Shown one piece after another: positions 1 through 64,000 of a stretch of DNA of 64,000 bases. Position 1 is the first letter of the stretch. Every line of letters begins with the position of its first letter. The stretch comes from Psychromonas ossibalaenae ATCC BAA-1528 (GTDB taxonomy: Bacteria > Pseudomonadota > Gammaproteobacteria > Enterobacterales > Psychromonadaceae). The notes below the pieces were generated by a model that saw only the letters and a program-made list of their open reading frames with translations, searched no databases and was not told the origin of the DNA. The position numbers were made by a program, and so were the translations under genes. The stretch is taken from contig NZ_KB906976.1 in assembly GCF_000381745.1 (NCBI RefSeq), positions 1 through 64,000 of the forward strand. Direction: 5' to 3'.

Positions 1-145
1 AGTTTTCAATATCCTCCCAGCCTTCAGAGCCAGACATAACGGCACTAATAGCGAGTAAAAGAATATCGAGTAAATTATGTTTCTTACATCGTTCAATACG
101 AGGGTCTGAGATGGAATCGAAGTATTTCAAAAAAGTAGCGCTCAT
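1..145 (-). CDS. ISAs1-family transposase, N-terminal part (cut by window edge)
   Basis: Reading the minus strand from the ATG at 145 gives 48 codons that run off the window at base 1. They carry the DPRIERCKKHNLLDILLLAI and MSGSEGWEDIE patterns characteristic of the N-terminal domain of ISAs1 / H-repeat-associated transposases (DDE_Tnp_1-associated domain). The DDE catalytic domain would lie outside the window, so intactness cannot be judged. The element end should lie between this start and the stop of the next gene at 213, but I could not delimit a terminal inverted repeat with only one end present. Family assignment is fairly firm; whether it is a complete mobile copy is unknown. Confidence 0.8.
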   Translation of the reverse strand, partial: MSATFLKYFDSISDPRIERCKKHNLLDILLLAISAVMSGSEGWEDIEN

Positions 146-212
146 TATTATCACCAAATAGCGAATTGTTAGTATATGGTGATCAGATCGCTAGTTGGAG
201 GAAAAGTTCAAT

Positions 213-1628
213 TTATAATGATCTTGCCGTGCTGATCAGGCTGGCTAGCTGACGAATTCCCTCTTCTCGAATTAAGGCACTCTGTTCGCTAAAATTCAAA
301 CGCATACAATGACGATATTTACCCGTTGCTGAAAAGATAGGACCAGCTGCGATATTAACCCCGTTTTCCCGCGACTGCTGCGCAACTTTCACCGCGTCAA
401 CCTGCGCTGGTAATTCAACCCAGAGCAGATAACCGCCGGTTGGAAAACTGATACATGTGTCAGCGGGGAAGTATTTATTCAGGGCGCAGATAAGGTTATC
501 CCGTCCCAGTTTATATTCCAGGCGTAAACGCCGTACGTGCCTGCTGTAACCGCCTGATTTGATAAAATCAGCAATCGCCAGCTGCGGCAGGGTCGGACAC
601 ATAGAGCTGCTGACATACTTATTATGAGTCACTTTATCGCGGTAGCGTCCCGGTGCAATCCAGCCGACCCGCAGCCCCGGTGCCAGCGTTTTAGAAAACG
701 ATGAACAAAGCAGTACACGTCCATCCTCGTCAAAAGATTTAATACTTCGAGGACGCGGGTACTGGTATGAAATATCTCCGTAAATATCATCTTCGATAAT
801 AACAATATCGTAGCTTTGAGCCAGCTGATAAAGGCGCTTCTTATGCGCATCGGGCATGGTATATCCCATAGGATTGTTACAGGTAGGTGTTAATAAAACA
901 GCTTTTATCGGCCACTGGTCTAATGCCAGCTCCAGTGCCTGCAGACTTAATCCCGTTTCTGGATGCGTCGGGATTTCCATTGCTTTTAAATTAGAGCCTT
1001 TAATCGCCTGCATCGAGCCGTAAAAACTCGGCGATTCGATAGCCACAATATCACCAGGCTCAGTGACAGCCCGCAGACAGACGGACAACGCTTCCTGACA
1101 GCCAGATGTAATAATAATATCATCAGGATGCAGATGACAGCCCGACTCAAGTGCCAGTCTGCTGATCTGCTCCCGTAATACCAGCGCGCCTCTTATATCT
1201 CCGTAGGGCAGACTCAATGCACTTTGATGTTTATGCAGTTCAGTAATTTTCTTGAGCAGCGGTTTCAGTGAAGGTGCATCCATAATCGGCATCGCATGCT
1301 GTAACTGTATCGTCCCGATAGTATCTGTACTGAGCAGCAGATAAAGCACTTCCTGCCATTGTGAAACATCCAGAGGTCTTTGCGGCGGACGAGACATCTG
1401 CGGTAGTTTGTAAGGAGGGGTCTGCGCTGTGGCAAAATAACCGGACTTAGCACGAGCTTCCACTAAGTTTTCCATTTCCAGCTGTCGATAAGCTTCCTGA
1501 ACCGTTGAAATACTGACCTCATGCTGTGCAGAAAGTTGACGGACTGAAGGCAGTTTATCACCGGGCTGAAACAGCCCCTGTTTAATATGTTCTCTTAATA
1601 CAGCTGCTAATTTTTCATACAGTTTCAT
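213..1628 (-). CDS. MocR/PdxR-type transcriptional regulator (GntR HTH + aminotransferase fold)
   Basis: This 471-aa protein has an N-terminal GntR winged helix (about residues 1-70; LREHIKQGLFQPGDKLPSVR is the classic GntR start) joined to a class I aminotransferase domain (about 100-465). The PLP-binding lysine is visible as SSFSKTLAPG, K313, and NNPMGYTMP and the DDIYGD segment are also typical. MocR proteins use PLP or a PLP-amino-acid adduct as effector rather than for transamination. It is transcribed divergently from a LysE-type exporter, a common pairing, which suggests it controls that exporter in response to an amino acid or B6 status. The shared upstream region holds four copies of a TCTGTATKGT-type motif. 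Its stop is close to the IS fragment, but the length is normal, so it appears intact. Confidence 0.9.
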   Translation of the reverse strand: MKLYEKLAAVLREHIKQGLFQPGDKLPSVRQLSAQHEVSISTVQEAYRQLEMENLVEARAKSGYFATAQTPPYKLPQMSRPPQRPLDVSQWQEVLYLLLSTDTIGTIQLQHAMPIMDAPSLKPLLKKITELHKHQSALSLPYGDIRGALVLREQISRLALESGCHLHPDDIIITSGCQEALSVCLRAVTEPGDIVAIESPSFYGSMQAIKGSNLKAMEIPTHPETGLSLQALELALDQWPIKAVLLTPTCNNPMGYTMPDAHKKRLYQLAQSYDIVIIEDDIYGDISYQYPRPRSIKSFDEDGRVLLCSSFSKTLAPGLRVGWIAPGRYRDKVTHNKYVSSSMCPTLPQLAIADFIKSGGYSRHVRRLRLEYKLGRDNLICALNKYFPADTCISFPTGGYLLWVELPAQVDAVKVAQQSRENGVNIAAGPIFSATGKYRHCMRLNFSEQSALIREEGIRQLASLISTARSL

Positions 1629-1690
1629 ATTTTCTCAGACAGTCAACACAGTAAAGGTAAACACATAATAACCAAAGCAGGGACATTTTT

Positions 1691-1778
1691 ACCATACAGA
1701 TGCTCACATAAAAGACAATACAGGTTATTTCAGCCACGTCTGTATGGTTAAAATAATTGATTTTTGCATCTGTATTGT
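1691..1778. promoter_or_regulatory. Four-copy operator-like array between mocR-type gene and lysE-type gene
   Basis: Two plus-orientation copies (ACCATACAGA at 1691-1700, ACAATACAGG at 1715-1724) and two minus-orientation copies (TCTGTATGGT at 1739-1748, TCTGTATTGT at 1769-1778) lie in the 296-bp divergent intergenic region. Start-to-start spacing is 24, 24 and 30 bp. MocR regulators are known to bind repeated sites next to their divergent target, so this is the likely operator. Binding is inferred. Confidence 0.6.
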
Positions 1779-1924
1779 AAATGTAAGATTTTTTACAATG
1801 ATTTATCAATAACAAACATAAACCGTTATTAAAGTTCACAACCCAGTTTCAGCGCAAAAATAATAGCATTTATAAGCGCACAAAATGTTAACCACAATCA
1901 GAAAACAACTTAGGAGAAGTATAG

Positions 1925-2542
1925 ATGGATCAGACACTGTTGTTTGCAGTTATACTGTTTGCGTTTGTCATGTCCGTGACACCGGGCCCGAATAATATGA
2001 TGTTATTAGCTTCAGGTGCACAGTTTGGCTACCTGCGCACGCTGCCGCATATATTCGGTATTATTATAGGAATCGCATGCCTGCTCGGATCTGTATTAAT
2101 AGGCTTAGGGGTAGTATTTGAGCTCTATCCGGTTTTATATGATCTTCTGAAAGCCGCCGGCAGTATTTATCTATTATGGCTGGCATGGAAAATAAGCACA
2201 GCCCCGACAGATGAGAATGCGCTTAATCCTAAACAAAAATCGGCACACGCCGGCCCGATGAATCTGTTATCGGCTTCATTATTTCAATTTGTAAATCCCA
2301 AAGCCTGGGCAATGGCAATCGGCAGTATCAGCAGTTTTGCCGTTGCAGGAGAGCACTACCTGGAATCGGGTTTATGGATCATGGGCTCCTTTGCTGTCAC
2401 CGGTTTTATAGCAATCAGTTTATGGACCTGTCTAGGGGTGGCGATAAGAAGTTTGCTGACCACAGAGTCTAGAAAACGTTATTTCAACCGGATAATGGGC
2501 GCTATGACAGCAGCAACAATATTGTTGATTTTATCTTCTTGA
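1925..2542 (+). CDS. LysE/RhtB-family amino-acid exporter
   Basis: A 205-aa inner-membrane protein with about six hydrophobic segments and the signature TPGPNNMMLLASGAQFG near residue 20, which defines the LysE/RhtB translocator family. A second conserved element, FQFVNPKAWAMAIG, occurs around residue 118. The family exports amino acids or related metabolites using the proton-motive force. A good ribosome site (TAGGAG) precedes the ATG by 8-9 bases. It is divergent from the MocR-type regulator, which probably controls it. The exact substrate (lysine, threonine, homoserine, cysteine or another) cannot be told from sequence. Confidence 0.9.
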   Translation: MDQTLLFAVILFAFVMSVTPGPNNMMLLASGAQFGYLRTLPHIFGIIIGIACLLGSVLIGLGVVFELYPVLYDLLKAAGSIYLLWLAWKISTAPTDENALNPKQKSAHAGPMNLLSASLFQFVNPKAWAMAIGSISSFAVAGEHYLESGLWIMGSFAVTGFIAISLWTCLGVAIRSLLTTESRKRYFNRIMGAMTAATILLILSS

Positions 2543-2562
2543 AATAACAAGCGAGACAAAAG

Positions 2563-2589
2563 TATCCCCTTCATTTATTGAAGGGGATA
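2563..2589 (-). terminator. Rho-independent terminator of aspA
   Basis: An 11-bp perfect stem (TATCCCCTTCA / TGAAGGGGATA) with a 5-nt loop lies 15 bp after the aspA stop. On the minus strand it is followed by CTTTTG. It also faces the end of the lysE-type gene, so it may serve both. Confidence 0.75.
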
Positions 2590-2604
2590 TGCAGAAGCAG
2601 AAAA

Positions 2605-4047
2605 TTACACGTAGCGTTTAGCGTTATCAGCTGGAAGTATCAGATTCTCAATAGAGAAAATATGATCTAACTGCTCTTCAGTAAGCAGTTCAAGCTCTAA
2701 AACAACCTCGCGAACACTTTTACCAGTTTGTGCACATATTTTACCTACACGATCACCTTCATGATGACCAATCAGCGGATTTAAATAAGTAATAATACCA
2801 ATTGAATTAAACACGTGGCTTTCACATACTTCTTTATTGACCGTAATACCATCAATGCATTTTTCACGTAAATTGATGCAGGCATTATTTAAAATATCTA
2901 ACGATTCAAACATGCTTTGCGCGATCACAGGTTCCATCACATTAAGCTGAAGCTGCCCGCCCTCTGCGGCAAAAGAGATAGTTGTATCGTTACCCATTAC
3001 CTTAAAGCATACCTGGTTTACCACTTCCGGAATAACCGGGTTTACCTTAGCCGGCATAATCGAAGATCCGGCCTGCATTTCCGGCAGGTTAATTTCATTA
3101 AAACCAGCACGAGGGCCCGATGATAACAGACGTAGATCGTTACATATTTTGGAAAGTTTTATCGCCAGTCGTTTCAATGCACTATGTACCATCACATATG
3201 CACCACAGTCCGAAGTTGCTTCAATTAAATCTTCCGAAGGCACACAGGCAAGACCGGTTACCTGAGCAAGGTATTTTACTGCCAGCTTCTGATATCCAGG
3301 AGCTGCATTTAGCCCGGTACCGATAGCTGTTGCCCCTAGATTAACTTCAAGCAGTAATTTTGAGGTGTAATTTAAATTACGCACCTCTTCATTCAGTGTG
3401 ACAGCCCAAGCGTGAAATTCCTGTCCGACTGTCATCGGAACAGCATCCTGTAACTGGGTGCGTCCCATTTTTAAAATGCCGTTAAACTCTTTATTTTTCA
3501 GCTCAAATGCAGCTTCTAAATATTCGACCGTTTTTACTAAGCTGGAAATACTGTTGTATACCGCGATACGAAACCCTGTCGGATAGGTACAGTTAGTAGA
3601 CTGGCTCTTATTAACATGATCATTAGGGTCAATAAATTCGTACTGCCCTTTCTCTTTGCCCATCAGCTCAAGCGCTAGATTAGCAATCACTTCATTGGTA
3701 TTCATATTAACCGAGGTACCCGCACCGCCTTGGAATACATCCGACGGAAACTGATCCATACATTTACCTGTTTCTAAAATCAAATCACAAGCTTCAATAA
3801 TATAACGGCCGACTTTGCTGGGAATAACCCCCAGCTCTTTATTCGCCATAGCAGCCGCTTTTTTAGTCATTACCATGCCGCGAATAAACTCAGGAGCATC
3901 GGAAATAGTGGTTTTTGAAATATTAAAATTTTCAATGGCGCGTAATGTATGCACACCATAATAAGCATCGGCAAGAACGTGACGTTCGCCAAGAAGATCA
4001 TGCTCAAGACGAGTTTCAGACTGAAGAGATTTGGAAGTATTATTCAT
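2605..4047 (-). CDS. aspA: Aspartate ammonia-lyase (aspartase)
   Basis: This 480-aa cytoplasmic enzyme reversibly converts L-aspartate to fumarate and ammonia. It has the fumarase/aspartase superfamily signature [11 protein letters not shown] near residue 325-335, plus [17 protein letters not shown] and the N-terminal [21 protein letters not shown] and [19 protein letters not shown] blocks. Length matches the E. coli enzyme (478 aa), and these blocks favour aspartase over class II fumarase. A strong ribosome site (AAGGA) lies 7 bases before the ATG. It feeds aspartate carbon into the TCA cycle or fumarate respiration. It is a single-gene unit ended by the hairpin at 2563-2589. No DcuA/DcuB gene is adjacent in this window. 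Confidence 0.95.
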
Positions 4048-4210
4048 TATTGAATCCTTATGGATTTTTTGTTTAACATAAATAAAAAGTAATAAACTAA
4101 GCGATTAAGCAAGGGTTATTTATCCGTCAACGCGCCTTGATATGGTGGTCATATTAAACAACAAAAGCAGGCAATAGTAGTAAGTTCGTCACCCTTTTGA
4201 AATGAAATTT

Positions 4211-4236
4211 ATTTTATTTTACTAATAAAATAAAAA
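4211..4236. repeat. AT-rich inverted repeat upstream of aspA
   Basis: Arms ATTTTATTTTA and TAAAATAAAAT flank a short centre about 165 bp upstream of the aspA start. It may be a regulator site or only AT-rich sequence; I saw no clear CRP or FNR box beside it. Confidence 0.3.
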
Positions 4237-4422
4237 TTATAAAACGCAATATATTCATGCAGTTACATAACCAGGTGACAATAAAGAAAGAAAAACGCAC
4301 AACAATTGAGTGAAAATTGGACGATTTTATTTGCCGGCGTAACATTTGCAGAGCAGGGAAGAAAAAGCGTGCCGTCCTGCAGTCGCTTTAAACATGTTCA
4401 GGAAATAAAACATATCTATATA

Positions 4423-4687
4423 TATACCCAAACTACCTGAAGATGCAGATTCAGAGGCTCGCTCGGATGCCAGATCAAGGCACAACATGAAGAGAATGGT
4501 TATTCCTTTTCAAGTGTTGTAACAAAGAGCTGGCTTTCGAGTGAGCCTCCCATAGGGCCAGTTGAGAGGCAACCATCTTCGGCGTTATGAAGCATTGATT
4601 TAGAATGACTAAACCTTCAACTCCATGCCTTGAATATGGTCACCTCTCAACTGGCTGATTCCTGCATCTTCAAGTAGCTTGGGTATA
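4423..4687. mobile_element. MITE-like element, 265 bp, TATACCCAA... terminal inverted repeats
   Basis: The element starts TATACCCAAACTACCTGAAG and ends as the near reverse complement (ATCTTCAAGTAGCTTGGGTA, then TA), giving about 25-bp terminal inverted repeats. Inside are nested inverted repeats: GGCTCGCTCG with CGAGTGAGCC, and CAGTTGAGAGG with CCTCTCAACTG, so the transcript would fold into several hairpins. It contains no ORF of note. It lies in the aspA to binding-protein gap. A lone end of the same family sits at 37043-37068. Repeats with this end sequence are frequent in marine gammaproteobacteria; no mobilising transposase is identified here. Confidence 0.75.
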
Positions 4688-4779
4688 AAGGCACAAGAAA
4701 ACAACGGACGGGAGGAATAAAAAGGACTGCACATACAGTGAAGACTGGCATTATAGAATTAAAACAGCCGCTCTAGAGT

Positions 4780-4808
4780 ATGTTAACCGCTCATTTAGCG
4801 GCTAACAT
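4780..4808 (-). terminator. Hairpin terminator after the binding-protein gene
   Basis: A 12-bp stem with one mismatch (ATGTTAACCGCT / AGCGGCTAACAT) lies just after the stop of the minus-strand gene ending at 4820. The downstream U-run is weak. Confidence 0.5.
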
Positions 4809-4819
4809 GCCGACTTAGT

Positions 4820-5596
4820 TCATTTCAGGTAATTATCAACAATCTGCTGAACCTCACCACTTTTTTTCATCTCAGTTAATACTCGATTATATTGTTTTTT
4901 AAAGTCATCTTTGTAAGGAAATTTACCGCCGTCAGTGACAAAACCTAAATAACCCTGCTCAGCTGAGATAACCAGTGCTTTAGATACGCCGCTGCCACTG
5001 TATTTTCCATTATCCTGAAGCTTCTTCAGTTCCCATTCGGTGGCAAGGCCGTCGTTCAAATAACAGTCAATACGCCCGTTAATCAGTTTCTGTAAGTTTT
5101 TTGAAGTGCCCTTTACTTCTTTCAAACTGATTTTTCCATCTTTAACAGCCTCCAGAAACGCATCTCCGCCGACAGTAAATCCAGCATTATTACCAATTGT
5201 TAAGCCGTAATAATCGACCGGCCAGGCAGGCCGGTCTTGTTTAGCTATTTTATCACTGCAGAAAAGACTCAACTCTTCGTCGAGAATAGCCGTTTCATAT
5301 TCCATATAGGGACGTTTTTCCGGGTGAGCATAAGGTGGATAAAGCGCAAAAATTTTGCCCTTTTCAATATCAGAAAGCCCGCGTTTCCAGGGCGTTTTGA
5401 CAAATGATATTTTATAGTCAGGCATTTTCTCTGCGACTTTTTTCAAGACGGCGGTATAGAGTCCGGTCATCTTTCCAGCCTGTGCATAGGAGTATGGTGC
5501 ATAATCATCATCGCCATAAATCTTGACTTCTGTCTGGGCAGCAACGTTGAAAGAGCACAGCAGCAGCAAAGCACTTAATATATTAATTGTTTTCAT
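4820..5596 (-). CDS. Periplasmic substrate-binding protein, amino-acid type (SBP_bac_3)
   Basis: A 258-aa protein with a clear Sec signal peptide (MKTINILSALLLLCSFNVAAQ, cleavage probably after AAA/AQ). The mature part looks like family 3 solute-binding proteins: YGDDDYAPYSYAQAGKMTGLYTAVLKKVAEKM at the start, LINGRIDCYLNDG in the hinge-proximal lobe and a C-terminal LTEMKKSGEVQQIVDNYL helix. No permease or ATPase gene is adjacent, so it is an orphan. It could serve a remote amino-acid ABC transporter or act as a sensor input protein, as many such orphans in Vibrio and Shewanella relatives appear to do. Ribosome site CGAGG precedes the ATG. Confidence 0.8.
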   Translation of the reverse strand: MKTINILSALLLLCSFNVAAQTEVKIYGDDDYAPYSYAQAGKMTGLYTAVLKKVAEKMPDYKISFVKTPWKRGLSDIEKGKIFALYPPYAHPEKRPYMEYETAILDEELSLFCSDKIAKQDRPAWPVDYYGLTIGNNAGFTVGGDAFLEAVKDGKISLKEVKGTSKNLQKLINGRIDCYLNDGLATEWELKKLQDNGKYSGSGVSKALVISAEQGYLGFVTDGGKFPYKDDFKKQYNRVLTEMKKSGEVQQIVDNYLK

Positions 5597-5704
5597 AACG
5601 TAAACCTCGAGTAAATAACTGATACGAGTAACAGCACTTACCTGAGTATAGTCAGTATTAAAAACTATAAAAGAAGGCTAAAAAAGCAGGGAAAGGTTTT
5701 ACTA

Positions 5705-5729
5705 CCGGGCTGTCTTTAAGAACAGCCCG
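5705..5729 (-). terminator. Hairpin after the alpha/beta hydrolase gene
   Basis: A perfect 8-bp GC-rich stem (CGGGCTGT / ACAGCCCG) with a 9-nt loop lies about 60 bp past the stop at 5788. It has no strong U-run. Confidence 0.45.
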
Positions 5730-5787
5730 ATAATCATTTCATAAGAACCGGCAGGGAAAACCTTTACAAACAAGCATGACTCTCAGC

Positions 5788-6603
5788 TCAGGCATACACA
5801 CTGTTTAAAAAGTCAGATAATTTCTCTATCACGAATTCAGGCTGTTCCAGATTTGAGATATGACCGGCATCGGGCACCAGGATCAGACGGCTGCCGCTGA
5901 TTGCATCCTGCATCAGCTGTGCTTCTAGAGGCGGACGAGGAATATCCTGCATTCCGGTCATAATTAACGTCGGTAATGTTAGTTTTTCAACTTCATCAAA
6001 GAGATCCCGGCGCCCGAATACCATGCGTCCTACTTGGGCAAGATCAACGGCCTTTTGTCCGCGAATCCCCTGCAGTCCTTTTTTAAAGCGGCTCACCAGT
6101 TCAGGGTTTTCCTGCTCTACATCACGAGCAAAGAACAAAGGTCTTATCTGCTCAATTAATGGCTCCGGCACCAGCTGTGCCGCACTTATCATATCCAGCA
6201 TGGCAGAATATTTATGATGAGTGACCTGCGGCTCAAGTCCGATAAAGGTATCCATCAGTACTAAAGCTTTAACCCGCGCCGGGGCTAAAAGGGTTAACTC
6301 CGCTCCCCACATGCCACCAACCGATAAACCAATAATTGAGAATGTTTCAATTTCAAGGTGGTCCATCAGGCTTAACAGATCCTGCGCATAATCCGTCAGA
6401 TTTTGTGTTTCGCCGGGAGCTGCGTCTGACTGTCCGTGACTCCACAAATCAGGAACAATGCAGCGGTAATGCTGACTTAATATCTCTATCTGAGGCGTCC
6501 ACATTTCACTATCCCAGAGGTAACTGTGCCCGAAAAGTAATACCGGGCCTTGACCTTTATCCAGGTAATGCATGGTTTTAGAATTAATAGTGAATGTACT
6601 CAT
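5788..6603 (-). CDS. Alpha/beta-fold hydrolase
   Basis: A 271-aa soluble protein of the alpha/beta hydrolase superfamily. Visible features are the HSYLWD oxyanion region after strand 3, the nucleophile elbow GLSVGGMWG (GxSxG), the acid-bearing segment LIMTGMQDIPRPP and the catalytic histidine in VPDAGHISNLEQPEFV. I place the start at 6603 (MSTFTINSK...) rather than 20 codons upstream, because AAGGAATACTTA before this ATG is a good ribosome site and the family begins here. It may be an esterase, lactonase or carbon-carbon hydrolase; the substrate cannot be assigned. It stands alone between two hairpins. Confidence 0.85.
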   Translation of the reverse strand: MSTFTINSKTMHYLDKGQGPVLLFGHSYLWDSEMWTPQIEILSQHYRCIVPDLWSHGQSDAAPGETQNLTDYAQDLLSLMDHLEIETFSIIGLSVGGMWGAELTLLAPARVKALVLMDTFIGLEPQVTHHKYSAMLDMISAAQLVPEPLIEQIRPLFFARDVEQENPELVSRFKKGLQGIRGQKAVDLAQVGRMVFGRRDLFDEVEKLTLPTLIMTGMQDIPRPPLEAQLMQDAISGSRLILVPDAGHISNLEQPEFVIEKLSDFLNSVYA

Positions 6604-6740
6604 TAAGTATTCCTTTTTATGATTATTATCTTTAGCAGGCATGGTAACAGAAGCATGATACAAACTGCCAGAAGCTTAACAGCTTGATTTTAGAAGAAAA
6701 AGAAGTAAATAAAAGAGGCTGTCAGGAGTAGTCCGTGGAT

Positions 6741-6929
6741 TTAATTACTCTCCTTGCCCAAACCGACTAACGGAGTGCCGTCATCCGCATAACTCAGCTC
6801 ACATTTGCTTACTTCACCCTGAAACTCAACATGCGTATAGCCGCCTAAAGCAAATTTTAAAGCGCTCTCCGGCTTCAACCAGTCACCGTAAGCACATATA
6901 TCTGCCCAGCTGATCTGCATAATTTTCAT
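6741..6929 (-). CDS. Small hypothetical protein, 62 aa
   Basis: A 62-residue ORF (MKIMQISWADICAYGDWLKP...) with a good ribosome site (AGGGAA, 4-5 bases before the ATG). It has no signal peptide or membrane segment and one cysteine. It lies 100 bp downstream of yhhQ on the same strand, separated by a strong hairpin, so it is probably a separate short unit. I do not recognise the family. Its balanced amino-acid use and clean ribosome site make it more likely real than not. Confidence 0.55.
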   Translation of the reverse strand: MKIMQISWADICAYGDWLKPESALKFALGGYTHVEFQGEVSKCELSYADDGTPLVGLGKESN

Positions 6930-6981
6930 AATATTCCCTACGATAATAATGTTAATAAATGACAGTGCTCAACTTCAGGCG

Positions 6982-7023
6982 CAGTTCTGGTTTTCAGCAT
7001 TTAAACGCGGAAAACCAGAATTG
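6982..7023 (-). terminator. Hairpin after yhhQ
   Basis: A 14-bp stem (CAGTTCTGGTTTTC / GAAAACCAGAATTG) begins 7 bp past the yhhQ stop. It has a 14-nt loop and no marked U-run. Confidence 0.5.
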
Positions 7024-7030
7024 CAACAAC

Positions 7031-7690
7031 TTAAGCCAGGCTCGGCTGTTCAGGCAGTTTGACTAACCTCTGCTCCAGCACTTTCAAAAGCAGTCCGTAA
7101 GCCGGTAAAAACAGACCTAAACTAACAACCAGTTTAAAGCCGTAATCGACACTGGCAATTTCCGGCCAGTGTGCCGCCATAAAACTGTCATTAGATGCAT
7201 AAAATGCTAATGAGAAAAACACTAACGTATCTACTAAATTACCTATCAAGGTTGATGCGGCAGGAGCCACCCACCAGGATCGTGTTTTTCTTAGCTTAGA
7301 AAAAACAGTGATATCCATTAACTGACCGATCAGATAAGCCGCAAAGCTGGCAAAAGCAATACGGAAAACAAAATTATTAAATTCTGACAATGAATCTAAT
7401 CCCTGAAAACCGCCCTGATGGAAAACAACACCCATCACATAAGATATCAGCAGTGCCGGGAACATCGCTTTAAGAATAATGCGCCTGGCGGCTTCCTGAC
7501 CGAAAATTCTTACGGTAAGATCCGTTGCCAGGTATACAAACGGGAAGCTGAAAGCGCCCCATGTAGTATGAAATCCAAAGATTTGAAATGGAAGCTGAAC
7601 CAGATAATTACTGGCGCAGATGATTAATATATGAAAGCTCGCCAGCACCAGCAGCGCACGACGAATTTGAGCGGTTGTTAACATTAACAT
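7031..7690 (-). CDS. yhhQ: Queuosine precursor (7-cyano/7-aminomethyl-7-deazaguanine) transporter YhhQ
   Basis: A 219-aa inner-membrane protein with about six membrane segments matching the YhhQ/COG1738 (VUT) family: ASNYLVQLPFQ, TTWGAFSFPFVYLATDLTVRIFG, AFASFAAYLIGQLMDITVF and ASTLIGNLVDTLVFFSLAF are the conserved blocks. The protein salvages preQ0/preQ1 for queuosine modification of tRNA. Two in-frame ATGs are possible (codons 1 and 3); the AAAAAGG element upstream fits either. The leader contains a GC-rich hairpin that may be part of a preQ1-sensing element (see 7723-7741). It is divergent from the small CRP-linked transcript. Confidence 0.9.
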   Translation of the reverse strand: MLMLTTAQIRRALLVLASFHILIICASNYLVQLPFQIFGFHTTWGAFSFPFVYLATDLTVRIFGQEAARRIILKAMFPALLISYVMGVVFHQGGFQGLDSLSEFNNFVFRIAFASFAAYLIGQLMDITVFSKLRKTRSWWVAPAASTLIGNLVDTLVFFSLAFYASNDSFMAAHWPEIASVDYGFKLVVSLGLFLPAYGLLLKVLEQRLVKLPEQPSLA

Positions 7691-7722
7691 ATTGTGACCT
7701 TTTTAATGACTAATTAACTTTT

Positions 7723-7741
7723 GCGGGGTGAGGGAACCCGC
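7723..7741 (-). promoter_or_regulatory. Candidate preQ1-I-like riboswitch hairpin in the yhhQ leader
   Basis: On the minus strand the leader reads GCGGGTTCCCTCACCCCGC: a 5-bp stem, a C/U-rich loop and a CCCC 3' arm, followed by an A-rich tail and then AAAAAGG before the ATG. PreQ1-I riboswitches have this small GGG-loop-ACCCC stem plus an A-rich pseudoknot tail and often control COG1738 transporters. A loop CCU could pair with the AGG of the ribosome site. The tail here is longer than usual and the match is imperfect, so this is tentative. Confidence 0.35.
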
Positions 7742-8030
7742 TGTTTAAATTTTATTCCCTGACGTTACAGTAGAAAGCGAAAAAAATCGCAATTTATTCT
7801 ATTGCAGCCCTTGTCGGGGTCGCACATTATAAAGATGTTTTAGAAGCGAGCAAGGAGAAAATAGACCGAACATGTACACTATCCTGCACAGCGTCAGATA
7901 CAAACAATAAGTAAAGATTAATTAACATCCCGCGCTTTTAAAATCCCGTCACTAATTTTCACATCTTGCAGTCATGTTTTTATCTAAATTTATCAGTCAG
8001 CAAAATTTATAAACTTTCAAATAAATTAAA
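7742..8030. other. Intergenic region between divergent yhhQ and the small CRP-linked unit
   Basis: AT-rich, with a short GCGA/TCGC hairpin near 7777-7790. I see no ORF and no further clear site apart from possible yhhQ promoter sequence. Confidence 0.4.
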
Positions 8031-8033
8031 ATA

Positions 8034-8067
8034 CGTGATTGACATCACACTTTTTCAACATTAATAT
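8034..8067 (+). promoter_or_regulatory. CRP box overlapping a near-consensus sigma70 promoter
   Basis: CGTGA-N6-TCACA (8034-8049) differs from the CRP consensus half-sites at one base. Its N6 spacer is itself a perfect -35 (TTGACA, 8039-8044), followed after exactly 17 bp by TAATAT (8062-8067). CRP would sit across the -35, so it could act as a class II-like activator or as a repressor. The unit downstream is the 36-codon ORF at 8148. Confidence 0.8.
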
Positions 8068-8147
8068 ACGCCACATGTGATGAGGATCTACCTCGAACAT
8101 GATTATTACAAAACAAACAAATATTTTTAAATAAATGAGGTTCCAAT

Positions 8148-8258
8148 ATGTTTTCAATTATCAAAAAAGTAACTGGTTTCGCTAATACTAATAACTACGA
8201 AGCATCATCTCCACGTTCTGTATCATCAGTTGCAGCTAACACTTACAGATATTACTAA
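8148..8258 (+). CDS. Small protein, 36 aa, CRP-linked transcript
   Basis: A 36-codon ORF starting MFSIIKKVTGF and ending ANTYRYY. TGAGG lies about 6 bases before the ATG. The N-terminus is a short amphipathic, basic stretch; the rest is rich in Ser, Asn, Ala and Tyr, with no signal peptide or full membrane span. It sits about 75 nt into a transcript with a near-perfect promoter and a structured terminator, so the RNA is very likely real and abundant; translation is likely. I do not recognise the family. It may be a small regulatory protein or the coding part of a dual-function RNA, as known for SgrST and the CRP-controlled Vibrio VcdRP. Confidence 0.65.
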   Translation: MFSIIKKVTGFANTNNYEASSPRSVSSVAANTYRYY

Positions 8259-8260
8259 TA

Positions 8261-8338
8261 TAATGGGCATCAGCAGTTGCCGGTTCACGCAAAGCGTGAC
8301 ACCAATAGTGCAGCTGTCCCATTATTATCAGTTTTTTC
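8261..8338 (+). terminator. Structured Rho-independent terminator of the small transcript
   Basis: TAATGGG (8261) pairs with CCCATTA (8318-8324), and CAGC pairs with GCTG inside it. A second hairpin (GGTTCACGC AAA GCGTGACACC, 8282-8303) is nested within. The structure is followed by CAGTTTTTTCTT. The nested form is more elaborate than a plain terminator and could be an sRNA body. Confidence 0.7.
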
Positions 8339-8470
8339 TTATTAGGCTTTAATTTCCTACCCTTAGTATTATTCGTCTTATTAAAAGACCAGCCTGATAA
8401 ACTACCGCGCAGCTAGCACAAAACTTCAGACAACATCATGCATAGTGATAAACATCTTTTGTTTTTGTTT

Positions 8471-9763
8471 CTAGGCGCTGGTACAAACCCGATTTTTCCC
8501 CTGTTTCTTAGCTTTATATAAAGCTTTATCTGCTCTTGAAAAGAGTGCTTCAAAACTATCGTCAGTCTTTTTCAAAGCGGCAAGACCGATACTTACCGTC
8601 ATTTTTATTTCTCCTGACCAGCTTCCGGCTATTTTCAACTTCTGTAATTCAAAGCGGATCCTTTCTGCTAATACTCCAGCTTGATGCATATCAGTCTCAG
8701 GCAGTAAAACTGAAAACTCTTCTCCACCGGTCCGGGCTAACACATCTTCAAAACGCACAATAGATAAAAGACTCTGACTTAATGCAGTTAAGACTTGATC
8801 ACCGGCTGGGTGTCCGTAGTTATCATTAATAAATTTAAAATTATCGATATCCAGGGTCATAACAGTTAAAGGTAAATGATAACGTCCGGCACGATGGTAT
8901 TCCCGCTGCGCATTTTCAATAAAGAAACGGTGGTTATTTAACCCGGTCAGTGAATCCGTATTCGCCTGCTTCTGGAGCTCTTCTTTAAGCTTATATAATT
9001 CAGTAATATCGGTAGAAAAACCAATAACAGCAGGTGTCGTTTCATTAATCTGATAAGGCATTTTTACACTCATATAACGCCGTGGATTATTATTTTCATC
9101 CTTAAAGATCTCTTCACAGGTTTGTTTCTGATTGCTGTTCAGCACCTGTTTATCCGAAATCCAGAAATTATCAGCCGTTTCTCTGCCAATAACTTCTATG
9201 TCCTTTTTACCAATAATATCTTCGACTGGAAGCCCGAACAGCCCGGCTGCTTTACGGTTAACATATCGGTAAGTACGTAAGTGATCTTTCATGTAAATAT
9301 GGGAGTCGACATTATCCAGCACTGCATCTAATAACTGTTTCTGCTCTTTGATAATCGTTTCGTATTTTTTCTGCTCGGTGATATCAGTGGAGATGCCGCA
9401 CATACCAATGACATCTCCCCGGGCATTATGCAGCGGCTTTTTTATGGTTTTAAAAACTCGGCTTTCACCGAGCGCTTTAACGAAATTTGACTCTTCGGTC
9501 TCCAGAGTAATATTTTCCCGCATCACCTGCTGATCATTGCGGCGCAGTGAATCCGAGAATGAGAAATCAAAAAAGTGACTGGCATCTCTGCCTATCACCT
9601 GATCGCAGCTCTTATTAAAAAGATTAAGCAGCGGCTGGTTGGTGAACGTATAATTACCGTGTATATCTTTAGTATATATATACGCGCCAACGTTATTTAA
9701 CACGCTTTCCAGCTGATTAATTTTAAGCAGCAGTGCATCCGTACACAATTTTTTATCTTCCAT
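8471..9763 (-). CDS. PAS-PAS-GGDEF diguanylate cyclase
   Basis: A 430-aa cytoplasmic protein with two PAS domains (about residues 10-130 and 135-255; GMCGISTDITEQK and VIGFSTDITELYKLKEEL are the ends of the PAC motifs), a short coiled linker and a GGDEF domain. The active-site loop reads RTGGEEFSVLLP (near residue 344), so it should make c-di-GMP from GTP. No EAL domain or membrane segment is seen. I chose the ATG at 9763 (MEDKKL) with GGAAGAG upstream; in-frame GTG and TTG codons just before it (to 9778) are possible alternatives. Single-gene unit; the PAS ligand is unknown. Confidence 0.9.
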   Translation of the reverse strand: MEDKKLCTDALLLKINQLESVLNNVGAYIYTKDIHGNYTFTNQPLLNLFNKSCDQVIGRDASHFFDFSFSDSLRRNDQQVMRENITLETEESNFVKALGESRVFKTIKKPLHNARGDVIGMCGISTDITEQKKYETIIKEQKQLLDAVLDNVDSHIYMKDHLRTYRYVNRKAAGLFGLPVEDIIGKKDIEVIGRETADNFWISDKQVLNSNQKQTCEEIFKDENNNPRRYMSVKMPYQINETTPAVIGFSTDITELYKLKEELQKQANTDSLTGLNNHRFFIENAQREYHRAGRYHLPLTVMTLDIDNFKFINDNYGHPAGDQVLTALSQSLLSIVRFEDVLARTGGEEFSVLLPETDMHQAGVLAERIRFELQKLKIAGSWSGEIKMTVSIGLAALKKTDDSFEALFSRADKALYKAKKQGKNRVCTSA

Positions 9764-10061
9764 AAACTCTTCCACCAAAAATCCTTTTTACGGCTCAATA
9801 TTATAAACGCTGAAAACTGAGCTTAAACACCTGAACTACAAAATCTCATCCTTTATAACCTTAACCCGACACTTCGTTTCGTAATTATATAGTACCATTC
9901 AAGTATATGAGTGATCGGTTTATGCGTAAGAAAACTTAGTCATATTATTGTTTTTTATCCGCTAAAGAGCATACGTGTTTTCTACCTGTCATCAAGCTGC
10001 AGCCTGTTAATGTGCAGGAAATGCCCATAAATAAGAGAATTAAACATACAGATACAGAAAA
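9764..10061. other. Intergenic region upstream of the cyclase
   Basis: About 300 bp of AT-rich sequence that must hold the cyclase promoter. I see no ORF, repeat or clear operator. Confidence 0.4.
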
Positions 10062-10086
10062 AACGGCCGCTTAGTAAAGCGGCTGT
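10062..10086 (-). terminator. Rho-independent terminator after the ADP-ribosylglycohydrolase fusion gene
   Basis: A GC-rich hairpin (AACGGCCGC / GCGGCTGTT core, with one G-T/mismatch) followed on the minus strand by TTTTTTCTG. It lies 60 bp past the stop. Confidence 0.75.
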
Positions 10087-10146
10087 TTAATTAAAAGTTA
10101 TCTGAAAAGTATCAGAGCGTAACAGCGTCATTTCCGGTGCTGTTAA

Positions 10147-12858
10147 CTACCCCATGCTTTGAATTTCCGGATGATAAGCTGCATCGGAATTATTCTGAAG
10201 CAGCGCCTTAATTTTATGCGCAACCCGTGCACAGTTATTTTTACTCTTTTCCAGTTCCCACCCGATAAGGTAAGTCTGCGTTAAGCATAAGTACCCCGCC
10301 AGCATCTCTTTGTCTGCAAACATGCCCAGGCGGATGACATCCTGCTCATAAGCGAAATATTCAGCTTCATAACCTGCTTCACCGTATATACCGGCCGGAT
10401 CCCAGTCTTTATATAAAATGCAGCTGACCTGTTCGCAAAAACGTTTCGTTCGGGCATCTAAATTTCCGAGATCAAAAGCGGGCAGCTCGCTGACACTGTT
10501 TTTTATCAGCTGATGAATGCCCGACTCTGTCATTTGTCCTAATACAGGCTGATTAACATAAATAAAATTTTCGTTACTCATACGGCCAGGCATCTGCCCT
10601 TGTGAGTTGGTTAAATCAAACAGGTAGCCGACTAAATCTCCTTTCTGATCCGCAGCATTATAATCGACACAAACTACTTTATCACTCTGCACCTGCGGCA
10701 TGCCGCTCAGCGTGTAATGACCTACCACTACAGGCCGCGTCTGACGCTCATTGTGCAGCAGCCCCGACAGCTCCTGTTCGGGAATATCAGCCAGCTGCTC
10801 CGGAGGCACTTGCGCAATACTACGGTAGGTTTGAACCTGATCACGCCACCATGCTGTGCGAATATGACGACGCTCACAACCGCCTTTATCAAAAAAACTG
10901 TGTCCCTGAGGCAGTTCGATTTCAGGTCCTTTAAGCAGAGTTTCACATAGCTCATAAAGCTCGTGAGCGGGATCAAACGCGTCATTCCAGTGATGCTCTT
11001 TTAAACTATTATCGCTATTAAGATACGGCAGTAAACGGGTTATAGACTGCTGATTCCAGCACGCATGAATACAGCGCACCGCACCAAAATCCATAAACAG
11101 AGGCAGCGTTTTAAACCACTTGATCCATTTTTTATATTCCAGGGAGTCTTCGACCATCTGCTCTAAAAACAGTGCATGCTGACGCTGATTTTTATCTGAA
11201 TGCGCACGTGCCCAACAATCCGCCTTACCCGTGCGTTTTTTTAATGTCCAGCCGATAGCATTGAATTCATGGTTACCCATCACGCACCAGGCAAGTCCGC
11301 TATCACACAGACGTTTAACCTGTTTTAACGTATTTACATGATCGGCGCCTGATTCATTATGGTTATCAATAAGATCACCAACAAATACCACTTTGCCGCG
11401 GCTAAAAGCACTGTTCGGATCATGCTCGACAAAATCAGCATATGTTAACAGCTCATTAAGCTTTTTATACTGACCATGCACGTCTCCGATGAACAGCAGC
11501 TGTCTGGTCTCATCTGAGTGCAGACAATAGTTTACTCCGTCCAGCTTCCTGTCCGTAAGCTCAGTTATACGTGCCAGCCAGGCCGTAATTGTTCCCGTCT
11601 CGCTCATACTTGCCAGCAGACCGTTACAAAAACGATCGCCGCGTACCGCACGGGTTATAAATTTCAGGCAGGTAATATAATCAGCCTGTGCTAACCACGG
11701 TTCAAGATTGCCTTCGCCGTACAACTGCACATGCTGTGCATATCCCGGCAGTTCCTCACTGCTCCAGTCCCAGTTGAGAATAAATCCATAATCATGAAAT
11801 GCCGGATAAAGAGAAGCAGTGAACTCATGTACAAGTTTTCTTGAGCCGTCTGTCAGTTTTTTCCGCTGCTTTTCTGCCTCGCGGATAAACGCAGCACAAT
11901 GCGAGTGCAGCGGACAGGCAGCCAGAAGCTCAGCTGTCTGCAGTAGTTTTGCATACCAGGCTAACTTCTCTAGCCAGTGTTCAGGTAAACCGTTTAAGTC
12001 GTAATAAGCGCCGGCAATTTGCCCGTAAACTGCCGCTGTAGTATCTGCATCATCACCAAGATTTGCTGCTAACAACGCCCCCTGTTCAAAAGTATCGCTA
12101 TGTGCAAAGCACCATAGGGCGGCTTCAAGAGACTGTACAACAAATCCGCAGCCGTAGATTTGTTCACGGCTTTTATTTATAAAACTGCCCTGAACAACAG
12201 CTGCCGTTTCTGGAGATAACGGAGCCGGAAAATTTTTCTGCAGCGCCGCAAATAAAGCATGTTTGTCCGCATAGGTTTCAGCAAAGAGATGGTATAAAAG
12301 CCAGGCGGTAACCTGACAAGCTTCAATACATCGCAGTTCTGCATGGGTTGTTATTGAGCTTTCCACCGCCATCTGCAAAGCAGTTTCAATGCTGACACCT
12401 TTAGCTGCACTGTAAAAAATGGCTATCGGTGCAAGACGCATCAGACTGCCGTTACCAGCTGAATTCTCTTCGCTTGAACCAGCATTCGCATTGCCGTTTT
12501 TCTGGTAACGATTTAAGGCTTGTGCAACTGTATTACCGATATCAAAACAGCTGCCGGTTACCGAATTCTCACCAAATTCTTTCCAACGCAGATAACGTTC
12601 CATCTGATCTTCTGCGCAGTGCCTCCCCTTGGCCAGCAGGCTGTCTGCCAGACAGAGCGCCATTGAAGTATCATCCGTCCATTCACCTGCTTTAAGGTTA
12701 AATGGGCCGCCGCCGATCATATCGGTTAACGGCTGGTAACTGTCTTTGCTTTGAAACTCTAATGTGGTACCGAGCGCATCGCCGAGTGCCAGGCCAAGCA
12801 GCGATGCCTGAGCACGAGATTCGAATTGTGCTGAAGTTTTAAAAAATAAATTAGTCAA
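10147..12858 (-). CDS. ADP-ribosylglycohydrolase - DUF6508 - metallophosphoesterase fusion protein
   Basis: A 903-aa cytoplasmic protein. Residues about 15-320 are a DraG-type ADP-ribosylglycohydrolase: LLGLALGDALG, GEWTDDTSMALCLADSLL with the metal-binding TDDT, and the second metal site NLGDDADTTAAVYGQIAGA. Residues about 340-445 look like DUF6508 (YITCLKFITRAVRGDRFCNG...), known as a companion of this hydrolase family. Residues about 450-730 are a calcineurin-like phosphoesterase with GDVHGQ, VGDLIDN, GNHEFN and the later GHYTLSG; its motif style is that of PP1/ApaH-type enzymes. The last about 170 residues are helical and unassigned. Expected role: removal of ADP-ribose from a target plus hydrolysis of a phosphoester, possibly on the same nucleotide product. 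Both metal centres appear complete. It is a stand-alone gene. Confidence 0.85.
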   Translation of the reverse strand: MTNLFFKTSAQFESRAQASLLGLALGDALGTTLEFQSKDSYQPLTDMIGGGPFNLKAGEWTDDTSMALCLADSLLAKGRHCAEDQMERYLRWKEFGENSVTGSCFDIGNTVAQALNRYQKNGNANAGSSEENSAGNGSLMRLAPIAIFYSAAKGVSIETALQMAVESSITTHAELRCIEACQVTAWLLYHLFAETYADKHALFAALQKNFPAPLSPETAAVVQGSFINKSREQIYGCGFVVQSLEAALWCFAHSDTFEQGALLAANLGDDADTTAAVYGQIAGAYYDLNGLPEHWLEKLAWYAKLLQTAELLAACPLHSHCAAFIREAEKQRKKLTDGSRKLVHEFTASLYPAFHDYGFILNWDWSSEELPGYAQHVQLYGEGNLEPWLAQADYITCLKFITRAVRGDRFCNGLLASMSETGTITAWLARITELTDRKLDGVNYCLHSDETRQLLFIGDVHGQYKKLNELLTYADFVEHDPNSAFSRGKVVFVGDLIDNHNESGADHVNTLKQVKRLCDSGLAWCVMGNHEFNAIGWTLKKRTGKADCWARAHSDKNQRQHALFLEQMVEDSLEYKKWIKWFKTLPLFMDFGAVRCIHACWNQQSITRLLPYLNSDNSLKEHHWNDAFDPAHELYELCETLLKGPEIELPQGHSFFDKGGCERRHIRTAWWRDQVQTYRSIAQVPPEQLADIPEQELSGLLHNERQTRPVVVGHYTLSGMPQVQSDKVVCVDYNAADQKGDLVGYLFDLTNSQGQMPGRMSNENFIYVNQPVLGQMTESGIHQLIKNSVSELPAFDLGNLDARTKRFCEQVSCILYKDWDPAGIYGEAGYEAEYFAYEQDVIRLGMFADKEMLAGYLCLTQTYLIGWELEKSKNNCARVAHKIKALLQNNSDAAYHPEIQSMG

Positions 12859-13345
12859 CGGCTGTTCCTCAACTTATTAATTTGCTCTTAATGCCGCCTT
12901 CAGCGGCAGTAGACGAAATAACAAAAACCGCAGCACGGTAAAGTGCTGTTATAACTTACGCTTCATTTTTGAGTTATTAAAAGTGCAGACAGAGGCTGGT
13001 AAAACAGAAAACAGCAGAATACTCTTTTCATTCCTTATTTAAATATATGAATTCCATTTCAGACAAACCGCGCTGACGCACTTAAGCCTCAATTTAATCT
13101 ATTTATTTCATATAATTTAAATGGAGTTTAACAATAGCAGCCTTAGTTAAAAAGATTTTTTTTTCAGCACGTGAAAAATATGTTAAGCACTTACTTAATT
13201 ATTGAACATGATTATCAAATTAGGATAGCTTTAAAAAATATGCTCCTGAGCTGAACTGAAACATTTCACCTGTTCGGAGCCGCTGCTTATTGTTTCTTAC
13301 ATTGGAGGTTGGGGCTGCCTGAGTTTACTGCTGACGTTGATTTTT
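12859..13345. other. Intergenic region upstream of the fusion gene
   Basis: Contains two short hairpins (TGCCGC/GCGGCA at 12892-12908 and CAGCAC/GTGCTG at 12931-12949) in what would be the leader or promoter of the fusion gene, then AT-rich sequence. No ORF or recognised operator was found. Confidence 0.4.
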
Positions 13346-13506
13346 ATACCAATTCCATTAATTAGATGTTCTATTTAGGCGTAGGAAAAATGGATGAAAG
13401 CAAGGCGTTGATTGCAGTAACTAGTTATTCTAATTACAAAATCAAGAACGAAGCTAGCGTCCATTTTAACAAGCATCAATGAATAGAAAATTAGTGGATT
13501 TGGTAT
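13346..13506. mobile_element. MITE-like element, 161 bp, ATACCAAT... inverted repeats
   Basis: Left end ATACCAATTCCATTAATT and right end, read in reverse complement, ATACCAAATCCACTAATT match at 16 of 18 positions. The interior has no ORF. It lies immediately downstream of the AEC gene stop. A shorter relative with ends ATACCAATCGCACTAAT lies at 36972-37042. Such repeats are common in Vibrio/Moritella-type genomes; the helper transposase is not in this window. Confidence 0.7.
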
Positions 13507-13516
13507 TACCATGCTT

Positions 13517-14467
13517 CTACATAATATCCAGAGCATAAAGCACAGAGATACCGATACTGCAGCTGAGCAGTGATCCAGCAGTGGTTACGGCAATAATATT
13601 AGCAGCTAAATTTGCATTGCCGCCCATTGAACGTGCCATCACGTAACTGGCGGCGGCTGTCGGCGCACCACTCATAAAAAACAGCAGACCTATCTCTATC
13701 TCAGAAAAACCTAACAGGTAAGCACAGCCGGTAATTAACAACGGTGCTAGTACAAGTTTTAAACTAGCGGCAAACCAGGCACTGCGGCGGCCGCTTTGTA
13801 ACTCTTGCAAATTCAGAGAGGCGCCGGTACAGAGCAGTGCTAAAGGTAATGTCATATCTGCGAAATATTGTCCGGTCTGGCTAACCAGCGGCGGAATACG
13901 AAGCGTTAAGCTGAAGCAGATAACACCAATAAAAATGCTGATTATCAATGGATTTTTTGCGATTGAAGTGAAAACACCAGCCAGACGCCTAGTACTAATG
14001 CCTGCCTGTCCCTGCGTTAAAACAATCACCGCTAGAATATTGTATAACACGGTCACAAAAGCAACATAAACGGCCGCCAACGCCACGCCGGACTCGCCGT
14101 ACACATTAGCAGCATAAGCTAAACCGATAATCGCAGTGTTAGCACGAAAACTACCCTGTATTATAACTCCATGGTCCTGTTTATCTTTTATAAAGCGCTT
14201 AATTAAAACAATAGTCAGAAGAAAAAACAGTAAATTAGCAGCAAGTGAATAGCTTATATAACTAATACTAATGACCGTGTTTTTATCTGCATTAACAATA
14301 CTTAAAAATAATAATGCCGGCAGGGTCACCTGATAAGCCAATTTTGAAGCCGTATCAATAAAGGCTTCGTTAATTAAGTGGATATGTTTTAAAAACCAGC
14401 CGAGAAACAGCATCAAGCATATTGGGCCGGTAACTGAAAAAGAAAAAATCAGCGACTCTGCAAACAT
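13517..14467 (-). CDS. AEC (auxin efflux carrier) family transporter
   Basis: A 316-aa inner-membrane protein with about ten hydrophobic segments in two halves, ending GNANLAANIIAVTTAGSLLSCSIGISVLYAL, typical of the AEC family (YfdV/MleP type). These carriers move organic acids such as malonate or malate, or other anions. I place the start at 14467 (MFAESLIFSFSVTGPICLMLFLGW), preceded by AGGAG, rather than 15 codons upstream. It lies downstream of eda on the same strand but beyond a strong terminator, so it is probably expressed alone. A link to uronate metabolism is possible but unproven. Confidence 0.85.
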   Translation of the reverse strand: MFAESLIFSFSVTGPICLMLFLGWFLKHIHLINEAFIDTASKLAYQVTLPALLFLSIVNADKNTVISISYISYSLAANLLFFLLTIVLIKRFIKDKQDHGVIIQGSFRANTAIIGLAYAANVYGESGVALAAVYVAFVTVLYNILAVIVLTQGQAGISTRRLAGVFTSIAKNPLIISIFIGVICFSLTLRIPPLVSQTGQYFADMTLPLALLCTGASLNLQELQSGRRSAWFAASLKLVLAPLLITGCAYLLGFSEIEIGLLFFMSGAPTAAASYVMARSMGGNANLAANIIAVTTAGSLLSCSIGISVLYALDIM

Positions 14468-14628
14468 TAACGGCTCCTGAGAATAAAAGTGTCTGTTGTT
14501 TATTAACACCATAGTGCACTAATTGACGTCTTTCCTATACAGGGACACACAGAAAGTCTGTAACACTTTGCTGTAGTTCAAAATTTTAACTAATGAGGGA
14601 GGAATTGCGGGAGTTTTCTATTCAAAAA

Positions 14629-14653
14629 AGCAGCGGTTGGTTTGTCCGCTGCT
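14629..14653 (-). terminator. Rho-independent terminator of the kdu/kdg operon
   Basis: AGCAGCGG and CCGCTGCT form a perfect 8-bp stem followed on the minus strand by TTTTTTG. It lies just after the eda stop and closes the operon. Confidence 0.85.
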
Positions 14654-14670
14654 GCGAAACAGTTTTTTAT

Positions 14671-15294
14671 TTATTTTATAATAGTTGCTACCTGCGCAAT
14701 TAATGCACCAAGTTTTCCCCACTCTTCATTATCAATAAGATCTGTCGGGATCATCCAGGTGCCGCCGCAGGCAAGTACAGATGAAACAGCCAGGTAATCA
14801 TTGACATTCTCAGGGTTCACCCCGCCCGTCGGCATAAAACTAACCGGGTAAACAGCGCTTAGGGCTTTAAGCATATTAACACCACCGGAAGGTCCAGCAG
14901 GGAAAAACTTCAGCGTATCCAGTCCCATTTCCATCGCCTGCTCCACCAGACTTGGTGTATTAACACCAGGAATTATAGTGATGCAGCGCTGCTGACAATA
15001 TTTAACCGTGGTCGGATTAAAACCAGGACTTACTACAAAATCCACACCAGCATCGATTGACTGATCAACCTGCTCCGTAGTTAATACTGTTCCGGAGCCG
15101 ATCAGCATATCAGGATAAGCCTCACGCATATTTTTAATTGCCTGCGCAGCCGCTTCTGTTCTAAAGGTTACCTCAGCACAAGGCAGACCGTTTTCCACTA
15201 ATACCTGTGCCAGCTTAGCGGCTTTGCCTGCATCTTTAATCGCAATAACAGGTACGACTTTAATTTCACTTAAACGCTGATTAATAGTTTTCAT
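14671..15294 (-). CDS. eda: 2-dehydro-3-deoxy-phosphogluconate (KDPG) aldolase
   Basis: A 207-aa class I aldolase that splits KDPG into pyruvate and glyceraldehyde-3-phosphate. Conserved blocks are PCAEVTFRT (catalytic Glu), GSGTVLT, VSPGFNP, PGVNTPSL, the Schiff-base lysine in TLKFFPAGPSGG, and MPTGGVN. Length matches the family. It is the last gene of a five-gene minus-strand operon and follows kdgK by 23 bp, completing the ketodeoxyuronate route to central metabolism. Confidence 0.95.
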   Translation of the reverse strand: MKTINQRLSEIKVVPVIAIKDAGKAAKLAQVLVENGLPCAEVTFRTEAAAQAIKNMREAYPDMLIGSGTVLTTEQVDQSIDAGVDFVVSPGFNPTTVKYCQQRCITIIPGVNTPSLVEQAMEMGLDTLKFFPAGPSGGVNMLKALSAVYPVSFMPTGGVNPENVNDYLAVSSVLACGGTWMIPTDLIDNEEWGKLGALIAQVATIIK

Positions 15295-15317
15295 AATTTT
15301 CTCTTTAAATTAAATAG

Positions 15318-16250
15318 TTAAATTGACGGCATATAGTGCTTCTCAATAAGCGCGCCTGGGTGCTGAATAACTTCAGCCGCCAGGCGGTGTCCAGCGGCAG
15401 CTGACTCACTGATATCACCACCTGAAAGACGTTTGGCTAAATAACCTGCACTAAAGGAATCTCCGGCAGCAGTTGTATCGATTATTTTATCGGTCCCAAG
15501 CACTGCAGCCGGTGCAGATATCTGCTCTTGACCCTTGACCACAATACAGTCATCGGAACCGCGTTTAATAACAATTTCATCCACGCCCAACTGCCGGCTG
15601 CGCTCAATTGCCTGCAGTTCACAGGTATCACCATAAAGTAAAACTTCATCGTCAAAAGTCAGAAAGGCAATACTGGTCAGTTTCAATATACGCTGGTAGC
15701 TCTGTTGAGCCTGCACCGGCCCGGACCACAACGAAGGACGATAATTGTTATCAAAAGCAATCAATACCCCTGAGTTTTTACACTCTTGAAGCAGCTCAAA
15801 TAAAATTTCTCGACATTCGTCTGTTAATATTGCCAGGCTGATACCGCTTAAATAGATAAGCTGGTGCGTTTTCAGCTGCGCAGTCAGCTGCTCAATATCA
15901 CTTTCCAGCAGCCAGTCTCGTGCAGCTGAATTGTTACGCCAGTATTGAAAAGTCCGCTCGCCGTCATCAGCCGTCTCAATAGCATATAAACCGGGCAGTT
16001 TAGTCTCACAACGATGCACTAAATCAACATTAAGCCCTTCTTCAAGCCAGGCATCAAACATATTTTGACTAAAACTATCGACACCAATGCCGGTAACATA
16101 GGAGGTAGTTATCTGCTCTGCGCCGCTAAGGCGGGATAAATAAACAGCCGTATTTAATGTGTCTCCGCCAAAACCCGGTTTATATAATGCACCGCTTTTC
16201 TGCAGCTCCACCATGCATTCACCAATAACTGCAATACGATCCGCTTGCAT
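15318..16250 (-). CDS. kdgK: 2-dehydro-3-deoxygluconokinase (KDG kinase)
   Basis: A 310-aa PfkB-family sugar kinase: GFGGDTLNTAVYLSRL near the N-terminus and the ATP/anion-hole motif DTTAAGDSFSAGYLAKRL near residue 260, where the D of AAGD is the catalytic base. Context assigns 2-keto-3-deoxygluconate as substrate, giving KDPG for the next enzyme. Ribosome site GGAG precedes the ATG. Fourth gene of the operon, 57 bp after the isomerase gene. Confidence 0.93.
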   Translation of the reverse strand: MQADRIAVIGECMVELQKSGALYKPGFGGDTLNTAVYLSRLSGAEQITTSYVTGIGVDSFSQNMFDAWLEEGLNVDLVHRCETKLPGLYAIETADDGERTFQYWRNNSAARDWLLESDIEQLTAQLKTHQLIYLSGISLAILTDECREILFELLQECKNSGVLIAFDNNYRPSLWSGPVQAQQSYQRILKLTSIAFLTFDDEVLLYGDTCELQAIERSRQLGVDEIVIKRGSDDCIVVKGQEQISAPAAVLGTDKIIDTTAAGDSFSAGYLAKRLSGGDISESAAAGHRLAAEVIQHPGALIEKHYMPSI

Positions 16251-16307
16251 TATTTATCTCCATAACAGATGTAAAAAAATGCCGCAAAAGCGGCAGGGAC
16301 ATAACTT

Positions 16308-16946
16308 TTACGCTAAAACCTGACGTACATATTCAGCAATTTCCGGTTCCTGACAGTTTTCAAAGAAACATTCTTGGAAACGTCCACCGCTAACTGCCGT
16401 TTTAAGCAGCTCAGAATCAATACTGCGCAGCGTATCAAGGTAGTTATCTTTATTAACCGCTGCTTTTACTTCACTCAAAATAGCCGCATTAGCAACTTGA
16501 GGCGCTTTACGCTCAACCGGATACCCCTGACCTTTTTCACCTGAGAATGCCTTTTCAAAAATATATCGAACGTTCAGCTCACCGGCCCAGCCGAAGCCTT
16601 TAGCGTAAGCTAAAGCTAATGCATTGCCGTTATTGATCTGCGCGAATAAAAAGGCATCTGTCGGATCAATACAGTAACCGCAGACAATGCCCGGATGCAG
16701 ATTAAGCGACATCATTGCACCTTGACCTGTTCCGCATCCGGTTATAATAAAATCAACCGCTTTAGAATTAATCAGGATACTGGCCATAATACCTAGATGA
16801 ACATAAGTCAGGTGATGATCATTTTCATCGGACATACCGACATTAAATACCGGGTAACCTTTCTCAGTAGCTACAGCGTTCAGTTCATTTAATACAGCTG
16901 CATTTTTACCCGCCTGGCTGTTTTCCATCATTAATGCGATTTTCAT
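16308..16946 (-). CDS. RpiB/LacA-type isomerase, probable DhuI-like unsaturated-uronate isomerase
   Basis: A 212-aa protein of the RpiB/LacAB family: MKIALMMENSQAGKNAAVLNEL, FNVGMSDENDHHLTYVHLGI, FIITGCGTGQGAMMSLNLHPGIVCGYC and NNGNALALAYAKGFG are the family blocks, with the GCGTGQG phosphate/sugar loop. In streptococci an RpiB-fold enzyme (DhuI) isomerises 4-deoxy-L-threo-5-hexosulose-uronate and is partnered by a KduD-like reductase. Here it sits between kduD and kdgK, and no KduI gene is present, so the same step is the most economical assignment. It replaces the cupin-type KduI of E. coli. Substrate is inferred from context. Confidence 0.8.
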   Translation of the reverse strand: MKIALMMENSQAGKNAAVLNELNAVATEKGYPVFNVGMSDENDHHLTYVHLGIMASILINSKAVDFIITGCGTGQGAMMSLNLHPGIVCGYCIDPTDAFLFAQINNGNALALAYAKGFGWAGELNVRYIFEKAFSGEKGQGYPVERKAPQVANAAILSEVKAAVNKDNYLDTLRSIDSELLKTAVSGGRFQECFFENCQEPEIAEYVRQVLA

Positions 16947-16988
16947 ATAAATTTCTCCAGTTATAGTTTTTAAATTATTTGTTAAGTG

Positions 16989-17513
16989 TTATTTCTCAAT
17001 GGCATAATCTGCTTTTCCTTCACTATGAAGACGATAAATAGTCAGTAAATTAACACTGACCAAAGTGCTTTCCAGCATAACGCCGCCGATTGAGCCGACC
17101 ACAATATTGTTAATTAACCAGCACAACGCCCCGAGCAGAAAACCGATACGCATCTTAATGCCCTGCAGCATAAATACCGATATGGTACCGATAATCCCGC
17201 CCAAAACAGGCAGTAGATCAAGCACAGAGTCAGCGGCCCAAAAAGCGCTTAGAATACCTGCGCCGACGAAAAACAGTGCTGCATAGACAGACGATGTATA
17301 AATCGAAGTGCCCGTGCGTACAGCCCCCAGTAAAGCGCTTAATGCAGAAATAAAGGAGCCTAAAAAGAGATAATGGAGCATATGATTAATATTTAAAATC
17401 AGCATCACAATTTTTAAGCTTCGGTCATTTTTCTGGCTAAAAGCGATAATACCTAAAGCAAAACTCAGCAGACCTAACCATTGTGCAAACGGTAATTCAA
17501 ATATATAAGTCAC
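16989..17513 (-). CDS. YgjV-family inner-membrane protein
   Basis: A 174-aa protein with five to six hydrophobic segments, matching the YgjV family (WLGLLSFALGIIAFSQKNDRSLKIVMLILNINHMLHYLFLG, and later GFLLGALCWLINNIVVGSIGG). In E. coli ygjV lies beside uronate/altronate genes, and here it lies within the kdu/kdg operon, so it may take part in uptake or in an ancillary membrane step of uronate use. Biochemical function is unknown. Translation probably starts at a GTG with GGGAG upstream. Spacing to neighbours is about 45 bp on each side. Confidence 0.8.
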   Translation of the reverse strand: MTYIFELPFAQWLGLLSFALGIIAFSQKNDRSLKIVMLILNINHMLHYLFLGSFISALSALLGAVRTGTSIYTSSVYAALFFVGAGILSAFWAADSVLDLLPVLGGIIGTISVFMLQGIKMRIGFLLGALCWLINNIVVGSIGGVMLESTLVSVNLLTIYRLHSEGKADYAIEK

Positions 17514-17561
17514 AATACTCCCTGACAGCCGATACTTTGATCAGCTTATTTTTTTATAAGA

Positions 17562-18323
17562 TCAGCGTGACAGCCAGCCGCCGTCAACAGCAATGGTATA
17601 ACCATTAATATAATCAGCAGCCGCCGATGCTAAAAATACGCAGGGGCCGGCTACATCTTCAGGTGTTCCCCAGCGATCCGCTGGAATACGACCGACAATG
17701 TCATTATTACGTGCTTCATCTGCACGTAATGCAGCGGTATTATTAGTTGCCATATAGCCAGGTGCAATCGCATTTACATTTACCCCGTGTTCTGCCCATT
17801 CATTCGCCATGGCACGGGTAATGCCCATTACAGCACTTTTTGATGAAGTATAAGAAGGTACACGGATACCGCCCTGATAAGATAACATGGAAGCCACATT
17901 AACAATTTTGCCGCCGTTACCCTGCTCTATAAACTGTTTAGCAACCGCTTGAGATAGAAAGAAAACAGATTTACTGTTGATATTCATCACATCATCCCAG
18001 TCCTGCTCAGAAAAATCGATGGCGTCATTACGGCGAATAATTCCCGCATTGTTTACTAAAACATCAATTTTTCCCAACTCAGAAACAGCACGCTCGACAA
18101 TCATTGGAATATCATCAAGTTTCATCAGGTTGGCACGGATATCGATAAACTTACGCCCTGTCGCTTCAATTTTTTCAATAGTTTCTGACGGCTCAACAAT
18201 ATTAACACCAACGATATCACAGCCGGCCTGCGCTAAACCTAAAGCCATGCCCTGCCCCAGCCCAGTATCACAGCCCGTTACAATCGCCACTTTATCCTGC
18301 AAATTAAAAGAATTTAAAATCAT
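17562..18323 (-). CDS. kduD: 2-dehydro-3-deoxy-D-gluconate 5-dehydrogenase (KduD-type SDR)
   Basis: A 253-aa classical short-chain dehydrogenase with the cofactor loop TGCDTGLGQG, NNAGIIRR, catalytic Ser in NVASMLSYQGG, YTSSKSAVMG (YxxxK) and a C-terminal INGYTIAVDGGWLSR. The sequence closely matches KduD, which reduces 2,5-diketo-3-deoxygluconate to KDG. First gene of the operon, with GGAG before the ATG and a KdgR-type operator about 100 bp upstream. Confidence 0.93.
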   Translation of the reverse strand: MILNSFNLQDKVAIVTGCDTGLGQGMALGLAQAGCDIVGVNIVEPSETIEKIEATGRKFIDIRANLMKLDDIPMIVERAVSELGKIDVLVNNAGIIRRNDAIDFSEQDWDDVMNINSKSVFFLSQAVAKQFIEQGNGGKIVNVASMLSYQGGIRVPSYTSSKSAVMGITRAMANEWAEHGVNVNAIAPGYMATNNTAALRADEARNNDIVGRIPADRWGTPEDVAGPCVFLASAAADYINGYTIAVDGGWLSR

Positions 18324-18424
18324 ACTATTTTCTCCGCTAGTCTCGAATATCAGCTGTTTGTTTTACTAAGCTGCTTAAGTTGGATATACAGTAACAGTAA
18401 AAAAAACACCTCGCAATATATTTT

Positions 18425-18439
18425 TAAAACAACGTTTCA
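18425..18439. promoter_or_regulatory. KdgR-type operator in the kduD-kdgR divergent region
   Basis: TAAAACAACGTTTCA matches 12 of 15 positions of the KdgR palindrome TGAAACATTGTTTCA. A weaker half-site (TGAAAC) lies near 18499. It lies between the two divergent starts, so it could serve both kduD and kdgR itself. Confidence 0.65.
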
Positions 18440-18590
18440 AAAATAATTAAATAGCAGTCCAAATCAAACTCAAATCGAATTTTCTTTTTTTAAAATTTAT
18501 GAAACACCTTTTTAAAAAAATGGCCGAGCAGCTGTTTTTATGTATATAATGGAAATATTATTTTATAACACAGCAGAAAAGGTATCACTC

Positions 18591-19373
18591 ATGGACAAAC
18601 CCAATCAGCCGGAAGCCGTTTCTTCGGTGATGAAAGTATTTGCTATTCTGGAAGCGCTTGGTGACCAGGAAGATATCGGCATAACAGAACTGTCGCAGCG
18701 TCTGATGATGTCCAAAAGTACCACTTACCGCTTTTTACAAACCATGAAAATGCTTGGTTATGTCTCTCAGGAAGGTGAAGCAGACAAATATTCACTGACG
18801 CTGAAGTTATTTGAACTAGGAGCCAAATCATTAGAGTATGTCGACCTTATCGACCTTGCCGATAAAGAGATGCGTTATATCTCAGAGCAGACTAATGAAG
18901 CCCTGCATCTGGGAATGCTCGACGAAAATGCGATCATCTATATTCACAAAATTGATTCTGGTTATAACCTGCGCATGCAGTCAAAAATAGGACGCAGAAA
19001 TCCGCTGTACAGTACTGCAATCGGTAAAGTGCTGTTAGCAGAAAAACAGGAAGGGTTTGTGCGCGCTCAATTAGCACCGGTCGAGTTTATTAAGCACACG
19101 GAAAAAACTTTAGAAAATACCGAGCAGCTTCTGTCAGAATTGACACTGGTTAAACAACAGCATTTTGCAGAAGACAACGAAGAGCAGGAGCCGGGTTTAC
19201 GCTGTATCGCTACGCCGATTTACGACCGTTTTGGCAATGTGACTGCCGGTTTGTCGATCTCTTTTCCCACCATACGTTTTGATGAAAAGCGCCTTTCCTA
19301 CTATGTAGAACTGCTGCATCAGGCGTGCAGAAATATATCAGAGCAGCTGGGATACAAACATTACCCGGTTTAA
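18591..19373 (+). CDS. kdgR: IclR-family regulator KdgR
   Basis: A 260-aa protein nearly collinear with E. coli KdgR: AVSSVMKVFAILEALGDQEDIGITELSQRLMMSKSTTYRFLQTMK is the winged helix, followed by the IclR effector domain with NLRMQSKIGRRNPLYSTAIGKVLLA, EDNEEQEPGLRCIATPIYDRFG and GLSISFPT. KdgR represses uronate genes and is released by KDG-type intermediates. I place the start at 18591 (MDKPNQPEAVSS), with AAGG upstream, because the family begins there; an upstream in-frame ATG at 18540 is less likely. Divergent from the operon it should control. Confidence 0.93.
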   Translation: MDKPNQPEAVSSVMKVFAILEALGDQEDIGITELSQRLMMSKSTTYRFLQTMKMLGYVSQEGEADKYSLTLKLFELGAKSLEYVDLIDLADKEMRYISEQTNEALHLGMLDENAIIYIHKIDSGYNLRMQSKIGRRNPLYSTAIGKVLLAEKQEGFVRAQLAPVEFIKHTEKTLENTEQLLSELTLVKQQHFAEDNEEQEPGLRCIATPIYDRFGNVTAGLSISFPTIRFDEKRLSYYVELLHQACRNISEQLGYKHYPV

Positions 19374-19380
19374 AATAAAC

Positions 19381-19422
19381 AGATTAACACCTTAGGCCAA
19401 ACAGCGTTTAAGGTGTTAATCT
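19381..19422. terminator. Convergent terminator between kdgR and the MmgE/PrpD gene
   Basis: A perfect 14-bp stem (AGATTAACACCTTA / TAAGGTGTTAATCT) with a 14-nt loop directly after kdgR and before the end of the opposing gene. U-run is weak on both strands. Confidence 0.65.
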
Positions 19423-19479
19423 TCTCCGTTCGCACAATGACACAAAGTAAGCCCCTACAAACCTACCTACTCTGTATAT

Positions 19480-20754
19480 TCAAGACAAATACAGCTTAAC
19501 AGCGGATATGCTATCACCATAAAGAACGGCATCTGCTAGGCGTTCGCCCTCCACCTGCCCAATAACCGGAAACACTAAACGCTTATACTTATCAATCAGT
19601 TCATCTAACCGGTATGCATTCGACGGATCACCTTTGGCTGTTGTCAGCGCACTTGTATATACACTGCCACAACGAAGCAGTACTTCTGTTCTTGCTAAAC
19701 ATTCAACAGGAAATCTGGCCGTTATTTCGGGCTCAATTTCAATACTGATCTTTTCTGCCAGTGATAAATAAACTTTGTTAGTAAATGCATGCTCAAGCAT
19801 ATGTTCAGGGTTAACCGCCTTTTCCACCAACCATACAGCTGCTGCATAAGGGATAGAATACATAGCTTCAACTGAATTGGTTATGTTTGTCCTTGATAAT
19901 AAAGCGTCTTTTTCAAATGAAAATACCCTTATACGCAAAATATCCCGAAAACTAAAATGATATAACGCGATCAAGGATGCAAGAGAATCAATAACAGGGT
20001 GTGCAAAGCGGCAACAGGCATATTGTTTGAAATAGGTATTTTCTATGTGGAAAAACTGGTTTTTCCCCTGATATTGTTTATCGACAATAAATGGTCTCAT
20101 TGCTGTCACCCCGGCCTTTGCCAGTGCTACACATTGTAAAGCTAACAGCGGCGCATAAGCCATGCCCTCTTTCATATCAGAAGGATAAGCCAGAGAACGA
20201 TCTTGGGGGGCTTGAGGGGCTAAATATTCACTAAATCCCAATGCATTAGTTGTTGTCGCAACATCCAACTGATGCAGATGACATAACGCAGCAACTGCGC
20301 CAATTACCGCCCAGCCACTGGACCCTTTTCTCGGCCCGCCGTTACAGCGGATAATCACAGCAGCCTCTACAGCAGCCTGATAACCAACAATTACTGCGCT
20401 TTGTACTGCTTGATAACTTTTATTAGTTTTTACAGCTTCTTCAATAACCAGCGGGATAATAACTGCTCCAGGGTGACCCTGTGCTAATCTGTGACCGTCA
20501 TCAAGATCAAAGTAAGATGCTGCCTGGGTGTTCAAAAATATTGACCAGGTATAATCTGTTTGTAGCTTGCATCCCCATGGAGATTGTCCGCTTTGTGTTG
20601 AACATAAAGAGAGTGCCCTGTGCAATTTTTTAAGGGGCTGTTGATTCACTCCCGCTAAGGCCACACCAAGGCAGTCTAAAATGCATTTTCTAGCAGCTCC
20701 GGAGGCTGCTTTTGTGAAATCATGATACACCGTATCTGTTATTAACTTAAGCAT
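19480..20754 (-). CDS. MmgE/PrpD-family protein
   Basis: A 424-aa cytoplasmic protein of the MmgE/PrpD superfamily: AARKCILDCLGVALAGV near residue 25, FLNTQAASYFDLDDGHRLAQGHPGAVIIPLVIE, and KEGMAYAPLLALQCVALAKAG are the recognisable blocks. The superfamily includes 2-methylcitrate dehydratase, cis-aconitate decarboxylase and iminodisuccinate epimerase. No prpB/prpC genes are nearby; instead it ends an operon encoding a symporter and an opine-type amine dehydrogenase. A role as epimerase or dehydratase for the imported compound is more likely than propionate metabolism. A 20-bp perfect hairpin separates it from the symporter gene and may tune its expression. Confidence 0.8.
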   Translation of the reverse strand: MLKLITDTVYHDFTKAASGAARKCILDCLGVALAGVNQQPLKKLHRALSLCSTQSGQSPWGCKLQTDYTWSIFLNTQAASYFDLDDGHRLAQGHPGAVIIPLVIEEAVKTNKSYQAVQSAVIVGYQAAVEAAVIIRCNGGPRKGSSGWAVIGAVAALCHLHQLDVATTTNALGFSEYLAPQAPQDRSLAYPSDMKEGMAYAPLLALQCVALAKAGVTAMRPFIVDKQYQGKNQFFHIENTYFKQYACCRFAHPVIDSLASLIALYHFSFRDILRIRVFSFEKDALLSRTNITNSVEAMYSIPYAAAVWLVEKAVNPEHMLEHAFTNKVYLSLAEKISIEIEPEITARFPVECLARTEVLLRCGSVYTSALTTAKGDPSNAYRLDELIDKYKRLVFPVIGQVEGERLADAVLYGDSISAVKLYLS

Positions 20755-20784
20755 CAGATAGTCCTAAAATATCAGCATTGATTG

Positions 20785-20827
20785 CAGTCAGCCTGTCATG
20801 ATAAGCATTATCATGACAGGCTGACTG
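20785..20827. terminator. Perfect 20-bp stem-loop inside the amine-oxidation operon
   Basis: CAGTCAGCCTGTCATGATAA pairs perfectly with its complement around a GCA loop, between the symporter stop and the PrpD-type start. No U-run follows on either strand, so it may be an attenuator, RNA-stabilising element or processing site rather than a full terminator. Confidence 0.6.
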
Positions 20828-20841
20828 TACAAACTTTTTTA

Positions 20842-22272
20842 TTAATCGTTTAATACCTTCTGTTTTTCATCTTCTGCACGCTTAATAACGGTTTCCGTTT
20901 TACTGATAAGGCTGACACTGAAAAACAGCACAGCAGAAATCAATATCCCCCAGACAACATCCGGATACTGCGGAAGTAGATCAAACTGTTTACAAGCAAA
21001 AGAAGTTGTAACACCGCCGACCATTCCCGCTATCGCTCCCTCTTTTGTACCGCGTTTCCAGAAACGGCCGGCATAAAGCGGAATAAATAACCCGGAGGCC
21101 GTTAGCATCGACCCCATTAATAAAATAGAGAATACAGATGGGGCAAAAAGTCCGATCATTAGGCCCAGTATGCCGACAACAGAAACAGATATTCTAGTAA
21201 AACGTAAAATCTGCTTATCCGTTGCATCAGGTTTGAAAGTCTGCTGATAAATATCTCGCGTCAATGATGAAACGGTACTGTGCAGGGCTGAATCGGCAGT
21301 AGAAACAATCGCAGCGGCTATCGCCCCCAGCATAATAACCGAAATCCATTCCGGCAGAAGCTCCATAATGACCCAAGTCATAGCGGCTTCTTTATCAGAG
21401 AGTTCAGCATTTAATGTATATACGCTCATGCCCAGCAACGCAGCCCATACCCCCATAACAACAGAAGCGACTGATTTTATAATCATGCTGTCGCGCGCTA
21501 TTTTATCGGTTTTAGCAGCATAAATACGCTGATGGTAAATTTGTGAAACCAGTTGTCCTGGCACTAGGGTTAATAACCATCCCCAGACTACAGCTTCCCC
21601 GGGAGCCCATAATCCAAGGTTTTCCTGTGGCACGGCTGCAAATATAGCATCGATTCCACCCGCTTCAGTCATAGCCAGAGGGAGGACAATCACAACTGCA
21701 ATCAACATCAACAGTAGCTGTGCGACATCGGTATAGGCAACCGCTAAAATACCGCCACCACTGGTATAGATGATCACCACAACCGCACAGATGACAATAC
21801 CAAATTCAGTGGGTAACCCGGTTAATACATTCAGCAATTTACCGGCAGCTACAGGTTGTGCAACCCACCAGCTCATGGTTAACATCATAGAAATAACCGA
21901 TGATATACAGCGTAATGCTTTTGACTCTCCAAACTGAGAAACCATCCAGTCAGTAGTGGTAAAAAATTCTTGCTGCCGTAACCACCTAGCCACCAGTACG
22001 GCAAGCAAAATACCTCCGATAAAAATTCCTGCCATATAACCGATTTCGGCAAATCCCCATTGATAACCAATACCGACGTGAGCAATCATCATACCGCCAC
22101 CGAATGCCGAAGCACACTGGGTTGCTGTTACCGTTAATAAGCCAAAATTTCGTCCACCCACTAAAAAGTCAGCGCTACTGTTCAGCTTTTTAGATGATAA
22201 ATAACCGATATAGAGCATACCAATTAAAAATAGCCCAATCACAATGAGAGGAGTCCAATTTATATTTTCCAT
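20842..22272 (-). CDS. Sodium:solute symporter family (SSS) transporter
   Basis: A 476-aa inner-membrane protein with about 13 hydrophobic segments. SSS signatures include YLSSKKLNSSADFLVGGRNFG at the first cytoplasmic loop, GGGILAVAYTDVAQLLLML and AAAIVSTADSALHSTVSSLTRDIY, the last containing residues of the Na2 site. It is close to the PutP/pantothenate-symporter branch. Its ATG lies 2 bp after the stop of the flavoprotein gene, so it is translationally coupled to the oxidation enzymes and very likely imports their substrate. Confidence 0.9.
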   Translation of the reverse strand: MENINWTPLIVIGLFLIGMLYIGYLSSKKLNSSADFLVGGRNFGLLTVTATQCASAFGGGMMIAHVGIGYQWGFAEIGYMAGIFIGGILLAVLVARWLRQQEFFTTTDWMVSQFGESKALRCISSVISMMLTMSWWVAQPVAAGKLLNVLTGLPTEFGIVICAVVVIIYTSGGGILAVAYTDVAQLLLMLIAVVIVLPLAMTEAGGIDAIFAAVPQENLGLWAPGEAVVWGWLLTLVPGQLVSQIYHQRIYAAKTDKIARDSMIIKSVASVVMGVWAALLGMSVYTLNAELSDKEAAMTWVIMELLPEWISVIMLGAIAAAIVSTADSALHSTVSSLTRDIYQQTFKPDATDKQILRFTRISVSVVGILGLMIGLFAPSVFSILLMGSMLTASGLFIPLYAGRFWKRGTKEGAIAGMVGGVTTSFACKQFDLLPQYPDVVWGILISAVLFFSVSLISKTETVIKRAEDEKQKVLND

Positions 22273-22273
22273 A

Positions 22274-23629
22274 TTATATTTGCCTTTTAGTAGATACTTC
22301 GAGAAAAGTCACAGGTATTACCGGAGACCTTGTAGTTATATAACCCACTTCTTGGGGGGGGGTACTCGTCATCTGTGCTGTAATCTGAACGAGTGCATTA
22401 CCGCACTGACGTCCCTGACAAGGTCCCATAGAAGCACGCGTCGCCATCTTGATATCGTTTAGCGCCCCAGCACTGCATGAGACAGCCTTTTTTATCTCCT
22501 TTAAGCGCACTGATTCACATCTGCAGATCACTGTATCATCTGCCAGTTCAGTGAGGCTTCGTGCCGGAAGAAGAAATAATTTTTCTAGAAAAGGACGCAC
22601 CACGATATCCTGCTGGCGTTTTTTTTGTAACAACTCGGCTAACTTTTCATTACCCGTAAGGTAAGCGGCCAGTAGCCGGCCGTTTAACTGCGCAGCATTC
22701 GCCCCAAAAATACCTATACCGTCTCCAACAATAAACACGTCCCTAACCGATGACTCAAATGTTCGGCTGAGACGAGGCCTGAGACATTGCTGGCGCTCAC
22801 ACCAGTACAGGTCTGCATTAATTGAAGCAGTTAAATTAATATTGGGAATAACCCCGAAATGAACCAGTAAATGATCTGTTTTCAAGGTGATTTTTTTACC
22901 TGATACAGTAAAAGAAACAGCATCTAAGTTTTTCTTACCATGCCCCTGAAGCTGTCCTGCAAAAGAGTACCGTCTTACACCGGAAGTCCTAATCTTCGAT
23001 CTTAAAATCAGTCCTTTGAACAGATAGCGCCAACCTTTAAGAGCTGACAAAAAATGCTTAGCAGCATTCAGATAATTTTTTTTCACTGTCATATCAACAA
23101 CCGCGAGTGGTTTAATACCCGCTTTAATATACTGGCAAGCCAGTAAATCAAGCAGAGGGCCAGATCCGGCAATCACTACTTTGTCACAAACTTTGCCAGC
23201 ATCTTTCAACAGAATCTGTCCAGCACCGGCTGTCATTACACCTATTTTTTCCCATCCCGAGAAAGGATAAGCGCGTTCCATGGCACCTGTTGCGAGGATT
23301 AATTTCCGATACCCCAAACTGCAGCTACCCCTATTTTGCTTATAGGTAATCACTTTGCTTTCACAATCAATATCCCAGACCGATGCCAAACCAATAAACG
23401 TAAGTGGCGCCTGGTTGAACTCATTAACCAGTGCAAGCCCTTCTGCATAATCAGATCCCAGTAAATGGAGCCGTTCCGGGGGACATTTCTGCACGGCACG
23501 ATAAATCTGGCCTCCTGGATATTTCTGCTCATCTAGCACAATAACCTCACAACCAGCCTGCGCCACGTCTATGGCAGTCCGCATTCCGGCAGGTCCTGAT
23601 CCTATAATAATCAGATCATATACTTTCAT
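22274..23629 (-). CDS. FAD-dependent oxidoreductase subunit with BFD-type iron-sulfur domain (HcnB/OoxA/LhpF-like)
   Basis: A 451-aa protein with an N-terminal FAD dinucleotide fold (IIGSGPAGMRTAIDVAQAGCEVIVLDEQ), a second nucleotide fold (VVIAGSGPLLDLLACQYIKAG), VFIVGDGIGIFGA, and a C-terminal BFD-like [2Fe-2S] motif CRCESVRLKEI...CQGRQCG. This architecture is the alpha subunit of heterotrimeric opine oxidases, D-hydroxyproline dehydrogenase and hydrogen cyanide synthase. It overlaps the ferredoxin-like gene by 14 bp. Near the C-terminus a run of nine C residues (22354-22362) codes for part of TPPQ and could slip, changing only the last about 28 residues. Confidence 0.88.
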   Translation of the reverse strand: MKVYDLIIIGSGPAGMRTAIDVAQAGCEVIVLDEQKYPGGQIYRAVQKCPPERLHLLGSDYAEGLALVNEFNQAPLTFIGLASVWDIDCESKVITYKQNRGSCSLGYRKLILATGAMERAYPFSGWEKIGVMTAGAGQILLKDAGKVCDKVVIAGSGPLLDLLACQYIKAGIKPLAVVDMTVKKNYLNAAKHFLSALKGWRYLFKGLILRSKIRTSGVRRYSFAGQLQGHGKKNLDAVSFTVSGKKITLKTDHLLVHFGVIPNINLTASINADLYWCERQQCLRPRLSRTFESSVRDVFIVGDGIGIFGANAAQLNGRLLAAYLTGNEKLAELLQKKRQQDIVVRPFLEKLFLLPARSLTELADDTVICRCESVRLKEIKKAVSCSAGALNDIKMATRASMGPCQGRQCGNALVQITAQMTSTPPQEVGYITTRSPVIPVTFLEVSTKRQI

Positions 23630-23900
23630 AATCAGCTCCGGTATTAATCACCATATCTTCCTGCACTTCGACCATACAGCCACGCTGAAACTGAGCACCG
23701 TCAATTTCAACTAGGCATGAGTAACACACTCCCATCATGCAAAACGGCCCCGTCTCTCGGTCTTCTCTTTGTGCGTTTCCCGTAGAAGTGATACCGGCTC
23801 CCAGTAAAGCGGCTGCCACACTCTGCTTATCTGCCACAACAATATTTACCCCGTTAACACAAATAGGAACTATGTCCCGACTACTGATATTTTTAATCAT
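23616..23900 (-). CDS. Small [2Fe-2S] ferredoxin-like subunit (HcnA/OoxC-like)
   Basis: A 94-aa protein with four cluster ligands in CMMGVCYSCLVEIDGAQFQRGC (C-x4-C-x2-C-x11-C), as in the small subunit of HcnABC-type amine dehydrogenases. I place the start at 23900 (MIKNISS), where GGGAG precedes the ATG and the start overlaps the stop of the upstream flavoprotein gene by 8 bp. It should shuttle electrons between the two flavin subunits or to the membrane. Confidence 0.87.
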   Translation of the reverse strand: MIKNISSRDIVPICVNGVNIVVADKQSVAAALLGAGITSTGNAQREDRETGPFCMMGVCYSCLVEIDGAQFQRGCMVEVQEDMVINTGADYESI

Positions 23901-24981
23901 TAAAACGACTCCCGCTAAATGTCTGCAAATCACTCGGCAGATGATTGTTGTCTATAAAAGCAGCTAACTGCAGTGCGTGATAGGCTGCCAACGTGACCCC
24001 GCTGTGGCAGGACACACCGTAAACAGCCGGATTAACTGTAGAACGTTCATAAATAGGTAATGAATCAGGCGTCATAACACGCAGAGCTCCCCAGGCCCGG
24101 TTAACCGGTATCTGCTCTAAAAAAGGGTGAATTACCAACGCACGCTGTGCTATCTGACGGATAACATCAAGGCTCGTTCGTGTATCTAAACCGACATCTT
24201 CATGCGAATCTCCACAGATAAAGGTTCCCTCACTGGTCTGACGAACCTGCAGACTAGGCGGTATTTTTTTATCCTTCATACGTTGGCTGACTAGAATCTG
24301 CCCTTTAATAGGTTTTAAAGGTTGCTTCAAACCGACATCGCGACTTAACTGTCTATTGCTCAAACCGGCAGCCAGAATAATTTTATCTGCGCACATCGTC
24401 CCCTGCACAGTTTCAACCGAAACCTGGTTTTTATTAACGCTCAACACTCGGCTATTGTAGATAATCAGCCCGCCAAGTAGCTTGACTGCCCGTTTAAGCA
24501 CCGTAAGCAGTTTTAATGGATCACAAGTAGCATCTAACGGTGAAAATGAAGCCCCCTGCACACCATCACCAATTTCAGGGTATTTCTGCTGCAATTCCGT
24601 TTTGCTAAGCATGCGGTAAACAATTTTTTCTTGTGACGCTTTATAAATTGCCTGCAGTTTCTTTTCCCTCTGCTCCACAGAAATCTTATCCTGTAGGTAA
24701 TACAATCCCCCCTCACATCTGTAATCCGTCTCTAATCCGGTTAGGGCTTCTAATTCTCGGCTAAACTCTGCCCATAAACGACACGATTCAAAAGTGATAT
24801 CTGCGTAGGGTTTATTTAAATAACCTTTTCCCTGACACCAGATAAGCCCGAAGTTACCGCGTGAAGCTTTAAAACCAGGCTCCCCTTCATCTAAAATAGT
24901 TACCTTATGCCCGCGCTTAAGCAACCCATAAGCAACAGCTGAGCCGACAATACCTGAACCAATTACGAGATAGTTATGCAC
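23893..24981 (-). CDS. FAD-dependent amine dehydrogenase, DAO family (HcnC/OoxB/LhpB-like)
   Basis: A 362-aa D-amino-acid-oxidase-family flavoprotein: YLVIGSGIVGSAVAYGLLKRGHKVTILDE at the N-terminus (FAD GxGxxG), the middle SFSPLDATCDPLKLLTVL block and the C-terminal VNRAWGALRVMTPDSLPIYER...GVSCHSGVTLAA. It is the expected substrate-oxidising beta subunit of a heterotrimeric amine dehydrogenase. Translation appears to start at a GTG (24981) with GGAAAA upstream. First gene of the operon, divergent from a LysR regulator. Likely substrates are opines, D-hydroxyproline or another N-substituted amino acid; the true one is unknown. Confidence 0.88.
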   Translation of the reverse strand: MHNYLVIGSGIVGSAVAYGLLKRGHKVTILDEGEPGFKASRGNFGLIWCQGKGYLNKPYADITFESCRLWAEFSRELEALTGLETDYRCEGGLYYLQDKISVEQREKKLQAIYKASQEKIVYRMLSKTELQQKYPEIGDGVQGASFSPLDATCDPLKLLTVLKRAVKLLGGLIIYNSRVLSVNKNQVSVETVQGTMCADKIILAAGLSNRQLSRDVGLKQPLKPIKGQILVSQRMKDKKIPPSLQVRQTSEGTFICGDSHEDVGLDTRTSLDVIRQIAQRALVIHPFLEQIPVNRAWGALRVMTPDSLPIYERSTVNPAVYGVSCHSGVTLAAYHALQLAAFIDNNHLPSDLQTFSGSRFND

Positions 24982-25090
24982 ATCATTTTCCGCTTTAGTT
25001 ATTTAACATTTTGTTAACTTAAATTTACCTTTTAAATGGATGCACAAACAAGTATATTTATCACACAAAGCTATAACATTTTGGAATACT

Positions 25091-25990
25091 ATGAAAATAG
25101 AGTTATTAAGAAACTTTGTTGTCATTATGAAACATAAGAGCGTTTCCAGGGCGGCTGAAGAGCTAGGGATCACTCAACCATCATCAAGTAAGTTATTGTC
25201 TCAATTAGAAAAAGAAATTAATTTTCGACTATTTGAACGCATTAAAGGGCGACTGCACCCAACCTCTGACGGAAGTTTATTTTATAAGCTATCCTTAAAG
25301 ACGCTTTCCGGTTTCGATTCACTAATGAATTCCGCAGAACAGATAAGTAATAAAGAACTGGGTGTAGTAAACCTGCGCATTATGCCGGCGCTTGCAAACG
25401 GAATGTTAACCAGAGTGATCAAATCATTTTCTCTGCTACACCCGTCAATACGCATAAATCTGGTTATCAGTAGTTCAGAGGAAGTCGTTGAATCTATCGA
25501 AGGTGGCTCCGGAGACATAGGAATAGCAATGCGTGTCCCTCAATCGGAGGGCTATACTCACCACATGGTAAAAATGCACAGCGTCTGCATCTGTCCTAAT
25601 GATCACGCGCTTGCGTCTAAATCAGTTGTGTCATTAAAAGAGGTAACAAAGTACAACATTATCGGTATTAGCTCTGATATCACTAAACCACTCAATGATA
25701 ATATTGCCAATATGCTGTTGTCGTCGCCGACCATCATGCACTCCACCAATCATAATACGACCTGCTGCCACCTAGTAGCCGCCGACCTAGGTATCGGCAT
25801 CATTGATCCTATGACGGCCCTTTCCTATAAAAAGCTCGGCATCAAGCTTATTAAATTGAAAGAAAAAATACCTTTTAATTTCTTTTTACTCACTTCCAAC
25901 CACTATCCATTGTCTTTATCAGCCGCAAAGTTTATGTCGTACTTAGAAAATGAAATAACGAAAGTAATCAGTGAGTTACAACATCATTAA
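25091..25990 (+). CDS. LysR-family transcriptional regulator
   Basis: A 299-aa LysR protein: the N-terminal HTH is MKIELLRNFVVIMKHKSVSRAAEELGITQPSSSKLLSQLEKE, followed by the two-lobed co-inducer domain (NLRIMPALANGMLTRVIKSFSLLHPSIRINLV...). I place the start at 25091 because the HTH begins directly there; an in-frame ATG at 25040 would add 17 atypical residues. Divergent from the amine-dehydrogenase operon across about 110 bp, so it probably activates that operon in response to the transported compound. Confidence 0.9.
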   Translation: MKIELLRNFVVIMKHKSVSRAAEELGITQPSSSKLLSQLEKEINFRLFERIKGRLHPTSDGSLFYKLSLKTLSGFDSLMNSAEQISNKELGVVNLRIMPALANGMLTRVIKSFSLLHPSIRINLVISSSEEVVESIEGGSGDIGIAMRVPQSEGYTHHMVKMHSVCICPNDHALASKSVVSLKEVTKYNIIGISSDITKPLNDNIANMLLSSPTIMHSTNHNTTCCHLVAADLGIGIIDPMTALSYKKLGIKLIKLKEKIPFNFFLLTSNHYPLSLSAAKFMSYLENEITKVISELQHH

Positions 25991-26125
25991 GATGGCTATT
26001 GGCCATGATATCAATATATAACAGGATCATGACAACATTAAATATGTAACTGAAATTGAAATTGAAACGGAGGTAATCACTAAGGGGTTCTGAACAGTAG
26101 TGCAGAATAGACTCAAAAAATAAAA

Positions 26126-26152
26126 AATGCAGGGAGTTATCCTCCCTGCATT
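26126..26152 (-). terminator. Rho-independent terminator of the M60 protease gene
   Basis: AATGCAGGGA and TCCCTGCATT form a 10-bp stem, followed on the minus strand by TTTTTTATTTTTT. Strong, about 45 bp past the stop. Confidence 0.9.
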
Positions 26153-26196
26153 GGCTTTATGTTCCCTTTATCAAATAAAGATATTTACGGCAATAA

Positions 26197-29100
26197 CTAC
26201 TGCCACGCTGTTTTACCATCTAAAGGTATAGTACGTTCAAAGGGTAGAAACGGCATGGTATCTCTAGGCACGTAGAAATGTTTACCGAGAGACTCTAAGT
26301 CATAAGTTGCAACCTGAGCAACGGCTTTCTCCGAAACCTCAATTCCCCATGCTGCAAACTGTTCCCGCCAATCTTTATCGGTCAAAAATGACAAACTAAC
26401 CAGCATAAAGTCATTACCGTTTAAACGTGTTTTTGACTCATAAAGGCTCATACCTAAGCGATCTTTATTAGCAAGCCAGTCTGATGTATTTCTCATCTCC
26501 CTAGCATGTAAGTAAAGTAGCGTGAAGGCATCAAAACCATGCTCCGTTAACTCTAAATACTCAAGCGCATAAACGATCTGCATATATAAGGCTAACTGGT
26601 CAATGTCTCCTTTGGTCCACAATTTACTCTTCACATACGCTGTTGGATCATCGCTATTCTGCCCCTCCTGCATCCAGGCAAAAATCTTAGGCATGGAAGA
26701 AGCTGTTTTAGTTGAACTCGGGTTGTGAAACTTGCGCATATGCATAGGGAAAATATTATTAGACACTTCCGTTGATAAACCGCCATAAACCTTTAGTTCA
26801 CCAATCTGTAAGTTATGCCCTATTTCATGTCCCTCAAGCCAGCCATCAGCTCTAAAGTATCCTGCAGAATCATAGGGATTTCCTGAACAACCTACACCAC
26901 AATGTGAAGCAAAGTCATGATTAGCACGCTGCGTAATAGAACGTTTATGCCAATTTTCATTAAAACAGTCTAAACCTTTCTCTATACAGATTTTTGTGAC
27001 TGCCGGAGTCAGTTCAATACCATTGCCGACAAAACCACCTAAAGAACTGATAGAGCCAACCGTAGTGCTGATAATGTTATCAAACATTTTCTGCACATCC
27101 CCCTGATAATACTCTTCGACCGTCTTAACCATATGCAGTCGCTGTGAATACATCTGAAATCCAGGTACATCCACATATACCCAGCTATACGGTGTTGCAG
27201 CTAAATCAGATCTAAAACTATCAATATTATCCATGGTCCCGACTAGATGCTGACCGACATTAGTGAAGTTAATTTCGACTTCTTCCTGTAGTGTTGCATT
27301 AATCTGCACAGGACCGCCGTAAGGCGAAGTTAAGGTGAGTTTTTCACCCGGATTAACCGTAAAAGAAGGTGATCTTAAGTACTTAGGTCTCTGGTATTTC
27401 GTACCCCATTCCTTCGTTGAACCGGTACGCATGGTATTCATAAATACCTTCACTGACTGTGTCGCATCACTGCTAAGTTCAACAGTAAACGGGACACCGG
27501 GATGTGCATAAGCACCTGTCGGATGCCAGCTTACGCCTGCTCGCGGCTGCAGTAGACTCTGATAAGTCTCCAGCAGGTAACTTGGATCAACAGGCTCTGC
27601 GAAGTTGCCCAGGTCACCTTGTGCAGGCGCTAAGTTACGGTTGTAATATACCGTATGATCGGCAAACCAGGCACGCAGCCAGGGAGTCTGATCACCTGCA
27701 CTAGATGATAAGCGATAAGCGATCTGCGTACGGTAAATATCCCCCAATAAAATCATTGATTTCAGCACGTCTGAACTATGCTCACTCTGGAATAACGGAA
27801 TATTTTTAACGTCACTCGCAGTCAGTCTGCTTCTTAAGGTTTTCACTAAACTGTCAAACTGCTCCAGGAATTCAGGTGTTTTACCTTCCGCAAGTACAAA
27901 ATCATAACTTTCATTCTGCAGGCTGCGGTTAAGTGCTTTGAATCGAATTAATGAGCTGTACAGTGAACTCTGCAGCGCCGCATCAGACAAATCGTCAGGA
28001 TCAAAAGCATTTGCCGTATCAGCAATCTTCTTGTTACTAGTACCGTAAACATAACCCAGCTCAGCTAAAAGCTGGTTAACCAAAGCATCTGAGCCTTTAT
28101 ACTGGCTGTTATTGGTAAAGATAACCGGCATTTCAGGATAAGTGTGGATCATCTCCAGAATATCTTCGACCTCGTGCTCATAGAGACCTTTACCGCCGAT
28201 CACGAGAAGGTCCGGCTGCATAAATTTATTAAAAGAGACTTCTTTGATCTGCAGCGGTGCTCCGTCAGCACCAACACTCAGGTCAACAGGGTTTTTACCG
28301 ACAGACATTACAGACAGCGGTATCCAGGACAACTGTGTGTCGTTTTTATTAGTCAGCCACTTTATCAAGCGGTAAAAACTTTCATCTGATAACCAGTTCA
28401 GCCCTGCAGTATCCGCAAAAGATCGCCTGTCATTAGCAATATTAGCGGCAGCAAGGATCTGATTTTGTTCACCAATCACCAGCGGGAAAGCAGGAACAGC
28501 AGAGCCCCATACATTCGGCTCAATAAAATTAGCCGTGCCCGCGGCAGTTAAATCAATCAACTCACCGTCAAAGATAAAGTCTGCAGCTTCCTGCGCCTGC
28601 TCAAGCCGCATACTATTATCAAGACTGCTGTTGATCTGCTGATGCAGGACATCAATATCATCAATCGCACTGATATCCCCCGTGTTTAATGCCAGCTGCA
28701 TTACATCAGAATCAGGACGCGGTTTGATATAAGAGAAATCTCCCACCCCGCTGCCGTCATCTTCAGTAATGTAGGTGATCTGTTTCGCCTCAACCTGTTC
28801 ACTTTGAGCAGTCTGTACATTACTGTTAATGCTGTCTAACAGCTGGCTTTGTAAAAACGGCAGCTGATGCTGATCATCAATAGCAATTGAATCATCTAAC
28901 TGCAGCGCATAACTGTCGCGCAGCAGATGAATAAGACTGATCGCATCAAAACCATCAGCGTCAAAGGGATCCACAGCCAGTTCATTAAGTTTCTCAATAC
29001 TGGCATTTAAGTAGGTCATCGGATCAACAAATTCAGCTTGATATGCAGGCCCCCGTCCTTCACTCAGAGTAAAGTTAAAAGAGTCATGCTGCAGGTTAAC

Positions 29101-31452
29101 GAACATTTCCTGTACAGAGTCAAGTGCATCATCATCTAGTTTATTTAAAGCAAGGTTTAACATCTCAGTGCTGCTCTCCCACACAGCACTATCCTGTTTA
29201 AAGTAATTATGTCCAGATGAGCGGTAACCGAAATCACTCACGATCTGTTGTGCCTGCTCGCTTAACTTCCAGTCCCAACTGCCGTAATGAGTAAACATTA
29301 GCGGCACATCAGGGAATAACTGATGCTGGCGGCTCACCAAGTCTGTCCATATTTCATTTTGACTGGTCTGCATAATAATCAGATCCGGCTTGACTCCTTC
29401 CTGCCACTCCTGCCAGGAAACCACATTCAGTGAAATACCCTGATCGACAGCCCAGGCATTCAGGTGTTTTTGAGTGCCGCTGTTATTACCGGCAATCAGC
29501 ACCGTTACCTCTTCCCATTTTAACTGGGTTAATGAGGTATTCATTAACCAGCTCATCAACTGAGAAACGGCGGCTTTATCCAGACGATTCAGCGGTTCAT
29601 AGCCGAATGCCGCCGAACGCTTACCCGGCGCCGCATTTGCAGAAGCAAATACAGAGTTTTTCTCGCCAACAATCAATGGAAAAGCATTCGGTCCCCAGGC
29701 TGATTCAGACTTTAGAGGTTCAATAAAACGCGCATTTTTTCCTGGATTGAAATTTACTGTTTCAGAAAAAATATAGTTAATAGTTTGTGTTGCCTTTGCG
29801 TTGGGCAGCAGGGCAAATGCTTTGTTTAAATCATCATAAATAATATCGCTGCCAGTGAAATTTTTCACATCTCTATCCAGCAGCGCTTTTTCCGCCATTT
29901 CACTAAAACCATTGACGAGACTAAATAAAGGTGCTTCTACAAAGATAGTTGAATCTAAAGCCAGTACATTTTTAGCAAAATAGCGATTAATAAAGGCTTG
30001 TTTATCACCGCTGTCAAGGCCCAGCGGCAGCGGCGTCAATTCTGCTTTCACCCGCGCCAGTTCAGTAAACAGCATCTGCAGTTTAGTCGGACTGTTGGGA
30101 TACTCAACTGCTTTCTGATTAGTCGCTATGGATACAATACCAGCGCCGTACAGTTCGGCGAAATTAGCATCATTACCGTCAACCAGTTCAAAGGTATCTG
30201 TTCCGGCGGCCATATTGGTTACCGCCGCTTCAACAGCATCCAAATCCGAATATATCGAATTCTGCAGTACACGATTTATCTGTTCCTGCGGCGGCAGCTC
30301 AACAACCTTGTCCTGACTGTGATAATTTCCTGCGCCGTCGGACTGAAACTTCATGCCGAACTGCAGCAGAAAGTCATTCATATGCGCTGTTCCGGCAGTG
30401 TATTGATAATGATAAATAAGCACACTGGTTTCCGGGAAGCGGGTTAAACGATCCTGGAGCATCTGCAGGGAAGCCTGATCTGCGTTAGACTTAACAACAA
30501 CCAGATCAATATGTTTTTCCGGATCTATTTCAGTTAATGCCTGCTGGCTGAATGCTATGTCACGCTCTGCCGCCCAGGTTTCAATATTTGTTCCGTTATA
30601 ACTTCCTAAAGTCGCGACACTCAGCGAATCTGCTATCGTTCCCTCATTGCCAGCCGTTAGCCAGCTGATCAGGCTGTTTAAATTCGGTGCGGCAAGAGAT
30701 TTAAAAACATCACCGGAAAAGGCCGCCACTTTATTACCTTCAACGGTAGATACAGCAGCCTGCGTTTTTTTACTTTTATCAGCACTGATTATCGGCAGAG
30801 CGATGCTATCCCACAGACTGTTTCCTTTTTGCAGAGAAATAAAAGCTGAATGACGGCCGGGATTATAATTGACTGGATCCGGGAAAATCTCCGGAATAAT
30901 TTTGTTTACATGCGCAGAGCCGAGTGGCTCCAGCTCTACAAAAATATCCTGATAAATACCTTCTGCCTGAGCAAGCAGTTCATCAGCCGGCGTCGGCACA
31001 AACGTGACCTGCAGGTTATCGATATTAGGACCCAGCGACTTTAATGTTTCCAGGTTAATAGTGTTGCTGCCCTGCTCCAGGCTGAAAGTAACGGCTTCAC
31101 TCTGCTCCCAGGTTCTCCAGTTAGTCGTTGCGGGAAACTGATAAGTACTGGCTTCACTGTCATTGGCACTTAGCTGCATATGACGGTCATTTTTACTCGC
31201 ATAACGGAAACTAAGCTGGTAATCCCCCTGCTTTGCAATATCAAACGTCCAAGAAATTACATCTCCCTTTCTCGTTTCTGTTTTGATATAGGCAGCGCCG
31301 CTATAGCCCTGATAATGGTTTTTTAATACCGCTCCAGTAAGAATCGCATCTTCCGCACCATAAGTCAGCATCGAAGTAGAGTTGTTATATGCAGTGGCCG
31401 GCATTGCCGCAGTTATAGAGAGCGCTAATAGCGTTCGTTTAAATTTATTCAT
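26197..31452 (-). CDS. Secreted M60-family (mucinase-like) metalloprotease with triple N-terminal repeat
   Basis: A 1751-aa exported protein with signal peptide (MNKFKRTLLALSITAAMPATA). Residues about 25-150 resemble a CBM35/6-type carbohydrate-binding domain. An ImpA-like unit recurs three times near residues 194, 570 and 970 (FNPG(K/R)..., W...AFPL(I/V)(I/V)GE, then an RR/KRSAAF-type segment and a LISWL/LMSWL helix). The M60 domain follows (about 1290-1650), with the zinc motif HEIGHNLQIG and downstream Glu in GGLSTEVSNN near residue 1541. M60 proteases such as SslE, AcfD and ImpA cut mucin-type O-glycoproteins. There is no lipobox, so it is probably soluble or retained by binding. AAAGGA precedes the ATG, and phased repeats lie upstream. 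Larger than SslE and AcfD (about 1500 aa). Confidence 0.88.
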   Translation of the reverse strand: MNKFKRTLLALSITAAMPATAYNNSTSMLTYGAEDAILTGAVLKNHYQGYSGAAYIKTETRKGDVISWTFDIAKQGDYQLSFRYASKNDRHMQLSANDSEASTYQFPATTNWRTWEQSEAVTFSLEQGSNTINLETLKSLGPNIDNLQVTFVPTPADELLAQAEGIYQDIFVELEPLGSAHVNKIIPEIFPDPVNYNPGRHSAFISLQKGNSLWDSIALPIISADKSKKTQAAVSTVEGNKVAAFSGDVFKSLAAPNLNSLISWLTAGNEGTIADSLSVATLGSYNGTNIETWAAERDIAFSQQALTEIDPEKHIDLVVVKSNADQASLQMLQDRLTRFPETSVLIYHYQYTAGTAHMNDFLLQFGMKFQSDGAGNYHSQDKVVELPPQEQINRVLQNSIYSDLDAVEAAVTNMAAGTDTFELVDGNDANFAELYGAGIVSIATNQKAVEYPNSPTKLQMLFTELARVKAELTPLPLGLDSGDKQAFINRYFAKNVLALDSTIFVEAPLFSLVNGFSEMAEKALLDRDVKNFTGSDIIYDDLNKAFALLPNAKATQTINYIFSETVNFNPGKNARFIEPLKSESAWGPNAFPLIVGEKNSVFASANAAPGKRSAAFGYEPLNRLDKAAVSQLMSWLMNTSLTQLKWEEVTVLIAGNNSGTQKHLNAWAVDQGISLNVVSWQEWQEGVKPDLIIMQTSQNEIWTDLVSRQHQLFPDVPLMFTHYGSWDWKLSEQAQQIVSDFGYRSSGHNYFKQDSAVWESSTEMLNLALNKLDDDALDSVQEMFVNLQHDSFNFTLSEGRGPAYQAEFVDPMTYLNASIEKLNELAVDPFDADGFDAISLIHLLRDSYALQLDDSIAIDDQHQLPFLQSQLLDSINSNVQTAQSEQVEAKQITYITEDDGSGVGDFSYIKPRPDSDVMQLALNTGDISAIDDIDVLHQQINSSLDNSMRLEQAQEAADFIFDGELIDLTAAGTANFIEPNVWGSAVPAFPLVIGEQNQILAAANIANDRRSFADTAGLNWLSDESFYRLIKWLTNKNDTQLSWIPLSVMSVGKNPVDLSVGADGAPLQIKEVSFNKFMQPDLLVIGGKGLYEHEVEDILEMIHTYPEMPVIFTNNSQYKGSDALVNQLLAELGYVYGTSNKKIADTANAFDPDDLSDAALQSSLYSSLIRFKALNRSLQNESYDFVLAEGKTPEFLEQFDSLVKTLRSRLTASDVKNIPLFQSEHSSDVLKSMILLGDIYRTQIAYRLSSSAGDQTPWLRAWFADHTVYYNRNLAPAQGDLGNFAEPVDPSYLLETYQSLLQPRAGVSWHPTGAYAHPGVPFTVELSSDATQSVKVFMNTMRTGSTKEWGTKYQRPKYLRSPSFTVNPGEKLTLTSPYGGPVQINATLQEEVEINFTNVGQHLVGTMDNIDSFRSDLAATPYSWVYVDVPGFQMYSQRLHMVKTVEEYYQGDVQKMFDNIISTTVGSISSLGGFVGNGIELTPAVTKICIEKGLDCFNENWHKRSITQRANHDFASHCGVGCSGNPYDSAGYFRADGWLEGHEIGHNLQIGELKVYGGLSTEVSNNIFPMHMRKFHNPSSTKTASSMPKIFAWMQEGQNSDDPTAYVKSKLWTKGDIDQLALYMQIVYALEYLELTEHGFDAFTLLYLHAREMRNTSDWLANKDRLGMSLYESKTRLNGNDFMLVSLSFLTDKDWREQFAAWGIEVSEKAVAQVATYDLESLGKHFYVPRDTMPFLPFERTIPLDGKTAWQ

Positions 31453-31480
31453 GGTTAGAATCCTTTTTTAACATTATTTT

Positions 31481-31506
31481 AATCACTTAAAATCACCAGA
31501 AATCAC
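31481..31506. promoter_or_regulatory. Three AATCAC repeats at exact 10-bp spacing
   Basis: AATCAC begins at 31481, 31491 and 31501, 29 to 54 bp upstream of the M60 start. On the coding (minus) strand this is GTGATT three times. The exact helical spacing suggests tandem binding of a dimeric or oligomeric regulator, for example an OmpR-family protein. Confidence 0.7.
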
Positions 31507-31564
31507 CACTGACATAAATGTCATGGCGACAGATATAATTAACAGTAAAATCATCAATAAGGGC

Positions 31565-31600
31565 AGTGAAATAAAGTGAATAAAAGTGAAAAGTAGTGAT
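31565..31600. promoter_or_regulatory. Four AGTGAA/T repeats at exact 10-bp spacing, opposite orientation
   Basis: AGTGAA begins at 31565, 31575 and 31585, and AGTGAT at 31595. The shared core GTGA is the reverse complement of the TCAC core of the proximal array, so the two arrays face each other across about 58 bp. Probably the upstream activating region of the M60 gene. Confidence 0.7.
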
Positions 31601-31916
31601 TCCGTGATGAATGAGCTAATAAACCATTTCATGACCGACGGTAATGCATGCATATAAAAGGACATTATTCACAGCCGCATGCTGTTTAACACAGTCAAAT
31701 AGAGCCACTGCAATGTGTGATTGAAAACAACCAGATATGCTTAATTTAATAAGAAATAGTGAGCAAACACTAACCTGAAATAATATAAAATGCATTCAGG
31801 ATGGATATCTAGTATAGGAATTTATTCAAAAAACAAGAGAATACTTTGGACGTAAAACAGCGAAAGAATACAGATAAACAGTCTCTGCAGATAACACGCA
31901 GGCAGGATAAATAAAC

Positions 31917-31935
31917 CCGGCGACACTATCGCCGG
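31917..31935 (-). terminator. Hairpin terminator after the histidine-kinase gene
   Basis: A 7-bp GC stem (CCGGCGA / TCGCCGG) followed on the minus strand by GTTTATTTA, just past the kinase stop. Confidence 0.65.
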
Positions 31936-31942
31936 CTCAATG

Positions 31943-33370
31943 CTATTTAAGCTTTTCCCGATCAGCGTTAAACGGAAACATCAGCTCAGCACACAACCCT
32001 CCCTCAGATCGGTTGCTTAAGGTTAACTGACCACCGTATGACTGAATAAGTGAACGGGTAATTGCTAAACCTAAACCCACACTCGACGCATTAGTATCAC
32101 GCGCTTTATCTAAACGAACAAAAGGTTTAAGTACTTCCTGGAGCTTGTCCTCAGTAATACCCGGCCCGCTATCCAGTACCTGAATAATCAGTTTATTACC
32201 AGAATATCTGCATAAAATAGAAATACAGGCCTGTTCCCCTCCTGCATACTGCAGACTATTGTTAATTAAATTCTCGATCATACGGCGAAGATTAATGGGA
32301 GGAAGACTGCAGGTACCTATACTGTCTTGATCATATTTTAAATTTTTAATATTACGATCTTGGTAATCATCAACAATTGTCTGAATTAAACTGTCTAAAT
32401 TGATCTTCTGAGACGCTTCAAGATTGCTTTGATCCTGTGCGAACGCCAGAGTGGCGGCAATCATCTTTTCCATATTCAGCAGCGTATTATGCATATTGGT
32501 TTTATCTTCACTGTCTTCGATAAACTCTAACTGCAGACGCAGACTGGTAATAGGAGTACGTAGATCATGGGAAATAGCCGCCATCATTTTAGTACGGTCA
32601 TTTATGTATTCCTGCAGCTGACGCTGCATTTTATTAAATGCCTCAATAGTCGGCTTAATATCGCTGGGCACATCGAGTTTAAGAGGCGTGAAGTCCCGAT
32701 GTGTCCCCATGCGGTCAGCCGCATCAGCAAGATCTTTCACCGGTTTTAAAGAGTTTTTTATTGTCCACAACATTAACAAAGTCGTTAAAAGAGCAATAAA
32801 TAACAACGACAGAAGCAGATACCATGACCACTGCAGTGATTTTTCATCAATCGAAGAGGTGAAATTCAGCCACTTTCCAGAGCCTAACTGCACAGAGCCG
32901 GAAACGACCGGCAGATATCCCATAGACTGCCTGTGCATGCCCTGCATACCTTTGCCGCCGTGCCGCCCTCTAGCATGTCCCTTATTCGAATGTCCATTAT
33001 GGCGTTTATTGTTAACCGCTCTAAGGCGGACATCAACAGCCTGTACTCTGGCAAACTGTGCCCGCTGCGCTTTAGAAAGCTTTAATAACTGGTGCTTTGA
33101 AACCATAGGCTGGTGAGCAATAGACAGCTGCAGATCTGCTCCCTGACTGGCTTCAATAATATTACCATGCAGTGTCTCCGGCACCCCTGACAGTATTTCT
33201 ACCAGGGCCAGTACACGGTTTACTGTTACTGAGCTGGAAATACTGCTGATATTCTGCTGCCGTTCATTGGTCACTAACAGCGCAGTCAGCAGGGTCCCGA
33301 TACTAAAACCTAATAGCATAATCAAACTAATCTGCAGCAGTAAACTTTTGCTTTTAAACCAGTTAGACAT
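31943..33370 (-). CDS. Sensor histidine kinase with His/Met-rich periplasmic loop
   Basis: A 475-aa kinase: TM1 about 10-33, periplasmic domain 34-182, TM2 about 183-204, HAMP about 205-258, HisKA with AAISHDLRTPITSLR (H268), and an ATPase domain with NLINNSLQYAG, DSGPGI and SVGLGLAIT. The periplasmic part contains an unusual segment, about residues 120-152, with five His and several Met, Gly and Arg residues (RHNGHSNKGHARGRHGGKGM). This suggests metal, perhaps copper, sensing. I choose the ATG at 33370, since GAGG precedes it and it overlaps the regulator stop by 8 bp. Its partner is the adjacent response regulator. Confidence 0.9.
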   Translation of the reverse strand: MSNWFKSKSLLLQISLIMLLGFSIGTLLTALLVTNERQQNISSISSSVTVNRVLALVEILSGVPETLHGNIIEASQGADLQLSIAHQPMVSKHQLLKLSKAQRAQFARVQAVDVRLRAVNNKRHNGHSNKGHARGRHGGKGMQGMHRQSMGYLPVVSGSVQLGSGKWLNFTSSIDEKSLQWSWYLLLSLLFIALLTTLLMLWTIKNSLKPVKDLADAADRMGTHRDFTPLKLDVPSDIKPTIEAFNKMQRQLQEYINDRTKMMAAISHDLRTPITSLRLQLEFIEDSEDKTNMHNTLLNMEKMIAATLAFAQDQSNLEASQKINLDSLIQTIVDDYQDRNIKNLKYDQDSIGTCSLPPINLRRMIENLINNSLQYAGGEQACISILCRYSGNKLIIQVLDSGPGITEDKLQEVLKPFVRLDKARDTNASSVGLGLAITRSLIQSYGGQLTLSNRSEGGLCAELMFPFNADREKLK

Positions 33371-34094
33371 TTTCAACCTCACAGCTGAACTGATAGCCGC
33401 CACCCCAGATGGTTTTAATAAAACACGGTTTCTTCGGGTCCGGTTCAATCTTTTTACGTAAGCGGCTGATTAACGTATCAATTGAGCGGTCATAAACATC
33501 CCCGCCCCGCCCTTTGGCTAAATTCAATAAAACCTCACGACTAAGCACCACATGCGGATGACTGACAAATGCATGTAACAGCGAAAACTCTGTTGAGGTT
33601 AGCGAAATCAAACAGTTATCAGGACTGATAAGCTCTCTAGTGGTGGTATCCAATGACCAGGATGCAAAAAGGTACCTGACCGGTGAATCAGCTTCGGCTA
33701 TATCGCCAGATGCAGCTGGTATGCTGTAATGCCTTCTTAATACCGCTTTAATGCGTGCCAGCAGTTCTCGCGGATTAAACGGCTTTGCCAGATAATCATC
33801 CGCACCTAATTCTAACCCGACAATTTTATCTAATTCTTCAGCAAGTGCCGTGAGCATGATCACCGGTACATTAGAGACAGCGCGCAGCTCTCGGCATAAA
33901 GTCAGTCCGTCTTTACCGGGCATCATTAAATCAAGCACAATCAAATCAACACTGTGATGCTTAAGAAATACTTCCATTTCGTGACCATCGGCAGCGGTCT
34001 GAACACGATAGCCATGCTGAGTTAAAAAACGTTTCAGTAGATTACGAATATCAGCATGGTCATCAACCACTAAGATTCGATTATTTGATTCCAT
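33363..34094 (-). CDS. OmpR/PhoB-family response regulator
   Basis: A 243-aa regulator with receiver domain (ILVVDDHADIRNLLKRFL, phospho-acceptor in LIVLDLMMPGKDG, conserved KPFNPRELLARI) and a C-terminal winged helix (LTSTEFSLLHAFVSHPHVVLSREVLL...DRSIDTLISRLRKKIE). OmpR-family regulators usually bind tandem direct repeats with 10-11-bp period. Such repeats lie upstream of the nearby M60 gene, and a 45-bp palindrome lies just upstream of this gene. It forms an operon with the kinase. Confidence 0.92.
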   Translation of the reverse strand: MESNNRILVVDDHADIRNLLKRFLTQHGYRVQTAADGHEMEVFLKHHSVDLIVLDLMMPGKDGLTLCRELRAVSNVPVIMLTALAEELDKIVGLELGADDYLAKPFNPRELLARIKAVLRRHYSIPAASGDIAEADSPVRYLFASWSLDTTTRELISPDNCLISLTSTEFSLLHAFVSHPHVVLSREVLLNLAKGRGGDVYDRSIDTLISRLRKKIEPDPKKPCFIKTIWGGGYQFSCEVENV

Positions 34095-34152
34095 AAATTA
34101 TGCTCTTTGCTTCTCTATATGTCTTCACTATACACCAGTATTCATACGCAAG

Positions 34153-34197
34153 TATTTCAAAGTATGTCAGTTTTTAAAACTGACATACTTTGAAATA
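34153..34197. promoter_or_regulatory. 45-bp perfect palindrome in the divergent promoter region
   Basis: A 22-nt arm beginning TATTTCAAAGTATGTCAG is repeated as its exact reverse complement around a single central T. It lies 58 bp upstream of the response-regulator start and 78 bp upstream of the Met-rich protein start. Since both genes diverge from here it is unlikely to be an ordinary terminator; an operator or cruciform is more likely. Confidence 0.7.
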
Positions 34198-34275
34198 AAG
34201 TAAAAGATCAGCGACACACTTTCCCGCTATTTTTTTGCTTTAATTAAAGCAGGAACAACAGAGGAGGAAAAAATT

Positions 34276-34659
34276 ATGAAAACTAAAACACTAATAGCAG
34301 CATTTATTATTGCCCTGTCACTACCGGCAGCAGCAGCCGCCCGCGGGCACCACGGCTGGCATATGAACCAGCAGTACCAGAACGATGCGGGGCAGATGCA
34401 GCCGGGCATGGGCAGACACGCAAACATGCAGCGCCAAAATAACTGTCCGAGACAAACCGCCGATTCACAGCAGGCAGGCCAGATGCAGCCGGGAATGGGT
34501 AGAAAAGCAAATATGCAGCACAATATTAACTGTCCGAGACAAACCGCGAATTCACAGCAGGTGGGCCAGATGCAGCCGGGAATGGGCAGAAACGCTAACA
34601 TGCAGCGCAAAAATAACTGTCCCTATGCAGCACCTCAGCCGTCAGGTGATGCACAATGA
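34276..34659 (+). CDS. Secreted Met/Cys-rich tandem-repeat protein, candidate metal binder
   Basis: A 127-aa protein with a signal peptide (MKTKTLIAAFIIALSLPAAAAA). The mature part begins with a His-rich stretch (RGHHGWHM) and then three tandem 29-residue repeats of the form QMQPGMGRxANMQxxxNCP, each with three Met and one Cys; the repeats are 87 bp at DNA level (from 34393, 34480 and 34567). Met- and His-rich periplasmic proteins typically bind Cu(I) or other soft metals. A very strong ribosome site (GAGGAGG) precedes the ATG. It is divergent from the two-component genes, whose sensor has a similar His/Met-rich segment, and is followed by a SHOCT protein. I know no named family for the repeat. 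Confidence 0.75.
   Translation: MKTKTLIAAFIIALSLPAAAAARGHHGWHMNQQYQNDAGQMQPGMGRHANMQRQNNCPRQTADSQQAGQMQPGMGRKANMQHNINCPRQTANSQQVGQMQPGMGRNANMQRKNNCPYAAPQPSGDAQ
34393..34640 (+). repeat. Three tandem 87-bp coding repeats
   Basis: Copies begin at 34393, 34480 and 34567 with CAGATGCAGCCGGG(A/C)ATGGG. They encode the 29-aa repeats. The third copy diverges after about 55 bp. High DNA identity suggests recent duplication and possible copy-number variation. Confidence 0.85.
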
Positions 34660-34685
34660 GTATAACGCAATGTTTAGGAGGTAAT

Positions 34686-34892
34686 ATGTTCGGCTGGCAT
34701 GGAATGGGATTCGGCATGGGATTATCTACGCTGATATTCTGGATCTTAATGATATTAGCTGTTGTATGGTTAGTTCGACACCTGCGGAGTGAGAAAAGCA
34801 CATCCGACTCTGCACTAGAAATAGCAAAGAGGCGTTTTGCACAAGGCGAAATTGATAAAGACCAGTTCGATGAAATTAAACGACATATTTAA
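34686..34892 (+). CDS. SHOCT-domain small membrane protein
   Basis: A 68-aa protein: a Met/Gly/His-rich N-terminus (MFGWHGMGFGMG), one membrane helix (LSTLIFWILMILAVVWLV) and a C-terminal SHOCT motif (ALEIAKRRFAQGEIDKDQFDEIKRHI). AGGAGG before this ATG selects it over an earlier in-frame ATG at 34656 that overlaps the previous stop. Similar small SHOCT membrane proteins often sit in heavy-metal resistance loci. It lies 26 bp after the Met-rich repeat gene, so they form one operon. Confidence 0.85.
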   Translation: MFGWHGMGFGMGLSTLIFWILMILAVVWLVRHLRSEKSTSDSALEIAKRRFAQGEIDKDQFDEIKRHI

Positions 34893-34918
34893 GTGAACAA
34901 TAACAACTCACGACTCAA

Positions 34919-34940
34919 GGCGCTTGCTCTAAGCGCCTTT
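34919..34940 (+). terminator. Terminator of the Met-rich / SHOCT operon
   Basis: AAGGCGCTT and AAGCGCCTT form a perfect 9-bp stem with a short loop; only a short U-run follows. Confidence 0.6.
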
Positions 34941-34942
34941 AA

Positions 34943-35306
34943 AAGCATTAAATAATTTAAACGAAATCAAACTAGACGCAGCCTAAAGTAAAATCGATAC
35001 AAACTTCGAAATATTTTCACCAGCTCATTTCCCCTGTATTCGACTCTGAATTTTATCAGAGCGGGATTTAAGGACTAACCCCGCCAAACAAATACTTAGA
35101 GTACAAATCATATGAAAGAGATAGCCAATATTAAAACTGGCAACTAGGCCTTGCATCACCAATGAATTTTGAGTTTTCATGTTGAAATTGTTAATATCCG
35201 CCGCAGAATTTTATTTAGTGGTCTAATCACTTTTATTTCTAAGAAGCATTTCGTTTTTACTTTTCGATCAAAAAGGTATTAAAGGACAAACACTTGAGTA
35301 GCATTT
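34943..35306. other. Intergenic region upstream of the BCCT gene
   Basis: About 360 bp of AT-rich sequence. A GCGGG/CCCGC pair near 35061-35085 could form a hairpin. No ORF of note or recognised operator. Confidence 0.4.
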
Positions 35307-36887
35307 ATGGATAACACATTAAACAAATACAGTATAGAAACGACTGACTATCATGTTGGTCAAGACAACGTTCAAAAGTGGGGTTTCGATATTCATAACC
35401 CCGTATTCGGAATAAGCGCAGGTCTTATTTTTCTATTCCTTTCAACACTTCTGATCGTCGATCCCAGTACCGCTAAAGAAGCATTAAACAGCCTTAAGAA
35501 CGGCATCATGGAAGATTTCGACCTCTTATTTATGTGGTCAACTAACTTTTTTCTTCTCTTCGCTTTGCTGTTGATGCTGTCGCCGCTTGGCAAGATCCGG
35601 ATCGGCGGCAAAGATGCCGCCTCGGAACACTCTACGGTTTCATGGCTTGCGATGCTTTTTGCCGCCGGTATGGGTATTGGTCTTCTGTTCTGGGGAGTAG
35701 CAGAACCAACGGCTTACTTTACTGACTGGTGGGGGACGCCGTTTAACGTAGAGGCGTATACGCCGGAAGCGAAATCACTGGCCATGGGGGCAACTATTTT
35801 CCACTGGGGTATCCACGGCTGGTCTATCTATGCCATTGTTGCTCTCTCGCTGGCATTTTTTACCTATAACAAGGGCCTGCCGCTGTCAATTCGTTCTGTG
35901 TTCTACCCGATATTCGGCGATAGAGCCTGGGGCTGGTTAGGTCATGTCGTCGATATCATGGCGGTACTGGCGACCCTGTTTGGTTTGGCAACTTCTCTTG
36001 GTCTTGGTGCACAGCAGGCTACCAGCGGTATTAACCACGTATTTGGTACTAACGGCGGCATTGGTATGCAGCTGGGGATCATTGTCTTCGTGACTTTTAT
36101 TGCCATTTTATCTGTTATTCGCGGTATCGAAGGCGGCGTTAAAGTACTGAGCAACATCAATATGCTGTTTGCATTAGCCCTGCTGCTGTTCGTTACTTAC
36201 GTCGGCTTTGATATTGTAAAGGTCTCTATTCCTGACACATTTATGGCTTATGCAGAAAATATTATTGCTCTGAGCAACCCTCACGGCCGTGAAGACACAA
36301 CATGGATGCACGGCTGGACAGTATTCTACTGGGCATGGTGGATTTCATGGTCTCCATTTGTAGGTATGTTTATTGCGCGTATCTCTAAAGGTCGTACAGT
36401 ACGCGAATTCCTGTTTGCAGTGATCTTTATTCCTACTCTAATGACTATTATCTGGATGGCTATTTTCGGCGGTATTGCTGTCGACCAGGTGGTCAATAAA
36501 GTCGGCGAGCTGGGTGTTAATGGGTTGACTGATATTTCGCTAACCTTGTTCCAAGTATATGATGCACTGCCGTTCGGCTCTGCAATTTCGGTTATTTCAG
36601 TTGTATTAATACTGATATTCTTTATTACCTCGTCGGATTCTGGCTCACTGGTAATCGACAGCATTACTGCCGGCGGCAAGATAGATGCGCCAATTCCACA
36701 ACGAATTTTCTGGGCTGCAGTAGAAGGAGCCATCGCGGCAGTGATGCTCTGGATCGGCGGCAAAGAAGCACTTCAGGCACTGCAGTCCGGTGTTGTTGCA
36801 ACTGCCCTGCCGTTCACCTTTGTCCTGTTGTTGATGTGTTTCAGCCTGATTAAAGGTTTAAACAGCGAACGAACATTATACAAATAA
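35307..36887 (+). CDS. BCCT-family betaine/choline/carnitine-type transporter
   Basis: A 526-aa protein with 12 expected membrane segments. BCCT signatures are AAGMGIGLLFWGVAEP in helix 3, FHWGIHGWSIYAIVALSLAFFTYNKGLPLSIRS, and WTVFYWAWWISWSPFVGMFIARISKGRTVREF with the aromatic substrate box. It imports a quaternary ammonium compound such as glycine betaine or choline, or a sulfonium analogue such as DMSP; the substrate is not resolved. The ribosome site is weak (GAG). It stands alone, with no betAB genes here. Confidence 0.92.
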   Translation: MDNTLNKYSIETTDYHVGQDNVQKWGFDIHNPVFGISAGLIFLFLSTLLIVDPSTAKEALNSLKNGIMEDFDLLFMWSTNFFLLFALLLMLSPLGKIRIGGKDAASEHSTVSWLAMLFAAGMGIGLLFWGVAEPTAYFTDWWGTPFNVEAYTPEAKSLAMGATIFHWGIHGWSIYAIVALSLAFFTYNKGLPLSIRSVFYPIFGDRAWGWLGHVVDIMAVLATLFGLATSLGLGAQQATSGINHVFGTNGGIGMQLGIIVFVTFIAILSVIRGIEGGVKVLSNINMLFALALLLFVTYVGFDIVKVSIPDTFMAYAENIIALSNPHGREDTTWMHGWTVFYWAWWISWSPFVGMFIARISKGRTVREFLFAVIFIPTLMTIIWMAIFGGIAVDQVVNKVGELGVNGLTDISLTLFQVYDALPFGSAISVISVVLILIFFITSSDSGSLVIDSITAGGKIDAPIPQRIFWAAVEGAIAAVMLWIGGKEALQALQSGVVATALPFTFVLLLMCFSLIKGLNSERTLYK

Positions 36888-36971
36888 CCATCGCATTTAA
36901 GCTGACTTAAATATTCATCGGCAAACTTCACAATCGGTCTCAAGCCTATCTTTGAAACCGATTTTCACTTT

Positions 36972-37042
36972 ATACCAATCGCACTAATTATCTAATCTAT
37001 TATGCAGGTTAAAATAGGCCATCTATTTAGTGTGATTGGTAT
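36972..37042. mobile_element. Short MITE-like inverted repeat (71 bp), ATACCAAT family
   Basis: ATACCAATCGCACTAAT at the left is matched in reverse complement by ATACCAATCACACTAAA at the right. It has the same end motif as the 161-bp element at 13346-13506 but a much shorter interior, so it is probably a deletion derivative. Confidence 0.6.
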
Positions 37043-37068
37043 TATACCCAAACTACTTCAAGATGCAG
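37043..37068. repeat. Solo end of the TATACCCAA element family
   Basis: TATACCCAAACTACTTCAAG followed by ATGCAG matches the terminal repeat of the element at 4423-4687. No partner end or interior follows. It abuts the 71-bp element directly, suggesting one inserted at or beside the other. Confidence 0.6.
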
Positions 37069-37414
37069 AAATCAACATATTGTACCTGTTTGCTAATATG
37101 TGCCTGCCAACCCATGAACGAATACTTGAGCTCCGCCACAACTAATGCCATTTAATTAGAAAAGCACAGATACTCTACTAGGCTAATATTAAGTAGTCGC
37201 ACTGCGTTCATTTGAGTTTCGAAGAAAAACAGATTTAACGACTCATATAACGAAAGGTGCAGAACACCCCGCTATTGTCGGAATCATAGAAATGAAAAGA
37301 CAACGATACATAGTGGACAACTTACTCCAGTCAAAAAGGCCGTTTATTTCTGCTATTCCCCTATTAACCGAGGGGCATGATTTCTTATGTTAACCAGGCA
37401 GAAGGATCAAATGC
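37069..37414. other. Intergenic region upstream of the MMPL exporter
   Basis: About 345 bp without an ORF; it should carry the exporter promoter. I see no clear operator. Confidence 0.4.
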
Positions 37415-39928
37415 ATGTTGTTTTCACCATCAGATACTTATGACCGAATGTTGCTCAGCAGGCCCTGGCTGTCCCTAATAGTTATCAGCCTGATCGTGGC
37501 CTTCTTCGGATCCTATGCGGGCAAGTTCCGGCTGGATGCCTCCGCCGATACTCTGGTGCTGGAAAATGATCAAGCTCTTCAGTATTACCGCGCGATCAAA
37601 GCCCGTTATGGTTCAGACGACTTTCTGATTGTTACCTATACGCCGAACAAGGAGCTGTTCGATGAGCCGGTGCTGGCCGATCTGCAGAAATTAAGAGACA
37701 GCCTGAGGCGGCTGCCGGGAGTTGACTCTGTGATCAGTATTATGGATGTGCCGCTGATTGACAGCCCGCCGGTGAGCCTAGAGGAGATACGCGACTCAAT
37801 CCGTACTCTGGACAATCCGGATACCGACAGAGACCTTGCCCGTAGAGAACTGCTCTCCAGTCCCCTGTATACTAACCTGTTGATCAGCCAGGACGGCGAA
37901 ACAACCGCCCTGCAGATTAATATGAACCGCGATCAGGCGTACTATGAACTGCGCAGTCGCCGTAACCAGCTGCGTGAAATGCGTATCGACGGCGATCTCA
38001 CTGCAGAGCAGCGTGATGAGCTTGCGTCGGTCTCACAACTATTTACGGCCCACAGCACGGAGTCGCTCGAACGGCAGAGCAGCTTGATCGCAGATATCCG
38101 GAAAATAATGGTTGAGCACCGGAAAGGTGCAAGGTTGTATTTGGGGGGAGTACCGATGATCACGGTCGACTCCATCGACTTTATCCGTCACGATCTGCTT
38201 AATTTCGGCCTAGGAATACTGGCCTTATTAGTCGTTCTGCTGGCAGCTGCATTCGGCAAGCTGCGCTGGGTTGTTCTCCCCCTGCTTACCTGCTTTTCTT
38301 GCGGGATAGTGATGATCGGTTTTCTCGGGTTAAGCAACTGGCCGGTGACAGTTGTGTCTGCCAACTTTATTTCTCTGCTCTTGATCATCACATTATCACT
38401 CACCATCCACCTGATTGTTCGCTATCAGGAACTGCATGCCCAGCAGCCCTACGCCAGCCAGCATACCCTGGTGCTGGAAACTGTGAAGAAGAAGCTTCTG
38501 CCCTGTTTCTATACTGCAGCAACGACGATGGCAGCATTCTCCTCTCTGCTGGTAAGCGATATACGCCCGGTGATTGACTTCGGCTGGATGATGACCATCG
38601 GCATGGCGGTCGCCTTTTTACTCACATTTACCCTGTTTCCGACCACCTTAATGCTGTTGAAGCCGGGTCGCCCGAGCAGACAGCGCAATATTACCAGCGT
38701 GATCACCACTTTTCTCGCTAGACGGATAGAATCCCATGGGAAAGTAGTTCTAGCGGTCTTTTCGGCTTTATTTCTGCTTAGCTGCATCGGCATCAGCCTG
38801 TTGACAGTGGAAAACCGCTTTATCGATTACTACAAGAAGTCGACCGAGATCTATCAAGGTATGGAGCTGATTGACCGCAAACTGGGAGGAACCACCCCGC
38901 TGGATATAGTGATCGATGCACCGGCCGAACTATCAGATCAGGATGAAGCGCAGCTGGGAATCGAAGAAATTGCTCTACTGGAGGAGCTGGGTTTTGATCC
39001 CGAAGAGTTTGAGCCGGACCCAGAAGAGGATGCCAGTATTACCGCCCGCAGTTACTGGTTCAAAATCAGCAAGTTCAAGGAGATCATGGCCATCCACAAC
39101 TATCTAGACGGGCTGCCGGAATCCGGCAAGGTGCTGTCTATCGCCACCGCTATGGAGATATTGGAAACCCTGGATCCGCCTTCGCTGGCTGACAACTTCT
39201 ATCTGTCCGTCCTGTACAAGAATCTGCCCGATGAGGTCAAGCAGGTACTATTTGCCCCCTATCTATCGGAGAATGGTGATCAGCTCAGGTTCAGCGTGAG
39301 GGTATTTGAATCAGATTTATCCCTGCAGCGAAACGTGCTGTTAGATAAGATCCGCAGGCACCTGACCGGCCAGCTTGGTCTGAATCACGAACAGGTACAC
39401 CTGACCGGTATGGTAGTGCTTTACAACAACATGCTGCAGAGCTTGTTTCGCTCTCAGATCCTGACCATCGGCGTGGTTTTTCTGGCAATCTTCATAATGT
39501 TTATACTGCTGTTCAGGGATCTGAAAATAGCGGCTGTCACGCTGGTTCCAAACCTGGCGGCGGCGTCTATGGTGCTGGGTCTGATGGGCTGGTTCGGGAT
39601 CCCGCTGGATTTAATGACTATTACCATAGCAGCAATCTGCATCGGCATCGCAGTTGATGACGCCATTCACTACGTGCATCGTTTTATCGATGAATACCAT
39701 AGGCATCAGGACTACTGGACCGCCGTGCGGCACTGCCACGCAAGCATTGGACATGCCATCTATTACACCTCTGTCACAGTAATACTAGGATTTTCAATCC
39801 TAGCGCTGTCTAACTTTATCCCCACGATCTATTTCGGCCTGTTAACCGGCTTTTCGATGTTAATCGCACTGCTGGCCAACCTGACATTACTACCGCTGCT
39901 TCTAGTCCGATTCAAACCGCTGGGTTGA
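37415..39928 (+). CDS. MMPL/RND-superfamily exporter (HAE-3 type)
   Basis: An 837-aa inner-membrane protein with the duplicated RND layout: helix 1 near 16-33, a large periplasmic loop with SDDFLIVTYTP, a five-helix bundle about 230-415, a second loop about 430-690, and a final bundle ending LANLTLLPLLLVRF. ICIGIAVDDAIHYVHRF in the second half is the characteristic helix-4 proton-relay region of HAE-3/MMPL proteins. No membrane-fusion protein or outer-membrane channel is adjacent. Likely cargo is a hydrophobic lipid-like or hopanoid compound, by analogy. The gene looks GC-richer and CTG-richer than its neighbours, hinting at transfer. Confidence 0.88.
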   Translation: MLFSPSDTYDRMLLSRPWLSLIVISLIVAFFGSYAGKFRLDASADTLVLENDQALQYYRAIKARYGSDDFLIVTYTPNKELFDEPVLADLQKLRDSLRRLPGVDSVISIMDVPLIDSPPVSLEEIRDSIRTLDNPDTDRDLARRELLSSPLYTNLLISQDGETTALQINMNRDQAYYELRSRRNQLREMRIDGDLTAEQRDELASVSQLFTAHSTESLERQSSLIADIRKIMVEHRKGARLYLGGVPMITVDSIDFIRHDLLNFGLGILALLVVLLAAAFGKLRWVVLPLLTCFSCGIVMIGFLGLSNWPVTVVSANFISLLLIITLSLTIHLIVRYQELHAQQPYASQHTLVLETVKKKLLPCFYTAATTMAAFSSLLVSDIRPVIDFGWMMTIGMAVAFLLTFTLFPTTLMLLKPGRPSRQRNITSVITTFLARRIESHGKVVLAVFSALFLLSCIGISLLTVENRFIDYYKKSTEIYQGMELIDRKLGGTTPLDIVIDAPAELSDQDEAQLGIEEIALLEELGFDPEEFEPDPEEDASITARSYWFKISKFKEIMAIHNYLDGLPESGKVLSIATAMEILETLDPPSLADNFYLSVLYKNLPDEVKQVLFAPYLSENGDQLRFSVRVFESDLSLQRNVLLDKIRRHLTGQLGLNHEQVHLTGMVVLYNNMLQSLFRSQILTIGVVFLAIFIMFILLFRDLKIAAVTLVPNLAAASMVLGLMGWFGIPLDLMTITIAAICIGIAVDDAIHYVHRFIDEYHRHQDYWTAVRHCHASIGHAIYYTSVTVILGFSILALSNFIPTIYFGLLTGFSMLIALLANLTLLPLLLVRFKPLG

Positions 39929-39939
39929 GTTTAATCTGC

Positions 39940-40095
39940 ATGAAAACACACAAACAAAAAGTGTACAAAATGTATAAGTTTAGGACACAGGGTTCCGATA
40001 TTTATGCTTATAGATGCCGTACAGATAATTATTTTACAGCAAGTCAGATTGCCTATCTTGAACCTCAGGGTGAAAAGCGGCTGCCGATACAGTAA
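39940..40095 (+). CDS. Small hypothetical protein, 51 aa
   Basis: A 51-codon ORF (MKTHKQKVYKMYKFRTQGSD...GEKRLPIQ) starts 12 bp after the exporter stop. It is basic and tyrosine-rich (five Tyr), with one Cys. The ribosome site is weak (GAG), but it could be coupled to the exporter, and a good terminator follows. I do not recognise it. Confidence 0.45.
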   Translation: MKTHKQKVYKMYKFRTQGSDIYAYRCRTDNYFTASQIAYLEPQGEKRLPIQ

Positions 40096-40121
40096 AAACA
40101 GCAGTTCCAAAATAAGGCGAT

Positions 40122-40158
40122 TAAAAAACGGCTGTTTTCTCGAACACGCCGTTTTTTT
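40122..40158. terminator. Rho-independent terminator after the exporter unit
   Basis: AAAAAACGGC and GCCGTTTTTTT pair, with an inner TGTT/AACA extension. It has a run of Ts on the plus strand and As on the left arm, so it could work in either direction. Confidence 0.8.
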
Positions 40159-40375
40159 ACATTATTTATGAAATTTTTCAGCGTCCTTATTTCCCTTTAA
40201 ACTAATCACAACAAAGACAAAAAACAAACATATAAAAGCCAATATGGAGGTTCTAATATTTGACTATTTAGAGATATAAAACTGCTGTGTAAAGATACAA
40301 AAATCCGCTCCAACCCCCATAGAATAAGGTGTATTATTGGTACATCTATTTTTCAACTCAGGTAATATTACATTT

Positions 40376-41056
40376 ATGAAATTTGCTCCCGCAGTAGGTC
40401 AAAAATTTAATCAAAACGGATCTGTTCGTCAATTCGCCGGCAACACTTTTGTCTGTCATATCGAACCTGAAAATCCGGTCTTTGAAAAACTGTTATGGGC
40501 GCAGCAGACATTACAAAAAATGCACTGTGCGCATAAGTTTGCTTTCCTGCCTGCATCCAGTTTTCACATGACGCTATTTGAAGGTTTATGTGATCAGGTT
40601 AGAGTTCCTGAATTATGGAGTTCAAAACTGCCGCTGGATCTGCCTCTGCCTGAAGCGACACAAAAACTGCAGCAGGAACTGGCACCAGTAAAGGACAGTG
40701 AAAATTATATTATGGTTTATGATGCGGTTTATAACAGTCCGGTTGGCGGCACCATACTGCATCTGCTCCCGGCAGATCAGCAGTGTCAGCAGGCACTGGA
40801 GCAAAGCCGTCAGCAGCTGAGCGAATTAACCGGGATTCGTCATGCAGATCATCACAGTTACCGTTTTCATATAACACTCAGTTATAAAATTATTGAATTA
40901 AATGAAGATGACGAAAAAGAACTGCAGCAGGTAAGCCGGCGGATTAACCAGCATCTCTCTGAATCATTCGGACAGCTTAGCCACAACCCGCCCGCCTTCT
41001 GCCGTTTCAGTGATATGTTTGCCTTTGAACCGCTGCTCTACCTAAACAAACAGTAA
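40376..41056 (+). CDS. DUF1868 protein (2H-phosphoesterase-like)
   Basis: A 226-aa soluble protein with two HxT motifs, SFHMTLFEG (about residue 62) and RFHITLSY (about residue 163), the signature of the 2H/LigT phosphoesterase fold. The N-terminal VGQKFNQNGSVRQFAGNTFVCHI and overall length fit DUF1868 rather than RNA ligase ThpR. These enzymes act on 2',3'-cyclic or 2'-5' phosphodiesters, but the DUF1868 substrate is unknown. I prefer the ATG at 40376 over an upstream TTG at 40337. Single-gene unit between hairpins. Confidence 0.78.
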   Translation: MKFAPAVGQKFNQNGSVRQFAGNTFVCHIEPENPVFEKLLWAQQTLQKMHCAHKFAFLPASSFHMTLFEGLCDQVRVPELWSSKLPLDLPLPEATQKLQQELAPVKDSENYIMVYDAVYNSPVGGTILHLLPADQQCQQALEQSRQQLSELTGIRHADHHSYRFHITLSYKIIELNEDDEKELQQVSRRINQHLSESFGQLSHNPPAFCRFSDMFAFEPLLYLNKQ

Positions 41057-41072
41057 TAATTCAAAAACATTC

Positions 41073-41106
41073 CGGACCTTTACCGCACTCAGCAGATAAA
41101 GGTCCG
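41073..41106. terminator. Convergent terminator between the DUF1868 and porin genes
   Basis: CGGACCTTTA / TAAAGGTCCG, a perfect 10-bp stem; on the minus strand GTTTTTG follows. A second small hairpin (AGACC/GGTCT, 41159-41182) lies right after the porin stop. Confidence 0.65.
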
Positions 41107-41190
41107 AAGATAAAAACCTGTCCTGTGAATCAGCATCATCAGAACAAAAAGATAATTTAGACCCGCAAAAAACAGCAGGTCTGAGCTAAA

Positions 41191-42324
41191 TTAAAATACA
41201 AAATTAAGACCGATTTTACCGAAATTAGTAATGGTGTCATCGTACCCTGAATTACCGTCAATCACTTTATCAGTCTCTACACGGTAAAAATATTCCGACA
41301 CAAAATAGATACTATCTGTGATCGGATAGCTGTAGTTGAAAATATATTTAACCGCAGTCGACTCATAGGAAGTACGTCCGTCAGCCTGGGTAACTGTTTT
41401 GTCGTTCGGCTCTATTTTAAAAAACAGATTATGCTGATCTAAACGCCAGGAAACCCAGGGGCGAACTTCAACTTCAGTTGTATTTGCGCCCTTAACTCCG
41501 TCAGTATCATAATCGTTACCATCTTTATAAAAGAATTCAACACCGGCAGTTAAATTATCGGCCAGCTGATAATTAAAATTAAACAGTGCTTCATAAAAAA
41601 CAAATTTACCAAGATCGGCGCCGTTAGCGTCTTTATCTTCAGTCAGCCATTTAAGATCGGTATTAAAAGCAAACTTATCATTGACCTGATAACGGTAATA
41701 GGGACGGAAACCGTAACCGTCACCACCGATCAGGCTGGTATCATCTCCCCAGTTGTTCTTTTCATAACCTGTTTTACCCAGGTAAATCGCCTCAAACATA
41801 AACCAGTGCTTACCAATATGCTTTGCATAAGCGGGTCTTAACTCTAATTCTGTCATGCGGAAATCAGTTTCATCCTGATCCGCAGTGTTCAGATCGTTTT
41901 CAAAGGATACCTTCTTTAACAGAAAACCCAGATTAAAGCCGGTATCACCTAAGTTGACCCGTCCGTCACCAAATACCCATTCATGTACCGGGCGTGTATT
42001 TCCCCCTGTCCCTTCGTTTTTAAAATGCTCAACCTTATATTCGGTCAGCCAGTTACCATGCAGACCGAAACCGTCATCTTCAGGTTTATCATATTCAACA
42101 ATGGCATACTTATTGTCACCGAGTGTGATAACACTTTCGGAGGACATTCTGCCCTCCATCACTTTACCGTTTTCATCTCTTACTTTAAGCAGGCTGCCGG
42201 AAAATACCCCCTGGGCGGCCTTTTTTTTCTCCACCAGCGGTTCATTAGAAACAGCATCTTCAGCCCAGACTGCTGGAGACAAAGAGAGACACAAGCATGG
42301 TAATAAAAGTGTTTTTGTATTCAT
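41191..42324 (-). CDS. Outer-membrane beta-barrel porin
   Basis: A 377-aa protein with signal peptide (MNTKTLLLPCLCLSLSPAVWA) and many alternating aromatic/charged beta strands (ELELRPAYAKHIGKHWFMFEAIYLG, KFAFNTDLKWL, NLTAGVEFFYK, SIYFVSEYFYRV) and the C-terminal F of GLNFVF, the BAM recognition signal. About residues 50-80 resemble a small soluble insert before the barrel. It lies downstream of the glycoside-transport locus on the same strand, behind a hairpin, so it probably admits the same oligosaccharide or glycoside. Exact family not assigned. Confidence 0.8.
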   Translation of the reverse strand: MNTKTLLLPCLCLSLSPAVWAEDAVSNEPLVEKKKAAQGVFSGSLLKVRDENGKVMEGRMSSESVITLGDNKYAIVEYDKPEDDGFGLHGNWLTEYKVEHFKNEGTGGNTRPVHEWVFGDGRVNLGDTGFNLGFLLKKVSFENDLNTADQDETDFRMTELELRPAYAKHIGKHWFMFEAIYLGKTGYEKNNWGDDTSLIGGDGYGFRPYYRYQVNDKFAFNTDLKWLTEDKDANGADLGKFVFYEALFNFNYQLADNLTAGVEFFYKDGNDYDTDGVKGANTTEVEVRPWVSWRLDQHNLFFKIEPNDKTVTQADGRTSYESTAVKYIFNYSYPITDSIYFVSEYFYRVETDKVIDGNSGYDDTITNFGKIGLNFVF

Positions 42325-42474
42325 TTTTCTTCCTGTTTACTGTGGTTAAAAGAGTTTTTTACAATATTGCTTAACGGTTAAAACAGCCTGTTTCTGTCTA
42401 TTTTTTTATACAAAATCAGTGGTAAAGGCTAAAAAAAGGCAAAACAAGCCCCTCACAGTGATTTCCGGCAGTGC

Positions 42475-42500
42475 AGAGCAGAGGTTTAAACCTCTGCTCT
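42475..42500. terminator. Perfect 13-bp palindromic hairpin
   Basis: AGAGCAGAGGTTT followed directly by its complement, between the NAGPA-like gene and the porin gene. The stem can be extended imperfectly on both sides. No U-run, so termination strength is uncertain. Confidence 0.5.
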
Positions 42501-42545
42501 GTGCCTGAAATCACAACGAGCAGGTAAATTATTTAGATGGAAAAT

Positions 42546-44126
42546 TTATTCTAGAGGGGGGAATTCAAATACTGCAGTGGAGTAAAGGTTCAGGCCCTGC
42601 TGATCATTACCCGGTCCGTTTCGTCCTCCGGCGGCTACACGGTTGAGGATGGTCATATCTGTACCCTGTTCTGACTGTGTCAGTGCATAAACTTTCATCG
42701 CAGAGCCGCCGTCAATAAACAGCGCGGCAGTGATTTTTTCACCGTCAAAGATATCTATATCCAGCTCCTGCAGGCGCACCAGCAGATTACTGCTGTCAAC
42801 GATATTAGCGCCGATACTCAGTTCATGGCGTCCGTCAAACAGCAGCCAGCCGATGCTGCGTTCAGTCTGAATAATCAGCCCGGCCGGTTCTCGAATTAAC
42901 GCATCAAAATTATTACTCTCTCTGCCGGTTCTGGCTAAAGGCGACAAAGTGCCGGCGGCTTTATGCAGCCCCCTTTCAGCATCAGCACTGCTGAGCTTTT
43001 CACCGGTAGGTACAACAGGCTCGCCATCGATAACCGCAGGCACCAGGCCTCCGAGAATCTGACGGTAGCGGGAAAAATCACAGTTGTCTGAATACGGCCT
43101 GACATCCACCCGCAGGCCGCTCAGCTTCCGGTCTGCAAACAGTTCATTAAAAAGCGCCTCTTTGATAGAAATAACCACACCAAAAGAAGGCAGAGGTGCT
43201 CTGCCGTGCCAGACTTTAATCACCTCTTCATGGGGCTGACTGCCGTCACCTCGGCTGCTTATAAATAAATTTACCCGATTATGCACCGGCAGCATCGGCG
43301 AAAACTCCTGCAGAGCCCCTTCATGTTCCAGCTGACAGGCACTGTTAAACAAAACTATGTCATGCTGATCCAGGCTGTTAAAATCCGGATTGATAATATC
43401 CACTGTCAGTGCTGCGCTGCCGATCTCCAGGTCATAAGCCTGAATCTCAATCTCAGGTAGAATTTCAACGCTGCCGGCAGCAGTTACCGCAAGCGCACCA
43501 CGGTGTACTCCCTGAAAACCGCAGCTTCCCCGTTCACCATGGGCCTTATTAAAGAAATAAAAGCCCAGGTAAGATAACACTTCAGGAAGCTGAAACTCCT
43601 GATCGGCAAAACGCCTGCTGTGAGACCAGATATGATCGCCGCAGTTAAGCTCCCGGGTCATAAAATAACCCAGATTGCCGCAGATCCCCTTAAAAGGCTT
43701 CTGCTCTGCAAGGCGTTCCTTTAAAGTCGCTAACTGACTGTTTTTATAATGATAACCGATAGCGCTGCGGTGAATATCCTCCTGATCGAACCACACTGCC
43801 GACACCGATGTGCTTTTTAACGGCAGCGGATGCGCTGTCGGCTGATAATCCTGTACGCCGGGCAGCCTGTCTGCATTAACGGCCGGCATCAGCATATGCA
43901 CACGTTTGAATTTTAAAACGCTAAGCTGCTGCTGTGAAATTTGAAATGACTGTTCAAGTGACTGCTCAAAATCCTTTTCACTCTGCAGATCCGGATGAAG
44001 CGGATTGCCTTTAGCAGACTGATTAGTCTGAAATCCGTTAAGCGCCTCAGTATTACAATATGTCTGCGGCTGAATAACAAAACTTTCCCACTGCCCGGCA
44101 GTGAGCTGATATTGATTGAGTGACAT
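42546..44126 (-). CDS. Large hypothetical protein with probable phosphodiester-glycosidase (NAGPA-like) C-terminal domain
   Basis: A 526-aa soluble protein without signal peptide. About residues 400-520 follow the NAGPA pattern: GLIIQTERSIGWLLFDGRHELSIGANIVDSSNLLVRLQEL, then ALFIDGGSAMKVYAL (the DGGxS-type loop) and a late GGRNGPGN...LYSTAVF strand. The family cleaves sugar-phosphodiesters such as GlcNAc-1-P-6-mannose or exopolysaccharide links. The first 380 residues are unfamiliar to me. In this locus, with a sugar ABC importer, a GT4 enzyme and a ROK regulator, it may open a phosphodiester-linked glycoside after import. The domain call is by motif only and needs a profile search. Confidence 0.5.
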   Translation of the reverse strand: MSLNQYQLTAGQWESFVIQPQTYCNTEALNGFQTNQSAKGNPLHPDLQSEKDFEQSLEQSFQISQQQLSVLKFKRVHMLMPAVNADRLPGVQDYQPTAHPLPLKSTSVSAVWFDQEDIHRSAIGYHYKNSQLATLKERLAEQKPFKGICGNLGYFMTRELNCGDHIWSHSRRFADQEFQLPEVLSYLGFYFFNKAHGERGSCGFQGVHRGALAVTAAGSVEILPEIEIQAYDLEIGSAALTVDIINPDFNSLDQHDIVLFNSACQLEHEGALQEFSPMLPVHNRVNLFISSRGDGSQPHEEVIKVWHGRAPLPSFGVVISIKEALFNELFADRKLSGLRVDVRPYSDNCDFSRYRQILGGLVPAVIDGEPVVPTGEKLSSADAERGLHKAAGTLSPLARTGRESNNFDALIREPAGLIIQTERSIGWLLFDGRHELSIGANIVDSSNLLVRLQELDIDIFDGEKITAALFIDGGSAMKVYALTQSEQGTDMTILNRVAAGGRNGPGNDQQGLNLYSTAVFEFPPLE

Positions 44127-44164
44127 AAAATAGCTTCTAAGTAGATGAATAAATATAATTCGAA

Positions 44165-45265
44165 TTACTGGTAGACAGATTTATACAAGGGGATCAGTGC
44201 AGCCCCCGTAGCCGCGGCCTGATCGCCGGACACTGTGGCTAAAGAAACCGTCGGCATCAGCACGTCCTCTTCATGCTCATTTAATTTATTAACCGTCAGC
44301 AGATAAAGCTCATTAAGCAGCGCTGCCGGCAGCAGTCCGCCGAGCACTATCTCCTCAGGGTCAATTAAGGCATGGATGGTCTGAATTGCGTTCACTAGAT
44401 CTTCACTGGCGTCATTAAGCCAATGCGAAATGATTTCCTGATGTTTTTCAACCAGCACCTCTAAAGCCTGATAACGGTGAGGGCTCGGTTCATGCAGACC
44501 GAGTTTTTGATACAGATCATTAAGTGAGGGACGGCTTTTGTTATGCGGGAAAAGGCGCCCTATTCTGCCTGCGTTGCCGCGATAACCGCGATAACTTGTA
44601 TCATTATAAAAATGCCCTCCGCCGACACCGTAACCAAGGTAAAGATAAAACAGGTTAGCCTGCTTACTCTTACAGTTGCGGATATGTTCCCCCAGCGCGG
44701 CGGCTGTACCGTCATTTTCAACCCATGCAGGCAGCTGTAAATATTCTGAGATCTGCTCCTGAAAATCGACACTCTCCCACTCTTTAAAATAGGGGGGAAG
44801 GCGCAGCTGACCGCTGGACTGATTAAAGTTGCAGCTGGTTGTAATACCGGCACCAATCAGCGCACTGAACTGCTCCGGATAGCTGATTTTAACCATCTCC
44901 AGCAGACTGAACAGCTCGCTAAGGCCTTTTTCCGGACAATTATAAATACCGGATATAGAGCGTGAGAAAAAAGCACTGCCGCCGAGATCAACAATTTCAA
45001 TACTGATCTTCTCCAGCTCAATATTAATACCTAAGCTGTAGGCTGCCTGGTGATTAATGCCCAGCTCAATACCCGGCTGTCCGCGGGCACTTTTCTGCCG
45101 CCCTAATACAACTAATAATCCCTCATCCAGCATCTTTTTGGTGATGGTGGTTATCGCGGGCGGCGTTAAGCCGCTAAGTTCGGCTAATTCAGCTCGCGTA
45201 ACAGGTGCCGAGCTGTGGATCAGCGAAAATATTGTCCGTTGGGTTTTAGAACCAAAATCAACCAT
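44165..45265 (-). CDS. ROK-family transcriptional regulator
   Basis: A 366-aa protein with an N-terminal winged helix (TRAELAELSGLTPPAITTITKKMLDEGLL) and a ROK domain (GINIELEKISIEIVDLGG, AWVENDGTAAALGEH, YLYLGYGVGGGHFYN). The usual ROK zinc cluster (CxCGxxGC) is absent: the segment after GYRGNAGRIGR has no cysteines, as in some other sugar-responsive repressors. It probably represses the transport locus and binds the imported sugar. AT-rich palindromes upstream of the binding-protein gene are good operator candidates. Confidence 0.88.
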   Translation of the reverse strand: MVDFGSKTQRTIFSLIHSSAPVTRAELAELSGLTPPAITTITKKMLDEGLLVVLGRQKSARGQPGIELGINHQAAYSLGINIELEKISIEIVDLGGSAFFSRSISGIYNCPEKGLSELFSLLEMVKISYPEQFSALIGAGITTSCNFNQSSGQLRLPPYFKEWESVDFQEQISEYLQLPAWVENDGTAAALGEHIRNCKSKQANLFYLYLGYGVGGGHFYNDTSYRGYRGNAGRIGRLFPHNKSRPSLNDLYQKLGLHEPSPHRYQALEVLVEKHQEIISHWLNDASEDLVNAIQTIHALIDPEEIVLGGLLPAALLNELYLLTVNKLNEHEEDVLMPTVSLATVSGDQAAATGAALIPLYKSVYQ

Positions 45266-45286
45266 TTAATCAAGCCTATAGATAGT

Positions 45287-45392
45287 TCAGCAGCCTTACG
45301 GGTGCTGAGTGTAATAATAAATTGAATGACCGGCTGTGCTGCACAGCCGGCCGGTTTAACAAATAAAGCGTCCTTTTCTGCAGATAAAGGAC
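45287..45392. terminator. Three consecutive hairpins between the ATPase and ROK genes
   Basis: TCAGCA/TGCTGA (45287-45308), CCGGCTGTG/CACAGCCGG (45330-45350) and GTCCTTT/AAAGGAC (45370-45392). They probably end or attenuate the transport operon before the regulator gene. Confidence 0.6.
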
Positions 45393-45401
45393 CTCTCTTT
45401 T

Positions 45402-46514
45402 TTACGACGCGGCAACAGGGATTGCCGCACCGGTTGCCGAGTTAAAAAAGCTTAAATACTCTTCGGCAAATGCAAAGCTGAAGCTGTCCCCGACTGACTC
45501 GTGCATTTTTTTACTGTCAACTCGCAGCGTAGCAGATTCACCACCCAGTGTAATATGCACGTAATTTTCATTACCCATGCGTTCCATATTGTGAATTGGC
45601 GCTGAAATCAGCTTATCCTTAGGAAAGTCCGTCAGTTTGTCTTTATCTGCAACAATATTTTCAGGGCGCACACCGACCTTTACCCGCATCAAATGTTTAA
45701 CCGCTTCATACTGCTGCTCATTAATCGCAATCGTTAAACCCGATGCAAAACGCAGTGACCGGCCGACAATTTCAACTTCAAAGAGATTCATCTGCGGCGC
45801 GCCGAGAAAAGCGGCCACAAAGGTATTTGCCGGATTATGGTAAAGATCCATGGGTTTACCTATCTGCTGAATAATACCGTCTTTCATTACCACAACCCGG
45901 TCCGCCATGGTCATCGCTTCAACCTGATCATGGGTGACATAAATAGTGGTTGCGCTTAACTCGCGATGCAGTTTAGTTATCTCATTACGCATGGAAACAC
46001 GCAGCTTGGCATCCAGGTTAGACAGCGGCTCATCCATTAAAAAAACTTTGGGATTACGCACAATCGCCCGCCCTAAAGCGACCCTCTGACGCTGTCCGCC
46101 TGACAAGTCTTTCGGTTTACGGTGCAGCAGCTCGTCAAGGCCGAGAATCTGCGAAGCCCATTTAAGCTTTTCGGCAATCTCTTCAGCAGACTGCTTAAGC
46201 ACACGTAAACCAAAAACGATGTTTTCCTTGACCGACATATGCGGGTAAAGCGCATAATTCTGGAAAACCATAGCCATATCCCGGTCCTTAGGGTGCACAT
46301 CATTTAACTGCTTACCGTCAACCGACAAGCTGCCCGATGTGATTTTTTCCAGACCGGCAATCATGCGCAGAGTGGTTGATTTCCCACAGCCTGACGGGCC
46401 AACAAATACAATGAACTCACCTTTCTTTATCGACAGCTCGAAACTGTCTACAGAAAGAGAATCGGAGTTATCATACTGCTTACAGATATCTTTTAAACAC
46501 ACATAATCTTTCAT
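45402..46514 (-). CDS. Sugar ABC transporter ATPase (MalK/UgpC/MsmK type)
   Basis: A 370-aa ATPase: Walker A GPSGCGKST, Q-loop MVFQNYALYPHMSV, signature LSGGQRQRVALGRAIVR, Walker B VFLMDEPLSNLDAKLR, H-loop YVTHDQVEAM, then a C-terminal TOBE/regulatory region (VGVRPENIVADKDKL). This is the energising subunit for the carbohydrate importer encoded upstream. It follows the GT4 gene by 9 bp and is thus part of the same operon. Confidence 0.95.
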   Translation of the reverse strand: MKDYVCLKDICKQYDNSDSLSVDSFELSIKKGEFIVFVGPSGCGKSTTLRMIAGLEKITSGSLSVDGKQLNDVHPKDRDMAMVFQNYALYPHMSVKENIVFGLRVLKQSAEEIAEKLKWASQILGLDELLHRKPKDLSGGQRQRVALGRAIVRNPKVFLMDEPLSNLDAKLRVSMRNEITKLHRELSATTIYVTHDQVEAMTMADRVVVMKDGIIQQIGKPMDLYHNPANTFVAAFLGAPQMNLFEVEIVGRSLRFASGLTIAINEQQYEAVKHLMRVKVGVRPENIVADKDKLTDFPKDKLISAPIHNMERMGNENYVHITLGGESATLRVDSKKMHESVGDSFSFAFAEEYLSFFNSATGAAIPVAAS

Positions 46515-46523
46515 TTCATTACC

Positions 46524-47864
46524 TCAAGAAAACACAGCGGCTAATCTGTCCTGTAAAGTCGCATAGGAAAAGTGAGTCAGCCCTAACGCAAAGTTCTTAT
46601 CAACGATCTGCTGATAACGCCTTTTATCACACAGAATCTCCAGGATCTCATCAGCCGCATTACAGGTAATTTCCGGGCTGACAGTCACCAGACCGCTTTC
46701 CAGAGTTTCATATTGATTACCCAGCGAAGTAAACTCACAGCCGACAGGTTTAATATCTTTCTCATAAACTGAATATTCAAACACCATCACAGGTTTTCTG
46801 GCAAACATCGCTTCCAGAAGCTGATTTCCCCAGCCCTCATAGATACTCGGATACATCACAAAATCACAGTCTACATAAGCGTCCCACAGACTGTATATTT
46901 TTTTACCGTTACGCGTAGTACGTTCATGGTCAACAATGGTCGGATCGATAATAAACTCAATGCCCGAATCCTTACATTTCTGTTCAAGCAGCTGTACGTA
47001 ATCACCATGATCTTCATGCAGACCAACCATGACGTAATAAATTTTACTCTCGGAAGTAAACACTTTGCCGTTATACAGGGTTTTACCTGTCAGGCTGCTT
47101 TTCAGTGATTCAATTCTTTCTAATACATCAACGGCAAGCTCGATACCTTTACGCGCCACCAGACGAGTGCCCTGCAGGAACAGAATATCATCTTCTTTAA
47201 TACCTAGGCGCGCTCGAAAATCACTGTTGTAATCATCTTTTTTCCAGTTATCTATTGAAAAATCAAACACATTCGGCACATAGGTTGAGTCCTCACCTTT
47301 TTTAGCAAAAAGATCTTCTTTAGCCAGGGTATTAATAACGCAGTGCTGAATATTATCGCCTTTAGGCGGAAAATTCTCCTCCAGACTGTCTTTAACAAAA
47401 TCATATTTAGAGCCGGAAAAGAACTCCCGCTCCCAGTAAAAGTCGTGATGATGGTTAACCACACGCACCCCGGTTTTTTTAATCACCTCGGCAAACGCTT
47501 CGCCGATAGCAATACTGCGCCCCATGCAGCAGATATTATTCGGCACAAGAATATCTATGTTCTGCTCGCGGATAATAGACTCCAATTTCAGTGCTACCGT
47601 CTCTTTAAGGGCTGCAGAGCGCTGTTTAAGCTCGCTTTCAGGTTTATCCTGATATTTAAACATCTCCATGCGCAGCTGTTCATCTTCCGGATAGAGAATG
47701 GCGATTTCATCAATAAGATAGGTTTCACGTGAACAGGTGCCTTTAGAGCCGGCAATATAAACAACCTCATGGCCGAGCCGTTCTAAAATCAGTGCCCACT
47801 TATCCATTTCCAGTGAAACACCGTCTGTTTCGCCGACTCGATAGTGTGAAAGTGCAATTTTCAT
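46524..47864 (-). CDS. GT4-family glycosyltransferase or retaining phosphorylase
   Basis: A 446-aa GT-B-fold protein. N-terminal MKIALSHYRVGETDGVSLEMDKWALILERLGHEVVYIAG, the second-domain start FLQGTRLVARKGIELAVD, and the nucleotide/phosphate motif YEGWGNQLLEAM (EX7E, near residue 344) place it in GT4. It lies inside an ABC sugar-import operon, 10 bp from the permease gene and 9 bp from the ATPase gene. A synthetic glycosyltransferase is unexpected there. GT4 also contains retaining trehalose phosphorylases, so a catabolic phosphorylase acting on the imported glycoside is a real alternative. Substrate unknown. Confidence 0.82.
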   Translation of the reverse strand: MKIALSHYRVGETDGVSLEMDKWALILERLGHEVVYIAGSKGTCSRETYLIDEIAILYPEDEQLRMEMFKYQDKPESELKQRSAALKETVALKLESIIREQNIDILVPNNICCMGRSIAIGEAFAEVIKKTGVRVVNHHHDFYWEREFFSGSKYDFVKDSLEENFPPKGDNIQHCVINTLAKEDLFAKKGEDSTYVPNVFDFSIDNWKKDDYNSDFRARLGIKEDDILFLQGTRLVARKGIELAVDVLERIESLKSSLTGKTLYNGKVFTSESKIYYVMVGLHEDHGDYVQLLEQKCKDSGIEFIIDPTIVDHERTTRNGKKIYSLWDAYVDCDFVMYPSIYEGWGNQLLEAMFARKPVMVFEYSVYEKDIKPVGCEFTSLGNQYETLESGLVTVSPEITCNAADEILEILCDKRRYQQIVDKNFALGLTHFSYATLQDRLAAVFS

Positions 47865-47874
47865 GTTTGTTCCT

Positions 47875-48678
47875 CTATTTGAGACCGCTGGTCGCGATAC
47901 CTTTAGTAAAATATTTTTGAAAGATTAAAAAGATGATAATGGTTGGAATGGTCAGCAGTACCACCCCGGCCATGATTTGATTCCAGAACTGCTCATGCTG
48001 GCCGTGGAATGAGTTCAGACCGACGGGCAGGGTATACATATCAGAGCTGGAGCCGATAATGCTCGGCCACAGATAAGCATTCCAGTTTGCAGTGAACAGC
48101 AGTATTGCCTGAGAAATCAGCGGAATTTTGGCGATTGGAAAAATAATCAGCCAGAATGTTTTCATTTCTGACAAGCCGTCCATATACGCAGATTCTTCCA
48201 GCTCAAAAGGCATGCTTTCGTAATACTGTTTCATTAAAAAGGCAAAAAACAGATTAAATATGAAAGGTAAAATCAGCCCCAGATAAGAGTTAATCAGCCC
48301 CATTTCTGCAAGCAGCATATAGGTCGGCGCCATTAATACCTGCGACGGGATCATCATGCAGGCAATAATAACAAACAGTAACCAGCCCATACCTTTATGG
48401 CGGGCCATGGAATAACCCAGCATACTGTTGATAACCAGATTCAGCACGGTGACAAAAAATGCCACAATAACGCTGTTGATCATCCAGCTGTCAAAGGGAA
48501 ATTTAGTTAAGATGTAAACATAACTGTCCAGACTGAATTTCGATATATCAACCTCTCCATGAGCAATCAAGTCCAGCGGAGACAGAGAAATAATAATGGT
48601 CAGCGCAAAAGGAATAACAGTAATCACCAACATTCCAAGCGCAAATAAATGAAATGATATCTTTTTAAGACTTAGCAT
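47875..48678 (-). CDS. Sugar ABC transporter permease (MalG type)
   Basis: A 267-aa inner-membrane protein with six membrane segments and the EAA loop ESAYMDGLSEMKTFWLIIFPIAKIPL that contacts the ATPase. It overlaps the other permease gene by 14 bp. Second membrane subunit of the carbohydrate importer. Confidence 0.93.
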   Translation of the reverse strand: MLSLKKISFHLFALGMLVITVIPFALTIIISLSPLDLIAHGEVDISKFSLDSYVYILTKFPFDSWMINSVIVAFFVTVLNLVINSMLGYSMARHKGMGWLLFVIIACMMIPSQVLMAPTYMLLAEMGLINSYLGLILPFIFNLFFAFLMKQYYESMPFELEESAYMDGLSEMKTFWLIIFPIAKIPLISQAILLFTANWNAYLWPSIIGSSSDMYTLPVGLNSFHGQHEQFWNQIMAGVVLLTIPTIIIFLIFQKYFTKGIATSGLK

Positions 48679-49537
48679 GTTTTACCTTACGTTCAATAAA
48701 TACAACAGTTAATATTAATGACATAAAGATCATTGCCATCGCGCTTGCATACCCCACTTCATAACTCTTAAAGGCGGTATTATAGATATACAAAACCGTG
48801 GTCAGCGTTGAATCTAAGGGGCCGCCTTCATTTTTAGTCATTACCGCCACTTCATCATAAAGCTTGAAGCCGTTAATCATGGAAGTAATAAAGACAAAGA
48901 AAATGACCGGTTTTAATGACGGTATGGTAATTTTCAGCAGCTGAGTTAATTTATTCGCCCCATCCATATCCGCTGCTTCATAGAGCTCCGCAGGAATCGA
49001 CTTAAGGCCGCCGACAAAAATAATCATATACAGCCCCAGGTGACTCCAGGAATGCATTAAAATAACCGGCACAATGGCAAAACGTGTTGACTCTAACCAG
49101 TTAAAGTTATCGGGAATAAAAGCAACTGCAGAGTTAACCGCCCCGCCGGACTTAAACAAAAAGGTAAACATTAATGCAACAGCCACCGTACTTGCGATAG
49201 TGGGCAGATAATAACCAACGTTAAACACCTTTTTCAGCTTCAGTGCGCTTGATTCAATAATCAGTGCCAAAGCTAATGACGCGGCCAGCTGAATAGGCAC
49301 CGCAAAAATAACAATGATAAAAGTATTCTTAACCGCAGATAAGAAACGCTCATCCCCAAAGGCACGAATATAATTATCCAGGCCGATCCAGCTTGCATTT
49401 GCCAGTCCGCCCTGAGTAAGCGAATATTCTGTAAAGCTTAAATAAACACTTAAAAATAACGGGATAATAAAAAACAATCCGAAAAATATGTAAAACGGCA
49501 TGCCGAATTTCAATTTAACCCATGCTGAAACATTCAT
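48665..49537 (-). CDS. Sugar ABC transporter permease (MalF/UgpA type)
   Basis: A 290-aa inner-membrane protein with six membrane segments and the EAA loop ELYEAADMDGANKLTQLLKITIPSLKP. It follows the binding-protein gene by 30 bp and overlaps the second permease gene. Part of a CUT1-type oligosaccharide importer. Confidence 0.93.
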   Translation of the reverse strand: MNVSAWVKLKFGMPFYIFFGLFFIIPLFLSVYLSFTEYSLTQGGLANASWIGLDNYIRAFGDERFLSAVKNTFIIVIFAVPIQLAASLALALIIESSALKLKKVFNVGYYLPTIASTVAVALMFTFLFKSGGAVNSAVAFIPDNFNWLESTRFAIVPVILMHSWSHLGLYMIIFVGGLKSIPAELYEAADMDGANKLTQLLKITIPSLKPVIFFVFITSMINGFKLYDEVAVMTKNEGGPLDSTLTTVLYIYNTAFKSYEVGYASAMAMIFMSLILTVVFIERKVKHAKS

Positions 49538-49567
49538 TAGTATTACCTTTTAAAAAATGAAAATAAT

Positions 49568-50743
49568 CTATTGAAGTTCAAGTAAAGCTTCTTCAAGTGC
49601 CTGCTCAACGTCGGTGTTATTGATGTATATTTTCTCGCCGGCCCGTCCTAATGCAGAATGTATCTTTGCGCCGTCCACTCCGTATAAATTCACATTTGAA
49701 TAGGCAAACTGTTCAGAATTAGCGACAAAGTCTTTGTTCGTTTCCTGATAATACTCGCCGGCTGCTTTACGCGTCGGTACGGCTATTTTGCTGTCCACCA
49801 CCATGCGCTGAATTTTTTCACTTGCCATATACTCAATAAAATCAACGGATTCCTGAGTTTTTTCGGTATTTGCATTCATGACATAAGCCACCGTAAAGAG
49901 CATACTGGTCTGCTCTTTTCCAGCAGGAAGCTTAGCCATTTTCCAGTTTAAGTCTTTTGATTCCTGCTCCAGTGTCTGAACTGCCCAGCCGCCGGAAATC
50001 ATCATAGGTACGCGCTTAGTGGTAAATGCAGTTTCATTACCGTCAAGTTCCTGACCTGTTTTCGCGGCCTTGCTTCCCAGCAGCTGTCGGTAATAAAAAT
50101 CATAGGCAGATGCGACTTCAGCACTATTAAAGGCAAAGTTTCCTTTTTCATCAAAGACTTTACCGCCGGACTGAAAAAGGAAAGGTGAAAATCGGGGGAA
50201 TTCTGTTTCTAATACTATACCGGCATCATACTTATCAAGATCGGCAAAAAAATGAGCCGTTTTTAACAGCTCGTCCCAGTTAGCCGGCACCTTCATATTG
50301 TATTTATTAAAAGTATCCTGATCGTAATACAGGACTAAAGAGTTGGCATCTTTCGGCAGGCCATAAACCGCGTCATCCTTCTGGTAAGCGGCCAGCAGCG
50401 GTTCATTAAAGTCGTTTAAATCAGTCTTCTTTAAAAAAGGTTTAATATCCTGAACAGCACCGTCATTGACAAATCTGTCCAGGTATAAACTGTCCATATA
50501 AAAGACATCTGGACCGCCTCCTGAAGCAATCTGCAGCTGAATTGCATCATTATAGGTACCGTTGATCACCTCGATTTGAACCTCTGTTCCGGTACTTTGC
50601 TCATAACTGTCCACCCTTTCCTGAACAAACGCCATTTCTTGAGGTGTTGTCGTCCATATACCTAAAACAAGCTTGTCATCTTGTTTTGAACAACCGCCGA
50701 GGAAAGCCATTGATAAAATTACTGCTCCAATTGATTTTTTCAT
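49568..50743 (-). CDS. Sugar ABC transporter substrate-binding lipoprotein (SBP family 1)
   Basis: A 391-aa lipoprotein: signal peptide MKKSIGAVILSMAFLGGCSKQ with lipobox LGGC, so the mature N-terminus is a lipidated Cys. The body matches family 1 binding proteins: VLGIWTTTPQEMAFVQERVDSYEQSTGTEVQIEVING, GPDVFYMDSLYLDRFV, PKDANSLVLYYDQDTF and MISGGWAVQTL. I choose the ATG at 50743 because GGAGCGG precedes it and the signal peptide starts there. First gene of the operon; two AT-rich palindromes lie upstream. Confidence 0.93.
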   Translation of the reverse strand: MKKSIGAVILSMAFLGGCSKQDDKLVLGIWTTTPQEMAFVQERVDSYEQSTGTEVQIEVINGTYNDAIQLQIASGGGPDVFYMDSLYLDRFVNDGAVQDIKPFLKKTDLNDFNEPLLAAYQKDDAVYGLPKDANSLVLYYDQDTFNKYNMKVPANWDELLKTAHFFADLDKYDAGIVLETEFPRFSPFLFQSGGKVFDEKGNFAFNSAEVASAYDFYYRQLLGSKAAKTGQELDGNETAFTTKRVPMMISGGWAVQTLEQESKDLNWKMAKLPAGKEQTSMLFTVAYVMNANTEKTQESVDFIEYMASEKIQRMVVDSKIAVPTRKAAGEYYQETNKDFVANSEQFAYSNVNLYGVDGAKIHSALGRAGEKIYINNTDVEQALEEALLELQ

Positions 50744-50881
50744 TCCCGCTCCACATACATTATAAAAATATGGTCTTATAACCAGGCAATGCATACTGAA
50801 CTACACAAACAATTCAATCATGACAAGGACTTAAATGTTAATAAGACGACAACTCATTATTCAGCTTCTATAAAAACCAAT

Positions 50882-50904
50882 TTAAATTAAATTAATTTAT
50901 TTAA
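50882..50904. promoter_or_regulatory. AT-rich imperfect palindrome, candidate ROK operator 1
   Basis: TTAAATTAAATTAATTTATT followed by TAA is nearly self-complementary and lies about 140 bp upstream of the binding-lipoprotein start. ROK regulators of the NagC/Mlc/XylR type bind AT-rich palindromes of this size. Confidence 0.5.
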
Positions 50905-51028
50905 TGTTGTTATTGATTTATATAAACAGGCACCTAAAAACACAAAGCACCCTAAGCAATGATGTAAATGTACAGTTTTACAGCTAAAAAGATCAACAGA
51001 AGCATTTTCTTTTTGTGAAACCAATCAT

Positions 51029-51053
51029 ATTAAATTAAATCATTTAATTTAAT
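51029..51053. promoter_or_regulatory. Perfect 25-bp AT-rich palindrome, candidate ROK operator 2
   Basis: ATTAAATTAAAT, a central C, then ATTTAATTTAAT. It shares the TTAAATTAAAT core with the site at 50882. The two sites are about 147 bp apart (14 helical turns), which would allow looping. Confidence 0.55.
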
Positions 51054-51399
51054 AAAACATCAACAACAATGATCTGTTTATAAAAAAACAGCATAAGGAT
51101 AAAAAACGTTCAGGGGACGGGAAAATTAACGGGGGGTACCCACAGCAATGCAGCTGTACGCCGTTATGTGAAATAAAAAATATAGACCTTGAGTTTAAGT
51201 CTTTTAAATACAAGGGGATACAAAAATTGAACAGCTATTGCTTAGGCCGGGATTTTTGTCCCCGGCACAACAAAGCCCTTAAAAAACCAACATTTAGTCA
51301 AAAAATATTAAAAACAATCACAACAAAAACACTGTTTCTCAGCACTGAAAAATTGAGATACCACCAATTAGGTACTAAAAGAAAGGTGCTTACGATATT
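51054..51399. other. Intergenic region with no clear feature
   Basis: About 345 bp, AT-rich, including a GGGGGG tract near 51131. I see no convincing ORF, terminator or operator. Confidence 0.35.
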
Positions 51400-51531
51400 A
51401 TGAAAGAAAACGATAGTAATTTACTTCGCTTATCCGCTGTTACGATATGTGCTTTTAAAGGCAGTTTTACCCTGTCCCGGCATGGATACAAAACATTCAT
51501 CCTGTGCCGCTCAACTTTACAAAAAGCTTAA
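51400..51531 (+). CDS. Possible small ORF, 43 aa
   Basis: A 43-codon ORF (MKENDSNLLRLSAVTIC...) with AAGG 12 bases upstream of the ATG. It lies 62 bp before the DUF1800 gene on the same strand and could be a leader peptide. There is no recognisable domain; it may be chance. Confidence 0.25.
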   Translation: MKENDSNLLRLSAVTICAFKGSFTLSRHGYKTFILCRSTLQKA

Positions 51532-51593
51532 TTATCGTGATCGGCACCCTTGCGGATACTAACATGAACTAATCATTTCTTATTTGGAAGACA

Positions 51594-53111
51594 ATGGAAA
51601 ATAACATAAAGATTGACAGTGAAAGAGAGCAGTATGCAAAATTTTTGTATCGAGCAACTTTTGGCCCTAAAAAAGGGCAAATAGACGCTCTGCAGAAAGC
51701 AGGATACGAAAGCTGGTTTAAAGAGCAGTTTGCAGCCCCGGCATCTTATCATGCCCCGAAAGCACAGCAGTTTGCTGATCTGACTAATGTGAAAGTCAGT
51801 GAAAATATGCGTTTAGGCGCATGGTGGCAGAGAACCATACAAGCAGAAGACCAGCTCAGACAGCGAATGGCTTATTCCTTAAGTCAGATTTTTGTAGTGT
51901 CGAAACACGGTATACCGGGTAAGCATATTGAGCTGGCTCAATATTACGATATCTTAGTTAAACATGCTTTTGGTAATTTCCGTGATTTACTGGAAGAAGT
52001 AACACTTAACCCTGTAATGGGGCATTACCTTACATTGCAGAACAGCCAGAAGTTCAACCATAATAAAAAAACTTATCCTGATGAAAACTACGCACGCGAA
52101 GTAATGCAGTTATTTACTTTGGGTTTATGGGAACTACAGGAAAACGGTGAAGCGGTTCTTGATGTAGACGGGAACAAAATCCCCACTTATACACAACAGG
52201 ATATTGAAGAACTGGCGCGCGCATTAACAGGATGGCGCCGCAGTGATTATACTGCACCTATGCATGGTGTGGACAACCGCCATGACAGTGACGAAAAATT
52301 AATTTTAAATGAATATTTCCCTTCAGGAAAAACGCCTCAGCAGGACCTGACTCAGGCTATGGATCTTTTATTTAATCATAAAAACACTCCCGTACTTTTT
52401 GCTGAATTATTAATCAAACGCCTGACCGGCAGCAACCCGCGCGGCGAGTATATCGCACGCGTAGCCAGTGCCTTCAAAAATAACGGTGACGGTGTCAGAG
52501 GCGATTTTAAGGCAGTGCTGACTGCAGTACTCACCGACAGTGATGTGGTCAATGCTGAAGCAGAACAAGGAGCGACACAAAGAAAAACCTTCGGTCGTCT
52601 GCAGGAGCCTGTTATTACTATTGCTAACCAGGCCCGTGCACTTGATATGAAGTCAAAACAAGAACGCTGGTATGATATTCAGTACACCGAATCACAATTA
52701 GGCCAGGCACCGCTGCTGGCGCCGAGTGTCTTTAATTTCTACACACCTGTATTTGCACCTCAGGGCGAGATTTCTAATGCAGGTTTAATTGCACCTGAGT
52801 TTTACCTGTTAACAACCGATAACATGCGCCGCATCCACAACCGTTTATGGGGCAACATTTATGCAGTCTGGGGAAACAGTGCTACTGGGTGGACTTGGGA
52901 TCATAGTGAGTTTCTCGCTTTAGAATCATCACCAGATGAATATATGGCACTGCTGAACGAGCGCTTATTCGGCGGATTGATATCGACTGAACTGCACGAT
53001 TATATTCATAATATGCTCTCCAGTGAAATGGAGAAAGTCGGCCCGAACCTGCGCATAAGAAATACTTTATATGTTGCTTTCTCTTCCCCTGAATTCTTCA
53101 CTCAAGAGTAA
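51594..53111 (+). CDS. DUF1800 domain protein
   Basis: A 505-aa protein matching DUF1800: FLYRATFGPKKGQIDALQKAGYESWFKEQF at the N-terminus, LRQRMAYSLSQIFVVS, NYAREVMQLFTLGLWEL, LARALTGWRRSD and LLAPSVFNFYTPVF, all conserved blocks. Function is unknown. These genes are very often directly followed by a DUF1501 gene, as here (4 bp gap). Unusually I see no signal peptide, although the partner carries a Tat signal, so it may be carried out with the partner or act inside the cell. GGAAG precedes the ATG. Confidence 0.88.
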   Translation: MENNIKIDSEREQYAKFLYRATFGPKKGQIDALQKAGYESWFKEQFAAPASYHAPKAQQFADLTNVKVSENMRLGAWWQRTIQAEDQLRQRMAYSLSQIFVVSKHGIPGKHIELAQYYDILVKHAFGNFRDLLEEVTLNPVMGHYLTLQNSQKFNHNKKTYPDENYAREVMQLFTLGLWELQENGEAVLDVDGNKIPTYTQQDIEELARALTGWRRSDYTAPMHGVDNRHDSDEKLILNEYFPSGKTPQQDLTQAMDLLFNHKNTPVLFAELLIKRLTGSNPRGEYIARVASAFKNNGDGVRGDFKAVLTAVLTDSDVVNAEAEQGATQRKTFGRLQEPVITIANQARALDMKSKQERWYDIQYTESQLGQAPLLAPSVFNFYTPVFAPQGEISNAGLIAPEFYLLTTDNMRRIHNRLWGNIYAVWGNSATGWTWDHSEFLALESSPDEYMALLNERLFGGLISTELHDYIHNMLSSEMEKVGPNLRIRNTLYVAFSSPEFFTQE

Positions 53112-53115
53112 TATA

Positions 53116-54447
53116 ATGAAATTATCACGTAGAAATTTTTTAAAGATGGGAGCAACCGTTGCTTCATCAACCGCATTAACAACAATACCCGGCATCGCTT
53201 CAGCAGACAGCAGCGAAAGTACACATAAAGCCATTGTATGTATTCTTTTAAACGGTGGTAACGATGCTTATAATATGCTCATACCATTATCTGAATCAGC
53301 TTATTCCGATTATGCACTTGCCCGCCCCGCTTTAGCGATAAAAGAAGAAGATGTTCTGCCTCTCGGATTAAACACCGACAATGCGGTCGAACTGGGTATT
53401 CACCCCGCTATGTCTGCGATGCTGCCGCTGTTCAAAAGCGGCCAGGCAACAGCAGTCATTAACAGCGGCCCGCTTGTTGAGCCGCTGACTCGCTCTACGA
53501 TAGAGCAAGGACTTGGAGTATTACCTGATTTTTTAATGGCGCATAATTTACAGCAGGAAATGGTTCAGTCAGGTACCGTAAGCATGTCCAACCGTTATGC
53601 CTGGGCCGGACGTATGATGGACATCATCGGTGTCAACAGCTCTGTGTCTCCATTAATTGCGATCGGTAATGACTGTAAACTGCTGCGTAGTGCTAAATAC
53701 AAACAGACGGTAGTCAACAGTGACGGTGTAGGTAGTTATACCGGCTGGAATAGCTCACACCGTGTCAGTGGTTACTTTTCACATTTTGTGAACCGTGATT
53801 ACGAAAATTTATATTCTCATAATTTCTCAAAGCGTATGTCTTCAAGTGTATTAGAGAACGAAGAACTAAATGAGGTTCTGCAGGCTTACCCGGCAACCGG
53901 CAGCTATCCTGATACTCATTTAGCAGATCAGCTGAAAATGGTAAGCCGTCTGATTCAGGCAAATAAAACAATGGGCCAGAAACGTCAGGTGTTTTTTGTT
54001 GAGCTGGGTGGTTTTGATACACATAATGACCAGGATACAACACATCGAGAGCTGCTGACTCAGGTCAGTGACGCGCTTGCTGCTTTTAATCAGGATATCG
54101 CAGCACATAAACTTGAAGAACAGGTCACTTCTGTCACCATGTCGGATTTCGGGCGCAGAGTCAGAGCAAACTCAACGGGAACGGACCATGGCTGGGGCGG
54201 ACATCAGATTATAACCGGCGGCGCAGTCAAAGGCGGCAAAGCTTACGGGAACTGGCCGCAGCTGACCTCTAAGAGTGAGGATGATTACAGTAACGGCCGG
54301 GTTATTCCTTCAATTTCAACGGACCAGGTAAATGCTTCTCTATGCGAATGGTTTGGTTTAAACACAGGACAGATACACAGCCTGTTTCCTAACCTGATTA
54401 ATTTCCAGTCGCCAACTTTGGACTTTATGACTACTCAAAAAGTTTAA
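53116..54447 (+). CDS. DUF1501 domain protein with Tat signal
   Basis: A 443-aa protein. The N-terminus MKLSRRNFLKMGATVASSTA has the twin-arginine motif SRRNFLK and a hydrophobic stretch, so it should be exported folded. DUF1501 blocks: AIVCILLNGGNDAYNMLIPL, FVELGGFDTHNDQ, VTMSDFGRRVRANSTGTDHGWGGHQIITGG. The D/H pattern is that of an alkaline-phosphatase/sulfatase-like fold, to which DUF1501 is related. I choose the ATG at 53116 because the Tat motif starts there. It forms an operon with the DUF1800 gene. Confidence 0.88.
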   Translation: MKLSRRNFLKMGATVASSTALTTIPGIASADSSESTHKAIVCILLNGGNDAYNMLIPLSESAYSDYALARPALAIKEEDVLPLGLNTDNAVELGIHPAMSAMLPLFKSGQATAVINSGPLVEPLTRSTIEQGLGVLPDFLMAHNLQQEMVQSGTVSMSNRYAWAGRMMDIIGVNSSVSPLIAIGNDCKLLRSAKYKQTVVNSDGVGSYTGWNSSHRVSGYFSHFVNRDYENLYSHNFSKRMSSSVLENEELNEVLQAYPATGSYPDTHLADQLKMVSRLIQANKTMGQKRQVFFVELGGFDTHNDQDTTHRELLTQVSDALAAFNQDIAAHKLEEQVTSVTMSDFGRRVRANSTGTDHGWGGHQIITGGAVKGGKAYGNWPQLTSKSEDDYSNGRVIPSISTDQVNASLCEWFGLNTGQIHSLFPNLINFQSPTLDFMTTQKV

Positions 54448-54490
54448 TCAACAAACCTAAACAACGACTGGTTTATTGTGCTCTAGCGAA

Positions 54491-54545
54491 AAACGTAACC
54501 GTATTGTGATCAGTTTAATCGATCACAATGCAGTTGCGTTTTTCT
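54491..54545. terminator. Convergent terminator overlapping the end of the cyclase gene
   Basis: ATTGTGATC and GATCACAAT, extended outward by AACGTAAC and GTTGCGTT with a small internal mismatch, followed by TTTTTCTTTT on the plus strand. The stop codon of the opposing cyclase gene (54515) lies inside the hairpin. Confidence 0.75.
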
Positions 54546-56224
54546 TTTGCCTGATATAAAGCGGCATCCGCAAGGCGATAAGCTTGATCAGGACTTAGCG
54601 GCTGATTACCATCAATAATTTTAATACCAATAGAAATAGTTAAGTACCCGGCAACACTTGAATACAAATGAATTCTGTTTAACTTCAATATCGACTGCTG
54701 AATTTTATTGGCAATTTCTCTAGCACTTTGATGATCTGAATTGGGTAGAACAACCGCAAATTCTTCACCGCCGATACGGGCAACCAGATCATTTTCCCGC
54801 TGACAGTGCTTAACCAGAATATGGGCAATATCTTTTATTGCTTCGTCCCCCTGAGGATGCCCATAATGATCGTTATACTGTTTAAAGTGGTCAATATCTA
54901 AGATTAATAATGCCAGCTGCAGGCGGCTGCGTTGATTGCGTTTTATTTCCTGCTGCAGCACTGTGTCAAAGGCCCGTCTATTCTTCAACTGCGAAAGCGG
55001 ATCTGTGTTCGCCATGAGTTGAACCTGTTTTACATAGCCCTGCAGCTGCTGCAGGGTTCTTTCCATATCACCGAATTCGTCATTGTGCTTCTGCTTAATG
55101 GTCATCTGCGTATTGCCATCAGAAAGAAGCAGCATATTGGCACGGATAGCCAGTACCCGTTTTATAATTTTGGTATGAATAAAAGCCCAGCCGATAAACA
55201 GGCTGAAAGTAATACCGCCAACGGCAATACCCCATAAAAGGTACTGTTTAATCTCCACTTCAGATTTAGCGGCAGTCGCCTCCTGAGACAAGCTGTTCTG
55301 CAGATAAAAATGAATATTCTCCGCATTAAGCAGGAGCTGATCTGCAGTTTCAACCTGCTGGGTTATCAGCGTATTAATAACCACTTGAGTACGAAGACCG
55401 CTTAACCGTGAATTGAAAACTGAATATTTTCCTTTGTAAATGTCCTGAGCCTGCTGCAGCCAGATGATAGCAGCTTCACGAGATGTCCGGTTTGTACTTA
55501 AGCTGGACAGCTGCTCGATCTCGTTACCCAGCAGATAAACTTTGCGTTTGAGCTTATTAAGCTTCACGGTGCTGTCTGTACTGCTGGCTTCCACCAGCAT
55601 TTCTGCCAGAAGCAGTGCACGTTTATAAATTTTAAAAAAGTTACGTGTGTTTTTTAACAATTTTTGCGGCAGTCCGAGCTGCCCGCTATTATCAAATGAA
55701 TTTTCCAATTGATTACCGAGCAGGTTCAGTTCAGGCAGCAGCTGTGCTTCAGTATTTCTAAATAACCTAATAATTTTGGGACTGACTATTTTTTGCTGAC
55801 TACGAATTTCAGCCCGCAGTTTAAATAAACGGGCAAGATGGCGGGTATGAGTAATGTATAATGTAATACGTTTATTCTTCTCATTTAACTGCTGCTGCTG
55901 CTCTTTAAGCAGGGAAGAATAGGATAACGTTTCCGAAACATCACGAATACTAGTCCATAAGCGGCTGACCTTATCCAGGTGCGCCAAAATGACATCACTT
56001 TCCGCTTCCGATTTAAGCGCAAACAATTCTGATTTTAAATTTGCACTGCTGGACTGTAGGTTACTGCTGATCTGCATTAACGGGATAAAATCTAAAGCAG
56101 CTCTTTGATAAGCATCGCTTAACTGCCTGGCAGTATGGTTCGCGATAAGTACCGTAACCAGAGTTAACCCGGCAATGATGAACAGAGCAATATTAAACTG
56201 TCTTTTTAACGACCTTTTTTTCAT
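54515..56224 (-). CDS. Membrane diguanylate cyclase with periplasmic helical sensor
   Basis: A 569-aa protein: TM1 about residues 11-29, a long helical periplasmic domain (about 30-320), TM2 about 325-347, a HAMP-like linker (about 348-400) and a GGDEF domain with RIGGEEFAVVLP, catalytically complete, and preceded by ANTDPLSQLKNRRAFD. It starts 6 bp after the stop of a periplasmic binding-protein gene, so the two are co-translated. By analogy with NspS-MbaA in Vibrio cholerae, the binding protein probably docks on the periplasmic domain and controls c-di-GMP output. Confidence 0.9.
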   Translation of the reverse strand: MKKRSLKRQFNIALFIIAGLTLVTVLIANHTARQLSDAYQRAALDFIPLMQISSNLQSSSANLKSELFALKSEAESDVILAHLDKVSRLWTSIRDVSETLSYSSLLKEQQQQLNEKNKRITLYITHTRHLARLFKLRAEIRSQQKIVSPKIIRLFRNTEAQLLPELNLLGNQLENSFDNSGQLGLPQKLLKNTRNFFKIYKRALLLAEMLVEASSTDSTVKLNKLKRKVYLLGNEIEQLSSLSTNRTSREAAIIWLQQAQDIYKGKYSVFNSRLSGLRTQVVINTLITQQVETADQLLLNAENIHFYLQNSLSQEATAAKSEVEIKQYLLWGIAVGGITFSLFIGWAFIHTKIIKRVLAIRANMLLLSDGNTQMTIKQKHNDEFGDMERTLQQLQGYVKQVQLMANTDPLSQLKNRRAFDTVLQQEIKRNQRSRLQLALLILDIDHFKQYNDHYGHPQGDEAIKDIAHILVKHCQRENDLVARIGGEEFAVVLPNSDHQSAREIANKIQQSILKLNRIHLYSSVAGYLTISIGIKIIDGNQPLSPDQAYRLADAALYQAKEKRNCIVID

Positions 56225-56230
56225 TATCCG

Positions 56231-57673
56231 TTATTCCGCCAGCATGGCTTCCTCACCATAAAGGTTCTGTAAAGTTGTGATCTGCACTTTTAGGTGCTGC
56301 AGAATATTGTCGGTATCCTGCGGTTTTTGTGTAATGCGGTAAGCGGCTTTCATCAGTTCGGGATAAATACTGCCCATCGCGGTACTTGAAAAATGTCCAT
56401 ACTGAGCCACATTTCCCTGCCAGCTCTGATCTGCTAGATAGCTGGACTGCAGTGCCTGTCTTTGTGCGGAATCGTGCGCTAATGTCTCTTTTAAATACAA
56501 GATAACATCAAGACGGCAGGGATTTCCCCCCCCGTTAGCATACGCCAGCTGACTCTCAAAACTATTCAGATACTTAAGCAGCCAGTAAGCGGCTTGTGGA
56601 TTTTTACTATCATAGCTAACTGCAAATGAGTAAGCTCCCTGATAAGGTTTCCCACCGGCAACATTGCTGATACCTAATTGTGCTCCCGGAATACTGTTGT
56701 TAACTTGCCCCGAAACCGACCATAAATTATTGTAAGCAAAAGGCCACATAGCAACGCGCCCCTCTTTTAACACAGTTGCCGCCTCCAAAAATGCAAAATT
56801 TACATTCGCCGGATAAGCATACTGCATAAGGTCTACATAATACCGGGCAGCCTGTTTTGCCTGTTTTGAATCAGCCCTAACATGAAAACCTTTTATTCTG
56901 CCCTTTTCATACTCCGGAAAAAACCATTTGCCCTCTAATCCCCATAAAATTGACGACAGTTCATCATTAATATGCGGACGGTTGCCTAACATCAGTGCAA
57001 CACCGTAAAAATCTTTGTTTAATACTTTTCCTGCCAGAGTCAGGCCTTTTTTACGGGTAAAGAAATCAGCGGTGTCACGGAGCTGCTCCAACGTCACGGG
57101 AGGCCGCAGCGGGTAACCGAAGCGCTTGATAAAGGCTTGTTGTTCTAACGGGTTGTCAAACAGATCTTTGCGGTAATGATTACCCATCACATAGGAGTTA
57201 TAGGGCAGGCTGTGCAGATCATTGTTGTAGGATAAAATATTCACCAAGGCTGGATAATAATTACCAGAGAGCTCTGTAAACTCATTAATATTAGCCGCAT
57301 CATATGTTTCTACCAGTTCTGCAATCGGGACAGTATAACCGTTAGCCGCCCACTCTTTTGCCCATCCGGCTTCAATGGTCAGCACATCATATTTCCCCAG
57401 CCCCCGCTGCATAGAAACAGTCTGCAGTTGATACATATCAGAAAGCGAAACCGACTTCACCTGAACCTGCACACCGGTTGCACGGGTAAATTCACTGATC
57501 AGATTATTTTTCAGGTACTCAGTCCAGAAACCCTTTTCAGCTACCAGAGTAATAGGAGTCTGATTAGTTATTTTGGGTAATACTATGGGACGGGGATGCT
57601 CAATTAGAGGAGCGCCAGAAACATTTGCAGTGCTAAAACAAAAAAATATAAGCAGGTACTTGATACTATTCAT
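56231..57673 (-). CDS. Periplasmic solute-binding protein (family 1) paired with a cyclase
   Basis: A 480-aa exported protein: signal peptide MNSIKYLLIFFCFSTANVSGA, then ITLVAEKGFWTEYLKNNLISEFTRATGVQVQVKSVSLSDMYQLQ, KYDVLTIEAGWAKEW, GRVAMWPFAYNNLW, and AYWLLKYLNSFESQLAYANGGGNPCR, all family 1 (sugar/polyol) patterns. I choose the ATG at 57673, with GAGG upstream. No transporter genes are adjacent; the only partner is the downstream cyclase gene, so a sensing role is likely. A run of eight G (56526-56533) in the coding strand near residue 382 could slip and truncate it. Confidence 0.87.
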   Translation of the reverse strand: MNSIKYLLIFFCFSTANVSGAPLIEHPRPIVLPKITNQTPITLVAEKGFWTEYLKNNLISEFTRATGVQVQVKSVSLSDMYQLQTVSMQRGLGKYDVLTIEAGWAKEWAANGYTVPIAELVETYDAANINEFTELSGNYYPALVNILSYNNDLHSLPYNSYVMGNHYRKDLFDNPLEQQAFIKRFGYPLRPPVTLEQLRDTADFFTRKKGLTLAGKVLNKDFYGVALMLGNRPHINDELSSILWGLEGKWFFPEYEKGRIKGFHVRADSKQAKQAARYYVDLMQYAYPANVNFAFLEAATVLKEGRVAMWPFAYNNLWSVSGQVNNSIPGAQLGISNVAGGKPYQGAYSFAVSYDSKNPQAAYWLLKYLNSFESQLAYANGGGNPCRLDVILYLKETLAHDSAQRQALQSSYLADQSWQGNVAQYGHFSSTAMGSIYPELMKAAYRITQKPQDTDNILQHLKVQITTLQNLYGEEAMLAE

Positions 57674-57824
57674 CGGCAGAAACCTCATTTAAAAACGGCA
57701 TACCTTAATAAAAATAGTACAGCGGCAGTTAAAAAGAGTTTACCTTGATGAATAAGAGCACTATTTAGGGAAAAGAAAAGCAAAAGCGTGATACGACACA
57801 GCTATCCCCTCACCACTACAAGGG

Positions 57825-60122
57825 TTAAGCTTTATGTTTAAAATAATCATTAAATGCTCTGCTTAAATATTTATCCGAACTATTATCATTAAACTCAACC
57901 TTAAAACTAATCCGGTCACATTCAATAATTTTACCCTCACGCCCGCTGCCGATATGAATTACCGCTTTACCAGTCGTTAATGCAGGTGCTTTATTCTTCA
58001 CTGCATTTCTTGTCTGAACCGGTTTACCGCTGTCTATCTTACGACAAACAATACGGGCAGCAGCAGGTTTGATTTTCGTGATACGCCCTATTTTTAATAA
58101 ATAACGCTGCACTTTTTCCGACATATCCTCCGGTAGAGAGTGATTGAGGTGGACAGCCTGGGCAACATTCAACACCGTATTTATATCAACCTCTTTAACA
58201 AAACGAGAAGCACCGCTCTCCCCGTTTCCGTACTGCTGCGGTGAATGATAGATAAAAGCTCCTTTTTTTGCTCTGGTTAATCCGACATAGGCCAGGCGGC
58301 GCTGTTCCTGTATATCGTTTACACTGACGGATGACTTTTTGCGCACGCTGGGAAAATCTCCGGCATTCCAGAAGGGTAAATGAACGTAATCAAACTCCGC
58401 CCCTTTAGCGCGGAAAATAGTGGTAATTTTAACCGCTTCTTCGCGGCTGTTTGCTCTATGAACGGCCTGTTCATTATGCTGAAAAAACTGCAGCGCCTGT
58501 TCGGTGTTTAGTTTAAGTGTTCTTAATATGGTAGCAACTGCATCAAGGCGATCTATATTTTCTTCAAAATCACTTTCAGTCGCTTCTGAATTTTTCAGCC
58601 AGTCGTTCACTGCAAATTTCTGACGATATCCGGCAAACAAAGTAAACGCACTTTGCTCTAAGTGATGCTTAGCAAACCACTGCAGACGCTCATTCACCTT
58701 ATTCAGACTTTTACTGTCCATAGAGCTGCGTACGGTGAAGTTTTTTACCTTCTGCCGGTAATCTGTTAATGCGCCGCCCGCTAAAAGATCTGCCAGGTCA
58801 TTGACTGCGCTCTGCTTTATAAAACAGGTTGGGTAAGATAAAACGGTTTTAAAAGCGTCATTGACCGGCATATTAGGTGTCTGCCGAGACCAGTGCTGCA
58901 TAATGGCAATAACTGCACGCAGCAGGTTAATTTCTTTACTGTCTTTTAACGCACTGACTGCCGGCATCTGGTAGGCTATGTTTGCTTTCAGCAGGCCGAT
59001 TTCCAGCAGCATGGTTTGTGACCAGCGGCGGATCAATATAGCGATTTCCGACGGGCGCGTCCCCTCTGCTAACTGCGCCCTGATATTTTTTACCGTTCTT
59101 GAAACAAAGGCTTTGTCAGCAATAACGTGAACATCGGTTTTTTCGGTATATTGACTGGAAGAGGTAATAAAATCTGATTCGCGCTGTTTATTATTACTGA
59201 TCAGCTGATAGGCACTGATCGCTAATGCATGGCCATAGCGGAATGTTTCACTTAAGCGGTATTTTCTGCAGGGTGGAAAATCACGTTCGAAATTGAGCAT
59301 AAATCCCGGATCACTGCCCCGCCAGCCGTAAATACTTTGATCAACATCTCCGACAACCACCAGACTTGAATCAGTCCCTTTAATTAACTGCAGGAGCTGA
59401 TACTGCACAGCATTAATATCTTGAAATTCATCAACAACAATCAACTGATAAGACTCTCGAATAGTTTCCTGAAAATCAAGATCCGAGCTTAACAGTGCCA
59501 CGGCAGCCACTAACCAGTCATCAAAAAACAATACTTTTTGGTGTTTTCTCGCCTGCTCATACAAATTATAAGTTTCTGTTAAAAAAGCATAATCTCGATT
59601 AAATTTATAATTATTCAGCACTTCCCTGGGAGTCAGTGCATTGGCTTTGATCAGACCGATAAAACCGGCAGCCACGGTTCGAGTATTAGGTTTTAACAGA
59701 GTGTTTTTCTGCGCGGCATAACGCGGATCCGACGCCTGTTTTTTTAATACATCGCGAATAATAGACATCGCCTGTTTTTCATTAAAAGACAGGCTGTAAC
59801 CACTCTGCTTTAAATAACCGCTCTCATTGAGTATTTTTTTGCAGAATGCATGATAAGTATTAACCATCTGCGCACCATTAACAGCCCGTTCGCCAAGTTT
59901 GCTGATAAAGTCACGGCTGGTTTCGCTGTTAAACATCAGTACACAAATCTGCGCAGCCGATAATACCTTTAACTGCTGCTCTAGAAAGCCAACCAGCGTT
60001 GATGTTTTACCTGTCCCGGCTCCAGCCGAGCAGAGCGCATTACCGCAGCTATGGCTGATCAGAGAGAGCTGTTCCTGAGTGTAGTTAAGAGCAGATATTG
60101 ATGGTAAAGAGGCTGTGTGCAT
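57825..60122 (-). CDS. UvrD/PcrA-like superfamily 1A DNA helicase
   Basis: A 765-aa helicase: motif I GAGTGKTS near residue 36, motif II VVDEFQDINAVQYQLL near 231, motif III VVGDVDQSIYGWRGSDPG, motif IV LSETFRYG, motif V/VI VKITTIFRAKGAEFDYVHLPFWN and EEQRRLAYVGLTRAKK-like EQRRLAYVGLTRAK. The C-terminal GKAVIHIGSGREGKIIECD resembles the Tudor-like tail of PcrA/UvrD. It is probably an accessory repair helicase distinct from housekeeping UvrD or Rep. It lies 190 bp downstream of a 348-aa protein on the same strand; functional linkage is possible but unproven. Confidence 0.9.
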   Translation of the reverse strand: MHTASLPSISALNYTQEQLSLISHSCGNALCSAGAGTGKTSTLVGFLEQQLKVLSAAQICVLMFNSETSRDFISKLGERAVNGAQMVNTYHAFCKKILNESGYLKQSGYSLSFNEKQAMSIIRDVLKKQASDPRYAAQKNTLLKPNTRTVAAGFIGLIKANALTPREVLNNYKFNRDYAFLTETYNLYEQARKHQKVLFFDDWLVAAVALLSSDLDFQETIRESYQLIVVDEFQDINAVQYQLLQLIKGTDSSLVVVGDVDQSIYGWRGSDPGFMLNFERDFPPCRKYRLSETFRYGHALAISAYQLISNNKQRESDFITSSSQYTEKTDVHVIADKAFVSRTVKNIRAQLAEGTRPSEIAILIRRWSQTMLLEIGLLKANIAYQMPAVSALKDSKEINLLRAVIAIMQHWSRQTPNMPVNDAFKTVLSYPTCFIKQSAVNDLADLLAGGALTDYRQKVKNFTVRSSMDSKSLNKVNERLQWFAKHHLEQSAFTLFAGYRQKFAVNDWLKNSEATESDFEENIDRLDAVATILRTLKLNTEQALQFFQHNEQAVHRANSREEAVKITTIFRAKGAEFDYVHLPFWNAGDFPSVRKKSSVSVNDIQEQRRLAYVGLTRAKKGAFIYHSPQQYGNGESGASRFVKEVDINTVLNVAQAVHLNHSLPEDMSEKVQRYLLKIGRITKIKPAAARIVCRKIDSGKPVQTRNAVKNKAPALTTGKAVIHIGSGREGKIIECDRISFKVEFNDNSSDKYLSRAFNDYFKHKA

Positions 60123-60311
60123 AACAATTTAAATTCGAGACTGAATAAGAGAGCCGGCATTTTAATGCTAAAAAGTGTTTTCTCATAGCTAATAAACACT
60201 ATCAGCAAATGAAACAAACGGCCCCGGCAAATCAGCTATACACTTTCAGTACATGAAAACGGGTTAGAGCAGCAAGACATAGCGCTGAGCATTACGCCCA
60301 GCGTAAAACTG

Positions 60312-61358
60312 TTAGCCATGTGCAAACTTACGTAAGTAGTCTGCCGGCACCGGGTAACTCTGTCCCAAATGTTGGGGATGTACACATCTTGTAACCGGAT
60401 ATTTCACAAACACGCAGTTACCTGAACCATGAAAATGTCGATAAACCAGCTTGCCGTATTTATTTTTTACCGGATCCAGCTGCCTTACCGAAGCCTCAGT
60501 TAAACGGATCAGACTGCCTAAATAATTCAGCAGCTCACGGCTTTGTATGTCACGTGCCGGCAGTCCGTGATTTCGTCTAAGCAGTCTTAACCGGGTAAGT
60601 GCAGCGGCGGCATCCGGATTTAAACGCGCAGTTTCTAACGCAATGATAAACAGCGCTTTTGCAGAGCCCGGCGGATTCATTAATCCGGCAATATGGGTAT
60701 TCCACCAGTTCTGACTGTCTACAAACAGCTGCTCATGGCGAATCTCGGCATTATCTATCGTTCCTTGAACTGACACTTCACTTTGCACCTCTGCAATACC
60801 GGTTAAGGTATTAAATGACAGCTCTCCTGTTCTGGCCGTCATACGCACCTGCAGCCGCGGGCTGATACGGTTAAATAAGTTATAAGCGAAACTGTCCGTC
60901 CAGTCGACTGCATCCAGATTCTGATGATCAAGCGCATATTGTGAGCTTCTTGCACCAAAACACATAACTAATGAAAGATTGTAACAATGACTCCTAGTAA
61001 ATATAGTTAATAATAAATCTGCCAGCTGCTGATCGGTAACATGTTGATCCGCTCTGCAGCTGCCTACAGGTGCTTTAATAATACCGTAATTAATACTGCG
61101 CATCGGCCCGTGTAATGACAGCATCACCCGGTCGGCTTTCATACACTCAGATTTTATTTTACTCAGGGTTTTAGTGTAATTCCGGTTGCGGACACCGTTG
61201 ATATGATCACGGTAAAAATCCACCAGCATAATCTCTTTTACCTGCTCCGATTTAAAATACCCCTGCGGACGAGGGAATTTTATTCGTAACGCATCAATCG
61301 CTTTTCTACCGTCAACCCCAAGATCATCCGACATATTTAAAAATATTTGTTTGCCCAT
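60312..61358 (-). CDS. Hypothetical protein, 348 aa, with caspase-like His and Cys motifs
   Basis: I do not recognise the family. A hydrophobic strand ending in a HG pair (RVMLSLHGPMRS, H83) is followed about 50 residues later by a hydrophobic strand ending in cysteine (NLSLVMCFGARSSQ, C133). This spacing and style are those of the clan CD caspase/gingipain fold (hhhHG ... hhhCxG). The C-terminal third is basic and rich in Arg and His. No signal peptide or membrane segment. GGAA lies 9 bases before the ATG. The catalytic reading is an inference from two motifs only. Confidence 0.55.
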   Translation of the reverse strand: MGKQIFLNMSDDLGVDGRKAIDALRIKFPRPQGYFKSEQVKEIMLVDFYRDHINGVRNRNYTKTLSKIKSECMKADRVMLSLHGPMRSINYGIIKAPVGSCRADQHVTDQQLADLLLTIFTRSHCYNLSLVMCFGARSSQYALDHQNLDAVDWTDSFAYNLFNRISPRLQVRMTARTGELSFNTLTGIAEVQSEVSVQGTIDNAEIRHEQLFVDSQNWWNTHIAGLMNPPGSAKALFIIALETARLNPDAAAALTRLRLLRRNHGLPARDIQSRELLNYLGSLIRLTEASVRQLDPVKNKYGKLVYRHFHGSGNCVFVKYPVTRCVHPQHLGQSYPVPADYLRKFAHG

Positions 61359-61614
61359 GTATTGCTATTCCATTAATTGTTTAACTCTATAATTCAAGCG
61401 CTTAAAATTAGTTCGACTCTAAAAGCCGCAGTCTTGATTTATTATCAACGCAACACAAAACATATCACATAAACGTGACAAAAAACTCATGGCTTGACAT
61501 TTATTTGAACTCGACAGCAGCAGGCTCAAAATAACGGGCTGAATACTCTTTAACCCTCTCTCGGCAGCATTTGCTGATCTAATACAAAAAGTTCTGCAGC
61601 CCGGCAATAAACGC

Positions 61615-61668
61615 AAATGATAATTATTATTGACAAAGAACCCAAAAGAAGTAATCTATATGCATCTT
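61615..61668 (+). promoter_or_regulatory. Fur-like box, sigma70 promoter and NsrR-like half-site
   Basis: AAATGATAATTATTATTG (61615-61632) resembles a Fur box. It overlaps TTGACA (61630-61635), followed after 16 bp by TAATCT (61652-61657), and then ATGCATCTT (61660-61668), an NsrR half-site. Together they suggest control of the DUF1971 gene by iron and/or nitric oxide. Confidence 0.55.
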
Positions 61669-61732
61669 TAGTGTTCCAGTGAACACTGATACAAATTAAT
61701 TTATCTAATATACCTTACTGAGGAGATTTAAA

Positions 61733-62071
61733 ATGAGTCATTTACGAATTCCAGCTAACTGGACAGTACAGCGTTCTACCCCTTTCTTTAGCAAAGAAAA
61801 CGTTCCTGCGGCACTGCTTTCGCATCACAACACTGCACAAGGCGTATTCGGTCAACTGTGTGTAATGGAAGGTATCGTTACCTATTACGGCTTTGCCGAT
61901 GAACATGCCAGCGAGCCGGAAATAAAAGTGGTTATCAATGCAGGACAGTTCGCTACCAGCCCGCCTCAATACTGGCATCGTATTGAAATATCTGATGATG
62001 CGCAGTTCAATATTAATTTCTGGTCTGAGACAGATAAAAGAGATCAGCCTCTTTTCCACGCTAAGAAATAA
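61733..62071 (+). CDS. DUF1971 (YeaR/TehB-like) small cupin-type protein
   Basis: A 112-aa protein matching DUF1971: RIPANWTVQRSTPFFSKENVPAALLSHHNTAQGVFGQLCVMEG, YYGFADEHASEPE, and GQFATSPPQYWHRIEI, the conserved Trp-His end. E. coli YeaR is a nitrate/nitric-oxide-induced protein of this family; the chemistry is unknown. GAGGAG precedes the ATG. The promoter carries Fur-like and NsrR-like sequences, consistent with a nitrosative or iron stress role. Monocistronic, ended by a hairpin. Confidence 0.85.
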   Translation: MSHLRIPANWTVQRSTPFFSKENVPAALLSHHNTAQGVFGQLCVMEGIVTYYGFADEHASEPEIKVVINAGQFATSPPQYWHRIEISDDAQFNINFWSETDKRDQPLFHAKK

Positions 62072-62076
62072 ACGTT

Positions 62077-62107
62077 ATGCTGTTCCCGCGCTCTACGGGA
62101 ACAGCAT
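62077..62107. terminator. Convergent terminator between the DUF1971 and DUF2235 genes
   Basis: ATGCTGTTCCCG / CGGGAACAGCAT, a perfect 12-bp stem with a 7-nt loop; weak U-run on both strands. Confidence 0.7.
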
Positions 62108-62160
62108 CATTCATAAACCAAGCATGGGAATGAAGCACGCTGTCTTCAACGTTTAAGCTG

Positions 62161-63723
62161 CTAAAGTTTTTCTACTATTATGGTTATCTTACCTTCGTTA
62201 TTTCCATAATATGCCTTCTTGTCATTGGCAAAGGGCTTAAATTCCCCCGACTTTTTCATTTTCACTTCAACCGGCCCTTCACCTATTTCAAATGTACAGT
62301 CGTCATCTTTAATGCATCCGCATAAACAAAACCAGTCTGAGTCAGGTACTCTACGAAATGGTTCAGCTAATGCGATAGCAATCTCTCTTATCCCCAGCTC
62401 CTGACTGCCTCTATTCCAGCCTTTAGGGCCGCATTTAATCGTCGCATCTTTCCACTGCTGAGCCGGTTTAGCAGTAAATCGATAGGTTGATCCCTTTTCT
62501 AACATCAAGCCGCTGTTGTTATACAGTTGACTGGCAAATACAGTCACCTCTGCGTGCTGACCTACTTTTTCAAAATACCGTAGGTCGCCGCGGGGAGTTT
62601 CAATATGCGGCGTAATTCCATGGCATTCTTTTGTTCTTCCATCTGCATAAACAACGCGGTGTTTTCTGTTTTTTAATGACTTCGGCCGGTAGTCGCCATC
62701 ACCGTGAATACGCGAGGCAACAGACCAATGCAGCAACGGCAGTTTACTGCAGACTCGGTCATCCTCGATGACACAGCAGAGACGATCCGTCAACGTAGTC
62801 CAGTCAAGTATTAAAAACCTGTCCTGCTGATGATTTTTACCAAAGGGACTAGGATTACGCGCCAGATCATCAATACCTATTTCGTAATCGACACCTTTAG
62901 GAATTACTTTTTCTAACATAGAAGCGTTAGGCATTGCATATTCTGCCTGCGGCACATTGTCCGATATCCACTGTAGAAAATATTCAAATGCCATATCCGA
63001 TAAACGATCCCGGTAATAGCCGCCGCCGACATCTGAATGCGCGCCCGCAAACCAGACTTCATGAACAACATCTTCCTGATAGTTCATCAAAGTGGGTTGA
63101 AAGGCATGGCGCTTGTCATCCAGACTAATACAGTGAAGTGCTTTTATTACATTGCCGGGCAGTGTGTGCCCATTTTCAAACAACACATCAGACTCAGGAC
63201 GATCTGATTTAGACATATTTGGAATTCCGATACTCGCGACTGTGTCATAAAGGGCTTCATAGACAAACTTCCCAACAACTGCATATTGCGGTTCTGACTT
63301 AGCTTTTTCATGATGCTCTTTTTCTATTATCGCAACAAAACGTCTAGCTAATGCGGCCCCGCGGCTGAACCCGGTAACCAGCATTTTATCGCCAATTTCA
63401 TAGTTATTTTTAAAATCACTCATGGCATTTTTTAGGATAGCGGCAACATCTGACTTTTCTGCAGATACAGCAGCGTTATATAATCGCTTTAAACGAGAAC
63501 CATAGGTACCGACACCCTGGTAATAAAAAACCACCTGACTGCTTCCCGCCCAGCTAGACGTACAGCCTTTTTCTTTCTGTAGATTACCTCCAAGCATTAA
63601 GTGAAATTTCAATATATTGGTAATATTGTCGTCTTCTTTAGCTCCTTTGTAGTCGATATCCTGCGATGCATCTGACGGTTCATTGCATGTTCCGTCAAAG
63701 TTAAAAATAAGTAATTTGGACAT
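62161..63723 (-). CDS. DUF2235 (Tle1-like) alpha/beta hydrolase
   Basis: A 520-aa protein: N-terminal LLIFNFDGTCNEP is the DUF2235 entry motif (usually FxDGTxN), the nucleophile elbow is TGFSRGAALARRF near residue 118 (GxSxG), and EVWFAGAHSDVGGGY carries the later catalytic Asp; the His is expected beyond. DUF2235 includes Tle1-type type VI phospholipase effectors. The last about 150 residues (FASQLYNNSGLMLEKGSTYRF...EGKITIIVEKL) look like a beta-rich, ligand-binding or delivery domain. No VgrG, PAAR or immunity gene is seen next to it, so an effector role is open. GAGG precedes the ATG. Confidence 0.82.
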   Translation of the reverse strand: MSKLLIFNFDGTCNEPSDASQDIDYKGAKEDDNITNILKFHLMLGGNLQKEKGCTSSWAGSSQVVFYYQGVGTYGSRLKRLYNAAVSAEKSDVAAILKNAMSDFKNNYEIGDKMLVTGFSRGAALARRFVAIIEKEHHEKAKSEPQYAVVGKFVYEALYDTVASIGIPNMSKSDRPESDVLFENGHTLPGNVIKALHCISLDDKRHAFQPTLMNYQEDVVHEVWFAGAHSDVGGGYYRDRLSDMAFEYFLQWISDNVPQAEYAMPNASMLEKVIPKGVDYEIGIDDLARNPSPFGKNHQQDRFLILDWTTLTDRLCCVIEDDRVCSKLPLLHWSVASRIHGDGDYRPKSLKNRKHRVVYADGRTKECHGITPHIETPRGDLRYFEKVGQHAEVTVFASQLYNNSGLMLEKGSTYRFTAKPAQQWKDATIKCGPKGWNRGSQELGIREIAIALAEPFRRVPDSDWFCLCGCIKDDDCTFEIGEGPVEVKMKKSGEFKPFANDKKAYYGNNEGKITIIVEKL

Positions 63724-64000
63724 TGTTAATTACCTCTTTATCTGCAATTTAAGAAAATCATTTATGGACAGCGGTCTATGCTGTCACCGCGCGCATATTC
63801 ACCTCTTTCACAAACTCAAACATGACTTTAGAACAATATAATTTTTATAAATAGATCAGCATCATGTTTTTACACCTTGGAGTTTAATATTTAGGCAGGA
63901 CTTTCCAGACAATCTGAACATCAATTTTCAAAAACTTTGTACTTGATATTTTTTCTATAATAGATTCCGCTCCTGCCGTATAATAACGGCCTGAATGTGA
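63724..64000. other. Intergenic region at the window end
   Basis: About 277 bp holding the upstream region of the DUF2235 gene. A TATAAT-like hexamer on the plus strand near 63957 may belong to a gene beyond the window. Nothing else was recognised. Confidence 0.35.

What the first reader, a model, noticed from the sequence alone, without database searches (positions are those of the whole stretch)
33363..34940. Candidate undescribed metal-sensing module: His/Met-rich kinase, OmpR regulator, secreted Met/Cys repeat protein and SHOCT peptide
The kinase has five His and several Met in a short periplasmic stretch (about residues 120-152). Divergently, a signal-peptide protein carries three 29-aa repeats each with three Met and one Cys, followed by a Met/His/Gly-rich SHOCT membrane protein. 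Soft-metal ligands recur in all three exported segments. No classical copper ATPase or CusCBA genes are nearby. Inference: the repeat protein is a periplasmic copper/silver buffer, co-ligand or sensor accessory controlled by the adjacent two-component system, which may also control the zinc protease gene downstream.
Basis: partly seen in the sequence, partly recalled or inferred. Interest (0 to 1): 0.75.

Follow-up and report, generated by a model that had tools for sequence, protein, structure and literature searches.

The report
Stress-sensor operon with methionine-rich secreted protein
A bacterium carries a small sensor system that probably switches on its own genes and a neighbouring secreted, methionine-rich protein; some relatives have a different, folded-type protein in the same slot, so the methionine-rich protein may be a soft-metal or oxidant 'sponge', but nothing has been tested.

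Summary
In detail: an OmpR/EnvZ-type two-component system (RR 33363-34094, HK 31943-33370) faces an exported protein with tandem 29-aa Met/Cys repeats (34276-34659) and a SHOCT peptide (34686-34892). I examined 48 loci with the same kinase ectodomain. A Met/His-rich exported gene stands opposite the RR in 43 of 48, and the intergenic region carries a direct-repeat box (TGTCAAAGTRTGTCA, at least 13/15 in 47 of 48). In two genomes without a neighbouring gene, the box lies upstream of an unlinked LTXXQ (Spy/CpxP-type) gene. Control of the divergent operon is therefore likely (inferred, about 0.85). In seven same-genus genomes the target is an LTXXQ protein; in the window clade, Celerinatantimonas, Photobacterium and family f6 it is a low-complexity Met-rich protein with no Pfam domain. 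Met content of the kinase's disordered loop tracks that of its target, but this leans on two lineages. Copper/silver is plausible (CusA near the system in one relative, DUF411 in another), yet the genome's own cus operon carries no box, and in four relatives the box fronts a putative multidrug-type pump; oxidant sink and general envelope stress are not excluded. Control of the M60 protease is not supported. Verdict: new variant of a known kind.

The parts
31943..33370 (-). EnvZ/RstB/CpxA-type sensor histidine kinase, 475 aa, overlapping the RR stop
   Evidence: HisKA, HATPase_c, HAMP; EnvZ 181 bits vs cut-off 415; CpxA 134.5 vs 486; below every cut-off of the 25 models shown
32906..33025 (-). 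His/Met-rich loop of the kinase ectodomain (residues 116-155), mostly predicted disordered
   Evidence: composition; hypervariable in alignment; pLDDT below 50 over residues 123-138 and 142-150
33363..34094 (-). OmpR-family response regulator, 243 aa
   Evidence: OmpR 281.5 bits, below cut-off 331
34127..34133 (-). Candidate -10 (GTATAGT on the minus strand) of the regulator promoter; three of its columns invariant in 15 aligned loci
   Evidence: inference
34155..34195 (.). Palindrome made of two inverted copies of the operator-like box TTTCAAAGTATGTCAG (34155-34170 + and 34180-34195 -)
   Evidence: the only exact copies of the 16-mer in the genome
34213..34227 (+). Degenerate further box (GACACACTTTCCCGC), aligned with GACAAACTCCTGACA of relatives
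34236..34244 (+). Extended -10-like TGCTTTAAT ahead of the repeat gene; four of its columns invariant in 15 aligned loci
   Evidence: inference
34276..34659 (+). Exported Met/Gln/Asn-rich repeat protein, 127 aa, signal peptide to about residue 22 (by eye)
   Evidence: no Pfam family over cut-off and no NCBIfam family
34390..34620 (+). Tandem 29-aa Met/Cys repeats (two full units, one partial)
34686..34892 (+). SHOCT-domain membrane peptide (ORF open from 34656; SD AGGAGGT favours ATG 34686)
   Evidence: homologues at 6 of 48 loci

Best explanation
An autoregulated envelope-stress two-component system with Cpx-like layout. The kinase senses a periplasmic stress; the phosphorylated regulator binds direct-repeat boxes in the 181-bp divergent promoter and drives both its own operon and the repeat-SHOCT operon (inferred from conserved boxes and promoter-like elements). 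The induced protein is an exported, probably disordered Met-rich sponge in the slot where other members of the genus have an LTXXQ protein (direction of the change not established); it most likely binds Cu(I)/Ag(I) through Met thioethers (inferred) and, by lowering free ligand, closes a feedback loop on the kinase, whose own disordered Met/His loop is exposed to the same ligand (speculative). The SHOCT peptide is a membrane accessory of unknown role. Control of the divergent operon about 0.85; Cu/Ag as physiological ligand about 0.5; feedback on the kinase about 0.3.
For: Module: RR and HK on one strand in 48 of 48 loci, within 100 bp in 47 (in G006 the kinase is split). The Met/His-rich gene is opposite the RR in 43 of 48: 41 within 300 bp, 2 (G021, G006) with the SHOCT gene in between; 2 are separated by other ORFs (G307, G379), 2 unlinked (G011, G004), 1 at a contig end (G016). 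Box at least 13/15 in 47 of 48, 12/15 in G198; 0 of 100 shuffles per locus reach it (2 of 100 for the same Celerinatantimonas locus). In G011 and G004 the box also lies about 110 bp upstream of an unlinked LTXXQ gene. Window clade: box duplicated as an inverted repeat in 3 of 3. Met co-variation of kinase loop and target: rho 0.66, n=45; independent contrasts r 0.61, p 1e-4; loop Met does not correlate with Met in the rest of the kinase, RR Met or locus GC. Metal neighbours: CusA (1104 bits, cut-off 701) and a Met-repeat protein near the system in G006, a DUF411 protein after the kinase in G021.
Against: No metal data exist. The co-variation weakens to r 0.36 (p 0.012) without Photobacterium and r 0.18 (p 0.12) without Photobacterium, G021 and G006; target Met also correlates weakly with Met in the rest of the kinase (rho 0.33, p 0.03). 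The genome's own cus operon has no box at 12/15 or better within the 15 kb fetched. In G008, G010, G014 and G016 the box also precedes an RND adaptor gene; in G008, the one tested, the pump is multidrug-type, not metal-type, which suits general envelope stress better than copper. The box is not found at 12 more distant, mostly alphaproteobacterial loci except perhaps one. The repeats lack both SilE motifs and any CxxC, MxM or MxxM. G001's protein has only 1 Cys.
Confidence: 0.5

Rival explanations
1. General envelope-stress system (Cpx/Bae-like): it senses misfolded or damaged envelope and the target is a CpxP/Spy-like accessory; the Met-rich protein is a diverged accessory and metals are only one of many inducers.
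For: Layout matches cpxRA-cpxP (recalled). The slot protein is LTXXQ in 5 of 19 slot proteins scanned with Pfam, all 5 in the window's genus; the box fronts unlinked LTXXQ genes in G011 and G004 and an RND adaptor gene in G008, G010, G014 and G016, MdtA/MuxA-like in G008.
Against: The genome has a separate RR/HK pair with a Spy/CpxP-like gene that scores best as CpxR/CpxA (263 vs cut-off 341, 408 vs 486); the window clade target has no LTXXQ domain and gained tandem Met repeats; the pump box is absent in the window clade (0 of 3).
Confidence: 0.28
2. Oxidant sink: the Met residues are sacrificial scavengers of HOCl or peroxide, recycled by MsrPQ, as described for MrpX and the C3564/C3565-C3566-C3568 system of uropathogenic E. 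coli.
For: A TCS controlling Msr-type genes and a Met-rich peptide is in print (PMC8550376, passages read); MsrP is encoded in 10 of 10 genomes tested, the window's included.
Against: MsrP is not linked to this locus (contig C52 versus C10) and is in all 10 tested genomes, so it does not discriminate.
Confidence: 0.15
3. The exported repeat protein has no ligand role; it is a fast-evolving low-complexity protein (adhesion, surface or structural) whose Met content is drift in a repeat.
For: Rapid change: the 29-aa repeats are seen only in the window genome and, rearranged, in G023; none in G001.
Against: Met-rich exported proteins with different sequences occur in the same slot in four groups, which however cluster on the tree, under a conserved promoter region.
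Confidence: 0.07

Closest known systems
CpxRA-CpxP (and Spy) of enterobacteria
   Same: OmpR-family regulator plus EnvZ/CpxA-like kinase with a divergently transcribed exported accessory gene (cpx layout recalled); 5 same-genus relatives carry an LTXXQ protein in that slot
   Different: Kinase and regulator score far below the CpxA/CpxR cut-offs; the genome has a better Cpx candidate elsewhere, itself below cut-off; the box is TGTCA-N5-TGTCA, not the CpxR box GTAAA-N5-GTAAA (recalled); the window target lacks LTXXQ
CopMRS of Synechocystis (PMC4335983, passages read)
   Same: Two-component system controlling a periplasmic/extracellular protein with marked Met and His residues encoded next to it
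   Different: There copM lies in one operon with copRS and binds Cu(I) experimentally; here the gene is divergent and untested; the two proteins were not compared by a tool
SilE/PcoE with SilRS/PcoRS (PMC5008109, passages read)
   Same: Small exported Met/His-bearing 'sponge' encoded near a two-component system
   Different: SilE motifs MxxHxxxxxHxxM and HxxMxxxHxxM are absent; 5 His versus 10; no HME-RND gene on the window's contig
MrpX-type Met-rich oxidant sinks, e.g. C3568 under C3564/C3565 (PMC8550376, passages read)
   Same: TCS-controlled small Met-rich peptide
   Different: MsrP is on another contig
BaeSR with Spy and MdtABC (recalled)
   Same: In G008, G010 and G014 the box fronts both an LTXXQ gene and an RND adaptor gene, MdtA/MuxA-like in G008
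   Different: RR and HK score as OmpR/EnvZ rather than BaeR/BaeS; pump box absent in the window clade

Membership tests
CpxRA-CpxP | Kinase and regulator over the curated CpxA/CpxR cut-offs | tested here: not met
   CpxA 134.5 vs 486, CpxR 177.2 vs 341
CpxRA-CpxP | Divergent gene encodes an LTXXQ (PF07813) protein | tested here: not met
   No LTXXQ in window, G023, G001 proteins; met in 5 of 19 slot proteins scanned
SilE/PcoE | Repeated Met/His motifs MxxHxxxxxHxxM and HxxMxxxHxxM | tested here: not met
   motifs
SilE/PcoE or CopM | Binds Ag+ or Cu+ | not testable with these tools
   needs purified protein
Heavy-metal TCS CusSR/CzcSR/SilSR/CopSR | Over TIGR01386/TIGR01387 cut-offs | tested here: not met
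   122.2 vs 292.55 and 142.2 vs 279.2
Heavy-metal TCS CusSR/CzcSR/SilSR/CopSR | Controls an HME-RND efflux operon | tested here: inconclusive
   Own cus operon carries no box at 12/15 or better; CusA lies near the system only in G006 and no box with at most 1 mismatch is listed near that operon; other binding sites are not excluded
MrpX/MsrPQ module | msrPQ linked to the Met-rich gene | tested here: not met
   MsrP on contig C52, locus on C10
SHOCT proteins | PF09851 over gathering score | tested here: met
   28.8 vs 27 bits

The most novel reading that the evidence does not exclude
Sensor and sponge co-evolve: the kinase's disordered ectodomain loop and the protein that it induces carry matched soft-ligand (Met) content, so that both read the same Cu(I)/Ag(I) or oxidant pool. 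The induced Met-rich repeat protein competes with the loop and resets the kinase: a titration feedback in which a disordered sponge does the job that a folded CpxP/Spy-type protein does in relatives.
Probability: 0.25. Interest if true: 0.7.

Novelty: new variant of a known kind. Interest (0 to 1): 0.48.

Why it matters
It defines a two-component family, seen here in Aeromonadaceae and several other gammaproteobacterial groups, with a predicted operator and target slot; I saw no description of it in the listings of the searches made. If the Met-rich proteins are ligand sponges, the slot difference between LTXXQ proteins and Met-rich low-complexity proteins is a natural experiment on how a periplasmic accessory can be exchanged, and the matched Met content of sensor loop and target makes the sensed ligand directly testable.

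Tried and rejected
Control of the M60 protease or the BCCT transporter by the box: rejected. Genome-wide regulon in the window genome: the 16-mer with up to 3 mismatches gives 58 hits against 61 for the control pattern, no excess beyond the two exact copies; with the looser pattern a further exact match lies inside a coding region of the nap cluster, in G000 and G023. RND-pump box: 25 of 27 genomes have the adaptor at E 1e-40; of the 23 tested, 4 of 12 kinase-bearing and 0 of 11 without a kinase match have the box (G047 and G104 not tested). One search read the wrong flank for minus-strand hits and was replaced. Fold of the kinase ectodomain: AlphaFold2 mean pLDDT 69, best Foldseek match E 0.54 (WalK ectodomain), so no fold is claimed. 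His-His co-variation between loop and target: none (clade rho 0.02). The clade-level Met rho of 0.98 over 8 clades rests on clades that I chose and on partly truncated Aeromonas sequences; one search used full ones and I rely on the tree-corrected values. Rows dropped: G016 (no target, contig end), G255 (loop motif not found), G307 (target pattern missed); four weak partial hits of family f3 were set aside from all counts. Of the 80 named loci only Photobacterium was added to the 48; some others are the same contigs as G loci, the rest were not counted. Genus g35 (Aeromonas) makes up 20 of the 48 loci, hence the thinned test (r 0.66, p 2e-4; without Photobacterium r 0.41, p 0.024). The box consensus was read from these same loci, so its shuffle test shows conservation, not independent proof of binding.
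Full report
WHAT IS THERE. The window carries a kinase (31943-33370, -), an OmpR-family regulator (33363-34094, -) and, divergently, a 127-aa exported protein (34276-34659, +) and a SHOCT peptide. The exported protein has two full 29-aa repeats and a partial third, 87-bp period, 86% matches. Only Met is clearly over-represented in its mature part (10 of 105, P 3.5e-4; His P 0.08, Cys P 0.12). The kinase's 5-His stretch is real but only mildly unusual (41 of 2000 shuffles). No protein family covers the repeat protein. The SHOCT peptide probably starts at ATG 34686, behind AGGAGGT.

HOW WIDESPREAD. The repeat protein is found only in the window genome and two of the same genus (4 of 99 genomes match at E 0.01; the fourth, G037, E 0.003 with two stops inside, is set aside). 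In G001 (36% identity) the 29-aa repeat is absent. The kinase ectodomain is found in 18 of 148 genomes searched, own included, and, as a profile, in 51 of 394 genomes of the order, four of those only as weak partial hits (family f3). f25 includes Aeromonas and f10 Celerinatantimonas (contig lengths agree); that f1, the window's genus, is Psychromonas is only my guess.

MODULE. RR and HK lie on one strand in 48 of 48 loci. A Met/His-rich gene with a signal-like start (by eye) stands opposite the RR in 43 of 48: 41 within 300 bp, 2 (G021, G006) at 441 bp with the SHOCT gene in between; in G379 a transposase-like ORF and in G307 other ORFs separate them by over 1 kb, in G011 and G004 no such gene is adjacent, and G016 ends at the contig edge. 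Of 19 slot proteins scanned with Pfam, 5 are LTXXQ (PF07813) proteins (G014, G021, G008, G010, G006), all of the window's genus; the window clade (3), Photobacterium, Celerinatantimonas (2), f6 (2) and Aeromonadaceae (6) hit nothing over cut-off. The Aeromonadaceae proteins have a His/Met-rich front and a helical-looking rear (by eye). The Photobacterium protein has 19 Met in 89 aa. A SHOCT gene accompanies 6 of 48 loci: the window clade, G021, G006 and Photobacterium.

OPERATOR. The intergenic region carries TGTCAAAGTRTGTCA, a 10-bp direct repeat as is usual for OmpR-family sites (recalled), at least 13/15 in 47 of 48 loci and 12/15 in G198, mostly 54-62 bp from the RR start; 0 of 100 shuffles per locus reach it (2 of 100 for the G198 contig). 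At 12 more distant, mostly alphaproteobacterial loci the best score is 9-12 and only L096 beats all shuffles, so the box belongs to the gammaproteobacterial group. The alignment of 15 loci shows further invariant columns, compatible with an RR -10 and an extended -10 for the target (inference). In the window clade the box is present as two inverted copies, 3 of 3. In G011 and G004 the box also stands about 110 bp upstream of the only LTXXQ gene found there: where the target is elsewhere, the box is there too. In G008, G010, G014 and G016 it also stands between ackA and an RND adaptor gene (family test in G008 only: adaptor TIGR01730, permease closest to multidrug models, 898 bits against 241 for CusA/CzcA). 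The window clade, G006, G021, G004, G087 and G258 lack it there, as do 11 of 11 same-genus genomes without a kinase match. In the window genome the only exact copies of the 16-mer are the two at this locus.

SENSOR. The ectodomain has a conserved frame and a hypervariable loop where the His/Met lie; AlphaFold2 leaves most of that loop under pLDDT 50 and no solved structure matches significantly. Met fraction in the loop tracks Met fraction in the target (n=45, rho 0.66; contrasts r 0.61, p 1e-4), whereas loop Met does not track Met in the rest of the kinase, the RR, or GC; target Met does track Met in the rest of the kinase weakly (rho 0.33, p 0.03). Dropping Photobacterium gives r 0.36 (p 0.012); dropping G021 and G006 as well gives r 0.18 (p 0.12). 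I regard this as suggestive. The tree (FastTree, midpoint root, no support values looked at) puts the window clade's system with Celerinatantimonas and f6 rather than with other members of its own genus, so transfer or paralogy is possible, and which slot type came first is open.

METAL OR NOT. For: in G006 a CusA gene (1104 bits, cut-off 701) and a Met-repeat protein lie within 1.5 kb of the kinase and a DsbD-like gene lies beyond the target; in G021 a DUF411 protein follows the kinase; in G047 a ZntA-type ATPase lies about 1.4 kb away. I looked for such neighbours only in the loci printed, not systematically. Against: the window genome's own cus operon (CusA 1294 bits) has no box, and kinase and regulator score far below the heavy-metal TCS models. 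MsrP is in 10 of 10 genomes tested and, in the window genome, unlinked, so the oxidant-sink rival is neither helped nor excluded. Copper and Met oxidation are linked in E. coli through CusSR control of msrPQ (PMC9302797, passages), so the two readings may overlap.

COMPARISON. In layout the system works like CpxRA-CpxP; in the kind of target it works like CopM/CopRS (PMC4335983, passages), SilE (PMC5008109, passages), or the Met-rich C3568 under C3564/C3565 (PMC8550376, passages). It fails tested features of the Cpx, SilE, heavy-metal-TCS and MrpX/MsrPQ families, and the metal binding that marks CopM could not be tested, so I do not file it as a member of any. SHOCT has no settled function (PMC3581485, abstract and outline). 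Searches for a described equivalent showed none in their listings, but the library is open-access only and listings were capped.

VERDICT. A real, conserved regulatory module; control of the repeat operon by the adjacent system is likely, its ligand open. New variant of a known kind.

Noticed in passing
26197-31452 (-): 1751-aa ImpA-family M60 metalloprotease (NF038322, 638 bits over cut-off 250) with a CBM35-like N-terminal part; adjoins the kinase also in G023 (82% identity) but carries no box.
   Followed up: partly
10147-12858 (-): 903-aa ORF whose first about 310 residues resemble ADP-ribosylarginine hydrolase Tri1 (308.5 bits, below cut-off 490); the remaining residues matched nothing in NCBIfam at 1e-30.
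   Followed up: no
L319:4154-4936 (window genome, contig C2): A second Met/His repeat protein (Met 13.8%, His 8.1%) next to the genome's CusA/CusB genes; hits no Pfam or NCBIfam family.
   Followed up: partly
L234, L235, L236, L237: The same box lies between ackA and an RND adaptor gene in four genomes of the genus.
   Followed up: yes
L048:4155-5557: The kinase of G006 is split into two overlapping ORFs; described only, not joined.
   Followed up: no
L248:1679-2812 and L294:2700-3760: A transposase-like ORF (G379) or other ORFs (G307) sit between regulator and target gene, leaving the box with the regulator.
   Followed up: partly
L110:1552-2127: In an alphaproteobacterial relative the divergent exported protein shows EF-hand-like DxDGDG motifs (by eye), hinting that the slot can hold other ligand binders.
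   Followed up: no
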